A DNA stretch of 64,000 bases, from assembly GCF_016598595.1 (NCBI RefSeq), contig NZ_CP066788.1:62001-126000 (forward strand), given 5' to 3'. The position numbers and the translations under genes are program-made. The notes beneath the pieces are model-generated. The model was not told the DNA's origin, did no database searches, and saw only the letters and a program-made list of their open reading frames with translations. Origin of the DNA: Martelella lutilitoris (GTDB lineage Bacteria > Pseudomonadota > Alphaproteobacteria > Rhizobiales > Rhizobiaceae). Each line of letters begins with the position of its first letter. The stretch's first letter is position 1. Positions 1 through 64,000 of the stretch are shown here, piece by piece.

Positions 1-916
1 AATCGCGGGCCTTGAGGATGCGAGCGCAGGCGAGATCCTGATCGGCGGCGAAGAGGTCAGCCAACGTCACCCGGGAGAGCGCGGCGCGGCGATGGTCTTC
101 CAGAACTATGCGCTCTACCCGCACATGACCGTGCGCCAGAACATGGGCTATGCGCTCAAGATCGCGAAAAAGCCGAAGGAAGAGATCAAGGCAACGGTCG
201 AGCGCGCCGCCCGCACCCTCGGTCTTGAGGATCTGCTGGAGCGCAAGCCATCCGAACTTTCCGGCGGCCAGCGGCAGCGCGTCGCAATCGGGCGGGCGAT
301 CGTGCGCGACCCGAAGGTGTTTCTCTTCGACGAGCCGCTTTCCAATCTCGATGCGGAACTGCGCACGCGCATGCGCCTCGAGCTTGCCGATCTTCATCGT
401 ACGCTCGGGGTCACCATGGTCTATGTCACCCACGACCAGGTCGAGGCGATGACGCTTGCCGACCGTATCGTGGTGCTGCGCTCCGGGCGGATCGAGCAGG
501 TCGGCTCGCCGCTCGACCTTTATGACAACCCCGAAAACCTGTTTGTCGCGCGCTTCATCGGATCCCCGTCAATGAACCTTCTGAAGGCAGAGGCTGAAGC
601 CGACGGCATCCGCCTGACCGGGATTGATTGCCCACCCTTGCCCCGACCGGATTTCGTCCCGGCCGCGTGGCGCGGCCCACTCGGCATCAGGCCCGAACAC
701 CTTCGGCTCGGCGCCGGCGGAACGGAGGTCCGTCTGCGGGCTGTCGAACATCTGGGCGGCGTCACCTACGGCTATGCGACGCTTGCGGACGGAACCGAGT
801 TCTGCGTCGATCTTCAGGGCCACAGGACGACGGCGGCCGGAGACAGCGTCGCGCTCGCCATCCCCACGGAGCGGGCATTCTTCTTTGATCAGAAAACGGA
901 GAGAAGGCTCCGCTAA
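1..916 (+). CDS. ABC sugar importer ATPase, MalK/UgpC type (5' end outside window)
   Basis: Energises the importer encoded by the next three genes. The frame is open from base 2, so the N-terminus with the Walker A motif lies upstream of the window. Visible are the Q-loop ([13 protein letters not shown]), the signature [14 protein letters not shown], Walker B ([12 protein letters not shown]) and the H-loop ([12 protein letters not shown]), followed by a C-terminal TOBE/OB-type regulatory domain typical of CUT1 carbohydrate importers. The binding-protein gene starts 21 bases downstream, which indicates one operon. Family assignment is secure; the substrate is not visible. Confidence 0.93.
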
Positions 917-937
917 CTTTCAGCACGGGAGGACAAA

Positions 938-2182
938 ATGCTGAAATCGATACTCAAGGGCAGCGCCGCGACATTGATTGCGTCCGGCATCATGGCTGGC
1001 GCGGCAAGCGCCGAGGAAATCCGCATCTATTTCAATGCCGGCCACGGCTATGACACCTATCTTGAAGTCTTCGAGGAGTTCGAGGCCGACAATCCCGGCT
1101 GGACCGTCGCCTTCGAGCGCTACCAGTGGCCGGACCTGCGCACCAAGCTGGTGGCCGATTTCGCCGCCGGCAATCCACCCGACCTCGTTGCAGAACCCGG
1201 CGCCTGGGTGCCGGAATTCGCCCAGCAGGGCCTGCTCTACAACCTCGACGATCTTGCAGCGCGCGATCGGGCGGAATTCGATTATCCCGGCGACTGGCAG
1301 GATGCTTCCGTCGAAAAGAACACGGTCGACGGCTCGCTTTACGGCGTCCAGATCCACCTGACCTGCGCGACCCTGCTCTACAATGTCGACATGCTCAAGG
1401 AGGCGGGCTACGACAATCCGCCGACGAACTGGGCGGAATTCCGGGAGATCGCGAAGGCGACCACCAGGAACGGCGTCTTCGGCTTCGCGCCCAATGCGGT
1501 CTGGGCCTATTCCATGCCCTGGGTGATGCAGAACGGCGGCCGGTATTATGATCCCGAGACCGGCAAGATCGCCTTCGGAAGCGAGGCCGCAGCCGAGGGC
1601 GTGCAGTTTCTGTCGGATCTGATCCATGAGGACCGCTCGGCCCCGGTTCCGGTCACCGGCGCCGATTACGAGGGCCCGCAGCGGCTCTTCACCGCCGGTC
1701 GCGCGGCAATGATCATCACCGGCCCCTGGGACATCAACCCCATTCGCACCGGCAATCCCGACCTCAACTGGGCGGTTGCGCCTTCGCTGAAGGAAGTCGA
1801 GCAGGCGACGATCCAGGGCGGCGTCAGCCTGATGATCCCCAAGGATGCGCAGTATCCCGAACAGGCCTGGGACCTGATCAAGCGCCTCACGGCCGTCGAT
1901 GTCGAGGTCGCCACCTCGCTGCAATATTCGATGACCATGCCGCGCAAGTCCTGGCTGAACGACCCTGAAGTGCAGGCCGATCCGATTCTCGGCCAGTTCG
2001 GCGCCTGCCTTCCCTATTCGCGCGACGTGACGCTCGAGCTGCGCCAGGCCGGCAAATACAATCCCGCCATCGATGAGGTGCTCAACGGCGCCATTGACGA
2101 GGTTCTGTTCGCCAATGAACCGGCGGCCGAGGTGCTTGCCGCGGCCGAGGATGAAGCCAACGCGATTCTTGCCAACGAATGA
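938..2182 (+). CDS. Extracellular solute-binding protein, family 1
   Basis: Periplasmic receptor of the CUT1-type importer. The first about 25 residues form a signal peptide (basic start, hydrophobic core, ASA-type cleavage site before EEIRIYFN). The 414-residue length and the pattern of N-terminal FEADNPGWTV and later FTAGRAAMIITGPWDI are typical of family 1 sugar-binding proteins. The start ATG is preceded by a good ribosome site, GGGAGGA. It lies between the ATPase gene and two permease genes. The sulfatase further down suggests a sulfated or related glycan fragment as ligand, but this is inference. Confidence 0.92.
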   Translation: MLKSILKGSAATLIASGIMAGAASAEEIRIYFNAGHGYDTYLEVFEEFEADNPGWTVAFERYQWPDLRTKLVADFAAGNPPDLVAEPGAWVPEFAQQGLLYNLDDLAARDRAEFDYPGDWQDASVEKNTVDGSLYGVQIHLTCATLLYNVDMLKEAGYDNPPTNWAEFREIAKATTRNGVFGFAPNAVWAYSMPWVMQNGGRYYDPETGKIAFGSEAAAEGVQFLSDLIHEDRSAPVPVTGADYEGPQRLFTAGRAAMIITGPWDINPIRTGNPDLNWAVAPSLKEVEQATIQGGVSLMIPKDAQYPEQAWDLIKRLTAVDVEVATSLQYSMTMPRKSWLNDPEVQADPILGQFGACLPYSRDVTLELRQAGKYNPAIDEVLNGAIDEVLFANEPAAEVLAAAEDEANAILANE

Positions 2183-2188
2183 ACGGGA

Positions 2189-2222
2189 GCATGCCCCGGT
2201 CGCCGGTTGCGCCGGGGCATGC
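2189..2222 (+). promoter_or_regulatory. Intercistronic stem-loop after binding-protein gene
   Basis: Perfect 11-bp inverted repeat (GCATGCCCCGG / CCGGGGCATGC) with a 12-base loop, placed between the binding-protein stop and the first permease start, with no U-tract. Such hairpins often protect the upstream mRNA or attenuate downstream expression so that the receptor is made in excess. The role is inferred from position. Confidence 0.65.
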
Positions 2223-2246
2223 CGCTTTCCAGCGGGGAATGACGGG

Positions 2247-3125
2247 ATGACCTACAAAACCAGGCGGACATTGACAGCTTATGCCTTTCTGTCGCCGGCC
2301 ATCGTCTATTTCCTGATCTACTTCTTCTGGCCGATCGCCATCGAGTTCTGGGCGAGCTTCAGAAGCGGACAGCCGCTGATCGGCGACTCCGCCTTCGTCG
2401 GGCTGAAGAACTATGCCCATATCCTGAACGACAGGCTGGCGATCAAGGCGATCAAGGCGACGCTGATCTACGCCATCGGCAGCGTGGTCTTCACGCTGGT
2501 TCTGGCGCTCGGGCTCTCGGCGCTTCTGGTCGGCCCGGTCAGGGCGCGCAACGGCATAAGGGCAATCCTGTTCTTCCCCTACATCATCTCCTTCGTGATC
2601 TCGGCGCTGATGTGGCGGGCGATCCTCGATCCCTATACCGGCCTTCTCAATGCCGCGCTTGCCAAAGTCGGGCTTCCGCAGCAATTCTGGCTGGTCGATC
2701 CCGATACCGCGATCTGGACGCTGATCGCCGTCTCCGTCTGGAAGGATCTCGGCTATGCGGTGCTGATCTACATCGCCGCGATCCAGGGCATTCCCGCCCA
2801 TCTTTACGAGGCCGCGCGCATGGACGGCGCCAGGCGCCACCATCTGTTCCGCGACATCACCCTGCCGCTGTTGATGCCGACCACGCTGTTTCTCGCCGTG
2901 GTCATCATGATCACCTCGCTCCAGGAAATGGCGCTGCCTTACCTGATGACCCAGGGCGGTCCGGCAAATGCCACGCGGCTCTATTCGCTGCATGTCTACG
3001 AGACCGCCTTCCAGGGGCTCAACATCGGTTATGCCTCCGCTCTCTCCTTCGCCATGTTCATGCTGATCCTGTTGATCACATGGGCCCAGTTCAAACTGCT
3101 TCACCGCGACATCAGGCACGTATGA
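2247..3125 (+). CDS. ABC sugar importer permease 1 (CUT1, MalF/UgpA-like)
   Basis: Inner-membrane permease, 292 residues from the ATG at 2247. An open frame continues upstream to 2073, but that part overlaps the binding-protein gene in another frame. The chosen start gives the usual MTYKTRRTLTAYAFLSPAIV beginning, followed by about six membrane segments. The EAA loop is visible as YEAARMDGARRHHLFRDITL, the contact site for the ATPase. It is followed 7 bases later by the second permease. Confidence 0.92.
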   Translation: MTYKTRRTLTAYAFLSPAIVYFLIYFFWPIAIEFWASFRSGQPLIGDSAFVGLKNYAHILNDRLAIKAIKATLIYAIGSVVFTLVLALGLSALLVGPVRARNGIRAILFFPYIISFVISALMWRAILDPYTGLLNAALAKVGLPQQFWLVDPDTAIWTLIAVSVWKDLGYAVLIYIAAIQGIPAHLYEAARMDGARRHHLFRDITLPLLMPTTLFLAVVIMITSLQEMALPYLMTQGGPANATRLYSLHVYETAFQGLNIGYASALSFAMFMLILLITWAQFKLLHRDIRHV

Positions 3126-3132
3126 GGACGAC

Positions 3133-3966
3133 ATGGCCCGCAAGGACAATCATACAACAGCATCAAAACTGCTGATCTATCCGCTTCTGGCCTTCTTCGT
3201 CCTGATGGCGGTGCTGCCCTTCCTCTACATGGTGTCGCTTTCGCTGCAGAGCGATGCGGAGATGTTTTCCGGTCAGGTGGTCGTCATTCCCGAAAGCCTG
3301 CAATTCTCGAACTATGTGACGATCTGGGAGAAGGCGCCGTTTGCGCGTTTCATGCTCAATTCCCTGATCGTGGCGGGAACGATCACGCTGCTCCATGTCC
3401 TGTTCGATCCGCTGATCGGCTATGTCTTTGCCAAGATGGAGTTTCCGGGAAAGCGGTTGATGTTCGTTTCGCTGCTGGCCACGCTGATGATCCCGTTCTT
3501 CATCCGGCTCATCCCGCTTTACGTGATGACGGCCGAAATGGGCCTCCTCAACACCTATCCGGGCCTGATCCTGCCCTTTGCCATGAGCGCTTTCGGCATT
3601 TTCCTGATGCGCCAGTTCATCATGCCGATCCCGGATGATCTGGTGGCAGCCGCCCGGCTCGACGGGGCGAGCGAATTCAGGATCTTCATCGATATCATCC
3701 TGCCGCAGCTCAAACCCGCGATCGCGACGCTGGCGCTTCTGACCTTCGTCTTCCAGTTCAACGAGTTCATCTGGCCGCTGGTGGCTGTCTCTTCCGAGAG
3801 CATGCGTCCGATCACCACCGGGCTTACCCTTTTCAACCAGGAATTCTTTACCCAATGGAATCTCACAGCCGTGGGCGGCATGCTTCTGTTCCTGCCCTGC
3901 TTCCTGCTCTTCGTCATCATGCAACGCTATTTCGTGCAGAGTGTCATGCTCTCCGGCATGAAGTGA
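3133..3966 (+). CDS. ABC sugar importer permease 2 (CUT1, MalG/UgpE-like)
   Basis: Second membrane subunit of the importer, 277 residues, the usual length for MalG-type permeases. The EAA loop is visible as VAAARLDGASEFRIFIDIIL, and the C-terminus ends in the typical FVQSVMLSGMK of this subfamily. Six hydrophobic segments are apparent. It lies directly between permease 1 and the sulfatase gene (10-base gap), so it is cotranscribed with both. Confidence 0.93.
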   Translation: MARKDNHTTASKLLIYPLLAFFVLMAVLPFLYMVSLSLQSDAEMFSGQVVVIPESLQFSNYVTIWEKAPFARFMLNSLIVAGTITLLHVLFDPLIGYVFAKMEFPGKRLMFVSLLATLMIPFFIRLIPLYVMTAEMGLLNTYPGLILPFAMSAFGIFLMRQFIMPIPDDLVAAARLDGASEFRIFIDIILPQLKPAIATLALLTFVFQFNEFIWPLVAVSSESMRPITTGLTLFNQEFFTQWNLTAVGGMLLFLPCFLLFVIMQRYFVQSVMLSGMK

Positions 3967-3976
3967 GGAAGAGGCC

Positions 3977-5275
3977 ATGACGAAAAAGACGAAATGCCCG
4001 AATGTGCTGATCTTCTTCACCGACCAGCAGCGCTGGGACACGGTTGGCGCCCATGGCAACCCTCTGGATCTCACCCCCAATTTCGACATGATGGCCGAAA
4101 AGGGACGCTTCATCCGCAACTCCTTTACCTGCCAGCCGGTCTGCGGCCCCGCCCGCTCCGCCTTCCAGACGGGCAAATACCCGACCACGACCGGTTGCTA
4201 CCGCAATGACATACCGCTGCCCCCCGGCGAAAAGACGCTTGCGCACTATTTCGGCGAGGCCGGCTACGAAACCGGCTATATCGGCAAATGGCATCTGGCG
4301 GAGACCGACCCCGTGCCCCAGAGTCAGCAGGGCGGCTATGACGAATGGCTTGCAGCCAATATCCTGGAGTTCACCTCCTGGCCGTATCAAACCGATCTCT
4401 TCGATCGCAAAGGCGAGCGCCATCGTCTGCCGGGCTACCGGGTCGATGCGCTGGCCGATGCGGCAATCCGCCATATCGACCGGGCGCGCGACAAACCCTT
4501 CTTCCTGTTCCTCTCCTTCCTGGAGCCGCACCATCAGAACCAGCACGACAATTACCCGGCGCCGGTTGGCTACGCGGAGCGGATCGCGCGGCGGATCACA
4601 TCCTACCCTTCCGACCTCGACACGCTGGGCGGCACGACGAAGGAGCACTATCACGGCTATATGGGCATGGTCGCGCGGCTCGACGAGGCCTTCGGCCGGA
4701 TCATCGATGCGCTGATCTCGCGCGGGGAACTCGACAATACCATCATCCTGTTCACCTCCGATCATGGCTGCCATTTCAAGACCCGCAACGCGGAATACAA
4801 GCGCTCCTGTCACGAAGCCTCGATCAGGGTGCCAACACTGCTTGCGGGACCCGGGCTCGACGGCAAGGGGGATATCACCCGTGCCGCCTCGCTGATCGAC
4901 CTGCCGCCGACCTTGCTCGACGCCGCCGGCATTGAGATACCGGCCGCGATGGAGGGGCGGTCGCTCCTGAGGCCGACCGACCGGCCTGAGGACGAGGTAT
5001 TCATCCAGATCAGCGAAAGCCAGGTCGGTCGCGCGCTCAGGGCTGGACGATGGAAATACTGTGTCGCCGATCCAGACGCCGACGGCTGGAGCGACAGCGC
5101 CAGCCGGCGCTATGTGGAAACGCACCTCTACGATCTGGAGCGCGACCCGGCCGAACTTGACAATCTGGTCGCCGCGCCCGACTACGCTGGAGTTCGGGAC
5201 GAACTGGCAAAACGGCTTGCCGCGCGTATCATCGCGGCCGGCGAAGCGCCCGCGGAGATCGTCCCGGGGAACTAA
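3977..5275 (+). CDS. Type I sulfatase (formylglycine-dependent)
   Basis: Predicted sulfate-ester hydrolase of the alkaline phosphatase superfamily, 432 residues. The C-X-P-X-R motif (Cys56-Gly-Pro-Ala-Arg60) is the site converted to formylglycine; it is followed by AFQTGKYPTTTG. Early metal-binding FFTDQQRWD and the later TSDHG segment fit the calcium-binding site. No signal peptide is seen, so it should act in the cytoplasm on an imported substrate. It is cotranscribed with the importer and followed by a LacI regulator. The exact substrate (sulfated sugar or another organosulfate) cannot be read from the sequence. Confidence 0.9.
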   Translation: MTKKTKCPNVLIFFTDQQRWDTVGAHGNPLDLTPNFDMMAEKGRFIRNSFTCQPVCGPARSAFQTGKYPTTTGCYRNDIPLPPGEKTLAHYFGEAGYETGYIGKWHLAETDPVPQSQQGGYDEWLAANILEFTSWPYQTDLFDRKGERHRLPGYRVDALADAAIRHIDRARDKPFFLFLSFLEPHHQNQHDNYPAPVGYAERIARRITSYPSDLDTLGGTTKEHYHGYMGMVARLDEAFGRIIDALISRGELDNTIILFTSDHGCHFKTRNAEYKRSCHEASIRVPTLLAGPGLDGKGDITRAASLIDLPPTLLDAAGIEIPAAMEGRSLLRPTDRPEDEVFIQISESQVGRALRAGRWKYCVADPDADGWSDSASRRYVETHLYDLERDPAELDNLVAAPDYAGVRDELAKRLAARIIAAGEAPAEIVPGN

Positions 5276-5296
5276 CGGGCAGAAAGGGACGGGTGC

Positions 5297-6322
5297 ATGG
5301 TAACGCTGAAGGAGATCGCCAAGCGGACCGGGGTCGCGGAATCAACCATCTCGCGCATTCTCAACCGCGATCCGACCCTTTCGATCTCCGATGAGAAGCG
5401 TCGCCGCGTGGTCGAGACGGCCGAAGCGCTGCAATATGTGATGCGACGGTCGCGCAACAGCCGCAAGGAAGACGCCTCAGTCGCGCTGCGCCGGCCCGGC
5501 GACCTCCGATCGGTGATGATCGTGCACTTTCTTTCCAGTGCTTCCGAACTCTCCCAGCCCTTCTATGTCGGCCTGCGCCAGGGCATCGAAGCGCGCGCGG
5601 AAGCCTATGGCATGGCGACGACAAGGCTCTTTGCCGGCGAATTCGATCCGGCGATGCTTACCCGTGGGCGCAATGTCGGCATCATCTCCGTCGGCGATCT
5701 TCCCGACGGGCACCTGGAGGCGATCCGCGCGCTCGGCGTTGCGACCGTGCTTGCCCATCCGCAGGAAAGGCCCGTCGATGTCGACGTCGCCTATGTCGAC
5801 CTTTGGAGCGCATCCACCCGGCTTTGCGAATGGCTTTTGACGCGCGGCGTCAGGCAACCGGCCCTTGTGGGCGTCCAGGGCCCGCAGTCGCGGCGGCTGG
5901 CGGCGTTCCGTTCGGTGATGTCGGAGGCCGGTCTGTTCGACCCGGATTATGTGACCTATGCAAGAGACTCTTCCGACGACGGGCAAGACCAGATACGCAC
6001 CTTGTTTTCTCGGCTTGCGGATACCGGCAAGCCGCTGCCCGACGCCGTGGTGATCTATGCGGACCGCACGGCGGTCGAGGTCTATCGCGGACTTGAAAAG
6101 GCGAAACTTTCGATCCCGCGGGATGTCCAGGTCGTCGCATTCAACGACAGTTCGATTGCCCACATGCTCGCGCCCAAGCTATCCACCCTGCGGCTGGAAG
6201 CCGGCGTGATCGGAGAAACCGCGGTCGACCTGCTGATGGAAAGGCACGGCGGCCGCAAGGCCGTGAAACATGTGCAGATTCTGCCCACCATCATCGAGCG
6301 CGGCAGCACGCGCAAACCATGA
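5297..6322 (+). CDS. LacI-family transcriptional regulator
   Basis: Sugar-responsive DNA-binding regulator, 341 residues. The N-terminus is a LacI helix-turn-helix with hinge: VTLKEIAKRTGVAESTISRI and an AEALQY-type hinge helix region. The remainder is a periplasmic-binding-protein-like ligand domain ending in the usual TTLRLEAGVIGETAVDLL-like segment. It starts 21 bases after the sulfatase stop, so it likely controls its own operon in response to the imported compound or its product. Confidence 0.92.
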   Translation: MVTLKEIAKRTGVAESTISRILNRDPTLSISDEKRRRVVETAEALQYVMRRSRNSRKEDASVALRRPGDLRSVMIVHFLSSASELSQPFYVGLRQGIEARAEAYGMATTRLFAGEFDPAMLTRGRNVGIISVGDLPDGHLEAIRALGVATVLAHPQERPVDVDVAYVDLWSASTRLCEWLLTRGVRQPALVGVQGPQSRRLAAFRSVMSEAGLFDPDYVTYARDSSDDGQDQIRTLFSRLADTGKPLPDAVVIYADRTAVEVYRGLEKAKLSIPRDVQVVAFNDSSIAHMLAPKLSTLRLEAGVIGETAVDLLMERHGGRKAVKHVQILPTIIERGSTRKP

Positions 6323-6555
6323 TTTTTCGGTCCGGCCGGCCTGAAGCTGAGGTTCCGCTGAAGCCTTTGCCGAAGATCCTGTCCATCCGTCGGATCCACG
6401 CCCGGCGGCCGGTTGGAAAGGCGGCGATGCAAACGGCTCATCCGCCTTCCCGAGCGAGAAGGCGATCAGTTCTGGCCGGCGTCGAGACGCGCGACGCCCG
6501 AGAGACCGAGCGCACGCGCAGAGCGCTTCCGCTTTTCCTGGAAACGCCCAAAAGC

Positions 6556-7284
6556 CTACTCGATCGCCAGCGTCATGTTGACGGTGATCGTGTAGGTGTT
6601 CTCGCCAGCGGCGATCGGCGGCGCGCCTTCGGCCTTCGCCATCATCATATCGGACCGGGCGAACATCATCGGCTGCGGCATGGAACTCTGCTCCGAAATC
6701 GACAGCACATTGCCGAGCGAGACGCCGGCGGCCTCGGCAAGCGTCTCAGCCTTGGCAAGGGCCTTCGCGACGGCCTCGCGCCGCGCCTCGTCCTCGGCCG
6801 CGGACGGATCGCTGTTGGTAAGGGCGATGCCGCCGCCCGAATTGACGCCGAGAGCGACCGCCCGGTCGAGCACCGCCCCGAGTTTTGCAAGGTCGCGCAC
6901 CTTCACGTTCAGTCCGTTGCGCACCTCGTAGCCGACGATCTCGCTCTGCGTCGAGCCGTCGGAGGCCTTGACCTGCTCGTAGCGCGGGCTGACGGAGAAG
7001 TTTGCGGTCTGGATATCCCTTTCCGCGATACCGTCCTCCTTCAGGGCTGCGATTACCTTCTGCATGGCGCTCGCATTGTCGGCCATGGCGGTTGACGTGT
7101 CGTCCGCCTGGCTGATGACGGAAAGCGAGACAGTCGCCATGTCCGGCACCAGCGTCGCGTCGCCCTCGGCCGAGATCGAGATCGTCGCCGGACTTTCCGG
7201 GGATTGGGCAAGCGCAGCGCCGCCTGCGAACGGAAGCGCGAGAACAAGCCCGGCGGCTGCGATGCGAACCGGAAGATTGGCCAT
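6556..7284 (-). CDS. SIMPL-domain (DUF541) periplasmic protein
   Basis: Secreted 242-residue protein. A signal peptide (MANLPVRIAAAGLVLALPFA, then AALAQ) is followed by a SIMPL/DUF541 domain beginning with ISISAEGDATLVPDMATVSL, which is diagnostic of the family. The start is set by a strong ribosome site (AAGGAGGG) upstream of the ATG at 7284; the frame is open to 7776 but that extension is not protein-like. Family members affect oxidative stress or envelope functions, but the biochemical role is not established. It is monocistronic, convergent with the LacI gene. Confidence 0.88.
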   Translation of the reverse strand: MANLPVRIAAAGLVLALPFAGGAALAQSPESPATISISAEGDATLVPDMATVSLSVISQADDTSTAMADNASAMQKVIAALKEDGIAERDIQTANFSVSPRYEQVKASDGSTQSEIVGYEVRNGLNVKVRDLAKLGAVLDRAVALGVNSGGGIALTNSDPSAAEDEARREAVAKALAKAETLAEAAGVSLGNVLSISEQSSMPQPMMFARSDMMMAKAEGAPPIAAGENTYTITVNMTLAIE

Positions 7285-7761
7285 GGGAAATCCCTCCTTG
7301 AAAAAAGCCGTGAGCGCAGTCTTGTCCGGCAATTGTGAAGCCAATGCGGCAAAACGGGCGCCAACGCGCCGGATAGCAGACTGCCTCGGTCCGCCTTGCG
7401 TAGCAGCAAGGATTGCCTGCGGCAACGGACAACCTGTTTCGAAGGCGGTCGATGGCCACCGCATCGCGCCGCAGCGTCTTGGGTGGGTAGAGATGCCCTT
7501 TTTCAGAGGCTTGAGCTTGACGCCGGCACGTGGCCTTGACGACTGGCGACGACAAGCGGGCGACGCGCGCGCCGAAGCCTTCTCCCCGGCGCGGAAACGC
7601 GCGGCCTTCCTGTTGGCGGAGCGCCCCGTCGGCATGCCTCGGCGGGATCGCAGGCACGACCGCGGCGAGGCTTGCCGTGGTTTCGAATTTGGGGTAGTCG
7701 GAAGAACCGCGCCGGGAGCCATTGCCGGCGCGGCGCCGGACAAACCGTCTGACGTCCGGGC

Positions 7762-7837
7762 GGGCCTGTAGCTCAATGGTTAGAGCCGGCGGCTCATAAC
7801 CGCTTGGTTGGGGGTTCGAGTCCCTCCAGGCCCACCA
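7762..7837 (+). tRNA. tRNA-Ile2 (anticodon CAU, lysidine type)
   Basis: A 76-base cloverleaf with encoded CCA. The 7-bp acceptor stem GGGCCTG/CAGGCCC, D arm GCTC...GAGC, anticodon loop CTCATAA and T arm GGGGGTTCGAGTCCCTC are all present. The CAU anticodon with the GGCTCATAACCGCTTGGT segment resembles the Ile2 (AUA-reading) tRNA rather than elongator Met tRNA, so the C would be modified to lysidine by TilS. The accessory island begins immediately after its 3' end. Confidence 0.9.
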
Positions 7838-8027
7838 CCCTTGAATTTTGACTTTGATTGTCGTCCGACACGGAAACGCCGACTTTGCGACAAAAGACGG
7901 TTTTTCGATTCGCCGCTTGCGGCGATGCCTTGGAGACCTCTTCGCCTTCCAAATCGGGCGCCTACTGATCTCTCCCCTTACCGATGAATTGAAAAAATAG
8001 ATGCCACGCAGCGCCGATCAGCCGGTG

Positions 8028-8843
8028 CTAAGCTTCCCGCGCCAACAGACCGGCTTTGTCTGTGTCAATCAGACCCCGCAGCAACACATCCGCTTCCGCA
8101 TCAGCTCTGACGTTTTCCGGATACCCGAAAGAAACGTTCACGATCGGCGTCCTTCCGACTTGTCCGCTCAGGTGTCGGTGCGTATGCCCAAACAGCCACA
8201 AGTCGGGGCTATGCCGCAAAATCCATCCGTCCAGACCGGAAGCGAAACAAGGCGTCAGATCATCGACAGGTCCAGCCACACATGGACTGGGCGCATGATG
8301 GCCGACGATGACGGTACGACCGTCAAAAGGCTCCTGGATTTTTCGCGTCAACCATTCGAGATGGTCCGCATGAACTCCGATCGTATCATCCGGGTGCACC
8401 ATTCTCCCGTCGATCCGGATCCGATCATAATCGGTCATACGATAGCTCGCCTGCCGGATTGCGGCTCCACGATCCCCGGTCAGACAGAAATCTGTCCAAA
8501 GCGTGCAGCAAAGGAAACGAACACCACCGAGCTCCAGCGCCTCCTTCTGGATAAAGCGCATCCCGGCATCTTCCACGAATGACTTCAGCCGCTCGTCACC
8601 ATCGAGTTGCCACTGATAATAGTCGTGGTTGCCTGGCAGGATGAATACCTTTGCCGGATTAATCAGACGTGACAGCTGCTCCAGACCCCTTGGCCAGTTC
8701 TGCGATGGGTTGTTCGCGAGATCCCCCGCCAAAACAAGAGCGTCAAGCCCATCGAAAATCGACCTAAACGTCGCAAAAGGATCGCGATAGCTTCGCCACC
8801 AGAAGTCCAAGTGCCAATCGGCTGTAACGAGTATTCGCATCAT
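8028..8843 (-). CDS. Calcineurin-like metallophosphoesterase
   Basis: Predicted dimetal phosphoesterase, 271 residues. The full motif series is present: TADWHLD (D-X-H), LAGDLAN (GD), LPGNHDYY (GNHD), VGHHAPS (GH) and FGHTHRHL (GHTH). The start at the double ATG at 8843 is normal for the family. The substrate (nucleic acid end, cyclic nucleotide or protein phosphate) is not evident. It sits in the island after the tRNA, on the same strand as the two putative nuclease genes, about 200 bases from the nearest one, which leaves room for separate promoters. Confidence 0.88.
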   Translation of the reverse strand: MMRILVTADWHLDFWWRSYRDPFATFRSIFDGLDALVLAGDLANNPSQNWPRGLEQLSRLINPAKVFILPGNHDYYQWQLDGDERLKSFVEDAGMRFIQKEALELGGVRFLCCTLWTDFCLTGDRGAAIRQASYRMTDYDRIRIDGRMVHPDDTIGVHADHLEWLTRKIQEPFDGRTVIVGHHAPSPCVAGPVDDLTPCFASGLDGWILRHSPDLWLFGHTHRHLSGQVGRTPIVNVSFGYPENVRADAEADVLLRGLIDTDKAGLLAREA

Positions 8844-9041
8844 GAGCGCTCTGGTTCGGTATTGCCATTTCGCGTGGTTGCTGCCTGATTAGCACTCGGA
8901 CGATCGGATCGCTATCGCGTAACACGCAAACCTGCCAGGCGGGAAGCCGGTCGATTTCTGCATACTGTTGTTCAGAATGGCTGCCTTCGGCAGACCTTGC
9001 GATTTCACCCTGCAAATTGGCAACCGCCTCGATTCGAGGAA

Positions 9042-9662
9042 TTATCCAGTTTTCTGTTGCTCGCGTACCTGCGAGGCCTTGAGCCAGCCCGAAGCCAGGC
9101 GAGCACTGTCGGCGCCGGCCCGATGGGGCACACGCATGCGCTCGAGCTTTTCGTATAGAAAATCCAGGGCGAGGCCATCAAAATGAGCGAAGCTCACAGC
9201 ATCGTAGTCTTCGACAGTGCTTGCTGACGGTGTCCAGCCTGCGGCGACAAGGAGACGGCTCAGCCAGTGGGTTTCGAGTTTTGGAGCATCGGAAACCAGA
9301 ATAAAGCCCTCGATTTTGGGCATCAGCTGTTGGGCGACGTCTTCAACGGTCGGGGCGGTCTCCAGATCCGACATCGAAATCCCATGCACAGCTTCGCTTT
9401 GCCTCGACCAATCCGCACGATTCCAGACCGATGCTGGCCGTATCAGCGACGACCATGTCTGAACCTGGTTGCCTTCAATCCATGATATGCCGACTTCGAT
9501 CGGCCAGCTCTCTGCCGATAGAGATGAGGCTTCGAAATCCAGGGCCATGAGTGTTTCTATATTTTTGCCGGTCATCGAATTCATGTGATCTGTGGCCGTA
9601 TCTAGTTTTCTGCTGAGCGAGTTCGAGGCTGTTTCCATCATCGAAGGCCAGATCGAGACCAT
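9042..9662 (-). CDS. DnaQ/RNase T-like DEDDh 3'-5' exonuclease
   Basis: Predicted small exonuclease. ExoI is LMALDFEASSL (D-X-E), ExoII contains LVSDAPKLE, and ExoIII is HRAGADSARLA (H-X4-D), which fits the DEDDh type. The open frame is 206 residues; the domain really begins near MTGKNIETLMALDFE, so an internal ATG (about 9569, or the ATG just before ALDFE) may be the true start. It neighbours a nuclease-like gene and a STAND NTPase, so a role in nucleic-acid metabolism or defence is plausible but inferred. Confidence 0.72.
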   Translation of the reverse strand: MVSIWPSMMETASNSLSRKLDTATDHMNSMTGKNIETLMALDFEASSLSAESWPIEVGISWIEGNQVQTWSSLIRPASVWNRADWSRQSEAVHGISMSDLETAPTVEDVAQQLMPKIEGFILVSDAPKLETHWLSRLLVAAGWTPSASTVEDYDAVSFAHFDGLALDFLYEKLERMRVPHRAGADSARLASGWLKASQVREQQKTG

Positions 9663-9685
9663 TGCAAATAAATGGGATTGCGCGT

Positions 9686-9709
9686 AGCCCGATAGCTCAG
9701 TTGGTTAGC
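9686..9709 (+). pseudogene. tRNA 5'-half fragment (D-arm)
   Basis: The sequence ATAGCTCAGTTGGTTAG, with GCCCG before it, matches the universal 5' acceptor/D-arm pattern of class I tRNAs but no anticodon or T arm follows. It differs from the intact tRNA-Ile2 at 7762. The stop codon of the 9705-10562 gene lies inside it. It looks like a recombination scar. Confidence 0.55.
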
Positions 9710-10562
9710 CTCTTATCGCGAACAGGTCCGGCTGCCGCACGTCGATTTTTAAAATTCTGGTTATTCCTCGCCTTTCAAAATCCTCTGGAATGATCTCTTC
9801 GCCAACGGCCTCCGGCGTGCGGGATATCCCTTTTCTCTCGTCCAGCCTGGAGCGCCAATCGTTCAATTGGAAGATCGTAGGCAGCCCAATATCGGTCGCG
9901 CGACCTTCATAGGACGGGATGATTTCTTCCATATATCGCTCAATTGGAAGGTCTTCCTGCAATCGCTGAAGGTAGGGGCCCTGCGTCGCCGAGAACTTAT
10001 GTCTCGCGCACAAAAAATGCCAGGGAACAGTATCGTTTTCGATCTTATTGAGTTTTTTGGGCGCTTTTGATTTCACAGTTTCAGCGTCCGCAATAAGGCA
10101 ACCGGTTTCGAATGCTTCGACTTTTTCTTCTGCGATCCCTTTCACCCAGTAGGACCTCTGGGGTTCGGCACAATAAAAGCAGTATGCAGGGAAGAGGCTG
10201 TTCGCTTTTGCATCTTCGATGAGTAAATCTATCTGCGGCTTGGCGGCTCCTTTGCCCATTTGCTTCAAGTTTCCAATTCCACCGGCCTTATGAATTCTCT
10301 TGGCTTGCACGCGCATCTTCAGCGTGTAGGCTCTTCCGATAATGTGCCACTCCCAGTCGGCCCCGGTGTTTTTGCTTTCCTGCAATTTTGAAAATGTCAG
10401 CAGTGTTACTTTGCGTGGATGGCGCCGCCTGATTTCCAGCAAATTCGTCTCGGTAATCGTCTCTTCTCCATAGCTGACCTTTACATGGGGCGAATGGGCG
10501 AATTCCAAGTTCTTCGAGGTGGAATGGCCAAGTTCCAACAGTGTGTGGAGCAAGGAAATCAT
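9705..10562 (-). CDS. DUF6615-like protein, putative PD-(D/E)XK nuclease
   Basis: 285 residues. The N-terminal half contains GEETITETNLLEIRRRHP, then GADWEWHI and a MRVQAKRI strand. This Glu / Asp-X-Glu / Gln-X-Lys spacing resembles a PD-(D/E)XK nuclease core; I recall it as the DUF6615 family, without a search. A Cys pair (YCFYCAEPQ) and later HFLCARH could form a small metal site. The C-terminus runs into a tRNA fragment that supplies the stop codon, so the last residues may be non-native. It is divergent from the NACHT gene across a 307-bp region. Confidence 0.55.
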   Translation of the reverse strand: MISLLHTLLELGHSTSKNLEFAHSPHVKVSYGEETITETNLLEIRRRHPRKVTLLTFSKLQESKNTGADWEWHIIGRAYTLKMRVQAKRIHKAGGIGNLKQMGKGAAKPQIDLLIEDAKANSLFPAYCFYCAEPQRSYWVKGIAEEKVEAFETGCLIADAETVKSKAPKKLNKIENDTVPWHFLCARHKFSATQGPYLQRLQEDLPIERYMEEIIPSYEGRATDIGLPTIFQLNDWRSRLDERKGISRTPEAVGEEIIPEDFERRGITRILKIDVRQPDLFAIRG

Positions 10563-10869
10563 GCTGTCTCCCAGTGTTAGAATCTGAATATTCGGTTGTT
10601 ATTGTAGACTCTGCAACCAATTTTGTACCATGTTGGCCGTTTCGTCTGCTGCACACACTGACCGCTTTGGACGCGCCTTCCTGACCCACAAAAACGGGGC
10701 CGTTTGCTGTCAGTCAGCTATCAGCGGAAAACCGTGAAGAACAGACATTCAATCGCTGATACCGAAAACACAAATCAAGCGCCGCTCTGGAAACCTGCTC
10801 CAGGTCCATTCAGGTATAGCCTGAATCCCGTGTTGGCATTAAGTTCTATTTGAACAAGAGAAGAACTGC
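10563..10869. promoter_or_regulatory. Divergent intergenic region upstream of STAND NTPase gene
   Basis: About 307 bp between the divergent DUF6615-like and NACHT genes; no coding sequence. It holds a perfect 7-bp inverted repeat ATTCAGG-TATAG-CCTGAAT (10808-10826), 44 bases before the NACHT ATG, a candidate operator or attenuator, and an AAGAGAAGAA ribosome site. No convincing sigma-70 boxes were assigned. Confidence 0.4.
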
Positions 10870-13800
10870 ATGGCAACAGAACCCGAAACCAACGACATCG
10901 AGCGCAGTTTTCAGGACATTCCTGACGATAAGATCAATGAGGCCGAGCAAACTGCCTTCCTCATGGATTTGGGCTGGCACAAGGGCTCGAATTGGGCTGA
11001 CCTGCTAAAATCCAAACGTATCCTCATCATTTCCGCAGCAGGGGCAGGCAAAACGTATGAATGCCGCACGCAGCAGCAAATGCTTTGGGCTGCTGGCGAA
11101 CCTGCCTTCTATGTTGAACTGGCAGACCTTGCACACAGCAACCTGCGCGATCTCCTATCGCACGATGAAGAAATCCGTTTCGATTCTTGGCATGCGTCCC
11201 AATCGGATGTCGCCACGTTCTTTCTCGATTCCATCGATGAGCTGAAGCTTAGCCTCGGATCATTCGAGCAGGCACTGAAGCGGTTGGCCAAAGCGGTTGC
11301 CGGGCAGCTCGGCCGGGTCCGCGTTATTATCACGTCCCGCCCCATTCCAGTCGATGAGCAAATCTTCCGTCAGTTTTTGCCGGTGCCAGATGAACCGCAC
11401 GAAGCCGCGACCAGCGAGAAGTTCGCGAATAGCGTCATGGCGCGCCGAGCGCAGAAATCTTCCGAGGAGCAGATTGCGCGAGATTGGCGCAACGTTGCAC
11501 TCCTGCCTCTCTCGAATGGTCAGATCAAGCAAATGGCGATCAAGGAAGGCGTAGATGATCCCGATGCATTGCTCGCCGACATCCGGCAACGCAACGCCGA
11601 GGATTTTGTTCGCCGCCCCCAAGACTTGATCGAACTGTGCGCCGATTGGCGAGAGCATCGTCGCATTAGCTCGCATCGCGACCAAGTGGCGAGCGACATC
11701 GCCGTGAAGTTGAAACCGCGCCAAGATGGCCGAGAAAGGGCTGCTTTGTCTGCCGACAAGGCATTGAAAGGAGCACGGCGTCTTGCTCTCGCCGCTAGTT
11801 TGAGCCGCAAGCTTACCTTGCGCCATAGCGCTGAGGCAGACCGCGAAGGCGATCCGACCGACGCGCCGCTTGATCCTTCAACCATCCTGCACGACTGGAC
11901 GCAGGACGAATGCACGACGTTGCTGGAGCGGTCGCTTTTCGGCTTTGCCTCTTATGGTCGGGTGCGCTTCCACCACCGCTCAGTGATCGAATATCTGGCT
12001 GCCGAGCATCTTCTTGCCTTGCGCGAACGGGGTGTGCCCGTCCGGTCGATTAAGCGCATTCTGTTTACGACCACGACGCAAGGCGACGAGGTCGTTAGGC
12101 CATCGCTACGTCCGGTTGTTGCGTGGATGGCCCTGCGCGACGATGCTATTTTTGAAGAACTGCTGCGACGCGAGCCAGACGTTCTCTTGAATTTCGGCGA
12201 CCCTGAATCGCTCTCGCCTGCGCAACGACAGCGAGCCCTACGCTCCTATGTTGAACGCCATAGCGCTGGCGGCTGGCGGGGATTGCGTGTGCCCAGCGTC
12301 CAGCTCCATCGCTTTGCGACCAAAGACTTGGGACCGGAGGTGAAGCGCCTTTGGGAAGGCGGCATCGAGAATCACGAAATCCGCGAAATTCTACTGGACC
12401 TGATCGGCCTTGGTAAGATGACCGATTGTGCGGATATTGCTTACGGTATCGCGGTCGATGCCACAGCGCCCGAGGGCGAGCGGATTGATGCACTCGATGC
12501 GCTTGTCCATTTGAACGATGCCCGCCTTACTGCAATCAGCACCAGCTTGGCCGAAAACGGGCCAATTTGGCCAAACCGTCTCTCACGCGCTGCGCTGCTA
12601 CGGCTGTTCCCAGCCCACCTCTCCGTAGAACACTTGTACAATGTGCTCACCCGGATCACAGAAAAGAAGCGCTCCGCTGGCGGTATCTCATGGAATCTCC
12701 CTCGCCTGATCGAGCATGTCGATCTATCGCCGGAGACGCTCGACACACTACGTTCCGGGCTTACCGAACTGGCTTTGGAGGGGCTCGCCTGGAACGAGAA
12801 GCAATGGCCCCATCTTGCCAGTAAGCGGCAGTTCCTTCTGCCAGCACTGGCTGCAACGTGCCTCCGCCAGGTTCGGAATGGCACGACGACCCCTGATGTG
12901 ATGCGTTCCACGGCGATTGCGTTGCGGTTGGCAGAGCGCGAGTACGATCATACCGAGATGGCCAAACAGTTGGCGGCAGCCCTTTCGGACTTACCGGCCG
13001 AAGCTCGGCGTCTCATGTTCGAGGCCGAAGACGCATTTCTTCAAGCGTATCAGCCACAAACGGACCCCTTCAAACGCTATGCCCGATTGGCGTTTCACGG
13101 GGCTGCAATTGATATAGGCGCCGTCGACGCTGGTTGGGTTCTCGCGTCGCTCGCCGATCGCAGCCGCTCTGCCGAAGATCGCACGATGATGCTCGAAGCA
13201 GCCATTCGCATTCGCGAAGACAATGTTGACTGGACCGAACACCTAGCTTCGCTAAAATCGCATGTTCTTGATCTACCGGACTTGATTGAACGCCTCGACC
13301 AGCTTGCGCAGCCGCGTAAGCCCGCCCCAGAAGAGCTGCGCTGGCAACGAGAAGATGCCAAGCGGCGGAAGCACGATGAACGCCGCGACGCGAAAGCCCA
13401 TGCCAGTTGGGTGATGTTCTGGCGCGAAATCGTCAATGACCCTGAATCGGTGTTTGCCACTGACCGTTCTGAGAATACCGCTTGGAATCTTTGGCGAGCG
13501 ATGGAGCGCAACGGTGAGGAAAGTCGGGCCTCGGGCTGGAACAGACGCTTCATCGAGCGGCATTTTGGCAAAGAGGTTGCTGACCGATTGCGCCTCGCGG
13601 TCATGGCATTCTGGCGCAAAGACCATCCGACCTTGCGAAGTGAACGCCCCGAAGAAGAAAAAGGTGCGTACCTGACCCGGTGGCAACTGGGCCTCGCAGG
13701 GATCTACGCCGAGGCGGAAGATTCTCAGTGGGCGAAAAAGCTCAGTCAAGACGAGACCGAATTGGCCCTGCGCTACGTTTCCATCGAACTCAACGGCTTT

Positions 13801-15264
13801 CCCGCTTGGCTGGAAGGATTTGCCACTGCGCATCCAGCTGCGGTCGACACCGTACTGGGAACGGAATTGACGGCGGAACTTGACGAGCCAGCGGTGGGCC
13901 ATTCCGGCATGCTGCAAGATATTAAGTACGGTGCTCCCGCAGTCGCGCGCCTTTTCGTACCACGCCTTCGTGCTTGGCTAGATGCGGGCAAATGGCGGCT
14001 TGGGCGCAACGAGGATGAAGCCGCCCGCGCGAACCGGCTTCGCCAGGTGGTTCAAGTCCTCGTGCAGCATGGCGACTCCGACACCACGGCGCACATCCAT
14101 ACGCTCGCCAAGACAGAACTGGCCGAGGGTGCAAGAGATGCGATGGCCAGCATCTGGTTGCCGATTCTGATGCGGCTCAACGCGGCGGATGGCATCGATG
14201 CGCTCGAGAAAACCTTAAAGCCACATGCACCAGAAAAATTGGGTCCGGCATTGGATTGGTTCAGCTCGCTCTTCGGCAACCGGCATGGTGATGAGGAAAC
14301 CTATCTTTCGGCGTCCGGCTTCACTCCGGAATTGCTCCTTCGGCTGGCACGCCTTGCCTACCAATACATCCGCCCTTCCGACGATATTGTGCGGGACGTG
14401 GGTAGCTTCTCGCCCAACGCGCGCGATCATGCCGAACGCGGGCGTAGCAATATCGTCAATGCGCTTTTGTCGACCTCCGGGGCTGAAGGTTGGGCAATCA
14501 AACTCAAATTGGCTGAGGATCCGCTCTTTGCCGACTTCAAAGACCGGGCATTGGCCATGGCTCGCGAACGGGCCTCCGAGGAAGCAGATGCAGCCGCCTT
14601 CACCGAGGGCGACATGGTGGCTCTCGATCGCTATGGCGAATTGCCGCCGCTGACGCGCGACGAGATGTTCACCCTCCTGACCGATCGCTTGGGCGACATC
14701 GACGATGCGTTGCTGCGCGATGACTCGCCCCGTGCGGCTTGGGCGCTCATCAATGATGAGAAAGTCATGCGCCAGCAGGTCGCCCGCGAACTGCGTGCCC
14801 TTGCCAACGGTGCTTATACGGTCGATCAGGAGGCGGTGACGGCCGATGAGAAAGAAACCGACATCCGCCTTCGCTCTACCGGCTCGGAACATGAGGCGAT
14901 TATCGAATTGAAGATTGGCGAAAAGGACCGCTCTGCCGCCGACCTGAAAGCCACGATCAAAGACCAACTCGTGGTCAAATACATGGCAGCGGAAAACAGT
15001 CGCGCAGGCTGTTTGCTCATCAGCGCTAATTCTAGCCGCACGTGGCTGCACCCCGAGAGCGGCGCGGCATTAGACTTAGCCGGGCTCATCACCATGTTGA
15101 ATGAAGAAGCTGCTCGGATCGAGCAGGAAATGGGCGGCTGCTTGCGGTTGATTGTGCGCAGCCTCGACCTCCAGCCGCGCTTGCCGACCGAGCGCGCGAA
15201 ATCACGCGGCCGTCAGCGGAAAGCCTCGTCCAAGCGGGAACCGAAAGAAATGCCTGCCAGATGA
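10870..15264 (+). CDS. Large NACHT-type STAND NTPase with C-terminal nuclease-like domain
   Basis: 1464 residues. The N-terminal NTPase has P-loop AAGAGKT (Lys61), Walker B FFLDSIDELK (Asp120, Asp123-Glu124) and an ITSRP sensor (155-158), the NACHT pattern. A winged-helix-like segment with FHHRSVIEYLAAEHLL ends the module near residue 380. Residues about 400-1300 are long alpha-helical, HEAT/ARM-like sensor repeats. The C-terminus (about 1325-1410) has D1331, then IIELK (E1346, K1348) and a following DQL helix, the core of a PD-(D/E)XK nuclease, then a basic tail. By analogy to Avs and bNACHT proteins it should sense a phage component and activate a DNA-cutting effector. The nuclease-C-terminal order differs from Avs proteins with N-terminal effectors. 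Confidence 0.78.
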   Translation: MATEPETNDIERSFQDIPDDKINEAEQTAFLMDLGWHKGSNWADLLKSKRILIISAAGAGKTYECRTQQQMLWAAGEPAFYVELADLAHSNLRDLLSHDEEIRFDSWHASQSDVATFFLDSIDELKLSLGSFEQALKRLAKAVAGQLGRVRVIITSRPIPVDEQIFRQFLPVPDEPHEAATSEKFANSVMARRAQKSSEEQIARDWRNVALLPLSNGQIKQMAIKEGVDDPDALLADIRQRNAEDFVRRPQDLIELCADWREHRRISSHRDQVASDIAVKLKPRQDGRERAALSADKALKGARRLALAASLSRKLTLRHSAEADREGDPTDAPLDPSTILHDWTQDECTTLLERSLFGFASYGRVRFHHRSVIEYLAAEHLLALRERGVPVRSIKRILFTTTTQGDEVVRPSLRPVVAWMALRDDAIFEELLRREPDVLLNFGDPESLSPAQRQRALRSYVERHSAGGWRGLRVPSVQLHRFATKDLGPEVKRLWEGGIENHEIREILLDLIGLGKMTDCADIAYGIAVDATAPEGERIDALDALVHLNDARLTAISTSLAENGPIWPNRLSRAALLRLFPAHLSVEHLYNVLTRITEKKRSAGGISWNLPRLIEHVDLSPETLDTLRSGLTELALEGLAWNEKQWPHLASKRQFLLPALAATCLRQVRNGTTTPDVMRSTAIALRLAEREYDHTEMAKQLAAALSDLPAEARRLMFEAEDAFLQAYQPQTDPFKRYARLAFHGAAIDIGAVDAGWVLASLADRSRSAEDRTMMLEAAIRIREDNVDWTEHLASLKSHVLDLPDLIERLDQLAQPRKPAPEELRWQREDAKRRKHDERRDAKAHASWVMFWREIVNDPESVFATDRSENTAWNLWRAMERNGEESRASGWNRRFIERHFGKEVADRLRLAVMAFWRKDHPTLRSERPEEEKGAYLTRWQLGLAGIYAEAEDSQWAKKLSQDETELALRYVSIELNGFPAWLEGFATAHPAAVDTVLGTELTAELDEPAVGHSGMLQDIKYGAPAVARLFVPRLRAWLDAGKWRLGRNEDEAARANRLRQVVQVLVQHGDSDTTAHIHTLAKTELAEGARDAMASIWLPILMRLNAADGIDALEKTLKPHAPEKLGPALDWFSSLFGNRHGDEETYLSASGFTPELLLRLARLAYQYIRPSDDIVRDVGSFSPNARDHAERGRSNIVNALLSTSGAEGWAIKLKLAEDPLFADFKDRALAMARERASEEADAAAFTEGDMVALDRYGELPPLTRDEMFTLLTDRLGDIDDALLRDDSPRAAWALINDEKVMRQQVARELRALANGAYTVDQEAVTADEKETDIRLRSTGSEHEAIIELKIGEKDRSAADLKATIKDQLVVKYMAAENSRAGCLLISANSSRTWLHPESGAALDLAGLITMLNEEAARIEQEMGGCLRLIVRSLDLQPRLPTERAKSRGRQRKASSKREPKEMPAR

Positions 15265-15310
15265 GCGGGGTTCGCGCACGACGATCTTTGCGCGATGGCG
15301 CTTGCTACCG

Positions 15311-15553
15311 ATGCTGGACCAGCTTGCTCCCGTATTGGTCGAGGGCAAACTTAACTACATTCTCGGCCGTTTGAATCATTCAAAAAAGGTCGAGCAAGCG
15401 CTTCCATCCGAGATGGAGGTTGCTCTCCTATGGACCATTCATTCGCTTGGAGATTTGGAAGTGGAGCCGGAATGGTGGGCGGATTCCAAGCGTCCCCATG
15501 CCATTTCCGGCGAAGAAGCAATAAAGGGGTCGGTTCAGGCTGAGGGGGAATGA
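15311..15553 (+). CDS. Small hypothetical protein downstream of NACHT gene
   Basis: An 80-residue frame beginning MLDQLAPVLVEGKLNYILGR with a plausible acidic, helical composition (VEQALPSEMEVALLW). The start is uncertain: the same frame is open upstream into the 3' end of the NACHT gene. I do not recognise a family. Its position 46 bases after the NACHT stop, same strand, makes it a possible partner or regulator, but it may also be a remnant. Confidence 0.35.
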   Translation: MLDQLAPVLVEGKLNYILGRLNHSKKVEQALPSEMEVALLWTIHSLGDLEVEPEWWADSKRPHAISGEEAIKGSVQAEGE

Positions 15554-15641
15554 CACTCTAGCGGGACAAGTCGGCAATCTCACGAAGCTGTGTAAAATTG
15601 CAATCCTGATGTAGAATCATCTGCGTCGATCGAAGGTCACG

Positions 15642-15809
15642 ATGCCAGACTATGTCGAAGCTATCAGTCGTGATCAGGTTCCACCGTTTCCAGACCGCCT
15701 TGAGGAGTGGATCGACGAAGATCACCCTGCTGGGGTTTTCAGGGATGCCTATCCCGGAATCGCCCAAGGAAGAGTTCAGGACATATGGTGGCTAGGAGCT
15801 TTGCAATGA
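15642..15809 (+). pseudogene. N-terminal remnant of IS1182/IS5-type transposase
   Basis: A 55-codon frame whose first about 33 residues (MPDYVEAISRDQVPPFPDRL, then EEWIDEDHPAGVF) match the usual N-terminus of IS1182-like transposases (F-V-E-G-x-R-x-Q, L-F-P-E-R-L-D-D, E-D-N-P-V-R). The catalytic body is absent; the frame runs out after about 20 unrelated codons. Marks a decayed insertion at the island edge. Confidence 0.6.
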
Positions 15810-16060
15810 AATACGCATACGTCGCGCTGGCACTGGGCCTTATGGCCTCGACCGCTTCCGCGCAACAGGTACTCGATGACAGCATCGCGAAGGTCGGAGA
15901 AGTGAACGCCAAGGCTGCCATGGCGGCGGTCATGGACAAGCTCAAGGACCCGATGTCGGCGCAGTTCAAGTCGTTCGTGCACCCGGATCCGATGTACCAG
16001 CAGTACCCGCAGAACATTGTCTGCGGCATGGTCAACGCGAAGAATGGTTTCGGCAGCTAG
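15806..16060 (+). CDS. Short exported hypothetical protein, possibly truncated
   Basis: 84 residues with a clear signal peptide (MKYAYVALALGLMASTASAQ, cleaved before QVLDDS). The mature part contains VMDKLKDPMSAQFKSF and IVCGMVNAKNGFG, a pattern seen in small exported proteins where the chain normally continues past the NAKNGFGG segment. Here a stop follows directly, so the gene is probably C-terminally truncated. It overlaps the end of the transposase remnant frame. Function unknown. Confidence 0.5.
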   Translation: MKYAYVALALGLMASTASAQQVLDDSIAKVGEVNAKAAMAAVMDKLKDPMSAQFKSFVHPDPMYQQYPQNIVCGMVNAKNGFGS

Positions 16061-16076
16061 CGTAACGCGCAGAACC

Positions 16077-16244
16077 ATGATGGATCGGGAGAACCGGGCG
16101 GGCTTCGCAGTGCTCAGCCCTGCCGCGATTGACCGCTGGCATGAGCCGGCTGAGAGGCTTTTCGAAAGGAAAGCTTATCGTCCAGGCACTTTGAAAGCGT
16201 GCGAGGCTGACCTCACTGCATGTCGACCTTCGCAGGGCAGTTAG
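16077..16244 (+). pseudogene. Possible tyrosine-recombinase N-terminal remnant
   Basis: A 55-residue frame with AAIDRWHEPAERLFERKAYR then PGTLKACEADLTACR. The R-P-G-T-L-K-A-x-E-A-D-L segment resembles the SAM-like core-binding domain of tyrosine recombinases (S-x-N-T-L-R-A-Y-x-x-D-W). No catalytic domain follows. A recombinase remnant would fit an island starting at a tRNA. Low confidence: similarity judged by eye only. Confidence 0.25.
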
Positions 16245-16319
16245 TGCGGTCGCAAGGCGTCGAACAAAAACGAGAGGATTCAACTGATCGATGCTCCCGC
16301 TGGCGGACATCCTCAGAGT

Positions 16320-16565
16320 TCGGCTGACGCTGTGATCTTCATAGACAGCATGGACGAAGGCGACTTCCTGGCTGACCTCAAGACACAGCGTGCCGTTGTC
16401 ATCAGCCTGATGATTGTCGGGGAGGCCGCAAGCGGGGTTCTCGCCGACTATCCGGCGTTCGCGCAGTCGCACGCCACTGTTCGCTGGCGCAGCATTTGTG
16501 GCACGCGCAACAGGATCGCGCATGGCTACTTCGACATCGACCTCCATGTTGTTCAGCCATGCTGA
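16320..16565 (+). pseudogene. hepT: HepT-like RNase toxin, degenerate
   Basis: The frame encodes SADAVIFIDSMDEGDFLADL, KTQRAVVISLMIVGEAA and CGTRNRIAHGYFDIDL, a clear HepT (DUF86) protein including the R-X4-H-X-Y active motif. The N-terminal helix is missing in frame: an ATG-LPLADILR segment upstream lies in another frame, suggesting a frameshift. The C-terminus ends abruptly after DLHVV, before the usual last helix. No MntA-type antitoxin gene is visible nearby. Most likely a non-functional toxin relic. Confidence 0.6.
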
Positions 16566-16864
16566 CTTGGCTACAAGGAGGCACATAAAGATACCATCCA
16601 CATTGCCGCGCCTGAAGGGCTATCGTTATCGTTGTGAAATCATCGCCTACGCGGTTCGGGCGTAGCAGCGATTCTCGCTGAGCACGACTGATGTCGGGGA
16701 TCCGCTTGCCGAACATGGCGTGATTATCGGCCGAGCACCAATTCGTCTCTGGGTCAATCGTTTCGGTGCGCATTCGTCGCTTGCATACGACGCGCCGTAA
16801 TGCGCGAAAAGGGCGCGCCGTATCCGGTCATTTGTCTCCCGGGAGACGTTGGTGTGATCACATT

Positions 16865-17551
16865 TCAGACAAGCGCGACCGCGCGTATCGGGGCGCCGCT
16901 TCCGTTGGCGATGGGAAGCGGCAGGCCGATGAGGGTCGAAAAGGCCGGCAGCCGCCCGAGATTATTAAAATTCTCGCCGATCAGGATGCCGTTACCGAGA
17001 AGGACCCGGTGGGCCGGGAAATGCTCCGTCCGGGAACTGTCTATGGAAAGGCAGTCACAGCCGACCATCCTGACATTCCCCTTGGCCAGATAAAGCGCGG
17101 CATCTTCCGAAAGCCCCGGCCAGCCGGCGAGAAACAGCGCGCGGTCTTCGATAAAATAGCGATCCCAGCCGAAATGGAAAAACACAGCATCGTCTGCTCG
17201 AATGGCGCCATTCTGCTTTTCCCAGGAGGCAATGTCATCGGCAGAGATCAGCGCACCGGCGGTCCTTTCGGGAAATTGCAGGCAGGCAAGCCTGAGGGCC
17301 AGCTGCGTGACCGGAACCTGGTCGATGGAGGCGCCACCGGCGACGAAATGCACAGGGGCATCGAGATGGGTGCCCGTATGCTCGCCAAGGGAGACGGCGT
17401 AAAACTTGCTGACGGCGCCGGTCTCGTAGCTTTCGCACAGATCGTGACACATCGGCGGATGTCCGGGCCAGACGGGCATGTCAGGCGACAATTTATGAGT
17501 CAGGTCGATGTGTTCATAGCCCGCCATCAATGCGTTGAGAGCTTGTTCCAC
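16865..17551 (-). CDS. Cyclase-family metal-dependent hydrolase (KynB-like fold)
   Basis: 228 residues. The signature H-T-G-T-H-x-D-x-P-x-H is present as GEHTGTHLDAPVHF, the metal-binding site of the cyclase/arylformamidase family. The N-terminus YEHIDLTHKLSPDMPVWPGH is typical. It starts 2 bases after the stop of the GntR gene, so the two are cotranscribed. In the context of a hexuronate/aldonate operon it may open a lactone or cyclic amide, but the family also includes kynurenine formamidases; the substrate is unresolved. Confidence 0.85.
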   Translation of the reverse strand: MEQALNALMAGYEHIDLTHKLSPDMPVWPGHPPMCHDLCESYETGAVSKFYAVSLGEHTGTHLDAPVHFVAGGASIDQVPVTQLALRLACLQFPERTAGALISADDIASWEKQNGAIRADDAVFFHFGWDRYFIEDRALFLAGWPGLSEDAALYLAKGNVRMVGCDCLSIDSSRTEHFPAHRVLLGNGILIGENFNNLGRLPAFSTLIGLPLPIANGSGAPIRAVALV

Positions 17552-17553
17552 GA

Positions 17554-18297
17554 TTACGCCTGCGCCTCGCTGAGATCGAAAATCTCCGGCTTGCTGCGGA
17601 TAAGCCGTTCTATGGTGCTGTAGACTTCGCTCAGATGTTGTGCCATCGCCGCGCTGGCAGACTGCGCGTCGCGCGCACGGATGGCCTCCGTAATCACCTT
17701 GTGCTGGTTGAACAGGTCATCGACGTGAAGCCTGTTATTGGGCAGGCTTAGATATCGAACGCGGTCGAGCTGGCCTTTGACGTGCTGCAGCATTTTCCAC
17801 GTACGGTTCAGACTGCAATGTTCGCAGAGAGTCTCGTGGAAAGCCTCGTCATATTTCAAGAAGCCGTCGAGATCGGACACGCCGATTGCTGCTTCCTGCT
17901 GGGCAATCAGCCGGTCGAGCTGGATCATGAGCTCGTCCGTGACCGTTTCTGCAGCCCGTCTCGCGATCGCGGTCTCCAGTGCCTCCCTGATGAACTGCGC
18001 TTCCTTGACCTGATTGATCCGGATCGGCGAGACGAATGTGCCACGCTGCGGCAGAATATCAACCAGCCCCTCTTCGGCCAGACGGATCAGCGCCTCACGG
18101 ACCGGCGTGCGGCTGAGCCCCAGACGGTCCGAAAGGTCCTTTTCGCTGAGCCTCACCTTGGGCGCGATCGACAGCGTCAGGATCTCGCTGCGAAGATAGC
18201 GATAGAGCTGCGTCACGATCGGCTGTTTGGGATCGAACCACTCCCGCCACGATTCCCGCAATGCCGGTATAGTTTCAGTTGCCGCCAACTGGGTCAT
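17554..18297 (-). CDS. GntR-family regulator, FadR/FCD subfamily
   Basis: 247 residues from the ATG at 18297 (an in-frame start at 18339 is less likely). The winged helix contains LSEKDLSDRLGLSRTPVREA and LAEEGLVDILPQRGTFVSPI, diagnostic of GntR. The C-terminal all-helical FCD domain carries the acid/His metal-type residues (KYDEAFHETLCEHC). It is divergent from the importer operon, and the palindrome at 18516-18529 in that promoter is its likely operator. Ligand probably a sugar acid, by analogy with UxuR/ExuR-like FCD regulators. Confidence 0.88.
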   Translation of the reverse strand: MTQLAATETIPALRESWREWFDPKQPIVTQLYRYLRSEILTLSIAPKVRLSEKDLSDRLGLSRTPVREALIRLAEEGLVDILPQRGTFVSPIRINQVKEAQFIREALETAIARRAAETVTDELMIQLDRLIAQQEAAIGVSDLDGFLKYDEAFHETLCEHCSLNRTWKMLQHVKGQLDRVRYLSLPNNRLHVDDLFNQHKVITEAIRARDAQSASAAMAQHLSEVYSTIERLIRSKPEIFDLSEAQA

Positions 18298-18508
18298 GTC
18301 GCACTTTCTCGTTTCTGGTGCTGCTGGCCTACAGCGCAAATCCAGACGCTTTTGTCTTCAGATTCGCAGAGCGAACCGCCAACGCAGGCATCACTTTCGT
18401 CAGCAACAACCGCTTGCGTCTTCTCTTGACAGACGGTCACCGGCCCCAAAATGACGCAAGCCTCATTTGCCTTTCTGTCTTGTCACAAAATCAGGGCGCA
18501 ATCAACTC

Positions 18509-18537
18509 TTGACGTACTACCATGGTAGTTATATTAG
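18509..18537 (+). promoter_or_regulatory. Sigma-70 promoter with operator palindrome in spacer
   Basis: -35 box TTGACG (18509-18514), 17-base spacer, -10 box TATTAG (18532-18537). The spacer contains the perfect 14-bp palindrome ACTACCATGGTAGT (18516-18529). A repressor bound here would block RNA polymerase. The divergent GntR regulator is the natural candidate. Confidence 0.65.
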
Positions 18538-18596
18538 TGTGCTGCGGTCGGTTGTTTGGAGGCAATGACCGCTCAATGCATTTTATGGAGGAACAA

Positions 18597-19664
18597 ATGC
18601 ATCTCTCAAAATCACTGTCATTGGGCGTTGCCGCCATTGCCCTGCTTTGTGCCAACAGTGTGATGGCTCAGGTCGCCGACGGCGACACCAGCACGATGAA
18701 GATCGGCTTCAGCAATTCCTATTCCGGGAATTCGTTTCGCCAAGTCATGAACCAGAGCTTCGAGGCGATCGCCAAACAGGCTGTCGCCGATGGCGTGATC
18801 GCCGATTACGGCATGGTCAGCGCCAACAACAACGTGACGGAACAGGCCGGCCAGATCCAGAACATGATCCTGGAAGGATATGACGCAATCGCGATCCTGG
18901 CGGGGTCCGACACGGCGCTCAACGGCGCGGTTCGCGATGCCTGCGACGCCGGGATCACCGTTGTCGTTTTTGCGGGAACGGTGACAGAAGATTGCGCCTA
19001 CAATGTCAACTACAACTGGGCGTCGATGGGCAAGCAGGAGATCGACTTTGTCGCCGGTCAGCTCGGCGACAAGGGCAACCTGCTCGAAATCCGCGGCATT
19101 GCCGGCGATTCCACCGACAAGGACATCTCGGACGGACTGCATTCCGCCGCCGAAGCCTATCCCGACCTGAATTTCGTTGGCACCGTCTACGGACAATGGA
19201 CATCAACTGTTGCCCAGAAGGAGGTGGCAACCGTGCTGCCGACCTTGCCGGATGTTGATGCGGTGGTCACGCAGGGGGGCGACGGTTATGGCGCGGCCAT
19301 GGCGTTTGCCGCATCGGGCCGCAAGATGCCGATCATCATCATGGGCAATCGCCAGGATGAACTGGCCTGGTGGAAGGAACAGAAAGACGCAAACGGCTAC
19401 CAGACCATGTCGCTGGCGGCAACGCCATCCGTTTCGCAGATCGCCTTCTGGACGGCCCAGCAGATCCTGGCGGGCAAGGATGTTCCGAAAAAGGTCGAGG
19501 TTCCGCTGTTGACGATCAATGGCGACGATCTCGACGCATGGCTGGCCGCAACGCCGGTCGGCGGGGTCGCCAATCCGACCTATACTCAGGATCTGGTCGT
19601 CAAGATGATCGACGCCAACAAGAACGGCGATCCGCTGCCTGCGACGCCCGCCCCAAATCAATAA
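18597..19664 (+). CDS. Sugar ABC importer substrate-binding protein (RbsB type)
   Basis: Periplasmic receptor, 355 residues from the ATG at 18597, chosen because TGGAGGAA lies just upstream and a signal peptide follows (MHLSKSLSLGVAAIALLC, ending VMAQ). In-frame codons back to 18522 would put the promoter -10 inside the gene. The mature part has MKIGFSNSYSGNSFR and ILAGSDTALNGAVRDACDAG, typical of periplasmic-binding family 4 (ribose/xylose/galactose type). First gene of the importer-dehydrogenase-UxuA operon. Confidence 0.92.
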   Translation: MHLSKSLSLGVAAIALLCANSVMAQVADGDTSTMKIGFSNSYSGNSFRQVMNQSFEAIAKQAVADGVIADYGMVSANNNVTEQAGQIQNMILEGYDAIAILAGSDTALNGAVRDACDAGITVVVFAGTVTEDCAYNVNYNWASMGKQEIDFVAGQLGDKGNLLEIRGIAGDSTDKDISDGLHSAAEAYPDLNFVGTVYGQWTSTVAQKEVATVLPTLPDVDAVVTQGGDGYGAAMAFAASGRKMPIIIMGNRQDELAWWKEQKDANGYQTMSLAATPSVSQIAFWTAQQILAGKDVPKKVEVPLLTINGDDLDAWLAATPVGGVANPTYTQDLVVKMIDANKNGDPLPATPAPNQ

Positions 19665-19680
19665 GCCGAAGGGTCGGACA

Positions 19681-21063
19681 ATGACTTCTCAAACAGTCCT
19701 CAGGCTGGTGGGGATCTCCAAGGCCTTCGGTCCCGTAAAGGCATTGACGAATGTTAACTTCACGATCTCCCGGGGAGAAGTCGTCGGGCTTGTCGGCCAC
19801 AATGGCGCCGGCAAGTCCACCCTCGTCAATGTCATGATGGATAACCTCAGGGTTGACTCCGGCCATATGGAAATCGGCGCGAATGCCGAGATCCGCTGTG
19901 TCTTTCAGGAACTCTCGCTGTGCGCAAATCTCGATGTGGTGGAAAATGCCCGCCTCGTGCATCGCGGCCTGAAAGGCCCCGGCTGGCGCCGTCGCGCGGC
20001 GCAGATGATGCGCGCCTGCCTCGACGAGATTTTTCCCGACAATGACATAGACGTCGGTGCCAGGCTGTCGCAGTTGCCGATCGGGCAGCGCCAGATGGTC
20101 GAGGTCGCCAGAGCTTTTTCCGAACTCGACAAGCCATTGGCGATGGTCATTCTGGACGAGCCGACCTCGGCGCTTGGCGAAAAGGCAACCCGGCAGTTTC
20201 TCGATTACGTCGGAAAGACCGCCCGGCGCGGCGTTTCGATTGTCATCATCACGCACCGGCTCAACGAGATCTATGCGGTTTCCGACGAGATCGTGGTGAT
20301 GAAGGATGGAACGGTCGTCGCCCAGGCGCCGTCATCGGACCTGCCGAAAGAAAGGCTCGTTGCCCTCATGGGCGGCAATGGCGCCCCACGGCGGCAGCGG
20401 CAGGAGCGCGCCGGCAATACCGACAATGCGATCATGGTAACGGTTCCTGGCGCCGTCGAAGCCGTAGCCCGAAAAGGCGAGATCATCGGCTTTACCGGGC
20501 TAGATGGCCACGGCCAGCGCGAAGCCTTGCTGGCGATCCAGCTCGAGGGCCGCGGCACGGAAGTCCCGACCAGTTTCGTCGCCGGGGACAGGCAAAGCGA
20601 TGGCGTGTTGCCGGTATGGACAATCGCCGAGAATCTTACGATTTCCTGTCTCGGCGCCATCCGGCGCGGCTTGTTTCTTTCCCATGCGACCGAGCAGACC
20701 TTCGCGGAGGACCGGCGGCAACGGATCGGGATTCGCGCCCGCGATATCAACCAGCGCCTCACCGAACTGAGCGGCGGAAACCAGCAGAAGGTGCTCTTGG
20801 CCCGCGCGCTGGCGGCGCCCGCGCCCATCGTCTTGCTCGATGACCCCATGCGGGGCGTGGATGTCGGCACCAAGGCCGAGTTCTACCGCATCATCAGGGA
20901 AGAAGCAGATGCCGGGCGAACCTTTGTGTGGTTCTCCACGGAGGTCGAAGAGCTGGAAAACTGCGATCGGGTCTATGTCTTTCGCGAAGGTCAGCCCGTT
21001 CACTGCATCGATCACCAGTCATTGTCGCAAGAGGCCATCATTGCAGCCTCGTTCCAGTCTTGA
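19681..21063 (+). CDS. Sugar ABC importer ATPase, two nucleotide-binding domains (RbsA-like)
   Basis: 460 residues, slightly short for RbsA-type proteins (about 500). Domain 1 has Walker A GHNGAGKST, a degenerate signature LPIGQRQMVEVARA and Walker B MVILDEPTSAL with ITHR. Domain 2 has the usual degenerate P-loop (FTGLDGHGQREAL), an intact signature LSGGNQQKVLLARA and an unusual Walker B, VLLDDPMRGVDVG, with Asp instead of Glu. This asymmetry is normal for the CUT2 family, where one site is catalytic. It starts 16 bases after the binding-protein stop. Confidence 0.92.
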   Translation: MTSQTVLRLVGISKAFGPVKALTNVNFTISRGEVVGLVGHNGAGKSTLVNVMMDNLRVDSGHMEIGANAEIRCVFQELSLCANLDVVENARLVHRGLKGPGWRRRAAQMMRACLDEIFPDNDIDVGARLSQLPIGQRQMVEVARAFSELDKPLAMVILDEPTSALGEKATRQFLDYVGKTARRGVSIVIITHRLNEIYAVSDEIVVMKDGTVVAQAPSSDLPKERLVALMGGNGAPRRQRQERAGNTDNAIMVTVPGAVEAVARKGEIIGFTGLDGHGQREALLAIQLEGRGTEVPTSFVAGDRQSDGVLPVWTIAENLTISCLGAIRRGLFLSHATEQTFAEDRRQRIGIRARDINQRLTELSGGNQQKVLLARALAAPAPIVLLDDPMRGVDVGTKAEFYRIIREEADAGRTFVWFSTEVEELENCDRVYVFREGQPVHCIDHQSLSQEAIIAASFQS

Positions 21064-21075
21064 AGGGTGTGCCTC

Positions 21076-22029
21076 ATGACCACCATGTCCGCCGCTCTGG
21101 CAGGGGGCAGGATCAGGCGCCTGACGCCGGTCCTTCTGCCCCTCCTGATACTCGTCATGCTTGTCGGCCTGGTGTTCGTCCTGCGCCCGAACACGATGAG
21201 CTATATGGGCCTCAACCTTCTGTTGAAGCTCTCTGTGCCCCTTATCTTTGCCGCGCTCAGCCAGATGCTGATCATTTCGCAGGGCGACCTAGACCTTTCG
21301 ACCGGGGCCTATGTCGGTTTCGTCACCTGCATTTCCGCCGTCTACCTCGCCGACCAGCCGATACTGGGCTGGAGCATCCTGATCGGCTCGGTTCTGCTGT
21401 ACGGGCTTGTCGGGCTTGTCACCTGGTTGCGGCGGCTGCCGTCGATCGTGGTTACGCTCGGTATGTCCTTCGTCTGGCTCGGACTGGCCTTGTTCATCCT
21501 TCCATCGCCGGGCGGGCAGGCGCCTGACTGGCTGGTCGCACTGCCGCGTCTGCGCCCAGCGTTCATGCCGTTTCCCATCTGGACGGCCATTGTCTGCGTG
21601 ATCGTTCTTGAATTCGGCCTGATGCGATCGTCCGCCGGGGTCGTGCTGCGCGGCGCCGGCGGCAATCCCCAGGCAATGGTGCGCGCGGGCTGGTCGGTCG
21701 CGGGATTGCGGGCCATCGCCTATCTGCTGGCCGGGGTGTGTGCGATGATCTCCGGCCTGTTGCTCTCCGGGCTCACCACCTCCGGCGCGCCGAATATCGC
21801 GCCATCCTATACGCTGCTTTCGATTGCCAGCGTCATTCTCGGCGGCGGCGCCTTCGTGGGCGGCATCGTATCGCCTTTCGGCGCGGTTGTCGGCGCCATC
21901 ACCCTCACACTGGTTTCCTCGGTCCTGACTTTTCTGCATGTGCCTTCGGTCTGGCAGATCGGCGCGCAGGGCGGCCTTCTCATTCTTGTGCTGCTGTTGC
22001 GCGGCCTTCTCAAGGGAGACGATCAATGA
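21076..22029 (+). CDS. Sugar ABC importer permease (RbsC-like)
   Basis: Inner-membrane subunit, 317 residues, with 8-10 hydrophobic helices. IISQGDLDLSTGAYVGF corresponds to the conserved G-x-I-D-L-S segment of CUT2 permeases, here with QGDLDLS. The ATG at 21076 is preferred to the GTG at 21067 because of the AAGGGTG ribosome site. The stop overlaps the start of the second permease (ATGA), so the two are translationally coupled and probably form a heterodimer. Confidence 0.9.
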   Translation: MTTMSAALAGGRIRRLTPVLLPLLILVMLVGLVFVLRPNTMSYMGLNLLLKLSVPLIFAALSQMLIISQGDLDLSTGAYVGFVTCISAVYLADQPILGWSILIGSVLLYGLVGLVTWLRRLPSIVVTLGMSFVWLGLALFILPSPGGQAPDWLVALPRLRPAFMPFPIWTAIVCVIVLEFGLMRSSAGVVLRGAGGNPQAMVRAGWSVAGLRAIAYLLAGVCAMISGLLLSGLTTSGAPNIAPSYTLLSIASVILGGGAFVGGIVSPFGAVVGAITLTLVSSVLTFLHVPSVWQIGAQGGLLILVLLLRGLLKGDDQ

Positions 22030-22976
22030 CATCCGCCCTGTTTTCCCGCGCGATACGCAGGCCGCCGGTCGCCAGCTATGGGTTTATTGCGGCTGCGCTT
22101 CTGTGGGGCGGGACCATCCTGATGTCGGACGGACGCGGCGCCACGGAAATGCTGGCCATTGCCCTTTCGTTTTCGATTTTCACGGTCACCGTTGGCACCG
22201 GACAGATGTTCGTGATTGCGTCCGGCCCCGGCAATATCGACCTGTCCTGCTCCGCGGTCATCACGGCTTGCGCCTATCTGGGAATGAATGTGATGGGCGG
22301 TTCGTCCGTCATGCTGCCCCTTGGCATTCTTCTGGCGCTTGTCGCCGGCGGTCTGATCGGCGGGTTCAATTATGGCCTTGTGCGCGCCCTGCGCATTCCG
22401 CCGATCATCGCGACGCTGGCCACGAGTTTCATTGTCATGTCGTTTGCGATGTGGGCCGGCGGCGACAGCACCGTCAAACCCCCGGCCTTGCTTTCGCAGT
22501 TCATGGACTGGCGGATCGCCGGCGTGCAGGTGGTTCTCGTTCTCGCTCTCCTAGGCTCGCTTTGTGTGCATATCGTTCTTTCGCGCACGGAATACGGGCG
22601 TCATCTGCTTGCCATCGGCCAGAACGAGCGCGCGGCACGGCTGGCCGGGGTCAGAACCGAACGCGTGCGGATGATCGCTTATGTCGTGTCCGGCGTGATG
22701 GCGGGGCTCTGCGGTGTGCTGCTGGCCGGCTTTACCGGCGGTGCAGCGCTCAACATGGGCGAATCCTATCTGATGGAATCCGTGGCTGTCGCCGTTCTCG
22801 GCGGGACGGCCGTGTCCGGCGGCCGGGCCTCCGCCTTCGGCATCTGGGGCGCCGCGCTTTTTCTCAGCCTGCTGGTAACGCTGCTGAACACATCCGGCAT
22901 CGCCGCCGGCTCGCGGTACATTTTCACCGGCATCACAATCCTTATCGTCATTCTGTTTGCCACGGAGCGCCGCTGA
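22026..22976 (+). CDS. Second sugar ABC importer permease (RbsC-like)
   Basis: 316 residues from the ATG at 22026, which overlaps the preceding stop; longer in-frame extensions run inside the first permease gene and are not real. IASGPGNIDLSCSAVI is the CUT2 signature. Multiple hydrophobic helices are present. The stop overlaps the next start (TGATG), giving tight coupling to the dehydrogenase gene. Confidence 0.9.
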   Translation: MTSALFSRAIRRPPVASYGFIAAALLWGGTILMSDGRGATEMLAIALSFSIFTVTVGTGQMFVIASGPGNIDLSCSAVITACAYLGMNVMGGSSVMLPLGILLALVAGGLIGGFNYGLVRALRIPPIIATLATSFIVMSFAMWAGGDSTVKPPALLSQFMDWRIAGVQVVLVLALLGSLCVHIVLSRTEYGRHLLAIGQNERAARLAGVRTERVRMIAYVVSGVMAGLCGVLLAGFTGGAALNMGESYLMESVAVAVLGGTAVSGGRASAFGIWGAALFLSLLVTLLNTSGIAAGSRYIFTGITILIVILFATERR

Positions 22977-24064
22977 TGCCTGCTTCTTCCGGCGGTTCGA
23001 TTGCGGCCGCAGTGCTCCGTCTTCACGCCAAAGGCGACCTGCGCCTTGAAAGCGAAATGTCGGCGCGGCCAGGGCCGGGCCAGCTTCGGCTATCCATGGA
23101 GCGTGGCGGCATCTGCGGTTCCGACCTGCATTACTACGCCGACGGCGGCGTCGGGAAAATCCGCGTGCGCGCGCCGATCATACTCGGCCACGAGGCCGCG
23201 GGCCGGGTCGAATCCGTCGGCCAGGACGTGGCGGGCTTTCAACCCGGCATGCTGGTTGCAGTCAATCCAAGCCGGCCTTGCGGCCATTGCCGGTTTTGTC
23301 TTTCGGGGCGCGAGCGGCACTGCACGGATATGCATTTCATGGGCAGCGCGATGTTTCTGCCGCATGAACAGGGTCTGTATCGCACGGCGCTGACGGTCGA
23401 CGCGCGTCAGTGTTTCCGGTTTCCCGACGGTATCGGCGCTGGCGAGGCGGCCTGCGCGGAACCGCTGGCGGTCAGCCTGCACGCGGTCTCCCGCGTTGCC
23501 GGCGGGCTGACGGGGCGGCGGGTTCTGGTTACCGGCGCGGGGCCGATCGGCTGCCTGACGATTGCCGCGGCAAGGGTGGCCGGCGCCGCGCACATCGTTG
23601 CAAGCGATCTCAATGCGCAACCGCTTGAGATTGCACGGCGTATGGGCGCGAATGCGACGGTTGACCTGCGCGAGCGTCCCGACGGCGTTCTCGAGGAAGG
23701 CACGTATGACGTGGCGTTTGAATGCTCGGCCGCGCCGCAGGCTGCCGCAAGCGCGGTCGAGGCGCTCGAGCCCGGCGGCGTGCTGGTGCAGGTCGGCGTT
23801 GCAGGTGTTGCGGAATTGCCGATGGGCCGCATGGTCGCCCGCGAGATTGCCTATCTCGGTTCCCACCGGTTCGACCGGGAATTCGCCGAGGCCGTGACGG
23901 CCATAGGCAACCGCCGCATCGACGTCCGCCCGATCATTTCGGGGACCTACCCGATGGCGCATGCCGACGAGGCCTTCAAGGCCGCACTGGACAAGAGCAG
24001 AAGTTGCAAGGTGCAGATCGCCCTCGACACGCTCGACACCCCCCTGGAACGAGGAGAAAGCTGA
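22976..24064 (+). CDS. Zinc-dependent medium-chain dehydrogenase, L-idonate 5-dehydrogenase type
   Basis: 362 residues. The catalytic zinc region is GGICGSDLHYYADGG and GHEAAGRVESVG; structural zinc Cys cluster is PCGHCRFCLSGRERHC. The Rossmann dinucleotide motif is VTGAGPIGCLTIAAA. The HYY-x-D-G-G segment is characteristic of idonate/sorbitol-type members. It would oxidise a sugar or sugar acid brought in by the upstream importer, yielding a ketonate for UxuA or a parallel branch. The start overlaps the permease stop and the end overlaps the uxuA start. Confidence 0.87.
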   Translation: MPASSGGSIAAAVLRLHAKGDLRLESEMSARPGPGQLRLSMERGGICGSDLHYYADGGVGKIRVRAPIILGHEAAGRVESVGQDVAGFQPGMLVAVNPSRPCGHCRFCLSGRERHCTDMHFMGSAMFLPHEQGLYRTALTVDARQCFRFPDGIGAGEAACAEPLAVSLHAVSRVAGGLTGRRVLVTGAGPIGCLTIAAARVAGAAHIVASDLNAQPLEIARRMGANATVDLRERPDGVLEEGTYDVAFECSAAPQAAASAVEALEPGGVLVQVGVAGVAELPMGRMVAREIAYLGSHRFDREFAEAVTAIGNRRIDVRPIISGTYPMAHADEAFKAALDKSRSCKVQIALDTLDTPLERGES

Positions 24065-25290
24065 TGCAGCGGACATGGCGCTGGTTCGGTCCCGCAGACC
24101 GCGTGACCATTGAAAACATGATGCAAGCCGGCGTGGAAGGCGTGGTTTCAGCCTTGCATCACGTGCCGACCGGCGCGGTGTGGAGCCCGGCGGAGATTGC
24201 GCAGCGCCAGCAGCAGATCGCAACCGCCGCCGCCGGCAAACCCTCGGGGTTGCGCTGGAGCGTCGTTGAATCGCTTCCAGTGTCGGAAGACATCAAGAAG
24301 CAGAAGCGCAACTGGAAAACCCATATCGCCAACTGGAAGACCAGCATGCGGCACCTTGCCGAAGCGGGTATCGACGTCATCTGCTACAATTTCATGCCGG
24401 TTCTGGACTGGACGCGCACGGACCTAGCCTGGGAACTGCCGAACGGTGCGCGCTGCATGCGCTTCGACCTCATCGATTTCGCCGCCTTCGACATCCATAT
24501 CCTCTGCCGGAGCGGCGCCGCGGAGGATTTTCCGCAAGAGGTTCGCGCCGCAGCCGCGGCGCGCTTCGCGGCCATGGACGAGGCGGACAGGCAGCGGATC
24601 ACCGCCAATGTCGTTTTCGGTCTTCCGGGCGCCGCCGAAACCTTCACGCTTGACGATGTGCGTACGCAACTCCAGGAATATGACGGTATTTCCGAACAGC
24701 GCCTGCGCACCCATCTGGTGGACTTCCTGTCCGAAGTTGCGCCTTTGGCGGAGGAGCTGGGCATGCGGCTCTGCTGCCACCCGGACGATCCGCCATTTCC
24801 CTTGCTCGGCCTGCCGCGGATCATGTCGACTGCGGAACACTATCGCCTGATACTGGAGGCCGTCGATCTTCCCTCCAATGGCATTACGCTATGCACCGGC
24901 TCGCTCGGCTCGCGTCCCGACAACGACCCCGTGGCCTTCATGAAACGCCTCGGCGGTCGGGTGCATTTTCTGCACCTGCGCAATGTCAGGATTGAAGGTT
25001 CGGCGATCATGAATTCGTTTTATGAGGACGAGCATCTGAGCGGCCATACGAATATGGCCGCAATGGTGGAGGCGGTCGTGGAAGAAGAGGCGCGTCGCAA
25101 GGCCGCTGGCCGAGCAGACTGGTCCATTCCCATGCGCCCCGACCATGGGCACGATATCCTCGACGATATCGGCCGAAAGGCACAGCCCGGCTATCCGGCG
25201 ATCGGCCGGCTCAAGGGCCTGGCGGAACTGAAGGGGCTTTATACCGCGTTTGAATACGCAAGGACCAAAGAAGGCAGCCAGATCAACTGA
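24064..25290 (+). CDS. uxuA: Mannonate dehydratase
   Basis: Converts D-mannonate to 2-keto-3-deoxy-D-gluconate in hexuronate breakdown. 408 residues, full length for UxuA. Starts MQRTWRWFGPADRVTIENMM, with the family segments GIDVICYNFMPVLDWTRTDL, LCCHPDDPP and RPDHGHDILDD that hold the metal-binding Cys/His residues. The ATG at 24064 overlaps the dehydrogenase stop and is preceded by GGAGAAAG. Last gene of the operon; 860 bp without a gene follow. Confidence 0.94.
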   Translation: MQRTWRWFGPADRVTIENMMQAGVEGVVSALHHVPTGAVWSPAEIAQRQQQIATAAAGKPSGLRWSVVESLPVSEDIKKQKRNWKTHIANWKTSMRHLAEAGIDVICYNFMPVLDWTRTDLAWELPNGARCMRFDLIDFAAFDIHILCRSGAAEDFPQEVRAAAAARFAAMDEADRQRITANVVFGLPGAAETFTLDDVRTQLQEYDGISEQRLRTHLVDFLSEVAPLAEELGMRLCCHPDDPPFPLLGLPRIMSTAEHYRLILEAVDLPSNGITLCTGSLGSRPDNDPVAFMKRLGGRVHFLHLRNVRIEGSAIMNSFYEDEHLSGHTNMAAMVEAVVEEEARRKAAGRADWSIPMRPDHGHDILDDIGRKAQPGYPAIGRLKGLAELKGLYTAFEYARTKEGSQIN

Positions 25291-26150
25291 GTTTCACGGC
25301 GCGCAGGCCGCCAGCAGCTGCATCTCTCATGCGTCCCTCGGTTTGAAATATTCCATCGTTCAACGCGCATCGCAATCCTTCTGCGCGCAATCTGCGCGTG
25401 TTCGATGAACCTCATCGTCAATGTCAAAAACCTGCTGGTTCCGGACGAGATCGGATATCTGCTCCTTGGCGGCACCTTGCCTCTGCCGAGAACCCTCTCA
25501 ACAGCCAGATCTTTGCTGGTTTCAGGGAGCACTACACACTGCCCCGCAGACTATCCCGAAAAATGAAGGAAGTGCAGGGTTCAGGCTAGTGGGTCTACTG
25601 AGCCATAGAAAAAGGCGCGATTCGCGAGAACGGAACTTACCGTTTAAAAACTCGCTCATCGCTCGGATGCTCGTCCAGGTTTTTCTCACTCTCACAACCC
25701 GCGTTTGTCGCCTGCATCTCATTGGTGCACCTTACTTCGAAACAACAACATCCAATGCCAGCGGCTGCTTCCGAAGCCTTTGTGTGACCGGAGTTTTTGT
25801 CTGGCAAACAGACGCCACAGGGCTTTCTACGGATGATGAAATTGTTAGTTTTGGTGCATCAGTCGTAGTGCACAGATTTTCCTTTTCTCGCATCTCCTTG
25901 AAGATCAAAATCGATTTTTCTTCGGAAAGCGTGACCGCCTCACGAAGATGGGAAAAAATTTATTATATGTTGTTTTTTCGCATTTATATTCATTTCTCAT
26001 TTGGATTTGAGTCCGAGACACAATTTTTAAGAACTTTCGCCTTAAATCATTGCTTTGTCGAAATGGTAAAAAATTCATCAGTATTTTTTATTGACGGAGG
26101 AAATTCTATCTACTGCCAAATAGCGCAAACCAGCCGAATCACCCAGAGGG
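25291..26150. other. 860-bp region without a supported gene
   Basis: GC-rich at first, then strongly AT-rich from about 25860 to 26110 (runs such as AAAATCGATTTTTC and TTGTTTTTTCGCATTTATA). Open frames exist but have no recognisable or compositionally plausible protein. The AT-rich part carries one TTTTTTCGCAT word of the type repeated at 29650-29960. It probably contains the promoter of the XRE-type gene. Confidence 0.5.
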
Positions 26151-26417
26151 ATGACGATATCGATGCTCGCCGCGCTCCCCTTCGATCTTTCCGACCCCGA
26201 CCACCGGGCTGAGTACTTCCGCGTGGTGATGAGCCGCAAGAAACTTCGCCTGGAAGACGTGGCGGACGGTATTCAGATGAGCAAGAGCATTGTGAGCGCT
26301 GCGCTCAACGGCAAAAAGCAGTCGAGAAAGCTCGTGCGCGCAATCGCAACTTACCTCGAACTTGATCCAGATATGTTTTTTGCAGAAAAGCCAAACCAAA
26401 CCCCACGAAGGGAATAG
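26151..26417 (+). CDS. Small XRE-type helix-turn-helix regulator
   Basis: 88 residues. The segment YFRVVMSRKKLRLEDVADGI, QMSKSIVSAALNGKKQSRKL and AIATYLELDPDMFF is a Cro/CI-type helix-turn-helix with the usual first, recognition and last helices. An in-frame ATG at 26163 is an alternative start. It lies in AT-rich DNA, 57 bp outside the left end of the IS66 transposon. No partner gene is evident. Confidence 0.75.
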   Translation: MTISMLAALPFDLSDPDHRAEYFRVVMSRKKLRLEDVADGIQMSKSIVSAALNGKKQSRKLVRAIATYLELDPDMFFAEKPNQTPRRE

Positions 26418-26422
26418 GACAT

Positions 26423-26445
26423 AAGATTACCAGTCAGGTAATCTT
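26423..26445. terminator. Inverted repeat after XRE gene
   Basis: Perfect 9-bp arms AAGATTACC / GGTAATCTT with a 5-base loop, 6 bases after the XRE stop codon. There is no proper U-tract, so it may be a weak terminator or a binding site for the regulator itself. Confidence 0.4.
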
Positions 26446-26473
26446 CGTTCGGCACGATCAACGCTGATAACAA

Positions 26474-26481
26474 AGTATATT
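26474..26481. repeat. Left target-site duplication of IS66 transposon
   Basis: AGTATATT, identical to 41896-41903 and directly abutting the left terminal repeat. Eight bases is the duplication length known for IS66-family insertion. Confidence 0.85.
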
Positions 26482-26502
26482 GTAAGCGTCCCTAACTCCC
26501 CT
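26482..26502 (+). repeat. Left terminal inverted repeat of IS66 transposon
   Basis: GTAAGCGTCCCTAACTCCCC then T. It pairs with the right end with mismatches at positions 9, 10, 12 and 17. Confidence 0.75.
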
Positions 26503-26616
26503 AGTTAACGATGATAATCGTTAAAAAACAAAGACTTGTAAATTTCATCAAAACAAAAAATTAACTATTTTTCAAGCCAGAAAGTGGGTGACAAAAGCCC
26601 ACCTAAGCACGATTGC

Positions 26617-26910
26617 CTCCGAAAACGACACGGAGATTACCAGCATGGCGATCGTCAAATGGTGCCAGGAGCCATGTTGAATGGCACCAAATCGCTCCTG
26701 ACAAGCCGATGCAGAAGGGCTTTCTCGAAAGCGTCAATGGCAACTTCCGCCTCCTGGCCTAAATTTACTCCGCCGCTCACACTTCAAGCGCATGTCGCCA
26801 TCTCCGCATGGAAGGAGGATTACGACGCAAACAGACCGCACTCATCGCTGGGCAATATCACGCTCAACGAGTTCGCAATGAAGATGGCACCGGAAAAACA
26901 GGCCACTTGA
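26617..26910 (+). pseudogene. IS3-family transposase (OrfB) C-terminal remnant
   Basis: Pieces of an rve-type DDE transposase appear in sequence but in broken frames: ENDTEITSMAIVKWCQE (like N-G-T-E-F-T-S-x-A-I), EWHQIAPDKPMQKGFLESVN (like E-W-H-Y-I-A-P-G-K-P-x-Q-N-G-F-x-E-S-F-N) and DYDANRPHSSLGNITLNEFA. At least two frame breaks and a stop separate them. The N-terminal half and OrfA are absent. A dead IS3 copy inside the left end of the IS66 transposon. Confidence 0.75.
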
Positions 26911-26945
26911 GGCCAGATTGCAAACCCAAGACTCTCTGGAGAAAT

Positions 26946-26970
26946 GTAAGCGTTACATCCAGCCCCTTTT
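26946..26970 (+). repeat. Second IS66-type end (internal GTAAGCG)
   Basis: GTAAGCGTTACATCCAGCCC then CTTTT. It resembles the right terminal repeat, including the C-rich block and T-run, so it may be the end of an inner IS66 copy. No matching 8-bp duplication (GGAGAAAT) was found. Confidence 0.35.
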
Positions 26971-27002
26971 TTAGTTTCTTCCCATGGTGGGGTGGGTATC
27001 GG

Positions 27003-27027
27003 TATATTGGCGCGTAGCGCCAATATA
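27003..27027. repeat. Perfect 11-bp hairpin
   Basis: TATATTGGCGC-GTA-GCGCCAATATA, with only three loop bases. It lies 3 bases before a terminator-like structure in the left part of the transposon. Role unknown. Confidence 0.6.
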
Positions 27028-27030
27028 GAG

Positions 27031-27057
27031 ACGGATTCTCTGCGAGATCCGTTTTTT
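27031..27057 (+). terminator. Rho-independent terminator-like structure
   Basis: ACGGAT(T)CTC / GAGATCCGT stem with one bulged base, a short loop, and a run of seven T. No intact plus-strand gene lies just upstream; it may serve the decayed IS3 copy or block outside transcription into the element. Confidence 0.6.
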
Positions 27058-27624
27058 TGAATCCTGTCAATTAATTGATTTAAAACGATTTTTACGTCAA
27101 TAAGCACTCACTTCAACTGACTGGGTGCGCTGTTGGCGTGATATCGGCGGATCGGAAGCGATGACACGGGTTCTGTGCCTGGTTGATTCGCCGTATGCGT
27201 CAGCGTCGTTGACGCCTCTCTAGTGTCTATTCGTCTGGGTGCATTTCATGCGTCCAGCGTAATAGCAGACCGGCAGGGTGTCGCAGCGGCCCGGATGACG
27301 GGGTCGGCGGCAATCAATCGACGTTTGATGGTTCTGGGATCGGACTCGGTGACTGGCTTATCGACCGTATTCGCCATGATCAGGCGCATGACATCTGACC
27401 ACGAGGTCGGCCATGAACGAAGGCTTGTTGTTTTGAAGCGGATCCATCGGAGACGCCAGAAGCTATTGGCTTTCTGCTCAAGCACGGCTTTTGCTGGATT
27501 GCCCGCGCATCCGGCGTGCGCCAGGTGGGTTGCCGTTTGCCGTATCCGATTTCGGCGAGTTGGAGGCGGTCACTATCCGGCTCGGCAATTGATGCCGACG
27601 AACCATGCGCTTGCCCCTCGGCAA
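27058..27624. other. 567-bp region without a supported gene, left part of transposon
   Basis: Lies between the terminator-like structure and the tnpC stop. Open frames on the minus strand (for example 27246-27485) give no recognisable protein. In standard IS66 copies the terminal repeat follows tnpC much more closely, so this stretch is extra DNA. Confidence 0.45.
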
Positions 27625-29262
27625 TTATGCCTGACGCAACTCCAGCGGCGCATTCCAGGGGAGAAGCTTTTCGTAGTCGACGGTTCCGCGATTGCGGCTG
27701 ATCTCGTCGAATATCCATTTCAGGTAGGGTTCGACCCTGACCCTGTTCAGCTTGCAGGTCTCGACGATCGAGGACAGGATTGCCCATGCCTCGAAACCTT
27801 CATCGCTGCCGACGAAGAGGGCATTCTTTGCGAGCAGCTTCGTCGGTTTGAACAGGCGTTCGACAGCGTTCGTATCGAGATCGATACGCCCGTCATCAAC
27901 GAACATGGTCAGGCCTGCCCAATGATTGAGGACATAGTGGATGGCCTTGCGCATGCCGTTGTTGACGACATGGATTTCAGCGAGCTCGATGAGCCTGCAT
28001 CGCAGCCGGTCGAGTATCGGTTGTGACAGTTTTCGTCTCACCGACCGTCGATGATCGGGCGGTTTGCCATTGATCTTGCCCTCGACGGCGTAAAGTTCGG
28101 CGATGATCTGGATGATGTCATCAGCATCCGGCGTCTTGTTAGCATCAAACTCGTCGGTGAACTTGCGCCGTGCATGGCTCCAGCATTTCGGCGACTTGAT
28201 GCCCGCAACACAGGTGCCCGGCGTTCCGAGCCGTCCATAGCCGGAATAGGCATCCGTCTGCACGATGGCGGTCATGCCTGAGAGAATTTCATGAATGCGT
28301 TTCATCGATCGCGTCGGGCCGACATAGTAGATGACCAGCGGCGGACGGTTGCCGCCGAAGGAGCGGTCGTCACGATGAAGGGCGTACAGGTAAACCTGGC
28401 GGGTTCTGCCCCGACCCGGATCGAGCTCCTTCATGGGGCTCTCGTCCATGAACAGCCGCCAGCTTTCGGACCGTGCTTCGCTCTCGATCCGTTGCCACAT
28501 GGGAAGGAGAGCGCCGAGTGCCACCGCCGTTGCCCAGCGCATCAGCGTGGAACGCGGATAACTTATGCCACAAGCCTCGAAAAGCCGCTCCTGCCTGTAC
28601 CAGGGGAGATAGCAGTCAAACCGCATGGCGATCGAATGCGCCAGAAGGCCATTGCTGAAGGTGGTTCCTCTGATCAGCGCGGGTTCAAAGGGCGTGCCGA
28701 CCATCTTGCCCTGAAGGCAACGATATTTCGGGTATTTGCGAACAGCGATATAGAATTGCGCGGGAATTAACTCCGGCGTCTCCTTGATGTCGTAGTCGCG
28801 GATTGTTCCGCCGCAACCGCAGGGACAGAGGCCATCCTTGGTACCCATGTAGAATTCGCGCCGTTCAAGATGGGGCGGCCATACGCGCGTGCCGCGCCCG
28901 GACTGGTTTCGCGGCTTCGCCTCCGAGGTCGTCGTGCCTTCGGCAGGTTTGCCCTCTCCAGTCTCTGGCTGACCATAGGAACCCGTGCCGGACTTGTCTC
29001 TATCTTTGCCTTTCTGGGGATTGGTATCGGCGCTCGGGCCGAATTTCATCTTGTTGAGCTTGGCAATCTGCCCGCCAAGCCTTTTGATCTCAACCTCGAG
29101 CACACGTATTGTCGCCGTCAGCTTCTGGTTTTCGGCCTGCAGATCGTCATTGTCGGAGATCACGGTGCGCCAAAGCTCGTCGAGCCGGTGAGCGATCAAA
29201 GCCCCGTCGGCAACGGCAGCATCCAGAATATCCTGCTTTATGTTTTCGATCGTATCGAGCAT
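27625..29262 (-). CDS. tnpC: IS66 transposase TnpC
   Basis: DDE transposase of the IS66 family, 545 residues from the ATG at 29262 (an ATG at 29286 is also possible). In order: N-terminal coiled coil (LQAENQKLTATIRVLEVEIK), linker, zinc-finger-like CPCGCGG, the core with DESPMKELDPG and VQTDAYSGYGRLG, CWSHARRKFTDEF, and the end segment RIDLDTNAVERLFKPTKLLA with the catalytic Glu, then KNALFVGSDEG. It appears complete. Its usual partners tnpA and tnpB are not upstream but about 12 kb away at the other end of the element. Confidence 0.93.
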   Translation of the reverse strand: MLDTIENIKQDILDAAVADGALIAHRLDELWRTVISDNDDLQAENQKLTATIRVLEVEIKRLGGQIAKLNKMKFGPSADTNPQKGKDRDKSGTGSYGQPETGEGKPAEGTTTSEAKPRNQSGRGTRVWPPHLERREFYMGTKDGLCPCGCGGTIRDYDIKETPELIPAQFYIAVRKYPKYRCLQGKMVGTPFEPALIRGTTFSNGLLAHSIAMRFDCYLPWYRQERLFEACGISYPRSTLMRWATAVALGALLPMWQRIESEARSESWRLFMDESPMKELDPGRGRTRQVYLYALHRDDRSFGGNRPPLVIYYVGPTRSMKRIHEILSGMTAIVQTDAYSGYGRLGTPGTCVAGIKSPKCWSHARRKFTDEFDANKTPDADDIIQIIAELYAVEGKINGKPPDHRRSVRRKLSQPILDRLRCRLIELAEIHVVNNGMRKAIHYVLNHWAGLTMFVDDGRIDLDTNAVERLFKPTKLLAKNALFVGSDEGFEAWAILSSIVETCKLNRVRVEPYLKWIFDEISRNRGTVDYEKLLPWNAPLELRQA

Positions 29263-30424
29263 GGCGCCATGCACGACAAAGAGCACGTCCGATCGCGGCG
29301 TTCAGACAAGGTCCATTCGTTCACGCGCACCCAATGGTGGCGTGTAACTTGACTTCTTCCGTGATGCGTGGGATGAGAAGACCAATCGTGGCACACGATT
29401 TATATGGGGTCTGGAGGACGGCAATCCTCCGGGCCTCAGTCTTTTTCAGCCCTGATGCTCAAGTCAGCGCATTTCAACTCCCGTATTTCTCATGCCCCTC
29501 CGCCATCAATACCGATCGGCGAAGCAGATGTTTGACGACTGATTCGCAGTCTTTCTATCGCCTGCGATTCACCTCGACAAGTCATGCGATTAATAATTTT
29601 GCTGTTAATTTGAACGATGAACTGCAACGAATTTCAAATTCCTGATTTATACATTCTTTTTTCGCATTATATACACGCGCTTTTCTTTTATTTTTCGCAT
29701 TTGTTTTTCCAGATTTTCGCATTCCCGATTTCATCACCACTCTCAGGGTTGTATCCCGTCCGCAATCGGACAAAGGGCTGAGGTGACAGGCGATCCGAGC
29801 TAACAGTGTCGTATTCGTCTTGCTGGCTTCCGTTCGGGACAGGCAGAGTCTCGCATTGGCAGAACGGCAGACTTTTGCATAATTTTCGCATGCATCAGAG
29901 AAACCGCGTTTCATTTTTCGCATTTGCGCGGGGAAGCCGCGTTTCATTTTTCGCATCATCTCACGTGGTGCTAGGCCGTCAGAAACATTCGTGGCGCCGC
30001 AGCTTCTTCGCATGGGCCCTGCCTGCCAGACCTGACTGCTGGCGGCGCCTCGGGAAAGCGGAGCAGAACGATACGCCCCGATAGAGGCCAGTCCCCCAGG
30101 CGCGCTGAAGACCTGCGTCTGAAGCATTCGCGGTTCGAGACGTCTGAACATCGAAAAATCCGGACTTGTCAGGGGCTTGTCATCACGGAAATTTTGGACT
30201 GTGCAAATGTCTGCCCGAACAAGCCGAGCCGCTTCAGTGTGATTGCTGCAGATGCGCCTCCCGACAAGACGGATGGCGGTTGTCCGTCCGGCTGCGCACA
30301 AACACAGATGCACAGTGCGTTTTCTAAAGAGTTCTATGAAAGCAATCAATGGTTGATCGCGGTGATCGACTCTGGTCTATATTCGGTTCGGTTAACTTAG
30401 GTCAGTTGTGTCGAGGGGATGGCA
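29263..30424. other. About 1.1-kb non-coding, AT-rich region upstream of passenger genes
   Basis: No convincing gene. It contains repeated TTTTCGCAT words (about 29659, 29695, 29714, 29883, 29917, 29950), including two exact copies of a 20-bp sequence. Low GC and repeats suggest a foreign, silenced or regulated promoter region for the acyltransferase-RTX operon. The end (30413-30418, GAGGGG) is the ribosome site of the next gene. Confidence 0.5.
29904..29956 (+). repeat. Two direct copies of a 20-bp sequence
   Basis: CCGCGTTTCATTTTTCGCAT at 29904-29923 and 29937-29956, 33 bases apart start to start (about three helical turns), upstream of the RTX operon. The spacing is suitable for a regulator binding on one face of DNA. 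Confidence 0.6.
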
Positions 30425-30850
30425 ATGGAGAATCAGGCGACAAACAATACGAACAGCGATCCCGTCGCCGGAAAATCGGTGGCAGAGATCTTCGGTGAGA
30501 TCGTCTGGCTGATGAGCCAGGATGCCGCTTGCCGTGACCTGACTTTGAAAGAACTCGAATGGCTGGTTATGCCGGCGATTCTGCTCAGGCAGTTCCACAT
30601 CACCTACGCCCCGGTTCAGGGCAATGCACATGGTGATGCCGGGCACGGCGAGAGCCACGCTGCCGGAGAAAGTCCGTTGCAGCCCGTTGCCGTCGAAATC
30701 TTTGCGCTCTGTTCGGAAGCCGTCGCCGATGCGATCGATGCTGCAAAGCCAGGTGCGCCTCGGTTGGGCATTCAGGACTGGCGCAGCGGGTCGAACAGGA
30801 AGACCGTCATCAAGGCTAACATTGTCGGTGCGGCGGGGAAGCAGTCATGA
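30425..30850 (+). CDS. HlyC/RtxC-like toxin-activating acyltransferase, variant
   Basis: Predicted lysine acyltransferase that would acylate the RTX protein before export; 141 residues, shorter than HlyC (about 170). The segment FGEIVWLMSQ and LEWLVMPAILLRQFHITYA aligns with the HlyC core, and GIQDWRSGSNRKTVI with the HlyC E-D-W-T-S-G-D segment, so the catalytic Asp is kept. The catalytic His of HlyC (S-P-x-H-R) is replaced by Cys (DAACRD). The middle is an unusual His/Gly/Ala-rich stretch (GNAHGDAGHGESHAAGE). The ATG at 30425 suits the GAGGGG ribosome site better than 30419. The stop overlaps the next start. Confidence 0.65.
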   Translation: MENQATNNTNSDPVAGKSVAEIFGEIVWLMSQDAACRDLTLKELEWLVMPAILLRQFHITYAPVQGNAHGDAGHGESHAAGESPLQPVAVEIFALCSEAVADAIDAAKPGAPRLGIQDWRSGSNRKTVIKANIVGAAGKQS

Positions 30851-31653
30851 AATATACGAAAGAAAATCAATCAGCGACGCCGATCCGCCAATCAACAGGA
30901 CCGGCCTGGTTTTGCCTCGCTTTTCTGGCGGTTGTTGCATTCGCAGATACCGCTCCGGCTGAGGATACACCCCTCGATTGTTCAGTCTACCGTCAGGGCC
31001 GGCTGAAAACCGTGGATATCGCGATTGCCAGGCCGGAGTACTGGGAAGACCGGACGGCCTATGACATGGTGAGCGTGCGTTACCGGCCGGAATATAATCC
31101 GGCGCCCTGGCTGCCGAGCGGCAGCCCGGACGACCCGACCAGATGGACGCTTCTCGCAGAAATCAACTATGAAACCGGCCAGCCGGTGACCCGCAAGGAA
31201 AGAGATGAAACCCATTCCTGGACCAGGCCAAGCTTTCGCATGCTGCTGGATGGTCGGCCCCTTCCTCCGGCCAGAACGCTTGATATTCTGGCCGGGCGAT
31301 CGATTGCGGACAGGGATCCCGGACATGTTGAAAACGGGACATTTGTCTACACGCCGGGACCGTTCGAGCGCACCGGCGAAGATTTTCATGGCTTTGAACG
31401 AATAAATGTCCTGAATGTTCAGGGTATCAGGACCAGAAAAAATGATTTCTATATATTGAAAGATGAACAGGCTGGCGCAGTCAATTCCGTTTTGAAATGC
31501 GGGAAAGTCGATGCTTACCCGAACTCTCAATGTTCTCTCTATATGAATTCTGGTTTACTTAATCAGACAATTGATTTTGATCGAGATAAAATGACAGAGA
31601 TTACCCGTATAATTCACCACGCTCGCAACTACACCCTTTGTCTGACGGAATAG
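30847..31653 (+). CDS. Hypothetical exported or membrane-anchored protein of RTX locus
   Basis: 268 residues. A hydrophobic segment (AWFCLAFLAVVAFADTAPAE) near residues 20-38 is a signal peptide or anchor after a polar N-terminus. The mature part has four Cys residues, FVYTPGPFERTGEDFHGF and a late CSLYMNSG, with no family I recognise. The start overlaps the acyltransferase stop (ATGA) and the stop lies 10 bases before the RTX gene, so it is made with the secreted protein. It could be an accessory or self-protection protein; this is inferred from position only. Confidence 0.6.
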   Translation: MKYTKENQSATPIRQSTGPAWFCLAFLAVVAFADTAPAEDTPLDCSVYRQGRLKTVDIAIARPEYWEDRTAYDMVSVRYRPEYNPAPWLPSGSPDDPTRWTLLAEINYETGQPVTRKERDETHSWTRPSFRMLLDGRPLPPARTLDILAGRSIADRDPGHVENGTFVYTPGPFERTGEDFHGFERINVLNVQGIRTRKNDFYILKDEQAGAVNSVLKCGKVDAYPNSQCSLYMNSGLLNQTIDFDRDKMTEITRIIHHARNYTLCLTE

Positions 31654-31663
31654 GAACCTCGCC

Positions 31664-34600
31664 ATGCCACGACTGAGTGTTTCACAGCTGACTGAACTCA
31701 GGGCTTATGCCGATGCGTCCGACCGCGTTGGTTATTATACCTATCTTGAAGACCATGGATTCAGCTATGCCGGGCTTGCGCTTGGCGTTGTCGAGCAGGA
31801 CACGGTTTCGGGACGTTTCGCCGTTGCTTTCATGACGCAACGGGCAACGGAGCTGGGCATAACACTGACATCGGATCTCATCGAAGCGATCGGCGTCGAT
31901 CTGATGAACGCCGATCTTGACGCAAGAGAGGCGTCTGGCGGTGAAGTTCTTAAATATGATGTGATTTGGCGTTACCATACGCAAACATTCGAGTTTCACG
32001 GACTCGACGCCGATGCATGGACGGCGAACAGCCTTCTCCAGGTTTCGGGCGAGCTTGCATTTTACGCCCCTTCAACGGCTCGAACGATAACATGGACAGG
32101 CCTTCGGGATGGCGGCAGTTTCGTGCAATTTGTGGAAGCCATCGACATGCTTGGAGCTTATCCGATCAACGCGGAAGCACGCGAATGGGTCGGACGGGTC
32201 AAGCAGATCTTGTCCGAAAAGGGCGATTATATTCTGACAGGGCAGGAAGTCGATCCTCTCGAGAAGGCGGCTGTGGAACTGCTGAAGCATATCGATGGAC
32301 GCATTGATGCGGCTATTGGTCAGGCGCGTTTCGGAAATTATTGCTTCCCCGCCGACACGACCATTCTGGTGAGTACAACAAAGACCGAGCGTATCGCCGA
32401 TCTTCGTGTCGGCGATACGGTTCTTGCATTCGATGCCGCTGCGGAAATGGGGCGCGGCGCCTTGGTGGAAAAGCGGGTCGTCAGGCTCTACCGCAACACA
32501 ACGACAGAATGGCTGAAACTCTCCTGGATGGAGAACGGCGAGCCGCGTGAACTGGTGGTGACGCCGGGGCACCGGTTCCTGACCGAGACGGGCGCCTTCG
32601 AAAAGATCGGCGACATGCTGGAAAATGGCCGGGCGCGGATCGTGCTTGCCTCCGGCGTGGTGGTCGAGGCGACGGCGGAGAAGATCGTCTATTCGCAAGA
32701 GACTGCCGGTCTTTTCGAACGCGCCCGGACTTATGGCGTATCAAGCGGCAACGCGGCGCTGGCGCCGGTGGAACAGGACGCCTGGCAGAGCTATAATTTC
32801 GAGGTCGAGGATCTGCACACCTACGTGGCGGAAGGCGTGCGCGTCCATAATGACAGCCAGGTCTATATCGATACGGCGGGCGCCATCGGCCAGGCCTTCG
32901 GCACGCAGCTTGGCCAGATGCTGACGGAAGGCGAAAGCCAGTTCGTGCAGCTCGCCGCCGGCACGGCGCTTGGCGTGGTGACCCGCAACCTTGCCGAGAT
33001 CATAGAGGATGCCGGCTACCATGCCTTCACGGGCAACCAGATGAATTTCGGCGCATCGCTGAGCCAGGCCGTGCGCCAGCTTGACGATATCGGCGTCGAT
33101 TTCGCCAATGCCGCGATCGGCACGGCCTCGTCCTTCCTGATGGCCGAACTGGGCGAAAGCCTGGGGCTCGATGGCTTCGGCGCATCGCTTTTCAACGTTT
33201 CGGCAAGCGCCTATACCGGCAGTGTTCTCAACCAGGCACTTTCGAATATTGCCGCCGGCAGGACCATCCTGCAGGGCGCGGATTTCACCAATGCGCTTTC
33301 GGTGCTGCCCGGCACGGTCGGGACGTTCTTCGGCTCATCTCTGGCACAACAGGTCCTGCCTGCGGAAACCGTTGCCGGAACGATCGGCGGTTCGCTGGGT
33401 TCTGTTGCCGGGTCCGCGCTGGGATCGAGTTTCGTCGGCTCGGTGTTCGGCAGCGCAACCAGTGTGCTCGGCAATTTCCTGCTGCCCGGAATCGGCAGCT
33501 TTTTCGGTTCTATTATCGGTACCTTTCTCGGTGATCTTTTCGCCGACGAGCCGGATCCGCATGCGGCCATCGATTTGTTCATGCGCACCGGCCTTTCCGC
33601 TGATCGTGGCGGACTCCTCGAGGTTGTCGCCCAATGGAAATCCGTCGACGGATTTCCCCACGATGCAACGACGGCCTGGGCCGAAGCCGTCCACAATCTC
33701 AGCCTTGAATATGTCAGAACGGTAGGCGGATTTGACTACGCGAATGCCAAGGTCTCCGGACTGGAGATTTCGCAGGAGGCGATCGACCAGTTTGGGTTGT
33801 CTCCAAACGAACTCGTGCGCGTTCTCCAGCAGATGAATATTACCGTCGATGGTTCTGACAACCTGCATTATTTCGTCAACGGGATCGAAGTGGGCAGCGC
33901 GGAACGGATGGTCGACGGCGCCATTGCCGGCTTTATCAAAGATGCGCAGGTCATCGGCGGCGACCTTCTTTTGCAGCGCGCTGCCGCCAATTCCGCCGCA
34001 AGCGACACGGCGACGCTTTCCGGCGATATGGCCGTCGCGGAACAGTATGCGAAATATCTCAACAGCCGCGATGCCATCAATGCGCTGATCGTCGCCCAGC
34101 CCGATTCTGTGTTTGCCGCCAGTTGGGCGATAACGCTGGCCCAGGCCAATGATCTCGGCCTTTCGCGTACGAATGTGACTGACTTCCACGGGGGACTTGG
34201 CGGTTTTCTGGCCTCGCTTGCCCACGCAGGGGTCAGCGTCACGCCGGATGACGTTTCGATTTGGCGCGACAATGCAACGGGCATGGCGAAGATCGACATA
34301 CGCGTCGATGCGGATTTCCAGATGCCCGGGATCGTGGATGTGTTTGCCGATACCGTTCAGGTCGTTGACGAAAACGGCGGCCGGGTGCTGCGGCTCGGAT
34401 TCTGGAATGCGATGTCCGGTGTTGGCTACAATGACGTTACCGGACAGCAATGGGTTAATGGTGTTGCCGAAATTACCGGACAAACTGCTGGTCGTGATCT
34501 CTGGATCGCCGGTGATAATGCCAATCACCGTTTTGTCGATTCCGGGACGCGCTACATTGGCGTCGGCGATGCCGAAATCATCAGCAGTGACGATATTCTT

Positions 34601-36715
34601 GTTGGCGGCGCTGGTGCCGATCAGCTTGACGGCGCGGAAGGCTGGGACTGGATTGTTGGCGGTGGCGGTAACGACGTGCTCAACGGCGGCAGCGAGGCCG
34701 ACACGCTTCTGGGCGGTGACGGCAATGATATCCTCAATGGCGGTTTCGATCTGGATTATCTTGAGGGTGGTGCTGGCGCGGACATACTAAATGGCGGCGA
34801 CTATGGACTGGACTGGGACACGGCTGGCTATGCCGGTTCGAATGCAGCGGTGAACATAAACCTTTCGGCGCATACAGCCTATGGCGGCCACGCAGACGGC
34901 GACCAGTTGAACGGAATTCTCAATCTCGTCGGCTCGGACTATGACGACCATCTCACCGGCAACGAATACAGAAATGTTCTGGAAGGCGGGGCTGGTGCCG
35001 ACGTTCTCGATGGCGGCTGGAATACCGCTTCGGATATCTATGATTTCGCCTCCTATTTCCGCTCGAGTGAAGGTGTGACCGCGTCGCTTGCCGATCGAAG
35101 CGTCAATACGGGCGACGCTGCAGGCGATGTCTATATCAATATTCGCGCACTGGAGGGTTCCGCCTTCGGCGATATTCTGATCGGTGACGCAAACGACAAC
35201 CCACTGTGGGGCCACGGCGGAGACGACGTGCTCATCGTCGGCGAAGGTGCCGATCTGGCCTATGGAGGGTTCGGTTTTGACGTGATGAGCTACAGGACAC
35301 TGAACTACGGGATCGTTCTCAATCTTCAGGACTGGAATTCTAGCAGCGCTGTCGTCGTTGATGACGGCGCGTTAGGTGTCGAAGCTTTCGAGGGAACAGG
35401 CTTTAATGATACGCTCATCGGCCGGAACACATCGGCGGAGCCTTCCGGTGCTTCGGAAAACGATGTCCTATATGGTCTGGCAGGAAACGACGCCCTCCTC
35501 GGCAATGCCGGCAGCGACCTTCTCGATGGCGGGAAAGGCAACGACATGCTTTACGGGGGAGCAAACGACGACAATCTCTACGGCGGCTTCGGCAATGATC
35601 ATGTTTTCGGCGAAGACGGAAATGACCGGATATTTGTGGAAGCGGAAGACGGCGCGGATGAGATCGACGGCGGCGGCGGCAGTGACCATCTTTATCTGAG
35701 CCGTGCCGGTTACGACGTTGCGTTCACATTTTCGCTCGCAAACCCATCCGTCAAACAATATCTCGCTGATGGCACGACAATCGTCAATATTGAAAGCCTC
35801 GAATATCATGGCGGCAATCTCGTCGATACTGTCGAGGGCGGGACTGGCGACGATACCATTTACGGCTATGGCGCAGATGACATCCTGAAAGGCGCATCGG
35901 GCAACGACGGCCTCTATGGCGGTGCTGGCAATGACAGGCTTTACGGCGGTTCGGGCAATGACTGGCTCGATGGCGGGGCGAGCGCGAACGGCGGCTGGAA
36001 CGACCTTTACGGCGAGGACGGCGACGACACCTACAATATCGCCAGCTGGACGGGCAACACCTATATCGATGAACAGGGCCATTCCGGCAATGACCGGGTT
36101 CTGTTCCGGGATCTGGAGCTGTGGGCGATATCGGTTGAGTGGGATGCGGGCTATACGCATCTTGAGGTCAGCGACGGCACCGGCAGCATGACCCATATCC
36201 ATAGTCCTTCTGCCTTCGAGAGCTTTGCGTTCGAGCGTGCCGACCGTGTCTTTGGCGGGTTGCTTGCGGGTGGGCCCGGGGCATCAAACGATGTCTTCCA
36301 TGGCGGCGGCAGCGATGACCTTGCCTATGGCGGCGATGGCAATGACGAGATTTACGGCCAGGCTGGCGATGATCTGATTGTCAGCGACGGCGGCAACGAC
36401 GGCCTCTATGGCGGTGCTGGCAATGACAGGCTTTACGGCGGTTCGGGCAATGACTGGCTCGATGGCGGGAGCGGTGATGATGTGTTCGTCTTCGAGGAGA
36501 GCTTTGGGCAGGACAGAATAGGCAGCTTCGAATATAGCCGAGATCACATAGACCTCTCTTCTGTCGGCGCAATTTCCGACTGGAACGACCTGCTGGATCA
36601 CCATCTTTATGAGGTGGATGGGAATGCCGTGATTGATGATGGTGCGGGCAACACGATCACGTTCGATGGACTGCACAAGGCCGCCTTGACCGACAGTGAC
36701 TTCATCTTTGCTTAG
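31664..36715 (+). CDS. Large RTX calcium-binding secreted protein with internal Hint domain
   Basis: 1683 residues, type I secretion substrate. 1-226: unrecognised domain. 227-396: Hint (intein-like) domain, beginning Cys227-FPADTTI, with VVTPGHRFLT and ending VRVHND (His395-Asn396). About 545-632: Gly/Ala/Ser-rich hydrophobic zipper (GSLGSVAGSALGSSFVGSVF), possible membrane-insertion segment. About 980-1610: several blocks of RTX nonapeptides (GGDGNDILNGG type). C-terminus: DVFVFEESFGQDRIGSFEYS...DSDFIFA, a T1SS signal with serralysin-like cap. Followed by the ABC exporter and fusion protein. Likely adhesin or toxin; the target is unknown. Confidence 0.88.
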   Translation: MPRLSVSQLTELRAYADASDRVGYYTYLEDHGFSYAGLALGVVEQDTVSGRFAVAFMTQRATELGITLTSDLIEAIGVDLMNADLDAREASGGEVLKYDVIWRYHTQTFEFHGLDADAWTANSLLQVSGELAFYAPSTARTITWTGLRDGGSFVQFVEAIDMLGAYPINAEAREWVGRVKQILSEKGDYILTGQEVDPLEKAAVELLKHIDGRIDAAIGQARFGNYCFPADTTILVSTTKTERIADLRVGDTVLAFDAAAEMGRGALVEKRVVRLYRNTTTEWLKLSWMENGEPRELVVTPGHRFLTETGAFEKIGDMLENGRARIVLASGVVVEATAEKIVYSQETAGLFERARTYGVSSGNAALAPVEQDAWQSYNFEVEDLHTYVAEGVRVHNDSQVYIDTAGAIGQAFGTQLGQMLTEGESQFVQLAAGTALGVVTRNLAEIIEDAGYHAFTGNQMNFGASLSQAVRQLDDIGVDFANAAIGTASSFLMAELGESLGLDGFGASLFNVSASAYTGSVLNQALSNIAAGRTILQGADFTNALSVLPGTVGTFFGSSLAQQVLPAETVAGTIGGSLGSVAGSALGSSFVGSVFGSATSVLGNFLLPGIGSFFGSIIGTFLGDLFADEPDPHAAIDLFMRTGLSADRGGLLEVVAQWKSVDGFPHDATTAWAEAVHNLSLEYVRTVGGFDYANAKVSGLEISQEAIDQFGLSPNELVRVLQQMNITVDGSDNLHYFVNGIEVGSAERMVDGAIAGFIKDAQVIGGDLLLQRAAANSAASDTATLSGDMAVAEQYAKYLNSRDAINALIVAQPDSVFAASWAITLAQANDLGLSRTNVTDFHGGLGGFLASLAHAGVSVTPDDVSIWRDNATGMAKIDIRVDADFQMPGIVDVFADTVQVVDENGGRVLRLGFWNAMSGVGYNDVTGQQWVNGVAEITGQTAGRDLWIAGDNANHRFVDSGTRYIGVGDAEIISSDDILVGGAGADQLDGAEGWDWIVGGGGNDVLNGGSEADTLLGGDGNDILNGGFDLDYLEGGAGADILNGGDYGLDWDTAGYAGSNAAVNINLSAHTAYGGHADGDQLNGILNLVGSDYDDHLTGNEYRNVLEGGAGADVLDGGWNTASDIYDFASYFRSSEGVTASLADRSVNTGDAAGDVYINIRALEGSAFGDILIGDANDNPLWGHGGDDVLIVGEGADLAYGGFGFDVMSYRTLNYGIVLNLQDWNSSSAVVVDDGALGVEAFEGTGFNDTLIGRNTSAEPSGASENDVLYGLAGNDALLGNAGSDLLDGGKGNDMLYGGANDDNLYGGFGNDHVFGEDGNDRIFVEAEDGADEIDGGGGSDHLYLSRAGYDVAFTFSLANPSVKQYLADGTTIVNIESLEYHGGNLVDTVEGGTGDDTIYGYGADDILKGASGNDGLYGGAGNDRLYGGSGNDWLDGGASANGGWNDLYGEDGDDTYNIASWTGNTYIDEQGHSGNDRVLFRDLELWAISVEWDAGYTHLEVSDGTGSMTHIHSPSAFESFAFERADRVFGGLLAGGPGASNDVFHGGGSDDLAYGGDGNDEIYGQAGDDLIVSDGGNDGLYGGAGNDRLYGGSGNDWLDGGSGDDVFVFEESFGQDRIGSFEYSRDHIDLSSVGAISDWNDLLDHHLYEVDGNAVIDDGAGNTITFDGLHKAALTDSDFIFA
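35900..35977 (+). repeat. 78-bp exact repeat within RTX gene, copy 1
   Basis: Identical to 36392-36469. It encodes GNDGLYGGAGNDRLYGGSGN plus DWLDGG. The identity of synonymous positions indicates recent duplication or conversion. Confidence 0.8.
36392..36469 (+). repeat. 78-bp exact repeat within RTX gene, copy 2
   Basis: Second copy of the sequence at 35900-35977, 492 bp downstream. Confidence 0.8.
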
Positions 36716-36772
36716 CTCAGGTGGGGCTGTCATGGGGGGCAGGAAAGTTACTCTTTTCAGCGCGGCTGGAGC

Positions 36773-38503
36773 ATGCACTTCATGAATGATGCTCCCTCCA
36801 AGGGTCGTTCTGAACTTTGGCAGGCGCTGCTTTCCTCCTGCGGCGCGCTTTTCGGTGTGGCGGTGTTCAGCGCGGTGGTGAACCTTTTGATGCTGACGGG
36901 GCCGCTGTTCATGCTGCAGGTCTATGACCGGGTCTTGTCCAGCCACTCGTCGGCCACGCTGCTGGTCCTGTTTGCCATCGTCGCCTTTCTCTACGGGCTG
37001 ATGGGGTTTCTCGATCATGTGCGCGGGCGGGTTCTGGCGCGGGTCGGCGCGCGGTTCCAGGCGCGGCTTGATGGAAGGGTGTTTCGCGCCGTTTTGAAAC
37101 AGGCGGAGCACCCCGGCCTGCGGGAACAGCCTGCCGGCGGGCTGAGGGACCTTGCCAGCATTCAGGCGTTCCTGTCCTCGCCTCTGCCGGGTGCCGCCTT
37201 CGACCTGCCCTGGACGCCGCTGTTTCTGGCGATCCTGTTTGCCTTCAACATGTGGATGGGCTGGCTCGGGCTTGCCGGCGGCATTGTCATCGCGGTGCTG
37301 GCCTTTGCCAATCAGCGGCTGACGCAGAAGCGGCAGGCGGATGCCGCCCGGCTGGCGCGGGACGCCGACGCGGCGACCGAACGCACCCGCAAGCAGATCG
37401 AAACCGTGCGCGCGCTGGGCATGACGGGTCCGCTGATTTCCCGCTGGCACGCGGTGCGGAAAACGGCGCTTGAAGCGCAGATCGCCGCATCGGACCGGGG
37501 CGGCGGGCTGACGGCGGCGACCAAGGCCTTCCGGCTTCTGCTCCAGTCTGCCGTACTGGCGCTCGGTGCGCTCCTGGTGCTCGACGGGCAATTGTCCGCC
37601 GGCGCAATGATTGCGGGCTCCATCCTGCTCGGTCGCGCGCTTGCGCCCATCGAGCAGGTGATCGGCCAGTGGGCGACCTTCCAGAAGGCGGGCCGTGCAT
37701 GGTCTTCGCTTGCAAAACTGCTGAGCGCTGTTCCGGAAAGCGAAGCGCCGATGCCCCTGCCACGGCCGGAAGGCCGGCTATCGGTTGAGGCGATCACCGT
37801 TGTACCACCGGGAGAGAAGAAACCGGTTCTCTCCGCCATCAGCGTTGCCGTGGCGCCCGGCAAGGCGCTGGCCGTCATCGGGCCGAGTGCCGCGGGCAAG
37901 TCGAGCTTTGCCCGCGCGGTTACGGGGCTTTGGCCGGCGGCGGGCGGCGTTGTGCGTCTCGGCGGCGCGGATATCAGGCACTATGATCCCGATGTCCTGG
38001 GAAGCCTCATGGGTTATCTGCCGCAGACCGTCATGCTGTTTCCCGGAACAGTGGCGCAGAATATCGCCCGGTTTGCGGCAGACCCGGCCCCGGAAGCAAT
38101 CGTCCAGGCAGCTCAACGGGCCGGCGCCCATGACCTGATCCTGTCATTGCCCGATGGCTATGACACGGTTCTGACCGAGGGCGAGAGCCGTCTTTCGGGC
38201 GGCCAGCGGCAGCGGATCGGACTGGCGCGTGCGCTTTTCGGCGATCCAGTCGTGCTGGTGCTGGACGAACCGAATGCAAGCCTCGACGATCCGGGCGTGA
38301 AGGCGCTGAACGGCGCGATTGCGACGGCGAAAGCCGATGGGCGCGCCGTCATCATCATGTCGCACCGGCCGTCGGCGCTGGCGGAATGCGATGACGTGCT
38401 TCTGCTCGATAGCGGACAGGCGCGCGCGGTCGGTCCGCGCGACGAGGTGCTGCAGCGTTTTGTCCGTCAGCCACAGGGCAAGATTGCGGGAGGGGCGCCC
38501 TAA
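36773..38503 (+). CDS. Type I secretion ABC transporter (PrsD/HlyB-like permease/ATPase)
   Basis: Inner-membrane exporter, 576 residues: N-terminal membrane domain with the T1SS segment LTGPLFMLQVYDRVLSSHS, then an ATPase with Walker A GPSAAGKSS, signature [14 protein letters not shown] and Walker B VLVLDEPNASLD. It lacks an N-terminal C39-like peptidase domain, as in PrsD types. Starts 57 bases after the RTX stop. With the fusion protein and an outer-membrane TolC encoded elsewhere it should export the RTX protein. Confidence 0.93.
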   Translation: MHFMNDAPSKGRSELWQALLSSCGALFGVAVFSAVVNLLMLTGPLFMLQVYDRVLSSHSSATLLVLFAIVAFLYGLMGFLDHVRGRVLARVGARFQARLDGRVFRAVLKQAEHPGLREQPAGGLRDLASIQAFLSSPLPGAAFDLPWTPLFLAILFAFNMWMGWLGLAGGIVIAVLAFANQRLTQKRQADAARLARDADAATERTRKQIETVRALGMTGPLISRWHAVRKTALEAQIAASDRGGGLTAATKAFRLLLQSAVLALGALLVLDGQLSAGAMIAGSILLGRALAPIEQVIGQWATFQKAGRAWSSLAKLLSAVPESEAPMPLPRPEGRLSVEAITVVPPGEKKPVLSAISVAVAPGKALAVIGPSAAGKSSFARAVTGLWPAAGGVVRLGGADIRHYDPDVLGSLMGYLPQTVMLFPGTVAQNIARFAADPAPEAIVQAAQRAGAHDLILSLPDGYDTVLTEGESRLSGGQRQRIGLARALFGDPVVLVLDEPNASLDDPGVKALNGAIATAKADGRAVIIMSHRPSALAECDDVLLLDSGQARAVGPRDEVLQRFVRQPQGKIAGGAP

Positions 38504-38504
38504 G

Positions 38505-39803
38505 ATGAGCAATCAGAATTGGACACCGCATCATTATCTGCGCAACGGCTTTCTGGCGCTGGTTCTCGGGTTTGGCGCTTTTGTCGCCTGGGGCTTTGCC
38601 ACTGAGATCAACGGCGCGGTGGTTGCCCCCGGTCTGGTGGAGGTCGAGGCACGCCGCCAGGTGATCCAGCACCGCGACGGCGGCATTGTTGCGGCGATCG
38701 ATGTGCGCGACGGCATGCCGGTTGTGGCCGGCCAGCCGCTGATCCGCCTGGATGGCACGGAGCTTGCTGCCGAGCGGCAGATGCTGTCGCGGCAATTGTT
38801 CGAGACCGAGGCCCGGCTGGCGCGGCTTGCGGCGGAGGTCTGGGGCGATGACGGCCTCGCCTTTGGTCAAGCGCTGGCGGACAAGGCGGCGCAAGACAAG
38901 GAGCTGGAACAGGTTCTGACCGATGAACAGGCCCTGTTCGATGCGCGGCGCGACACGCTGGCGCTGACAAAGCAGCAGTTTGAAAAGCAAAAGATCCACA
39001 CCGAGGCGGTGATCGAAAGTAAGGAGCACAAGCTGGTCGCGCTTAACAAGCAGTATGATCTTCTCGATGAAGAGGTGAAGCGTTATGAAGGGCTCTTGAA
39101 GCGGGGGCTTTCGCAGGCAAGTCCGGTCTCGACTCTGAAGCAGCAGGCGGCCGAGCTTGAAAGCGACATTGCCGGGCTCGAGGCCTCGATCGCCGAGGCG
39201 CGCGGCGCGCTGGCAGGCTATGAGGTCGAGATATTGAAAACCGTTGCCGACCGGCGCGAGGCGGCGCAGACGGAATATCGCGAGACCCAGCCGCAGGCCG
39301 CAGAACTGGCCGAACGCCTCGCCGTTGCCGACCGGCAATATGACCGGCTTGCCCTGCGCGCGCCGATGGATGGCGTCATCTACGGCATGAATGTGTTCAC
39401 GGTTGGCGGTGTTATCCAGGCGGGAACGGAGGTGGCGGCGATCGTTCCGGCGGATATGCCGGTGGTTCTGGCCGTGCATGTCGATCCGGTACAGATCGAC
39501 CGTATCAGCACCGGCCAGGCGGCGGTGGTCAAGTTTCCGAATATCAACGCCCGCTCGACTCCGGAATTCGACGGCCATGTGCGCACGATCTCCGCCGACG
39601 CCCTTGCCGGCGAGGACGGCAGCCAACGCTTCTACCGCGTCGAAATCGCCCTCGACAAGCCGTCGCTCGAAGCGGCGAAACAGCACGGCATCATGCCCGG
39701 CATGCCCGTCGAAGCCTTCATCCAGACCGCCGCCAGAAGCCCCGCATCATACCTGCTCAAACCGTTCACCGATTATCTCGATCAGGCCTTCAGGGAGGAG
39801 TGA
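38505..39803 (+). CDS. Type I secretion membrane-fusion protein (HlyD/PrsE family)
   Basis: 432 residues from the ATG at 38505; the frame is open upstream but overlaps the exporter gene. One N-terminal membrane helix (GFLALVLGFGAFVAWGF), then the biotinyl-lipoyl half (GLVEVEARRQVIQHRDGGIV), a long periplasmic coiled coil (about 110-300), the second lipoyl half (LRAPMDGVIYGMNVFTVGG) and the conserved end GMPVEAFIQTAARSPASYLL. It starts one base after the exporter stop. The last gene of the plus-strand cargo operon. Confidence 0.93.
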   Translation: MSNQNWTPHHYLRNGFLALVLGFGAFVAWGFATEINGAVVAPGLVEVEARRQVIQHRDGGIVAAIDVRDGMPVVAGQPLIRLDGTELAAERQMLSRQLFETEARLARLAAEVWGDDGLAFGQALADKAAQDKELEQVLTDEQALFDARRDTLALTKQQFEKQKIHTEAVIESKEHKLVALNKQYDLLDEEVKRYEGLLKRGLSQASPVSTLKQQAAELESDIAGLEASIAEARGALAGYEVEILKTVADRREAAQTEYRETQPQAAELAERLAVADRQYDRLALRAPMDGVIYGMNVFTVGGVIQAGTEVAAIVPADMPVVLAVHVDPVQIDRISTGQAAVVKFPNINARSTPEFDGHVRTISADALAGEDGSQRFYRVEIALDKPSLEAAKQHGIMPGMPVEAFIQTAARSPASYLLKPFTDYLDQAFREE

Positions 39804-39939
39804 TATTTTGAGAATTTGCGACTATTGGTAAAATTGGATACGTCGAATTACCGATGAATTGGTGATGTGGGCTGTCCAACTGAAAGCGCTAATACAGGCG
39901 CGGCAAGTGCCAGAAAACGGTCGAACCGCCGCGGCCTTA

Positions 39940-41019
39940 TCACTGCAGCATAGGCTGCTTTTCCAGCACCTCCGCACGCGCGAGCATGCGGTTGACCGAG
40001 CGCAGGTTCAGGGGCTGCCGCCGCGTTTGGTGTCGCTCGATAACCTCGGCGATCACCTCGACGGATAGTTCCGAAAGCCCGCGCTTTCTGCCCTCTCTTT
40101 GAGCAAAGCTGATCATGTCCGATGGCAGTACGGGTGAAAGGTTCACGATGTTCAGCCGGGTTTGCAGCGGTTCCGGAATGCCGGCAAGACTGTTCGATGT
40201 CAGGATCCAGCCGATCCACGACATATCGAATCTGAGCTGATAAAAGGGGCACTCCCACCGCGCCGCCGTGGCCGGTTCCAGCAATGAAAGCAATGCGTCG
40301 GGCAGGCTGCAGCGAGCCCCGTTTGTCGAGACTGCAACGCCCGCCTTCTCGATCTCATCGATAACGATAATCGGATTGGCGACCTTGTGCTGGATCACCG
40401 TCTGGATCGGTTTGCCGGGATGCGCCGAACCCCAACCGCGCTGGGAGCCCGCGACAGCAAAAGAGGCCTGTTCGCCAGCCGCGTCAATTGTCCGCAGCGG
40501 AACCTGAAGCACTTCGCTTACCTTGCGGGCCCAGACCGACTTGCCAATGCCGGGCGGCCCGTTCAGCAGCAGAGGCGGAAGGCGGAAGCCAGCCATGCCG
40601 GAGCGAACGGATAGCCGCATCGCCTGCCAGAACAGCTCTGTCGCGGGCGCCATCCATGGCATTTCCGCATGAAGTGCTGCAGCAATCTCATCAGCGCGTA
40701 CCTCGCTCTCGATTTCGATCACCTGCACGCCGGTATTCAGCATTTCGATCGCCTTGCGGTCCTCGGGCCGTAGATGCATGATCCCGGACACCTTTTCCCG
40801 TCCCTTGATGATCCGTACTGCCCACCGCCTGATCCGTGCCCGGTCGCGACTTGTCACAATGTCTCTCGAGCGATGCCAGTCGTCTTCGTCGGAAAGCTCT
40901 TCGACAGACTGCTTGTCCTCGCGCAGCTTGCGTAGGTGGTTTTCAAATCGGTATTCAAGATCGGCTTCGCTGTCGCCGACCGGAAACAGCCTTGCCTCGA
41001 CAAAGGGGATACGCATCAT
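39940..41019 (-). CDS. AAA+ ATPase, Lon-like ATPase core without protease
   Basis: 359 residues. Walker A GPPGIGKS (154-161), Walker B IIVIDEIEKAG (217-227), sensor ILTSNSL and a C-terminal helical AAA lid. Upstream is an about 110-residue acidic/helical region. The ATPase core resembles Lon (V-x-L-L-D-E-I-D-K), but there is no Ser-Lys protease domain. It lies 45 bases downstream of tnpB on the same strand, where tnpC normally follows, and is convergent with the secretion operon. It could be a transposition accessory or a cargo chaperone; which is not decided by sequence. Confidence 0.8.
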   Translation of the reverse strand: MMRIPFVEARLFPVGDSEADLEYRFENHLRKLREDKQSVEELSDEDDWHRSRDIVTSRDRARIRRWAVRIIKGREKVSGIMHLRPEDRKAIEMLNTGVQVIEIESEVRADEIAAALHAEMPWMAPATELFWQAMRLSVRSGMAGFRLPPLLLNGPPGIGKSVWARKVSEVLQVPLRTIDAAGEQASFAVAGSQRGWGSAHPGKPIQTVIQHKVANPIIVIDEIEKAGVAVSTNGARCSLPDALLSLLEPATAARWECPFYQLRFDMSWIGWILTSNSLAGIPEPLQTRLNIVNLSPVLPSDMISFAQREGRKRGLSELSVEVIAEVIERHQTRRQPLNLRSVNRMLARAEVLEKQPMLQ

Positions 41020-41064
41020 ACTACAATGTCCGGATACAGAAATAGAAGGGAAGAGGCCGCCCGA

Positions 41065-41415
41065 TCACGCGATCTTCGGATGGGTATAATGGGCGGTTGC
41101 GACCCGGCCCCAATCGAGGCCTTCAAATAGAGCCTCGAACTGCGCCTTGGTCAGTGTGACCGTGCCGCCCTGCATTTTCGGCCAGACGAAACCGCGGCCC
41201 TCGATACGCTTGTAGATCAGCACGAGGCCCGTTCCGTCCCACATCAGCACCTTGGTCTTGTCGCTCCCCTTGGAGCGGAAGACGAAGAAGGCGCCGCAAA
41301 ATGGATCGAGATCAAAGTTGCGCATCACATGGGCGGCGAGGCCATCCATCCCCTTGCGGAAGTCGACGGGATCGGTGGCGAGATAGATCTTGAAGGTGCT
41401 CGACGGAAAGATCAT
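41065..41415 (-). CDS. tnpB: IS66 accessory protein TnpB (Orf2)
   Basis: 116 residues, full length for the family. The conserved segments YLATDPVDFRKGMDGLAA, FVFRSKGSDKTKVLMWDGTG and RGFVWPKMQGG are diagnostic of IS66 Orf2. Required with TnpA and TnpC for IS66 transposition; its biochemical role is not settled. Start overlaps the tnpA stop (ATGA), giving translational coupling. tnpC does not follow it. Confidence 0.95.
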   Translation of the reverse strand: MIFPSSTFKIYLATDPVDFRKGMDGLAAHVMRNFDLDPFCGAFFVFRSKGSDKTKVLMWDGTGLVLIYKRIEGRGFVWPKMQGGTVTLTKAQFEALFEGLDWGRVATAHYTHPKIA

Positions 41416-41804
41416 GAGAACTGCCCCGCGACGCGGATCAGTTTCGCCAGATCGGCTTCAGCGATACTCAGAGGGAATTCCAGGCAGACTCCGCCGACAA
41501 GCAGCCGTCCACTTGAGCCGCTCTCCCTACTGGGTTCAGCCAAGCGGGGTGGTTCGTGAGCCAGTTTGACTTCGGCAAAAGGCTTGGGCTTTTCACGCCC
41601 GTCATGGGTAGCCCGCGCTTCCGCCAGCTTGACCCATTTGCGGACCAGGAAATCTCGTGTGCCGAGTTCAGCGGCGATCAATTTGACCGGGCAGCCATCG
41701 TCCCGAACCCGACGGACCGCTTCACGCTTTATCGACTTCGGCCAGATCTTCCTGCCATCGGTCGAAAGCCCGACCTTGAAGCCCCAGATGTCCACTGACG
41801 CCAT
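41412..41804 (-). CDS. tnpA: IS66 accessory protein TnpA (Orf1)
   Basis: 130 residues. A helix-turn-helix region IWPKSIKREAVRRVRDDGCP, KLIAAELGTRDFLVRKWVKL is followed by a variable linker and the conserved tail LEFPLSIAEADLAKLIRV. Typical of IS66 Orf1. The start lies about 90 bp inside the right terminal repeat. Confidence 0.92.
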   Translation of the reverse strand: MASVDIWGFKVGLSTDGRKIWPKSIKREAVRRVRDDGCPVKLIAAELGTRDFLVRKWVKLAEARATHDGREKPKPFAEVKLAHEPPRLAEPSRESGSSGRLLVGGVCLEFPLSIAEADLAKLIRVAGQFS

Positions 41805-41874
41805 TCTTCCCTCCTGATTTCAAAGGTGAAGAGAGGCCTATCATTGGGACTTTCGGTTCAGCTAGCCAAAAAAA

Positions 41875-41895
41875 AGGGTAGTTTGTTACGCTTAC
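41875..41895 (-). repeat. Right terminal inverted repeat of IS66 transposon
   Basis: Read inward on the minus strand it begins GTAAGCGTAACAAACTACCC then T. It matches the left end at 17 of 21 positions. Confidence 0.75.
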
Positions 41896-41903
41896 AGTAT
41901 ATT
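41896..41903. repeat. Right target-site duplication of IS66 transposon
   Basis: AGTATATT, identical to 26474-26481 and abutting the right terminal repeat. Confidence 0.85.
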
Positions 41904-41909
41904 TCTATA

Positions 41910-41933
41910 TTCGCATTTCTAAAGAAATGCGAA
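41910..41933. repeat. Perfect 11-bp palindrome beside IS66 insertion site
   Basis: TTCGCATTTCT-AA-AGAAATGCGAA, 6 bases outside the right target duplication. IS elements sometimes choose palindromes; it may also be an operator of the pre-insertion locus. It contains the same TTCGCAT word found upstream of the RTX operon. Confidence 0.6.
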
Positions 41934-42086
41934 CTGGACAAACTGTGCCGAATTTCAATGAACACAGTACTCGCGCTATATAAGCGCATCACCTATTGGA
42001 GGCGAGCGTTAGCGGACTCACGCTGAAAAAACTGCTTCCGAGCCGAAACCAATAACGGGGCGGTCCGCCGCTCGTAAATACTGGAC

Positions 42087-42131
42087 AGGAAAGGAAAGGA
42101 AAGGAAAGGAAAGGAAAGGAAAGGAAAGGAA
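42087..42131 (+). repeat. Pentanucleotide tandem repeat (AGGAA)9
   Basis: Nine uninterrupted copies of AGGAA, 45 bases. It lies about 200 bases upstream of the TnsA-like frame in a non-coding region. Pure short repeats change length by slippage, so it is a candidate for variable expression or simply a mutational hotspot. Confidence 0.9.
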
Positions 42132-42300
42132 CACAGGCGAAACACATATGGCCAAGGCCAAAACAGAAAAGGCGTGATTGCTGTAACAACCACGCCCTTC
42201 CGAAAAGAAGCAGACGCTTCTTCGTAGAGACCACCTTAATAGCACGCTCGTGCCGGGGTGGGAAGGGTGTCGCTTCTCCTCAAAATCTGAATTGAACAGA

Positions 42301-42323
42301 CCCGAGAAGCCATGCTTCTCGGG
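42301..42323 (+). promoter_or_regulatory. Stem-loop just upstream of the TnsA-like gene
   Basis: CCCGAGAAGC-CAT-GCTTCTCGGG, perfect 10-bp arms with a 3-base loop. It ends a few bases before the ribosome site AAGGAG of the gene starting at 42336, so it could control translation or end upstream transcription. Confidence 0.5.
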
Positions 42324-42335
42324 CAAGGAGAACCT

Positions 42336-42956
42336 ATGCCTATTCAACGGCAAGTAAACTTCGAAATCCCGTCCGAACACCCTTACGCCAATCAACCTGA
42401 GCTTTGGGATTGCACCATCCAACCGCCGCCGCTTGCCGACCCCGATGATCCGCATCGGCTATCGCGCTCGCACCTGCAGAAGATCGAGCTCGGGAAATCC
42501 AGTGGCTCCTGTAAGGTTGCCTTTGTCACGCGGCTGCACTGGTCGACCGTCTTGCAGGAATTCTGGTGCGCTTCATATGAGGAGTCACAGGTTTATCTGA
42601 ACCTTGCCGCCCATCCCGATACCGTCAACTTCAAGGAACAGCTGACCCGCATCGATTATGTCGATGATGCCGGCAAGGACAGGCATACGCTCGGCGAGAA
42701 GCGGCGCGAGATCGACATCGGTGATTTTGTCGAGGCCTATGCTGTTCGCATGGACTGCGATGACGAGATGAATCCGTTCTTGGCGAAGAATTGGATCGTC
42801 GTTGATACCAATCTGGCATTACAGCGGCATGAAGTCGATCACTCGAGGAAGCGACGGCGGCCGAGAAAATGGAAATCCCAAAAATCGGGTGTTTATTCAG
42901 GGCTGCTCCTTCGGGAGCGGCCCTTTTTTTGTGCGTATTTCCGGCCGGAGGAATAG
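42336..42956 (+). pseudogene. TnsA-like endonuclease fragment, decayed
   Basis: 206-codon frame from an ATG with a good AAGGAG site. The middle (SYEESQVYLNLAAHPDTVNF, then KEQLTRIDYVDDAGKDRHT) resembles the N-terminal domain of TnsA-type nucleases, with the early Glu and the P-D-x-V, E-Q and Y-x-D-x-x-G-K pattern. After RHT the expected D-F/D-Y catalytic Asp strand does not follow, and the frame runs through a strong terminator at 42900, so the 3' part is probably frameshifted run-on. Assignment by eye; no TnsB or TnsC gene is nearby. Confidence 0.4.
42900..42930 (+). terminator. Strong rho-independent terminator
   Basis: GGGCTGCTCC-TTCG-GGAGCGGCCC followed by seven T. Ten pairs with one T-G wobble and a stable tetraloop. 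It lies inside the open frame of the TnsA-like fragment, evidence that this frame's 3' end is not native. Confidence 0.85.
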
Positions 42957-43135
42957 CCGTTCAATCCAGGACGGATTTCAGGCGTCGGAAGACGGAATTC
43001 GGGTGTCGGATTCAAAAAACCGACTTGTCGCAAGGTGATTTAAGTTATTGATTTTATTGATCCTGAAAATCGGATAGAACGGCGTTTCCATGGCGGACGT
43101 CACCTTTCATTTCAGCACCTTGCTGTTATTCTTGG

Positions 43136-43161
43136 CGAACCTTGACTGAAGGTTCGATTTT
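43136..43161 (+). terminator. Terminator-like hairpin
   Basis: CGAACCTT-GACTG-AAGGTTCG followed by ATTTTTC. It lies in a 380-bp stretch (42957-43368) in which no gene is supported. Confidence 0.5.
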
Positions 43162-43368
43162 TCGCCAAATAGTGTCAAAACCATTGACATCTACATATGG
43201 TTGCGACACTTGATTGAGATAGAGTGATTTAGGCGATCCACCGCGCTGAGCGTCTTCCTGCTGCCCTATCGAACTTTCTTTAAAATCAATTCATCCGAGC
43301 ATGACGCGTCAACATCGTGTGATCATCTGTTCATCGTGCTGACTTTTGCAACCTGGTGTCTCAATTAC

Positions 43369-44109
43369 ATGCAGAATATTGAAATCTCTTATGAAAAACG
43401 TCTTTCCCCTCCCGAAGGCGAGCCTTGGCTCGAAACACGGGGTGGCCTGAAATACTGGCTGGTAGATCGCCAGCCGACAATCGGGCTGCAGATTTCGGTC
43501 CTCACCGAGGATCCAAGTATTTCGATGCACAGATATGGCGGTGGCGGGCGAGAGGACTATGGCAGCTTTCTGTTCCGCTACAAGGGGTTTCAGATCGGCT
43601 TTATGCATCATGAGTTGGGAGAGGAGTGCTGGCCATTGCCGCCCAAAAGTCTCCCAGAAGATTCGGAAGAAGGCCGGCGAACCGGTACTTATATAATCAG
43701 GATCACAGCTGTCGGAACGCCGGTTTTCGATCCCTCCGCCTTTTATGTTCGCGATGAAAATCGCCGGCCGATCAAAGACGGGGAAGGCCACTATATCCGC
43801 GACCGTGCCTATAAGCGTGGATCGGAATATGTCACCGGTCTCAGTTGGGAAGATTATCGCGCGGGAAAGCGCGATCGTTTCCGTTCGCGTCAGCAGCAGG
43901 AAGAAATGTTGTCGATCTGGCCGGATCTGTTCACCGGCATGTGGGGGCGACTCAAAGATCTGAAACCGGGTGCACGCAAAACTCTACCGAGTGGCAGAAA
44001 GATGCCAATTGCAGCGATGCGCTTTTCCGACGAGGTCATTCGGCAATTCGAAACGGGGGAGTTGATCGATGGCACATGTAAAGAATCAGCAGAAATTAAT
44101 TTTCTATAA
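43369..44109 (+). CDS. Hypothetical protein
   Basis: 246 residues from the ATG at 43369 (a GTG at 43336 is also in frame). Plausible globular composition, with WLETRGGLKYWLVDRQPTIG, SFLFRYKGFQIGFMHHELGE and FYVRDENRRPIKDGEGHYIR. No signal peptide, no membrane segment, no family recognised. It lies 32 bases upstream of a small membrane-anchored protein gene and probably forms an operon with it. The accessory context is compatible with an effector-immunity or stress pair, but nothing in the sequence shows this. Confidence 0.6.
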   Translation: MQNIEISYEKRLSPPEGEPWLETRGGLKYWLVDRQPTIGLQISVLTEDPSISMHRYGGGGREDYGSFLFRYKGFQIGFMHHELGEECWPLPPKSLPEDSEEGRRTGTYIIRITAVGTPVFDPSAFYVRDENRRPIKDGEGHYIRDRAYKRGSEYVTGLSWEDYRAGKRDRFRSRQQQEEMLSIWPDLFTGMWGRLKDLKPGARKTLPSGRKMPIAAMRFSDEVIRQFETGELIDGTCKESAEINFL

Positions 44110-44141
44110 ATCTCGGAAATAATATAAACGGTGGCAATAAA

Positions 44142-44705
44142 TTGAAACTGAAATTATTTTTTACTTTATTGATATTTTGTTTCGGTTATTTTACCTATCA
44201 ACATTTACTTGAATTCCGGATTCAAAAAAATATTCCGGCGAGCGTCGAGGTTGAGAATATCGAGTATTTTCACCGAGAAATTTTCAGGTGTACCGCTGCT
44301 GAAATCGATATATCTGACGATCACGAAGTCGACAGAAACTTAATTACATTGTCAGAGAACGCGTTAGAAACTCTTCGAAAGAAGGGGGAAGAGGAAAATA
44401 TAGGGGTTTATGTATTCCCGGATGGGAAATTTGCTTACTTTTCCGATGCTTCTCTCATAGATGTTGCAGGTAGCATCGAAATATCGGGCGATAGAAGGCT
44501 CGGGGAGCATATATCAAATCAAATATTCTCTGGCAGATCGTGCTTTCCTGAGAGGGGAGACAAGAAAGAGTATTTGGGTTTTCGAATTAAATTCACCCAG
44601 GCTTTGACCGACAACACAGGCATTGTCATTATCGGCGAGGGATTTCTCGGCGGCGTTATGGTTCTGTTCCCTGATGACAGAAAATTGTTTTATTTTGGCC
44701 CATAG
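44142..44705 (+). CDS. Hypothetical membrane-anchored protein
   Basis: 187 residues with a TTG start (MKLKLFFTLLIFCFGYFTYQ), a signal-anchor helix, then a mainly beta-type exported domain (GVYVFPDGKFAYFSDASLID, EYLGFRIKFTQAL, GVMVLFPDDRKLFYFG). The coding sequence is clearly lower in GC than the flanking operons, suggesting acquisition by transfer. Partner of the preceding hypothetical gene by position. Function unknown. Confidence 0.6.
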   Translation: MKLKLFFTLLIFCFGYFTYQHLLEFRIQKNIPASVEVENIEYFHREIFRCTAAEIDISDDHEVDRNLITLSENALETLRKKGEEENIGVYVFPDGKFAYFSDASLIDVAGSIEISGDRRLGEHISNQIFSGRSCFPERGDKKEYLGFRIKFTQALTDNTGIVIIGEGFLGGVMVLFPDDRKLFYFGP

Positions 44706-44918
44706 TGGGTTGGCGAAACCTCGTGCCAACAACATATGAACTGACTGATCCGCCTACGGGAATGGCAAGCCTCCTCATTTTAACGGGGTTCAGTGGTAGA
44801 AATCACGCGGCCATTTTCAGTTTCCGAGCGGGTGGGATGCCGCCAATGCCCATGTCGGGCCGTTCGTGGTTATATGTCCAAAGCCCGTTCTTCATGGTGA
44901 GGATTGGAGCATTTCGCA

Positions 44919-44938
44919 GTCAGATGGAAACATCTGAC
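44919..44938. repeat. Palindromic intergenic element
   Basis: GTCAGATG-GAAA-CATCTGAC, perfect 8-bp arms, extended by the imperfect outer pair GCATTTCGC ... GCGAAAATGC. It looks like a small mosaic/REP-like palindrome of the kind scattered in rhizobial genomes. Copy number in this genome is unknown. The surrounding 44706-45214 holds no supported gene. Confidence 0.5.
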
Positions 44939-45214
44939 GTTAAGCGAAAATGCGTCAAAACAAATAGGTAGAGTGGTGCGCGTCTCCATGAAAGGCGGAA
45001 CCGCGCTAGCGTCGCTCAAAGGATCCAGGCTCGCACCCGGGCCGATCAACCTGACATCGCCGACCGGGGCCTGACCGGCAATACCCGTCGAGATATCACA
45101 TCTAGATGCGAGCTTTCAGGAGGTTATCCATTCGGACGCACAAAGACCGCTCGAACCGATTGAACTGACGCATCGCGCTTCCCGAAATTCAATTCCGATT
45201 CTCCGGCCGATGCG

Positions 45215-46021
45215 CTAGCCCACCCTCGTACGCCGGCTCGCTGCCCGTTCCAGATCGGCTCCCATGCGGGCGGATAGCCGCGTTGCAATACGCCTGACAT
45301 TGGCGATGGTGCGTTCTCTGTCAATGAGCTCGTCGGCCCGAAGACTGACGGCAACCCCTGCGATCGGGAAGTTGCGTGAATCGAGAACCGACGCACCAAA
45401 ACAGATAATGCCTTCGGCGACTTGCTGGTTGTCGACGGAGTAGCCTCTTTCGCGCGTCTCGCGCAGTTCCGCGAGCAACTGCTCCACGGTCTGGACGCTG
45501 GAGGACGTACGCGGCGGCGGCAGCCCGTCCGCATAGATCCTCTTGACTTCGAAATCGCTCATATGGCTCAGGAAGGCCTTTCCGGTCGCGGTAAAGGCCG
45601 CCGGAAGCCGCATACCGGCGCGGAAATCGACAAGCGAATGGCTGATGTCCGAATTGCGCGCCGCGATGTAGACCACTTCGTTGCCTTCGAGAACGGTAAG
45701 CGTAATCGTTGCACCCGGAAGCTCGGTTTCCCTGTCCCAGATCGAGGCGAACTCGGTGGCCACGTCGGACTGCTCCATAAAGGCGTTCGACCAGCGCATC
45801 AGATGGGGACCGAGCTGATAGGTCTGGTCAGGGCGGCGGATCAGCAGTCCCAGTTCCACAAGCGTGCGGCACAGCATGTGAACCGAGCTTTTAGCGATTC
45901 CAAGCTCGCGCGCGAGATCTGACAGGTTGGGATGGCTTCGGTTTCTCGCCACCAGATCGAGTATGCGCGTCGCCCGCTCCACGGCGGGCACCAGTTTTGT
46001 CTGTTCTTGATCCATCGCCAA
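45215..46021 (-). CDS. IclR-family transcriptional regulator
   Basis: 268 residues. N-terminal winged helix (VERATRILDLVARNRSHPNL, ELGIAKSSVHMLCRTLVELG) and C-terminal ligand domain with the IclR hallmark YSVDNQQVAEGIICFGASVL. It is divergent from the 16-kb operon and probably controls it through the inverted repeats at 46061-46115. In Agrobacterium the lactonase operon blcABC is repressed by the IclR-type BlcR, so the regulator type fits the proposed pathway. The ligand may be a lactone, hydroxy acid or semialdehyde. Confidence 0.9.
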   Translation of the reverse strand: MAMDQEQTKLVPAVERATRILDLVARNRSHPNLSDLARELGIAKSSVHMLCRTLVELGLLIRRPDQTYQLGPHLMRWSNAFMEQSDVATEFASIWDRETELPGATITLTVLEGNEVVYIAARNSDISHSLVDFRAGMRLPAAFTATGKAFLSHMSDFEVKRIYADGLPPPRTSSSVQTVEQLLAELRETRERGYSVDNQQVAEGIICFGASVLDSRNFPIAGVAVSLRADELIDRERTIANVRRIATRLSARMGADLERAASRRTRVG

Positions 46022-46049
46022 TCAAATGCCGTTTCGCTCCAAATCATTC

Positions 46050-46115
46050 TTGACAACCATCAGAACAGATCATTATTGTTCTGTCTACTGAAAACAGTTC
46101 ACTATATCGAACTGT
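46050..46115 (+). promoter_or_regulatory. Candidate promoter and two operator inverted repeats
   Basis: A consensus -35 TTGACA (46050-46055) is followed 18 bases later by TATTGT (46074-46079). Two perfect 7-bp inverted repeats overlap or follow: CAGAACA...TGTTCTG (46061-46083) and ACAGTTC...GAACTGT (46094-46115), with centres about 33 bases apart. Both share the ACAG/GAAC-type half-site. Likely binding sites for the divergent IclR protein. Confidence 0.6.
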
Positions 46116-46202
46116 GGGCATGATTATGGACTGATTTCATAATCGTGATCGGGTCGGGATACGACCCACGGGGCAGGCTATGTTGCTTTTGGGAGGGGGC
46201 GC

Positions 46203-46592
46203 ATGGTGATGAGCAAGAGAGACTGGGCCATCCGTTTCGCGGAAGCGTCCGACGGCGATCGGACGATCGGCGCGATGGCGCGCTATTTCACCTGTACTTA
46301 CCTTTGGGACATGGGCACCGCGAAGATCATCATTCGGATGATCGACGGCAAGGTCAGCGAGATCAATATCGACCCCGCGCCGATGGATGCCTATGACTTT
46401 GCCTTGCGGGCCGGTCCTGCTACGTGGCGCGAATTTGCCAAGCCGATACCGGAACCGATGTATCACGGCATCTGGTCGGCAAGCTTCCGGCGGGACCTGA
46501 AGCTTGAGGGCAATCTTCTCGTCCTCATGCAGAACCTGCGCAATTTTACCGTTCAGTTTGAACTGCTTCGCAAAGTCGGCGTGCCGGTCTGA
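46203..46592 (+). CDS. SCP2-like small protein
   Basis: 129 residues. The pattern ARYFTCTYLWDMGTAKIIIR, GKVSEINIDPAPMDAYDFAL, RAGPATWREFAKP and KLEGNLLVLMQNLRNF fits the sterol-carrier-protein-2 fold (beta sheet plus hydrophobic pocket). Such domains bind lipids or acyl compounds. First gene of the operon, preceded by GGGAGGGGG. It may bind the hydrophobic substrate or an acyl intermediate; the ligand is unknown. Confidence 0.7.
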   Translation: MVMSKRDWAIRFAEASDGDRTIGAMARYFTCTYLWDMGTAKIIIRMIDGKVSEINIDPAPMDAYDFALRAGPATWREFAKPIPEPMYHGIWSASFRRDLKLEGNLLVLMQNLRNFTVQFELLRKVGVPV

Positions 46593-46647
46593 GCCGGCGC
46601 GCCCTGTTGTTGCGCCCGGTGCGCTTTCGAAACATACGGAGCCCTTT

Positions 46648-47496
46648 ATGGCCAAGCATTCGCCTGTCATCGGACGTTATGTCACGATTGATGTCGACGG
46701 CTACGAGTACAAGGTCTTTTACCTGCGCAACGGCGAGGGCGTGCCGCTTGTCTGCCAGCATACGGCCGGCTGCCACAATCACCAATGGCGCGATCTTCTG
46801 GAAGATAGCGAAATTACGGCCGACTACGATGTGATTGCCTATGATCTTGCCCGTCACGGCAAGTCCGACCCGCCGCTCAACAAGGAGTGGTGGACGGAAG
46901 AATATCGGCTGACGACCGAGCACTATATGAACTTCATTACCGCGTTTTGCGATGCGCTCGATCTGGAAAATCCGATCTTCATGGGCTCTTCCTTCGGCGG
47001 CAATATCGCCTTGCAGCTCGCGCTCCATCACCCGGACCGTTTCCGCGCGGTCATCCCGGTCGAGGCCGCAGAGCATGCGCCCGGCTTCTTTCTCGACTGG
47101 TGGCGCCATCCGCATGCCAACGCTGCCCAGGTCTGCGCCTCCGGCGTATGGGACCTGATGGCGCCGCAAAGCCCGGACAAGGACCGCTGGCTCACCTGGC
47201 ACTACTACACGCAAGGGTCCGAGGTTTTCAAAGGCGACCTCTACTTCTACTCCGTCGACCATGACCTCCGGACCAAACTTGGCGGTATCGATACCCGTCA
47301 GTGCCCGGTGATCATGATGACCGGCACCTATGACTATCTCACACCGCCTGATGCGACGGAGAACACCGCGCGGCAGATCCCGGGCGGCATCTATATCGAG
47401 ATGGAGGATATCGGGCATTTCCCGATGTCGGAAAACTACCCGCTTTTCGCCGTGTATTTGAAGGAAGCGCTGCGGCTCATCGAGGAACGCACATGA
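46648..47496 (+). CDS. Alpha/beta-hydrolase-fold enzyme
   Basis: 282 residues from the ATG at 46648; an upstream in-frame start overlaps the SCP2 gene. The nucleophile elbow is FMGSSFGGNIAL (G-x-S-x-G, Ser nucleophile); oxyanion region CQHTAGCHNHQWRD; acid in MTGTYDYLTPP; His in EDIGHFPMSENYP. Probably an esterase or lactone/ester hydrolase feeding the pathway. It is followed 55 bases later by the lactonase gene. Confidence 0.87.
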   Translation: MAKHSPVIGRYVTIDVDGYEYKVFYLRNGEGVPLVCQHTAGCHNHQWRDLLEDSEITADYDVIAYDLARHGKSDPPLNKEWWTEEYRLTTEHYMNFITAFCDALDLENPIFMGSSFGGNIALQLALHHPDRFRAVIPVEAAEHAPGFFLDWWRHPHANAAQVCASGVWDLMAPQSPDKDRWLTWHYYTQGSEVFKGDLYFYSVDHDLRTKLGGIDTRQCPVIMMTGTYDYLTPPDATENTARQIPGGIYIEMEDIGHFPMSENYPLFAVYLKEALRLIEERT

Positions 47497-47551
47497 AGCG
47501 CGCATCACCGGGACACAGCAGCCAGCAGAAAATCGCGTCGGGGAAATTCGT

Positions 47552-48490
47552 ATGAAAATCATTGAATTTGACGAAAAGGGACAGCGCCGGGAAACCCGGC
47601 CGGAAACGCTTTCGGGAAGCGGAACGGCCAGCAGTCTCGCACCGCGTCCGGGCATCCGGTCGCCTGCCGCCGATCGTTCGCGGCGCAGAAGCGGCAGTTC
47701 CTCGGGTATCGAGCTTCATATGTTCCAGACAGGGATTCTGAAGACCAAGCTCAAGTTCATCAAGATGAACCAGGGGGAGAGCGATTTCGACATTCCCGTT
47801 CCGTGGTTCCTGATCAAGCATCCGGCAGGCAATATCGTCATCGACGGCGGCAATGCGATCGAGGCCGCGATCGACAAGCGGGCGCATTGGGGCGCGGTTG
47901 TCGACGCCTATGATCCGGTCATGGAGGTTTCGGAGAACTGCGCCGATCAGTGCCGCTCGGTCGGCGTCGACCCCGGCTCGGTCCGCTACGTGCTGCAATC
48001 CCATCTCCATCTCGACCACACCGGGGCAATCGGTCACTTTCCGAACGCGCAGATCATCTGCCAGCGCGCGGAATATGACTATGCGTTCAACCCGCACTGG
48101 TTCGCTCGCGGCGCCTATATCCGCGCCGACTTCGACAGGCCCGGCCTCAACTGGAAGCTCCTCGGCGGGGAATACACCGACAATTACGATCTGTTCGGCG
48201 ACGGCGCCGTCCGCATGATCTTCACGCCGGGTCATGCGCCGGGGCATCAGTCCTTTCTGATCACCTTGCCGAAAACCGGGCCGGTGCTGCTGACCATCGA
48301 TGCTGCCTACACGCTCGACCACTGGGAAAACAAGGCATTGCCCGGCCTTGTCCATTCGTCTGCCGATGCCGCGAATTCCGTGGCGAAGCTGCGCCGGATC
48401 GCGAGCGACACGAATGCGATGGTGGTTACGGGACACGATCCCGACAACTGGCAGACCTTTTTGAAGGCGCCGCACGACTTTTATGACTGA
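47552..48490 (+). CDS. Metallo-beta-lactamase-fold lactonase (AHL lactonase/BlcC-like)
   Basis: 312 residues. The dimetal motif H-x-H-x-D-H is SHLHLDHTGAIGHF, with further ligands in FTPGHAPGHQS, TIDAAYTLD and VTGHDPDNW; the spacing and Tyr match the AttM/AiiA lactonase group. Such enzymes open N-acyl-homoserine lactones or gamma-butyrolactone. About 52 N-terminal residues precede the domain: MKIIEFDEKGQRRETRPETL plus a Ser/Arg-rich linker. That start motif recurs at the C-terminus of the ABC ATPase of the operon. Given the downstream Fe-ADH and semialdehyde dehydrogenase, a gamma-lactone substrate is likely. Confidence 0.85.
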   Translation: MKIIEFDEKGQRRETRPETLSGSGTASSLAPRPGIRSPAADRSRRRSGSSSGIELHMFQTGILKTKLKFIKMNQGESDFDIPVPWFLIKHPAGNIVIDGGNAIEAAIDKRAHWGAVVDAYDPVMEVSENCADQCRSVGVDPGSVRYVLQSHLHLDHTGAIGHFPNAQIICQRAEYDYAFNPHWFARGAYIRADFDRPGLNWKLLGGEYTDNYDLFGDGAVRMIFTPGHAPGHQSFLITLPKTGPVLLTIDAAYTLDHWENKALPGLVHSSADAANSVAKLRRIASDTNAMVVTGHDPDNWQTFLKAPHDFYD

Positions 48491-48616
48491 GCGGACTTCG
48501 GGCCGGGCCCGGTGGGAGTGACTGCAAGGCCGCGGCCGGCGGCCAGTAAGGAAGAGCCGGCCTGTTTCCGTTGAACTGCCGCACAGGTGGTCTGTGCTTT
48601 CGAAGAGGAGGAACCG

Positions 48617-49786
48617 ATGACTTTTTTGAGAACCCTGGCAATTGCCGTTGGCATGGCCGCGTCCTGTGCGGCTTTTGCACATGCCGACGGCGTCGATTCT
48701 ATCAATCCGGATGTCGCCAAACGCCTTTACAATCCCGACATGCTGGACCCGGCGCAGCCGGTGGCCGCAAGCCCGTTGCAGGATTTCAAGGCGAAGAACC
48801 CGCCGCCGTGGAAAATCGGCTATGCGTCGTCTTATGCCGGCAACACGTGGCGTGCCGGGGCGATGGACGAACTCCAGAACGAGATCATTCCGAAATGGAA
48901 GGAACTCGGCCTGATCAGCGACGTTGTGATCACGCAGTCCAACCTGAGTGACTCGACGCAGATCCAGCAGATGCGCCAGCTTGTCGACCAGGGCGTCGAC
49001 GCCATTTTCGTGTGCTGCTCCAATCCCACCGCGCTCAACCAGACCGTACAATATGCCTATGACAAGGGTGTGCCGGTGTTCTCGATGACGGGCTATCTGA
49101 CAGCCCCTTCGGCAATGAATTCCTCGGTCAACTACCAGGTTGCGGGCTTCGAGATCGGCAAGCGCCTGGCAGAGGAACTGGGCGGAGAGGGCAATGTCCT
49201 GATCGTCGAAGGCATCCCCGGCACGTCCGGTTCCGACAGTCAGGATCGCGGCGTGAAAGCGGGGCTTGCCACCGCGCCGGGCATCAAGATCGTCGGCTCG
49301 GTCGCAGGCATGTGGACCGACCAGATCGCACAGGGAGAAGTGCAGAAATGGCTGGCCACTCATCCGGGCAAGCTTGATGCCATCGCCGTCCAGTCCGCGG
49401 CTGAAATGGGTGTTCTGCGGGCGCTCAAACAGTCCGGTCGCACCGGCGTCAAGGTCACCGTCGGCGGCGAACTGGGCGCGCTTTGCACCTGGCGCAAGAA
49501 TCCGGACCTGATTGACGCCGCCGTTCAGACCTGGCCGCCGGGCGATGATGTCCAGCTGATCTGGGATGTCATGATGCGCACGCTGCAGGGGCAGGGACCG
49601 AAGATCCAGTCCGTTCTCGTCGATCCTGTCGTGCTGACCTATGAGGACGTCGCGAAAATCCTTCCGGAGGATTGCGACGAGAACAGCCAGGCCTGGCTCA
49701 ATGTCGGCAAGGACAACTGGGGCTCGCAGGCCTATCTGAACGACTTCTTCATGAAGCCCGCCGATCCGACAGCATACAAGCCCTGA
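48617..49786 (+). CDS. ABC importer substrate-binding protein (PBP family 4, RbsB type)
   Basis: 389 residues from the ATG at 48617 (site GAGGAGGAA). Signal peptide MTFLRTLAIAVGMAASCAAF, ending AHADG. Mature part shows WKIGYASSYAGNTWRAGAMD, FVCCSNPTALNQTVQYAYDK and NVLIVEGIPGTSGSDSQDRG, typical of the sugar-type family 4 proteins. The Cys pair in FVCCSN is unusual. In this operon the ligand may be a lactone, hydroxy acid or sugar derivative rather than a simple sugar. Confidence 0.9.
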   Translation: MTFLRTLAIAVGMAASCAAFAHADGVDSINPDVAKRLYNPDMLDPAQPVAASPLQDFKAKNPPPWKIGYASSYAGNTWRAGAMDELQNEIIPKWKELGLISDVVITQSNLSDSTQIQQMRQLVDQGVDAIFVCCSNPTALNQTVQYAYDKGVPVFSMTGYLTAPSAMNSSVNYQVAGFEIGKRLAEELGGEGNVLIVEGIPGTSGSDSQDRGVKAGLATAPGIKIVGSVAGMWTDQIAQGEVQKWLATHPGKLDAIAVQSAAEMGVLRALKQSGRTGVKVTVGGELGALCTWRKNPDLIDAAVQTWPPGDDVQLIWDVMMRTLQGQGPKIQSVLVDPVVLTYEDVAKILPEDCDENSQAWLNVGKDNWGSQAYLNDFFMKPADPTAYKP

Positions 49787-49792
49787 TGCAGA

Positions 49793-49818
49793 AGGCCGCC
49801 GGCCACTGTCGGCGGCCT
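49793..49818 (+). promoter_or_regulatory. Intercistronic stem-loop after binding-protein gene
   Basis: AGGCCGCCG / CGGCGGCCT, perfect 9-bp arms with an 8-base loop and no U-tract, 7 bases after the stop. Same placement as the hairpin at 2189-2222; probable mRNA-stability element. Confidence 0.6.
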
Positions 49819-49853
49819 CAAGCGTCTTGAGATTTCACCGGGATACGATCGCC

Positions 49854-51644
49854 ATGCTGCGCCCAGAAGCCGAGATATCACCAACATCCCACGGTCAGGA
49901 AACGATCGCGGTGCGCAACGTGAAGAAGTTTTTTGGACCGACCCGTGCCCTGAACGGCGCGAGCTTTTCGGCGCGGGCAGGCGAGATTCACGCCATCGTC
50001 GGCGGCAATGGTTGCGGCAAGAGCACCATGGCGAAAGTGGTGTCGGGCGTGCTTCCCTTTGACAGCGGCTCGGTCTCGATTCTCGGCGAAACCCCGACGA
50101 CGCCGGCGGAAAGCCGGGCGCTCGGCATCTCGACCGTCTATCAGGAGGTGCTGGTCGCCGATGAGAGCACGGTCGTCGACAATATATTCATGGGCGCGGA
50201 CGCGCTCTTTTCCAAGGTTCTCTCCCAGGAGCGCAAGGTTGCCCGCGCTGCCGAGCTGATGCTCGACCTTTCCGGAGAGCCCGTCGATCCCTTCGCCATT
50301 GCGGGAACGCTGCCGCTTGGCCTGAAACAGTGGATCACGATTGCCCGTGCGCTGGTCAGCGAACCGAAAGTCCTGATCCTGGACGAGAGCTCCGCGGCGC
50401 TCGACTTCGACAGTACCGAGCGGCTTTTCGCCAAGATGCGGGCGCTGCGCGATGCCGGCGCGACGGTTCTGATCGTCACTCACCGCATTGCCGAACTGAT
50501 CCGCATTTCCGATCGTGCGACGGTGTTGCGCGATGGCTGCGATGTCGGCGTGCTGGAAAAGCATGAGATCACCGAAAAGAACCTCCTGGCGCTGATGACC
50601 GGCGATGAGACCGCCGGCAGCGGCCATCATCAGGAGGCGCCGCGACCGCGGGACGACCGGCTTGCCCTTTTAGCCGAGCGCATCACGCTTTGGGACGGGA
50701 CGGCGCCGTTCGATTTCCATCTGCGGCGCGGAGAAATCGTCGGCATCGCCGGCCTCGACGGCCAGGGGCAGGACGATTTCGTCCGCGCGTTGGCCGGAGT
50801 CGAGCCGCCGCGCAGCGGGCTTGTCCAGGTCGCCGACCGCGACGGCAGGCTTCAGGCGGTTTTCGGACTTGCCGACGCGGTCAAGGGGCGGGTCGCCTAT
50901 GTATCGGGCGACCGCAAGCGCGAAGGCATCTTCGCCTCGCTCTCGATCTTCGAAAACATGGTGATGCCACTCTACCGGGAAAAGAAGCGCGGCGGATTTC
51001 TGGGCATCATCGACAGGCAGACGCTCTCGGCGGTTTTCAAGCGTGAGGCCGAAAACCTGTTGATCAAGTTTGGCGCGCGCGAGGATCGCATAACCTCCCT
51101 TTCCGGCGGCAATCAGCAGAAAGTGCTGATCGGACGGGGGTTTGCCATGCGGCCCGATATCATCGTGCTCAACGATCCCGCGCGCGGGATCGATGTCGGC
51201 GCCAAGAACGAACTCTACAAACATCTCAGAGCCTTCGCGGAGGACGGAAAATCGGTCGTCTACATGTCTTCGGAGCTGGAGGAATTCGTAGGCTTTGCCA
51301 CCCGCGTGATCGTGTTCCGCGACGGCCGCCCCTTTGATGCCTTTGACGGGCGGACGCTCGAGCCGCAAAAGGTGCTTGAGGCGATGTTCGGCCAGACCGA
51401 CGGAAGCGGACTGGCCATGCCCGAGGGGCAGAAACCCGAAGGGTCAGACCGGCCATCGCCGGCGCTCCAGCCGACGGCGGAAGCGCGCGGCCATGCCGCC
51501 GTCGAAACAGCGCTTGTCCCGGCGGCCGCTGATGACGCCGCGCACGAAGCCGCCGATCGCCCGCCGCCCGCACCGTTTCGCAAACCCATCCGGATCATCG
51601 AATTCGATGCCGAGAGCGGCCAAGCCAGAAGCCTTGGCCGATGA
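49854..51644 (+). CDS. ABC importer ATPase, two NBDs, with C-terminal extension
   Basis: 596 residues, about 90 longer than RbsA-type proteins. NBD1: Walker A GGNGCGKSTM, degenerate signature LPLGLKQWITIARA, Walker B VLILDESSAALD. NBD2: degenerate P-loop GLDGQGQDDFV, signature LSGGNQQKVLIGRG, Walker B IIVLNDPARGIDVG with Asn-Asp in place of Asp-Glu. The extension is Pro/Ala-rich (about 515-575) and ends PIRIIEFDAESGQARSLGR, similar to the start of the lactonase. Its stop overlaps the permease start. Start chosen at ATG 49854; a TTG at 49827 is also in frame. Confidence 0.9.
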   Translation: MLRPEAEISPTSHGQETIAVRNVKKFFGPTRALNGASFSARAGEIHAIVGGNGCGKSTMAKVVSGVLPFDSGSVSILGETPTTPAESRALGISTVYQEVLVADESTVVDNIFMGADALFSKVLSQERKVARAAELMLDLSGEPVDPFAIAGTLPLGLKQWITIARALVSEPKVLILDESSAALDFDSTERLFAKMRALRDAGATVLIVTHRIAELIRISDRATVLRDGCDVGVLEKHEITEKNLLALMTGDETAGSGHHQEAPRPRDDRLALLAERITLWDGTAPFDFHLRRGEIVGIAGLDGQGQDDFVRALAGVEPPRSGLVQVADRDGRLQAVFGLADAVKGRVAYVSGDRKREGIFASLSIFENMVMPLYREKKRGGFLGIIDRQTLSAVFKREAENLLIKFGAREDRITSLSGGNQQKVLIGRGFAMRPDIIVLNDPARGIDVGAKNELYKHLRAFAEDGKSVVYMSSELEEFVGFATRVIVFRDGRPFDAFDGRTLEPQKVLEAMFGQTDGSGLAMPEGQKPEGSDRPSPALQPTAEARGHAAVETALVPAAADDAAHEAADRPPPAPFRKPIRIIEFDAESGQARSLGR

Positions 51645-53071
51645 ACAACGCGCTCACCAATACCAGGACGGAAACCGTATCCGATCGCGCTGTCGCCGGG
51701 CAGGCGCAGGGCGGGCGTGCAAATCCGTTTCTTCTGGTTCCGATCACCATGTTCTTCGCGCTGCTCGGTCTTGCGGTGTTGCGCGCGCCGAACCTGATGA
51801 GCAGCAATGGCATCGGCAGCGCCATCATTGTGGCCACGCCGCTGATACTGGCGACCTACGCGCTGATGGCCTCGGTGATCTCCGGTCGGGGCACTGTCGA
51901 TCTGTCGATCGGCCCGCTGATCGGCTTCATCAATGTCACGCTCATCCAGCTTCATGGCGCAGGCGTTATCGGCAGTCCGATCACGATCTTCGTCTACGCC
52001 ATTCTGACCGGCGCGCTTTACCAGTTCATTTTCGCGCTTATCGTAATCTACGTCCGGGTCCAGCCGATCATCGTTTCCCTGTCCGGCTATCTGGCGCTTT
52101 CCGGCATCAATCTCGTGATCTTGCCGCGCCCGGGCGGCATGGCGCCGCAATTCATGGCCGACTGGGGGCTTGGCACCACGATCTTCTCCCCCGTCCTCGC
52201 CATTCTTGTGCTTGCCACCATTGCCTGGGGCCTGTTCTCGCGCACCGCCTTCTTCACGCACCTGCGGCTGATGGGCTCGGACGAACGCGCCGCCTATACC
52301 AGCGGCGTGCCAATCACCGTCGTGCGGATCGGCGCCCATCTGATTTCGGGCGCTTTCGCGGGATTGGCAGCGATAGCGTTCACGGCGCTGATTTCCTCCG
52401 GCGATCCCTCTCAGGGCACCACCTACACGCTGATCGCCGTCACGGCGCTGGTCCTTGGCGGGGCATCGCTTGCCGGCGGACGGGCCAGCGCTTTCGGCTC
52501 TTTCCTTGGCGCGGCGAACCTCTACTTGATCACCTTCGTTCTCGCGACCTTCAATTTCGGCGCGGTGCAGAGCTTCGTCACCAATCTCGCCTATGGTTCG
52601 ATCCTGGTGATCTCGCTGCTGCTCACACTGATCATCCCCTTCATTCAGCGCCATATCCATAATTTCTCGCCGCTTCTTTATTTTGTGGCACTCAGTGTCG
52701 TGGCGCTTGGCGTCATACTGCATGCGACGAATGACGGCCCCGTTCGCGATCCCGCTGAGGTCGAAGCATCGGTTGCCGGTCCTCTTGCGCCGATCGCGCC
52801 GGAGGCGCTCTACGTTGCGCCGCTTGAGGTTGCCCGACCGGATACGCAGACAATCGCGCTTCGCAATCAGGCCGCGCCGTTCGTGCTCGCCGCCCTGCTG
52901 TTCGCCGTCATCGCCTTCTTCGTCCGCACGGCCTTCAACCAGTCCGACCGCCGCAGGATTGCGCCTGTCGCCGCAGTGGTGATCGCGTTGATGGTTCTGC
53001 TCGGCGCATGGCTGATGCGTGAAGGGGTTGCGGCGGGCCGCGCCGGTGTCGAGGTGGAGGAACCGCGATGA
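51641..53071 (+). CDS. ABC importer permease with enlarged C-terminus
   Basis: 476 residues against about 320-350 for RbsC-type permeases. Residues about 30-340 are the family core (VISGRGTVDLSIGPLIGFIN is the G-x-x-D-L-S signature). An additional about 130 residues contain a helix near LLYFVALSVVALGVILHA, a polar periplasmic or cytoplasmic loop (about 365-410) and two further helices (PFVLAALLFAVIAFFV, VAAVVIALMVLLGAWL). Start overlaps the ATPase stop, and its stop overlaps the next permease start (ATGA in both cases). Confidence 0.87.
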   Translation: MNNALTNTRTETVSDRAVAGQAQGGRANPFLLVPITMFFALLGLAVLRAPNLMSSNGIGSAIIVATPLILATYALMASVISGRGTVDLSIGPLIGFINVTLIQLHGAGVIGSPITIFVYAILTGALYQFIFALIVIYVRVQPIIVSLSGYLALSGINLVILPRPGGMAPQFMADWGLGTTIFSPVLAILVLATIAWGLFSRTAFFTHLRLMGSDERAAYTSGVPITVVRIGAHLISGAFAGLAAIAFTALISSGDPSQGTTYTLIAVTALVLGGASLAGGRASAFGSFLGAANLYLITFVLATFNFGAVQSFVTNLAYGSILVISLLLTLIIPFIQRHIHNFSPLLYFVALSVVALGVILHATNDGPVRDPAEVEASVAGPLAPIAPEALYVAPLEVARPDTQTIALRNQAAPFVLAALLFAVIAFFVRTAFNQSDRRRIAPVAAVVIALMVLLGAWLMREGVAAGRAGVEVEEPR

Positions 53072-54441
53072 GCATGACCGGTTCGACGCCCCGGCTGGGT
53101 CTTCCGGCCACCATTCTTGGCCTTGCAATCGGTCTCGTCCTGACTGTTGTCGGCGTCGTCTTCGGCTTCATGCAGGGGCTTTCGGTGCAGATGATCATTC
53201 TGGCCGCCATCGCCACCATGGCAGCCTTTACCTGGGGCTGGCGGTTTGTTCTCGGCCAGTTCGAACGCGAAAAGACGGGCGAAACGGAGGGCCAGCCGTC
53301 CGAATTGCGGCAGGTCTGGCAGCAGTTTCGGCCGGCCGTCTACGGCTTTCTGGTCATCTGCGGGATTTTCCTGGCGCTGTCGCTGACCATCGAGACGTTT
53401 TTCAATATCTGGAACGTCATATCGCTGCTCATTCTTCTGACGATCGTGGTGCTGACGCGCACGCTGGGCCGCTTCTTTCAGGAAAACCGATCGGCATTCA
53501 TCGGCATCATGGTGCTCTCCGGCCTGTTCTCGATCGGCGCAATGAACATCGAGGGGTTTGCCTCGGGCAGCAATATCAGGTCGATGCTGCTGTTTGCTTC
53601 GTTCCTCGGCATCGCCTCGGTGGGCCAGACGCTGGTGGCATTGCTCGGCGGGCTCGATCTGTCCATTCCGTTCATCATCGGCGCTGCCAATGTCGGATTG
53701 ATGTATCTGATCGCGCTCGGCCTGCCGCCATGGCTTGCGATGCTGATCGTGCTCGCCGCTGGCATTCTGCTCGGCTTGATCAATGGTTTCCTCAGCTTCC
53801 GTCTTCAGGGCCAGGCGCTGATCGTCACGCTTGGCACGGGATTTGCCATCTCCGGCGGCGTGCAGATACTGACCTCGATCGGCACGGCCTATGGCGGCAA
53901 TGTGTTCGGCACGGTGCCTGACTGGCTCTCCAATCTGGCGGCGATGAACGGCACGACCTTCGGCCTGCCTTTCCCGCCGGTCATCGCCATCTGGGCCGTG
54001 GTCGCCGTGATTCTGATCGCGGGCATGCGCTACACCGTCTATGGCCGTTTTCTCTATGCGCTGGGCGTCAACCGCACATCGGCCAAACGCGTGATGATCT
54101 CCGAACCGGTCTACTGGGTGATGATGTACGCGCTTTCCGGCTTCTTCGCAGCGCTGACCGGCTGTCTGCTGCTCGGCTGGTCGGGTGGCGGCTTCATCAG
54201 CGTGGGCGATCAATATCTGTTCCTGACCCTTGCCGCGGTCGTGGTCGGCGGAACCTCGCTGATCGGCGGGCAGGGTGGCTACGGCTTCACCGTGATCGGC
54301 GTATTGGTGCTGCAGGTGCTGTCCTCTTTCCTCGTGGGCATTGGCCTCGATTTCGAATGGCAACAATTCATTTTCGGTCTGCTGATCCTGCCGATGGTGG
54401 CGCTCTACGCGCGCTCGCCGCACATCAGGACGCAGATCTAG
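53068..54441 (+). CDS. ABC importer permease with enlarged N-terminus
   Basis: 457 residues. The first about 130 residues add extra helices (ATILGLAIGLVLTVVGVVFG, MIILAAIATMAAFTWGWRF, AVYGFLVICGIFLALSL) before the family core, recognisable from LVALLGGLDLSIPFIIGAAN. The end has LAAVVVGGTSLIGGQGGYGF. Together with the previous permease, which is enlarged at the other end, the transporter may have 5-6 additional helices facing each other. Translationally coupled to the upstream gene; 49 bases precede the rhodopsin-like gene. Confidence 0.87.
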   Translation: MSMTGSTPRLGLPATILGLAIGLVLTVVGVVFGFMQGLSVQMIILAAIATMAAFTWGWRFVLGQFEREKTGETEGQPSELRQVWQQFRPAVYGFLVICGIFLALSLTIETFFNIWNVISLLILLTIVVLTRTLGRFFQENRSAFIGIMVLSGLFSIGAMNIEGFASGSNIRSMLLFASFLGIASVGQTLVALLGGLDLSIPFIIGAANVGLMYLIALGLPPWLAMLIVLAAGILLGLINGFLSFRLQGQALIVTLGTGFAISGGVQILTSIGTAYGGNVFGTVPDWLSNLAAMNGTTFGLPFPPVIAIWAVVAVILIAGMRYTVYGRFLYALGVNRTSAKRVMISEPVYWVMMYALSGFFAALTGCLLLGWSGGGFISVGDQYLFLTLAAVVVGGTSLIGGQGGYGFTVIGVLVLQVLSSFLVGIGLDFEWQQFIFGLLILPMVALYARSPHIRTQI

Positions 54442-54490
54442 GGAGGCTTGATGATGAACAGAACCAGGTTTCGTGATGGGAGAGGGTAAG

Positions 54491-55192
54491 ATGGCAGTTT
54501 TCGAAACGGCGGATCTGACGGCGGCGAGCTATTCGACCGCGCTGTTGGGTCTGGTCGCCACCGCGGCGCTGTTGCTGCTGGGCACGGGCTGGGTCAGGCC
54601 TGCCTGGAAACTGCCGGTTGCCTTGTGCGCGCTTGCCGCGCTGGTGGGCACACTCGCCGTCTTCCAGGCGCGCGAGGCCTGGTCCGTCGCCCAGTCCGTT
54701 CCGGTGGTCTACCACTATGTCGGCTGGGCGATCTCGATGCCGCTGCAAGTGCTGGCTCTCTATTTCTTCGCCGGCCGCACCGCCAAGCTGGGCATGGGCC
54801 TGTTCTGGCGACTTGTCGTCGTGTCCGTGCTGATGGTGTTCGTGCGCTATCTTGGGGAAGCCGGGCTGATGCATGCCACGCTCGCCTTTCTCATCGGGCT
54901 CGTGTTCTGGCTGTATATTCTGGGCGAGTTGTTTTTCGGCCGCATGGACGAGGCGGTTCGCGATTCTCGGAAGCCGGCCGTGCAGCGCGGCTATTTCTGG
55001 CTCAGGCTGATCGTGACGGTGGGTTGGGCAATCTATCCGCTCGGCAATTTCATCACGTCCTTTGGCGGCTACATCGACACCGGAGCGCTTTCGGTGGCCT
55101 ACAACATTGCCGATTTCCTAAACCGGATGGCGTTTGGCGTCGCCGTCCTCGCTGTCGCGATGATGGATGCTGGAGAGACCGCTGATGACTGA
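54491..55192 (+). CDS. Proteorhodopsin-family seven-helix protein lacking the retinal Lys
   Basis: 233 residues, seven membrane helices, clearly microbial rhodopsin. Helix C: VYHYVGWAISMPLQVLALYF; helix D: VFVRYLGEAGLM; helix F: IVTVGWAIYPLGNF (Trp179, Tyr182, Pro183 conserved); helix G: VAYNIADFLNRMAFG. The Schiff-base Lys of bacteriorhodopsin (K216) is Arg212 (codon CGG, 55124-55126). Counterion D85 is Gly78, R82 is His75, donor D96 is Ala89; D212 is kept as Asp208. It cannot form the usual retinal Schiff base, so it is probably a membrane scaffold, sensor or transporter subunit. Start at 54491 by ribosome site GAGAGGG. Confidence 0.85.
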   Translation: MAVFETADLTAASYSTALLGLVATAALLLLGTGWVRPAWKLPVALCALAALVGTLAVFQAREAWSVAQSVPVVYHYVGWAISMPLQVLALYFFAGRTAKLGMGLFWRLVVVSVLMVFVRYLGEAGLMHATLAFLIGLVFWLYILGELFFGRMDEAVRDSRKPAVQRGYFWLRLIVTVGWAIYPLGNFITSFGGYIDTGALSVAYNIADFLNRMAFGVAVLAVAMMDAGETADD

Positions 55193-55253
55193 TTTCTTCG
55201 ATGCCGACCGCAACCGCTCAATCCTGTTAACCTGTGAAGGGATGTTCCAATGA
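55185..55253 (+). CDS. Possible 22-residue coupling peptide
   Basis: ATG at 55185 overlaps the rhodopsin-like stop, and the stop at 55251-55253 overlaps the flotillin ATG (ATGA). The peptide is MTDFFDADRNRSILLTCEGM plus FQ. It may only relay ribosomes from one gene to the next; protein function is not claimed. Confidence 0.25.
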   Translation: MTDFFDADRNRSILLTCEGMFQ

Positions 55254-56989
55254 AGGGCGCAGACATTATTGCAATCATCATCCTGGCGGCGATCGTCATC
55301 GCGGTCTGCGCCTATCTTCTGCACTGGCTCTATCGCCGGTCGACCAAGGACATCTCGTTCGTGCGCACCGGCTTCGGCGGCGAGAAGGTGGTGATGGGCG
55401 GCGGCGCGCTGGTCCTGCCGATCCTTCACGATCTCACCGAGGTCAATATGAACACGCTGCGTCTGGAAATCATCCGGGCGCGTGAGAAGTCCTTGATTAC
55501 GAAGGACCGGATGCGGGTCGAGCTGACAGTGGAATTCTATGTCCGCGTTCACCCCGATAACGACGCGGTGGCAACAGCCGCGCGCTCTCTCGGAAACCGC
55601 ACCATGCACGCAGAAGAGCTGAAGGATCTCATTCAGGGTCGCTTCATCGATGCGATGGGCGGAGCGGCTGCGAAGATGACGCTGGAGCACATCCACGAAA
55701 ACCGCATGGACTTCGTCAAGGAAGTTCGCCGGGAAGTGGCCGAAAGCCTTGCGCTTGACGGCCTGGAGCTGGAATCGGTTTCGCTGACCTCGCTCGACCA
55801 GACCGATATTTCGCTGTTCGACCCGTCGAACACCTTTGATGCGGAAGGCCTGACGATCCTGACCGAGCAGATCGAAAGCCGCAAGAAGAAGCGCAATGAC
55901 ATCGAGAAGGACACGATGATCGCGGTGCGACTGAAGAACCTTGAGGCGGAGAAGCGCTCTCTCGAGATCCAGCGCGACACCGAATATGCGCGTCTCAGTC
56001 ATGAAATGGAGGTCGCCGTCCAGCGGGCCCAACGCAAGACCGAGATCGCCAGCGAGAACGCAGCGCGCGAGCGTGAGATCGAGGCCGTCAAGATCAAGGA
56101 ACGCGAAGCTGTCGAGCGCGCGCGCATTGCCATGGAGCAGGAGCTCGAGCGCATCGAAATCAAGCGCAAGGAAACGCTCCAGCTAGAAGACCAGATGCGT
56201 GAAATCGCCGTTTCCGCGAAATCGAAAGAACGCTCGGAAGCGCAGGCCGAGGCAGAGGCCGCCCGCGCCAGGATGATCGAGGCGCAGGAACGCGTCCAGA
56301 CCATCCGCGACACCGAAATCGCCAACCGCCAGAAGTCGATCGAGCTGATCGAAGCGCAAAAACGCGCGGAATCGGAGGGTACGCGTCTGCGCATTCTCGC
56401 CGAGGCGGAAAAGGAGGCGGCCAAGGATCGCGCCGAAGCGGAGCGCATCACGGTGGCTGCCATGGCGGAACGCTATGCGGTCGAGGCCGAGGGCAAGCAG
56501 AAGCTCAACGAAGCCGAGAATCTCAGAACCGATGCCAGCCGCCGCAGCAGCCTGCACAAGTCGCTGGTCGAGAACCTGCCCGCAATCATTCGCGAAAGCG
56601 TAAAGCCGATGGAGAAGATCGAGGGCATCAAGATCCTTCATGTCGACGGATTGCCCGGCTTTTCCGGCGGCGACGCGGGCGGCGGCCGCTCCGCTGCGGC
56701 CGGCGGCGAAGGCGGCGGCAGGGATGGCGACGGGGCAGGGCAGCCGCGCGACGGCAATCTCGCTGATCAGGTCGTCTCCTCGGCGTTGCGCTATCGCTCG
56801 CAGGCGCCGTTTGTCGACCAGCTTCTGAACGAGATCGGCCTCAGCGGTGATGCGGTCCATCGCACCCTCGCGCTGCAGGATCTTTCCAAGATGGTCTACA
56901 CGACGCCGGAACAGCAGGAGGCCGATGCCAGCAGAAAATTGCCGGGCGGCGGCGCCAAAGCACCGTCCAATCCTGCCGACAGGCACTGA
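55250..56989 (+). CDS. Flotillin/SPFH-domain membrane scaffold protein (YqiK-like)
   Basis: 579 residues. One N-terminal helix (IIAIIILAAIVIAVCAYLL), then the SPFH/Band 7 domain (about 35-210: FVRTGFGGEKVVMGGGALVL, EKSLITKDRMRVELTVEFYV), a very long charged coiled coil (about 210-440, EKRSLEIQRDTEYARL type), and a Gly-rich C-terminal region (about 475-510). Such proteins form oligomeric lipid-domain scaffolds at the inner membrane. Its place between a rhodopsin-like protein and transporters suggests it organises them in the membrane; inference only. Confidence 0.9.
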   Translation: MKGADIIAIIILAAIVIAVCAYLLHWLYRRSTKDISFVRTGFGGEKVVMGGGALVLPILHDLTEVNMNTLRLEIIRAREKSLITKDRMRVELTVEFYVRVHPDNDAVATAARSLGNRTMHAEELKDLIQGRFIDAMGGAAAKMTLEHIHENRMDFVKEVRREVAESLALDGLELESVSLTSLDQTDISLFDPSNTFDAEGLTILTEQIESRKKKRNDIEKDTMIAVRLKNLEAEKRSLEIQRDTEYARLSHEMEVAVQRAQRKTEIASENAAREREIEAVKIKEREAVERARIAMEQELERIEIKRKETLQLEDQMREIAVSAKSKERSEAQAEAEAARARMIEAQERVQTIRDTEIANRQKSIELIEAQKRAESEGTRLRILAEAEKEAAKDRAEAERITVAAMAERYAVEAEGKQKLNEAENLRTDASRRSSLHKSLVENLPAIIRESVKPMEKIEGIKILHVDGLPGFSGGDAGGGRSAAAGGEGGGRDGDGAGQPRDGNLADQVVSSALRYRSQAPFVDQLLNEIGLSGDAVHRTLALQDLSKMVYTTPEQQEADASRKLPGGGAKAPSNPADRH

Positions 56990-57016
56990 CCAAGGCTGCA
57001 GAACCGGAGTTTTTAA

Positions 57017-57442
57017 ATGTCGGGACATGCGAAGGTTGAGCGAAATCTTCTGGTCTTTGCCGCATGGGCGACGTCGGGCTTTTCCGCTCTTGCGTTTTTT
57101 CTGGAGGGTCTTGCACGCGATTCCTACCTCCTGTCGCTGGCGGGCGTCGCCCTGGTCGTCGTCACCTTCGCGATCCATATCGTCATCAACGCGGTGAGCG
57201 ATTGTGGCTTTTCCGCCGGCGAGGCTACGCTCGGCATCGGCGCCTTCGGCGTGCTTGCGCTCGTCTTCATCGCGGCATGGCTTGATGGCGGTCTGACAGC
57301 TGTCGATTACTGGTCAGGGCTCACGCTTTTCGGCGTGCTCGTCTGCGGCTTTCTCCTCTATCTATCAACGCGGCACGGGCTGAGGGGGGCTTTCTCGCGC
57401 TTCCACTTCAAACCGGCGGAAAGCGGGAATGAGCCTCGATGA
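57017..57442 (+). CDS. Small polytopic membrane protein of unknown function
   Basis: 141 residues with four predicted helices (LLVFAAWATSGFSALAFFL, VALVVVTFAIHIVINAV, GIGAFGVLALVFIAAWL, LTLFGVLVCGFLLYL). No family recognised. Stop overlaps the start of the SSS-type transporter (ATGA), so it may be a small subunit of that transporter, as small membrane subunits accompany some SSS members, or a partner of the SPFH protein. Confidence 0.7.
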   Translation: MSGHAKVERNLLVFAAWATSGFSALAFFLEGLARDSYLLSLAGVALVVVTFAIHIVINAVSDCGFSAGEATLGIGAFGVLALVFIAAWLDGGLTAVDYWSGLTLFGVLVCGFLLYLSTRHGLRGAFSRFHFKPAESGNEPR

Positions 57443-59388
57443 GCAGCATTTCCGAATCCGTCTGGTTTCCGCTTTGCAGCCTTCTCTATATCGCCGTGAT
57501 GCTGCACTGGGTACGCGTCTCCGCGCGCATGAATGCCGGGGACGGGGGCTTCTTCTCCGCCGCCCACTCCCTGGCGCCCTGGCTCTCGGCGCTGGTGATT
57601 GCCGGCGCCAGCCTTGCCGCATGGTTCGTGCTCGGCGCGGGCGGCGCCATCAGTGACGACGGGTTCTCGATGCCGGTCTATCTCGTCGGCGGCGTGCTGG
57701 TCGCGCTCCCCGGCATCGTGTTCTTCAAACGGGTGTGGTTTGCCGCGGAACGATTGCGGGTATCGTCTCAGGCCGAGATCTTCCGGGCCTATTTTCAAAG
57801 TCCGTTTCTCGTTGCCGTCGTCGCTCTGGTGGCGGTTCTGTTCGCCATCGGATTTTCCGGCCTGCAGATCAGGGCTTTTGCCAGTATCGCGTCGGTTTTG
57901 AGCGGCGGCGCGCTGTCGCCGCTCGTGGCCAGCACCGTTTTCGGCTTCGTTCTGTTTGCAGGGGTCGGCATCGGCGGCATGCGCGCGCTCGGCTATTTCG
58001 GCTTCATTCAGGCGGCGCTGGTTTTTTGCGCCATTGTTGCGCTGGCGGGTTTTGCGCTTTCGTGGAGCGGCGGCTTTGCTGCGCTCAATGCCAATCTCTA
58101 TCAACTTGCGATGTCGCCGGAGAATGCCCGGTTTTTCAGCGTCGACGGCATTATTCGTTTTACCGGCGGGCTTGGCCGCGGCGGTGACGCGGCAACGTCG
58201 CACACAGCCATCGCCAATCTCAGCCTCGCTTTCGCGCTGATGGGGTTTCAGGCCAGCCCGTTGGTGCTCAAGGTGGTGCTTTCGACGCGCTCGCCGAACG
58301 GTTTTGCCGCCGGGCAGACCTGGGTCACAGCCGGTTTCTTCGGTGCATTGATCATTTTCGCGATCGCGATCGCCGGCCTGGCCGGCCTGCTCGATCCCGC
58401 TCTCAGGCTGGTGCCGCTGCTGGACGCTATGCAGGTTTCTTCGCCCTGGTTTGCGGCCTGGATCTTCATCGGCATCGGCGCCGGCGTCCAGCTCTTGGCC
58501 GGCCTCTCCCTGTTTGTGGCCGGCGAGACACTGGTGCGCCATCTCTACAAGCCGTATTTCAATGCGGCGCTCGGTCAGCGGGCGACAATCACGCTCACCC
58601 GCGTGGTGATCGCCGTACTCACCGTGGCGGCCCTGGTGATGCAGAATCTGACCCCGGTTACCGTGTCGGCGCTCGCTGGCCTGGCCTTGCCCGCTGCGTT
58701 TCAGCTCTGGGTTCCGATGCTCGGCGTGACATGGCTTGGCTGGATCACGCGTCCCGCTGCCGTTATCGGCGTCGGGTTCGGTCTTGCCGGCGTCGTGCTG
58801 ACGGAGCCGCTCGGCTATCAGCTACTCTCGTTCCTGGGGCTGGAGCTGCCCTGGGGGCGCTGGCCGTGGACGATCCATTCCGCCGTCTGGGGCATGGCCG
58901 CCAATGTTACCGCAGTCCTGATCATTTCGGCGATCACAAACCGCAATGCGCTTTGCGAGGAGGCCCGCGAGGTCCGCAAACTCTATGCAACGCTTCTGGC
59001 GTCGGGCGGCGAGGCCCGCCGGTTTCGTGCTTTTGCCTGGTCGGCTGTCCTTGCCTGGTTTTTCCTTGCCGTCGGGCCGGGGCTGATCTTCGGCAACACC
59101 GCCTTCACCGGCGGGGACTCTGCTGCCCCGGTCTGGCTTCTCGGCATGCCTTCGCTTTGGGCCTGGGCGCTCGCCGCCTGGATACTCGGCGTCGGGCTCG
59201 CCTGGTTCCTCAGCTATAAAATGGAGATGGCAAGCCCGGTTACCGTCGAAATACCGCCCTATGAACCGCCGCCGCGCCTTCGGCCGGATCAAAGCCGGGC
59301 CGAGCGGGAGCGGCTCGGTATCCTGGTCATAACCGGAGCCGTCAGCTTCGCTCTGGTTGTCCTTATTGCATTCAGTTTCGGCGGTTGA
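57439..59388 (+). CDS. Sodium:solute symporter (SSS) family transporter
   Basis: 649 residues, 13-15 hydrophobic helices. The core resembles PutP/ActP-type carriers: FFSAAHSLAPWLSALVIAGA near the start, followed by an inverted-repeat-type pattern and a long cytoplasmic-type end (VTVEIPPYEPPPRLRPDQ). It gives the operon a second, sodium-motive-force uptake route next to the ABC importer. The preceding small membrane protein is translationally coupled. The substrate is probably a carboxylate such as a hydroxy acid, by pathway context. Confidence 0.8.
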   Translation: MSSISESVWFPLCSLLYIAVMLHWVRVSARMNAGDGGFFSAAHSLAPWLSALVIAGASLAAWFVLGAGGAISDDGFSMPVYLVGGVLVALPGIVFFKRVWFAAERLRVSSQAEIFRAYFQSPFLVAVVALVAVLFAIGFSGLQIRAFASIASVLSGGALSPLVASTVFGFVLFAGVGIGGMRALGYFGFIQAALVFCAIVALAGFALSWSGGFAALNANLYQLAMSPENARFFSVDGIIRFTGGLGRGGDAATSHTAIANLSLAFALMGFQASPLVLKVVLSTRSPNGFAAGQTWVTAGFFGALIIFAIAIAGLAGLLDPALRLVPLLDAMQVSSPWFAAWIFIGIGAGVQLLAGLSLFVAGETLVRHLYKPYFNAALGQRATITLTRVVIAVLTVAALVMQNLTPVTVSALAGLALPAAFQLWVPMLGVTWLGWITRPAAVIGVGFGLAGVVLTEPLGYQLLSFLGLELPWGRWPWTIHSAVWGMAANVTAVLIISAITNRNALCEEAREVRKLYATLLASGGEARRFRAFAWSAVLAWFFLAVGPGLIFGNTAFTGGDSAAPVWLLGMPSLWAWALAAWILGVGLAWFLSYKMEMASPVTVEIPPYEPPPRLRPDQSRAERERLGILVITGAVSFALVVLIAFSFGG

Positions 59389-59409
59389 GGCCGGTTTTGG
59401 AGATAAACG

Positions 59410-60567
59410 ATGGATAGATTTGTATTCAACACGGCCAAGTCGATCAGGTTCGGCACTGGCACTTTTGATGAACTGGCCGAACTGGTCGGCGCGCAGGTCG
59501 GCGACCGCATCATGCTCGTGACCGATCCCGGAATGATGGCAACGGGCATGGTGGAGAGAGCGCTGAAGCAGTTTCGCGACGGCGGCATCACGGTCGAACT
59601 GTTCAAGGACGTTGAAGCCGATCCGCCGGAACATGTGGTGCTCGGGGCGGTCGCGGCCGCCCGTTCGGCAGGCGTTGAGGGCATCGTCGGGCTTGGCGGA
59701 GGATCGTCGCTCGATGTTGCCAAGCTTGTCGCGCTGCTGGCGCCGGGAACCGAAACGCTCGCGGATGTATACGGCGTCGGCAAGGCGCGCGGTCCGCGCC
59801 TGCCGCTGATACTCGTGCCGACAACCGCCGGTACCGGTTCGGAGGTCACGCCGATTTCCATCGTCACGACCGGCGCCAGCGAGAAGATGGGCGTCGTCTC
59901 GCCGGTGCTCCTTCCCGATGTCGCGCTCCTTGATCCGGCGCTGACCTATGGCCTGCCGCCGCACATCACGGCTGCGACGGGGATCGATGCGATGGTTCAT
60001 GCCATCGAGGCCTTCGCCTCGGCCAGCCCCAACAACAACCCGCTGTCGCGCATGCTGGCGACGCAGGCGCTGACGTTGATGGGGCGTTCGCTTCTGAAAG
60101 CGGTCCACGACGGCAAGGATGTCGAAGCAAGGTCCGATATGCTCTTGGGGTCGATGCTTGCCGGGCAGGCCTTTGCCAATTCGCCAGTCGCCGCCGTTCA
60201 CGCGCTCGCCTATCCGCTTGGGGGGCACTTTCACATTCCCCACGGACTCTCCAATGCACTGGTTCTGCCGCATGTTCTGCGTTTCAACATCGTGACCACG
60301 CCCGGCCCCTATGCCACGCTTGCACCTTTCGTGTTTCCCGAACTGTCGGCATTTGAGGGACAAGAACGGGCGGCGGCCTTCTGCGAGAAGCTTGCGGACC
60401 TTTCGCGCGCCTGCGGCCTGCCGCAGAATTTGAGGGCAATGGAGATTCCGCGGGACATCCTGCCGAAGCTCGCCTCCGACGCGATGAACCAGACCCGACT
60501 TCTCGTCAACAATCCGCGACCCCTGTCGGAAGCCGATGCGCTTTCGATATACCGCGCGGCTTTCTGA
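59410..60567 (+). CDS. Iron-containing alcohol dehydrogenase (4-hydroxybutyrate DH-like)
   Basis: 385 residues, group III Fe-ADH. NAD-binding GLGGGSSLDVAKLVALL, PTTAGTGSEVTPISI, and metal ligands in GIDAMVHAIEAF (Asp, His) and AVHALAYPLGGHFHIPHGLS (His, His). In blc-type pathways the enzyme (BlcB) oxidises 4-hydroxybutyrate to succinate semialdehyde, which the next gene product could oxidise to succinate. Substrate assignment rests on the neighbours. Confidence 0.9.
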   Translation: MDRFVFNTAKSIRFGTGTFDELAELVGAQVGDRIMLVTDPGMMATGMVERALKQFRDGGITVELFKDVEADPPEHVVLGAVAAARSAGVEGIVGLGGGSSLDVAKLVALLAPGTETLADVYGVGKARGPRLPLILVPTTAGTGSEVTPISIVTTGASEKMGVVSPVLLPDVALLDPALTYGLPPHITAATGIDAMVHAIEAFASASPNNNPLSRMLATQALTLMGRSLLKAVHDGKDVEARSDMLLGSMLAGQAFANSPVAAVHALAYPLGGHFHIPHGLSNALVLPHVLRFNIVTTPGPYATLAPFVFPELSAFEGQERAAAFCEKLADLSRACGLPQNLRAMEIPRDILPKLASDAMNQTRLLVNNPRPLSEADALSIYRAAF

Positions 60568-60591
60568 TAATTCACAAGGAAAGGAACGGCC

Positions 60592-62046
60592 GTGTCACTT
60601 CAACTCCAGGATCCGAGCCTGCTCGAACATCGCGCCTTTCTCGCCGGCACGTGGGTGGAGGCCGAGAAGTCCTTTCCCGTCACGAATCCGGCAACCGGGG
60701 AACGCATTGCCATGGTGGCCGATATTCCGGCTGCCGATGTCGGCAAGGCGATTGACCGCGCTTACGAGGCACAGAAGCGCTGGCGGCGACTGACCGCCAA
60801 GGATCGATCGCAGATCCTGCTTCGGTGGAACAGCCTGCTGCTGGAAAACCAGGAGGATCTGGCGAAAATCCTGACCGCCGAAATGGGCAAGCCGCTTGCC
60901 GAGGCCAGGGGTGAGATTGCCTACGGCGCCTCCTTCATCCAATGGTTCGCCGAAGAGGGACGGCGCATCTATGGCGATGTCATTCCCGGCCATCAGCCCG
61001 ACAAGCGGATCATCACCATCAAGCAGCCGATAGGCGTTGTCGGATCAATCACGCCATGGAATTTTCCCAATGCGATGATCGCCCGCAAGGTCGGCCCGGC
61101 ACTTGCCGCCGGCTGCAGCTTTGTCGGTCGCCCGGCCGAAAAGACCCCGCTTTCGGCGCTTGCCATGGCGGTGCTTGGAGAAAGAGCTGGGATTCCCGAG
61201 GGCGTGCTGTCCATTCTGCCGGGCACCGACTCCAAGGGCATGGGCATGGAATTGTGCACCAATCCCAAGGTGCGCAAGCTCACCTTCACCGGCTCCACTG
61301 AAGTGGGTCGCATCCTGATGCGTCAATGCGCCCACGATGTGAAGAAGCTTTCGCTGGAACTCGGCGGCAATGCGCCTTTCCTGGTCTTCAACGATGCCGA
61401 TCTCGACAAGGCTGTCGAGGGCGCGATAATCGCCAAATTCCGCAATGCCGGGCAGACCTGTGTCTGCGCAAACCGAATCTACGCCCAAAGCGAAATCGCC
61501 GATGCCTTTACCGAAAAGCTGGCCCGGGCAATTACGGGACTGAAGGTCGGAGACGGCATGGCCGAAGGGGTCGCGATCGGCCCGCTCATCGATGACGCGG
61601 CGCTTGCGAAAGTCGAGGATCATGTGGCCGACGCCGTTTCGAAGGGTGCGACCGTGATCGAGGGCGGCAGCCGGTCCGATCTGGGCGGCACGTACTACCG
61701 GCCCACGGTTCTGGGCGGCGTCAAACCCGGCATGAAAATCCTGGCTGAGGAAACCTTCGGGCCGGTCGCGCCGGTGATCAGCTTCAAAACCGTGGATGAA
61801 GGTATCAGGCTCGCCAATGATACCGAGTTCGGCCTTGCCGCCTATTTTTACGCGCGCGACATTTCGACGGTCTGGAAGGTGGCCGAGGAGATCGAGAGCG
61901 GCATGCTCGGCATCAATACGGGTTTGATCTCGACCGCCGAAGCGCCCTTTGGCGGCGTCAAATCCTCCGGCCTCGGGCGGGAAGGTTCCAAGTACGGGAT
62001 CGAGGAATTCCTGGAGATCAAATATCTCTGCATGGCTCTGGACTGA
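60592..62046 (+). CDS. NAD(P)-dependent succinate-semialdehyde-type dehydrogenase (GabD/BlcA-like)
   Basis: 484 residues with a GTG start behind AAGGAAAGGAAC. Conserved aldehyde dehydrogenase sites: ITPWNFPNAMIARKVGPALA, FTGSTEVGRILM, LELGGNAPFLVF (catalytic Glu), FRNAGQTCVCANRIY (catalytic Cys) and EETFGPVAPVI. The closely spaced Cys-Val-Cys is typical of GabD. It would convert succinate semialdehyde to succinate, linking the operon to the TCA cycle. Last gene of the operon. Confidence 0.92.
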   Translation: MSLQLQDPSLLEHRAFLAGTWVEAEKSFPVTNPATGERIAMVADIPAADVGKAIDRAYEAQKRWRRLTAKDRSQILLRWNSLLLENQEDLAKILTAEMGKPLAEARGEIAYGASFIQWFAEEGRRIYGDVIPGHQPDKRIITIKQPIGVVGSITPWNFPNAMIARKVGPALAAGCSFVGRPAEKTPLSALAMAVLGERAGIPEGVLSILPGTDSKGMGMELCTNPKVRKLTFTGSTEVGRILMRQCAHDVKKLSLELGGNAPFLVFNDADLDKAVEGAIIAKFRNAGQTCVCANRIYAQSEIADAFTEKLARAITGLKVGDGMAEGVAIGPLIDDAALAKVEDHVADAVSKGATVIEGGSRSDLGGTYYRPTVLGGVKPGMKILAEETFGPVAPVISFKTVDEGIRLANDTEFGLAAYFYARDISTVWKVAEEIESGMLGINTGLISTAEAPFGGVKSSGLGREGSKYGIEEFLEIKYLCMALD

Positions 62047-62468
62047 TGCGTTTCATGGCTCGCAGCTCTCGTCGGCCCGAAGCTGCGAGTCTTGGCGGCA
62101 GGTTGGCCTCCGGGCGCGCTCCATTTCACGATCTGTCGCCGGGTCCGAAGAGAGACGGAACAGACGTCAAGGACGCGGTATGCCCGCCTAAGCGTCGACG
62201 AGAAGCTGTTCGAACCGGTGTCTGATATCCATGGCGCATCGCCGCCGCTTTGCCTGCAAAAGACCGCGTCAGCCGCCCGGCGGCCAGCGCCCGCCTGCCG
62301 CCGTCGCTGAAGACGGTCTCGCATCAGGCCGCCAGCTTCTCCGGCGCCTGCCTATTGGCGCTTGCCTTGAGTCATCGGCTTGTCCTGCGTTCGCCCCCCG
62401 AAGGGTGATGGCGTGACTGGCCGAACCGCAGTCAATGCAGCCTTGCCCGGCCAGGCGTATGCGGCAGT
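62047..62468. other. Convergent intergenic region, about 420 bp, no gene seen
   Basis: Lies between the convergent dehydrogenase and RidA-type genes. It is GC-rich and contains only unconvincing open frames. No clear terminator with U-tract was identified. Confidence 0.5.
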
Positions 62469-62894
62469 TCAGCCGAGCGAGATGGTGATTTCCTCGACTT
62501 CGGCTTTGGAGGCGCCGCGATAGGCGGTGACTTCGATCTCGACCTTGAAGTCCGGCGCGCCAAGCGGCGAGCAGGTGACGGTGCGCTGCGGATCGATGTC
62601 GCGGAAGCGCTCGCCGACATATTCCATCACCGCCTTGGCATCCTCGACGTAAGGAATGAAGATCTTCGACTGAACGACGTCGGCAAGGCAGGAATCGACG
62701 GACTTCAGCGCGCCCTCGATATTGTCGAAGCACTGGCGGGCCTGCTCCACCGGATCGGTCGACATTTCGCGGGTCTTGTAGTTGCGGCCGGCGGTGTTGG
62801 AAACGAAGATCCAGTCGTCGACGCAGACGATGCGCGAATAGCTTTCCTTGGTTTCGAAGATGGAGCCGGATTTGACTTTGGTGATCTTGACCAT
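62469..62894 (-). CDS. RidA/YjgF-family protein
   Basis: 141 residues from the ATG at 62894 (AGGAAAAA ribosome site; the in-frame ATG at 62930 is less likely). Family pattern: FVSNTAGRNYKTREMSTDPV, EQARQCFDNIEGALKSVDSC, LADVVQSKIFI and RTVTCSPLGAPDFKVEIEVT. Members hydrolyse enamines/imines or act as small enamidohydrolases. It is placed 105 bases downstream of a hydantoinase-type gene on the same strand, so a role in cleaning imine intermediates of amide or hydantoin breakdown is plausible. Confidence 0.88.
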   Translation of the reverse strand: MVKITKVKSGSIFETKESYSRIVCVDDWIFVSNTAGRNYKTREMSTDPVEQARQCFDNIEGALKSVDSCLADVVQSKIFIPYVEDAKAVMEYVGERFRDIDPQRTVTCSPLGAPDFKVEIEVTAYRGASKAEVEEITISLG

Positions 62895-62999
62895 GGTTTT
62901 TCCTGTTCTGTTGGGGGTTGATAGAGACAAAGGAAGTCTGCCTGCAGGCGTTGCCGCCTGCGACGAGGATGGAAATCGGATGAGAGGTCGGACGGGCGG

Positions 63000-64000
63000 T
63001 TACTGCTTGTAAAAGCGCTCCGCCGTTTCCGCGCTGATGCGCCCTTCGGCGAGGTCACGCCGGACGGCGGCCGGGTCGCGGGCTGCCGGATCACCGTAAC
63101 CACCGCCGCCGGGCGTGGTGATCGAGACGATCTGGCCGGGCTTCAGGTCGACCATGCCCGAGAAATCATTGCGGCCGTCGCCGAAGTCGAGCACGGTGCC
63201 TCGGGCGGAAGTGCCGCCATCAAGCCCCCAGGGCTCGGAGGCCACGCGGGACCCCTCGACGGTGAACCGGCAGGCCTTTTCCGCGCGGTAGACCCGGCGC
63301 ACGCCCATGCCGCCGCGAAAGGTGCCGGCACCGGCGGAATCGTCCACCAGTTCGTAGCGCAGCAGCGTCAGCGGATATTCGAGTTCCAGCGATTCCACCG
63401 GCAGGTTCGAGGTGTTGGTGAGGCTGACATGGATGCCCGAGAGCCCATCCGAGGTTGGCCGCGCGCCGCCGCCGCCGCCGATGGTTTCGAGATAGACCCA
63501 GATCGAGCCGTCTTCATGGGTGCCGTTGAAGATCGCACCGGTGCAGCAGCCATTGCCGGCCGCCATGACCTTGCCGGGAAGCGCCTTTGCGAGCGCGCCA
63601 TAGACGAGGTCGCAAACCCGTTGCGCGGCGGCGATGCGGCCATCGACGGCCGCCGGATGCTCGCAGTTGAGGATCGAACCCTTCGGCGCCGTCACCGTCA
63701 GCGGGCGGGCAAGACCGGCATTGGGCAGGATCGTCGGATCGACGACCGATTTCACCGCGAAATAGCTCGCCGCCAGCAGCGAGGTATAGATCAGGTTCAG
63801 CCCGGCGCGAAGCTGCGGCGGGCCGTCGAAGGCAAGCGTCATTTCCTCGCCGGCAATCGTGATCTCGACGGAAAGCTCGATCCGGTCGCCGCGCTGGTTT
63901 GAATCGAACTGGTCGGAGAAGCTGTAGGTGCCGTCCGGAATGGCGGCGATGCCGGCGCGCATCTTGCGCTCGGCATAATCCTGCAGCGCCTCGCCGGCGG
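63000..64000 (-). CDS. hyuB: Hydantoinase B/oxoprolinase-family subunit (5' end outside window)
   Basis: The last about 333 residues of the B subunit of an ATP-dependent N-methylhydantoinase or oxoprolinase; the frame continues beyond the window. Diagnostic segments are SFSDQFDSNQRGDRIELSVE, ILPNAGLARPLTVTAPKGSI, NCEHPAAVDGR, YLETIGGGGGARPTSDGLSG, and the C-terminal ITTPGGGGYGDPAARDPAAV. Family members cleave cyclic amides (hydantoins, 5-oxoproline) or carboxylate ketones. The partner A subunit is expected upstream, outside the window. Confidence 0.92.
   Translation of the reverse strand, partial: AGEALQDYAERKMRAGIAAIPDGTYSFSDQFDSNQRGDRIELSVEITIAGEEMTLAFDGPPQLRAGLNLIYTSLLAASYFAVKSVVDPTILPNAGLARPLTVTAPKGSILNCEHPAAVDGRIAAAQRVCDLVYGALAKALPGKVMAAGNGCCTGAIFNGTHEDGSIWVYLETIGGGGGARPTSDGLSGIHVSLTNTSNLPVESLELEYPLTLLRYELVDDSAGAGTFRGGMGVRRVYRAEKACRFTVEGSRVASEPWGLDGGTSARGTVLDFGDGRNDFSGMVDLKPGQIVSITTPGGGGYGDPAARDPAAVRRDLAEGRISAETAERFYKQ

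What the first reader, a model, noticed from the sequence alone, without database searches (positions are those of the whole stretch)
54491..55192. Proteorhodopsin homologue with Arg in place of the retinal-binding Lys, inside a transport/catabolic operon
Sequence shows an unmistakable microbial rhodopsin (helices C, D, F and G match proteorhodopsin, including GWAIYPLG and YNIADF), but Schiff-base Lys is Arg212, counterion Asp is Gly78, helix-C Arg is His75, and the internal donor is Ala89. Asp208 and the retinal-pocket Trp/Pro residues remain. The gene is intact and sits tightly between ABC permeases and a flotillin gene. Rhodopsins without the lysine are known in a few groups, but in those cases the context differs. 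The pattern argues for selection for a non-light function, for example a 7-helix membrane partner of the ABC/SPFH complex, or non-covalent ligand sensing.
Basis: partly seen in the sequence, partly recalled or inferred. Interest (0 to 1): 0.92.

Follow-up and report, generated by a model that had tools for sequence, protein, structure and literature searches.

The report
Blind flotillin-associated rhodopsin in ABC operon
A bacterial relative of a light-driven proton pump has lost the residue that holds its light-absorbing cofactor and is kept as a fixed part of a nutrient-importer and membrane-scaffold gene cluster, so it probably does a membrane job that needs no light.

Summary
In detail: 54491-55192 is an intact rhodopsin gene with Arg at the retinal-lysine position, 49 bp after ABC permeases and 57 bp before a flotillin. 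It is not a new kind. It belongs to the flotillin-associated rhodopsins (FArhodopsins, 2023), whose freshwater members were already reported to lack the lysine, some with Arg.

New here: (1) lysine-less forms make one clade (100/100) with two fixed types; Arg119, at a site I infer lines the pocket, is in 303 of 303. (2) Of 50 such genomes, 48 show exactly one rhodopsin; 2 have the retinal-forming BCD gene above cut-off. (3) In one order, a permease with an N-terminal four-helix extension occurs in 14 genomes, all with a rhodopsin; 23 genomes with the plain permease have none. (4) This operon adds BlcR/AttM-like lactone genes.

Best reading, inferred (0.5): a light-independent seven-helix subunit of a flotillin-scaffolded importer. 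Relatives occur in named strains, so it is testable.

The parts
45215..46021 (-). Divergent IclR-family regulator; closest solved relative is BlcR, repressor of blcABC
   Evidence: 3mq0 at 1.6e-52, next best 1.8e-23; IclR_C and HTH_IclR; in 32 of 34 type-A and 0 of 28 type-B loci
46203..46592 (+). Conserved 129-aa protein of unknown function, possibly the gene the 2023 paper calls sterol-carrier-like
   Evidence: No Pfam hit for the window protein; SCP2 at E 0.062 in 1 of 6 relatives; no PDB hit; in 32 of 34 and 26 of 28 loci and 6 of 6 Lys-bearing operons read
46648..47496 (+). Alpha/beta hydrolase (start chosen by likeness to relatives; the listed ORF begins at 46504)
   Evidence: Abhydrolase_1 6.4e-24; ORF; in 32 of 34 and 26 of 28 loci and 6 of 6 Lys-bearing operons read
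47552..48490 (+). AttM/BlcC-family lactonase (metallo-beta-lactamase fold)
   Evidence: NCBIfam NF045700 420.4 bits against cut-off 390; in 32 of 34 type-A and 1 of 28 type-B loci
48587..49786 (+). Periplasmic substrate-binding protein, CUT2 (sugar) type
   Evidence: Peripla_BP_4 7.2e-37; best solved relative 4rs3, named CUT2, 2e-23
49827..51644 (+). ABC ATPase with two ABC domains, CUT2 type
   Evidence: ABC_tran 1.7e-38, two stretches; below the cut-off of all 25 families shown of 190
51641..53071 (+). ABC permease 1 with a C-terminal transmembrane extension (about residues 326-476)
   Evidence: BPD_transp_2 at 70-323; tail of 134-167 residues with 3-5 hydrophobic segments in 59 of 59 rhodopsin loci scored, 14-20 residues with 0-1 in 14 of 14 rhodopsin-free loci scored
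53068..54441 (+). ABC permease 2 with a four-helix N-terminal extension (about residues 1-137)
   Evidence: BPD_transp_2 at 170-441; helices 12-35, 40-69, 79-107, 114-136 in a model of moderate confidence, pLDDT 71; extension in 14 genomes, all with PF01036; lacking in 23 genomes without it
54491..55192 (+). Lysine-less flotillin-associated rhodopsin (H75, G78, R119, E123, D208, R212)
55124..55126 (+). CGG codon of Arg212, in place of the retinal-binding lysine
   Evidence: Arg here in 33 of 34 type-A loci and 150 of 155 type-A sequences
55250..56989 (+). Flotillin (SPFH plus Flot domain)
   Evidence: Flot 4.3e-34 and Band_7 2.5e-14
57017..57442 (+). Small conserved, probably membrane, protein of 141 aa
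   Evidence: No Pfam family; in 34 of 34 and 27 of 28 loci; alignment
57439..59388 (+). Sodium:solute-symporter-like membrane protein
   Evidence: Weak PF00474 match, E 0.02, below cut-off; in 33 of 34 and 27 of 28 loci
59410..60567 (+). Iron-type alcohol dehydrogenase (place of BlcB; substrate not resolved)
   Evidence: ADH_Fe_C 8.1e-52; below the cut-off of all 18 NCBIfam families listed; in 33 of 34 type-A and 0 of 28 type-B loci
60592..62046 (+). Succinate-semialdehyde dehydrogenase family enzyme
   Evidence: TIGR01780 694.5 bits against cut-off 646.35; an aldehyde dehydrogenase match in 20 of 34 type-A and 5 of 28 type-B loci

Best explanation
Shown: the gene is a lysine-less FArhodopsin under purifying selection, fixed beside a CUT2-type ABC importer and a flotillin. 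Inferred: it works in the dark as a seven-helix membrane subunit of that importer. It packs against the extra transmembrane helices of the rhodopsin-linked permeases, and the flotillin gathers importer, rhodopsin and symporter-like protein into one membrane patch. The former retinal pocket is filled and tied by a buried cluster of two positive and two negative residues (Arg119 and Arg212 with Glu123 and Asp208 here), so the protein is a rigid or allosteric assembly part rather than a photoreceptor. In the window's lineage the imported compound probably feeds lactone/4-hydroxybutyrate/succinic-semialdehyde catabolism.
For: All operon rhodopsins sampled form one clade (100/99) within the proteorhodopsins. 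perm2-FAR-flotillin lie in order on one strand in 33 of 34 and 27 of 28 loci; perm2 was not called in the other two. Extended perm2 in 14 genomes of the order, all with PF01036; plain perm2 in 23, none with PF01036; 16 plain loci held show no FAR or flotillin within about 1.5 kb. Extended perm1 in 59 of 59 rhodopsin loci scored, in 0 of 14 plain ones. Arg119 in 303 of 303; it aligns with Glu120 of PsFAR, one of two residues changed in the solved mutant H84V/E120G. Of 50 lysine-less genomes 48 show one PF01036 match, one none, one two; BCD above cut-off in 2 of 50. Two positive and two negative residues at the six sites in 150 of 155 and 146 of 148, by different residues. dN/dS 0.165, neighbours 0.136-0.257.
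Against: No direct evidence of contact: no complex prediction or pull-down was possible. The operon may have been inherited as a block, so the match of extended permease and rhodopsin may reflect one event, not 14. Ordinary CUT2 importers work without an opsin (recalled). Flotillin alone could explain the neighbourhood. Type B has Leu at 212, so no single pocket chemistry covers both types. 2 of 61 perm2 genes in the rhodopsin loci showed no hydrophobic segment before the core; the cause was not checked. That Arg119 lines the pocket is inferred from alignment and the PsFAR mutant's title, not from a structure of this protein.
Confidence: 0.5

Rival explanations
1. Receptor for a small non-covalent ligand: Arg212 (type A) binds a carboxylate in the old retinal pocket, for example a fatty or hydroxy acid, and the protein reports its presence to the importer or flotillin.
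For: Retinal-free proteoopsin holds decanoate in the pocket with its carboxylate salt-bridged to the retinal lysine (8cnk; PMC11322631, passages). Arg212 would offer a cation at that site. Trp79, Trp179 and Pro183 are kept in nearly all sequences. Haloarchaeal lysine-less opsins with Arg or Leu at this site often lie beside chemotaxis transducers and were proposed as non-light sensors (PMC4915679).
Against: Arg119 and Phe139 replace the glycine or alanine usual in proteorhodopsins in both types. Type B has Leu212 in 146 of 148. No chemotaxis or kinase family was listed for the operon genes scanned.
Confidence: 0.22
2. Microdomain organiser: the rhodopsin works with flotillin to shape a membrane patch and has no specific contact with the importer, which is merely a client.
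For: The 2023 paper proposes microdomain formation from the fixed flotillin pairing (PMC10308929, sections 14 and 18). perm2, rhodopsin and flotillin follow each other in all 60 loci where this could be scored.
Against: The permeases are equally fixed and carry extensions that rhodopsin-free relatives lack, which a passive client would not need.
Confidence: 0.18
3. Light-linked role: it binds retinal non-covalently, or assists a proton-pumping proteorhodopsin in the same cell, as proposed for marine FArhodopsins.
For: Marine FArhodopsin genomes always carried a second, canonical proteorhodopsin (PMC10308929 abstract); lysine-bearing G703 and G780 here have two rhodopsins and BCD. One lysine-less genome, G444, has both too, and a second, G446, has BCD.
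Against: The window's genome has one PF01036 match and no BCD match in a search that found BCD in 10 of 35 genomes. 48 of 50 lysine-less genomes show one rhodopsin; BCD is above cut-off in 2 of 50. Lysine and counterion are both gone. Not excluded: retinal uptake, or other retinal-forming enzymes, which were not searched; many genomes are incomplete bins.
Confidence: 0.04
4. A decaying remnant or a sequencing artefact.
For: Several functional rhodopsin residues are missing.
Against: The same residues recur in 34 loci of other genomes and in the listed database proteins; purifying selection; one intact frame.
Confidence: 0.01

Closest known systems
FArhodopsins (Haro-Moreno et al. 2023, PMC10308929; structures 9r21 and 9r23 of PsFAR)
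   Different: Hosts here are mostly Hyphomicrobiales and Rhodobacterales, 21 of 62 records not flagged as metagenome bins; usually the only rhodopsin found; type-A operons add BlcR/AttM-like genes. Their Table S4 could not be opened, so identity with the reported Arg sequences was not tested.
Haloarchaeal opsin-related proteins (Becker et al. 2016, PMC4915679)
   Same: Schiff-base lysine replaced by Arg in one group and by Leu or another hydrophobic residue in the other; also in genomes lacking retinal genes.
   Different: Closest to sensory opsins, often beside chemotaxis transducers; pocket aromatics lost there, largely kept here. Looks like convergence.
Rh-noK (Yamauchi et al. 2019; known to me here only through passages of PMC10308929)
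   Same: Lysine-less bacterial rhodopsin.
   Different: Xanthorhodopsin-related and in tandem with a working rhodopsin gene.
Retinal-free proteoopsin with decanoate (8cnk; PMC11322631, passages)
   Same: Same fold; shows that the empty pocket can hold a carboxylate.
   Different: Has the lysine; the authors treat the ligand as a placeholder for retinal.
Agrobacterium blcABC/BlcR lactone catabolism (PMC5924552, passages)
   Same: BlcR-like regulator, AttM-family lactonase, an iron-type alcohol dehydrogenase and an SSADH-family enzyme.
   Different: Here they flank an ABC importer, rhodopsin and flotillin; the substrate is untested.

Membership tests
FArhodopsin | Proteorhodopsin-family protein in a clade apart from the pumps | tested here: met
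   All operon rhodopsins sampled, lysine-bearing FArhodopsins included, form one branch, 100/99; Gly145 in 424 of 424 of types A, B and F against Tyr in 40 of 41 other rhodopsins. The program prints a long-branch warning.
FArhodopsin | Adjacent co-oriented flotillin gene | tested here: met
   57-bp gap in the window; perm2-FAR-flotillin in order in 33 of 34 and 27 of 28 loci, perm2 not called in the rest
FArhodopsin | Co-occurrence with a canonical proteorhodopsin (stated for marine FArhodopsins only) | tested here: not met
   One PF01036 match in the window's genome; 48 of 50 relatives likewise. The paper could not test this for freshwater, lysine-less members, so I do not treat it as defining for them.
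Functional retinal-binding microbial rhodopsin | Helix-G lysine and counterion | tested here: not met
   Arg212 and Gly78
Functional retinal-binding microbial rhodopsin | Retinal binding by spectroscopy | not testable with these tools
   Needs purified protein
Blc-type lactone catabolism | AttM/BlcC lactonase, BlcR-like regulator, SSADH-family enzyme | tested here: met
   NF045700 above cut-off; 3mq0 best hit; TIGR01780 above cut-off
Blc-type lactone catabolism | 4-hydroxybutyrate dehydrogenase | tested here: inconclusive
   NF058672 252.5 bits, below cut-off 500
CUT2-type ABC importer | Binding protein, ATPase with two ABC domains, BPD_transp_2 permease | tested here: met

The most novel reading that the evidence does not exclude
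A microbial opsin fold has been recruited as a dedicated, light-independent subunit of an ABC importer, docking on transmembrane extensions that its two permeases gained, with flotillin as scaffold. The recruitment came first, with lysine still present; the pocket was then blocked and the lysine lost once, after which the buried charge balance was rebuilt in two different ways.
Probability: 0.35. Interest if true: 0.85.

Novelty: new member of a known kind. Interest (0 to 1): 0.6.

Why it matters
What FArhodopsins do is open. The 2023 authors worked with single-cell genomes and metagenomes and leaned towards a light-linked helper of a proton pump. The window and its relatives offer a cleaner case: the protein is usually the only rhodopsin found, the BCD gene is usually not found, and the importer permeases carry extra helices. 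Of the 62 loci, 21 come from records not flagged as metagenome bins, among them Hoeflea alexandrii, Ensifer adhaerens Lc04, Roseovarius litoreus DSM 28249 and several Mesorhizobium strains, so deletion, uptake and pull-down tests look possible. A positive result would show an opsin fold serving a transporter without light.

Tried and rejected

Limits. The locus scan used peptide patterns of the window protein, so it favours near relatives; searches scored only the 7998 candidates sharing most words and list the best 120. The sequence sets overlap (locus proteins and database proteins can be the same; P0002 is a near-copy of the window) and are related, so counts are not independent. In one search, 2 of 34 and 2 of 28 loci fail the eight-gene order test for reasons not resolved. 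In one search at most 4 first-look candidates per genome were scored. PF01036 misses some divergent type-B proteins: one genome known to hold one gave no match (G442). Completeness of the 50 genomes was not given.

Literature. I looked for a paper on the PsFAR structures and for opsin-flotillin-ABC work in rhizobia. On FArhodopsin, searches listed PMC10308929 and, in 11, 12 and 62, PMC10308909 (listing only); one search also listed a Guillardia paper on Rh-noK (listing only). This speaks only for the held library.

Full report

FAMILY. FArhodopsins were described by Haro-Moreno et al. 2023 (PMC10308929; I saw the abstract and sections 14, 15, 17 and 18, and passages).

RELATIVES. A scan of species genomes gave 62 loci. 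I of them type A (59-86% identity) and 28 type B (36-42%). Type A has Arg212 in 33 of 34, Gly78 in 34, His75 in 32; type B has Leu212 in 28 of 28 and Arg75 in 28 of 28. With the 240 database proteins listed and the window: type A n=155, Arg212 in 150, Gly78 in 155; type B n=148, Leu212 in 146; Arg119 in 155 and 148. These sets overlap and are capped lists, so rarer variants may be missed. Lysine-bearing FArhodopsins (n=121) have Lys212 in 120, Asp78 in 119 and Glu119 in 105. Arg119 aligns with Glu120 of PsFAR, which the depositors changed together with His84 in 9r23; I found no paper saying why, and that the site lines the pocket is my inference. Counting sites 75, 78, 119, 123, 208 and 212, 150 of 155 type A and 146 of 148 type B carry two positive and two negative residues, but with different arginines.

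TREE. With key columns removed, types A and B form one branch, 100/100, in both trees, and all operon rhodopsins sampled form one branch, 100/99. The fewest changes between Lys and no-Lys is two, which allows one loss for A+B plus one more row. I did not identify that row; one of the 121 sequences of the lysine-bearing set has Glu at 212. The program warns that long branches meet, so the joining of A with B may be less sure than its support.

OPERON. perm2, rhodopsin and flotillin follow each other on one strand in 33 of 34 type-A and 27 of 28 type-B loci; in the other two perm2 was not called. The eight-gene order from binding protein to symporter holds in 30 of 34 and 22 of 28; 2 and 2 fail, 2 and 4 lack a gene call. 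Type A adds an IclR regulator (32 of 34), an AttM-type lactonase (32 of 34), an iron-type alcohol dehydrogenase (33 of 34) and often an aldehyde dehydrogenase (20 of 34); type B has 0, 1, 0 and 5 of 28. The window's regulator is closest to BlcR, its lactonase passes the AttM cut-off and its aldehyde dehydrogenase passes the SSADH cut-off. Agrobacterium blcABC degrades gamma-butyrolactone to 4-hydroxybutyrate and succinic semialdehyde (PMC5924552, passages). One type-B locus, L041, has instead LysR, CoA-transferase and MmgE/PrpD genes. So the transport part is constant while the catabolic part differs between the types.

LYSINE CAME FIRST. Six lysine-bearing loci were read at 19-20 kb (L123, L127-L131). 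All six have both permeases, flotillin, the 129-aa protein (63-66%) and the hydrolase (76-81%) on the rhodopsin's strand; identities are to the window's or to L041's copy, whichever scored best. The binding protein was found in five, on the other strand in two (L127, L128); the symporter match is full length in three and partial, on the other strand, in three. A seventh, L124, is a contig of 4,090 bases and shows only fragments of flotillin and hydrolase beside the rhodopsin. Five loci of canonical proteorhodopsins (L132-L136) have no permease, flotillin, hydrolase or 129-aa match; three have weak, partial matches to the ABC ATPase. The association therefore predates the loss of lysine.

LITTLE LIGHT EQUIPMENT. 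The window's genome has one PF01036 match and no BCD match. Of 35 rhodopsin-bearing genomes in the order, 10 have BCD, so the search works. Of 50 lysine-less genomes (50 of the 62 loci), 48 have one PF01036 match, one (G442) has none although it holds a divergent type-B gene, and one (G444) has two. BCD is above cut-off in two, G444 and G446, and a match below cut-off is in G429. Three genomes with a lysine-bearing FArhodopsin that has Val83 and Ala119 also show a single rhodopsin and no BCD, which is a puzzle. Other retinal sources were not searched, and genome completeness is unknown for the 50.

PERMEASE EXTENSIONS. Among 397 genomes of the order, 37 have a permease-2 relative at E 1e-40 or better. 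In 14 the best match starts at residue 18 or before, and all 14 are on the list of genomes with PF01036; in 23 it starts at 129-148, and none is on that list. The nearest plain relatives are 59-62% identical. In the 16 plain loci held no rhodopsin or flotillin lies in the flank of about 1.5 kb. Before the permease-2 core, 59 of 61 rhodopsin loci show 3-6 hydrophobic segments and 2 show none; the 16 plain loci show 0-2. Permease 1 has a tail of 134-167 residues with 3-5 hydrophobic segments in 59 of 59 rhodopsin loci scored, and 14-20 residues with 0-1 in 14 of 14 plain ones scored. One further genome with an operon-type rhodopsin, G009, gave no permease match; its contig is short. The extension may have arisen once and travelled with the operon, so this is strong linkage, not 14 independent tests.

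MECHANISM. Shown: conservation, operon, permease extensions, no second rhodopsin found in most genomes searched. Inferred: physical contact, dark function, substrate. I commit to a light-independent seven-helix importer subunit in a flotillin patch (0.5). Rivals: carboxylate receptor (0.22; proteoopsin holds decanoate at the lysine), membrane-patch organiser (0.18), light-linked role (0.04), artefact (0.01).

KNOWN PARALLEL. Haloarchaeal opsin-related proteins show the same two replacements, Arg or Leu, often beside chemotaxis transducers (PMC4915679; abstract, passages and part 1 of 2 of section 4). This looks like convergence on retinal-free opsins.

Noticed in passing
L052, about 0.7-2.9 kb, minus strand: A type-B locus (Roseovarius sp. 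UBA3070) has, pointing the other way, a lactonase and a binding protein 73-74% identical to the window's type-A genes: perhaps both operon types side by side.
   Followed up: no
   Followed up: partly
L123, L127, L128, L130, L131: In lysine-bearing operons permease 1 has a tail of over 400 residues with 9-10 hydrophobic segments, far longer than in the lysine-less ones.
   Followed up: partly
L129-L131 (G630, G723, G800): Lysine-bearing FArhodopsins with Val83 and Ala119, where most others have His or Phe and Glu, in genomes with one rhodopsin found and no BCD: perhaps users of scavenged retinal.
   Followed up: partly
L060 (uncultured Ectothiorhodospiraceae) and L058 (labelled Gammaproteobacteria): Type-B operons in metagenome bins labelled Gammaproteobacteria, so the operon may have crossed classes, or the bins are mixed.
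   Followed up: no
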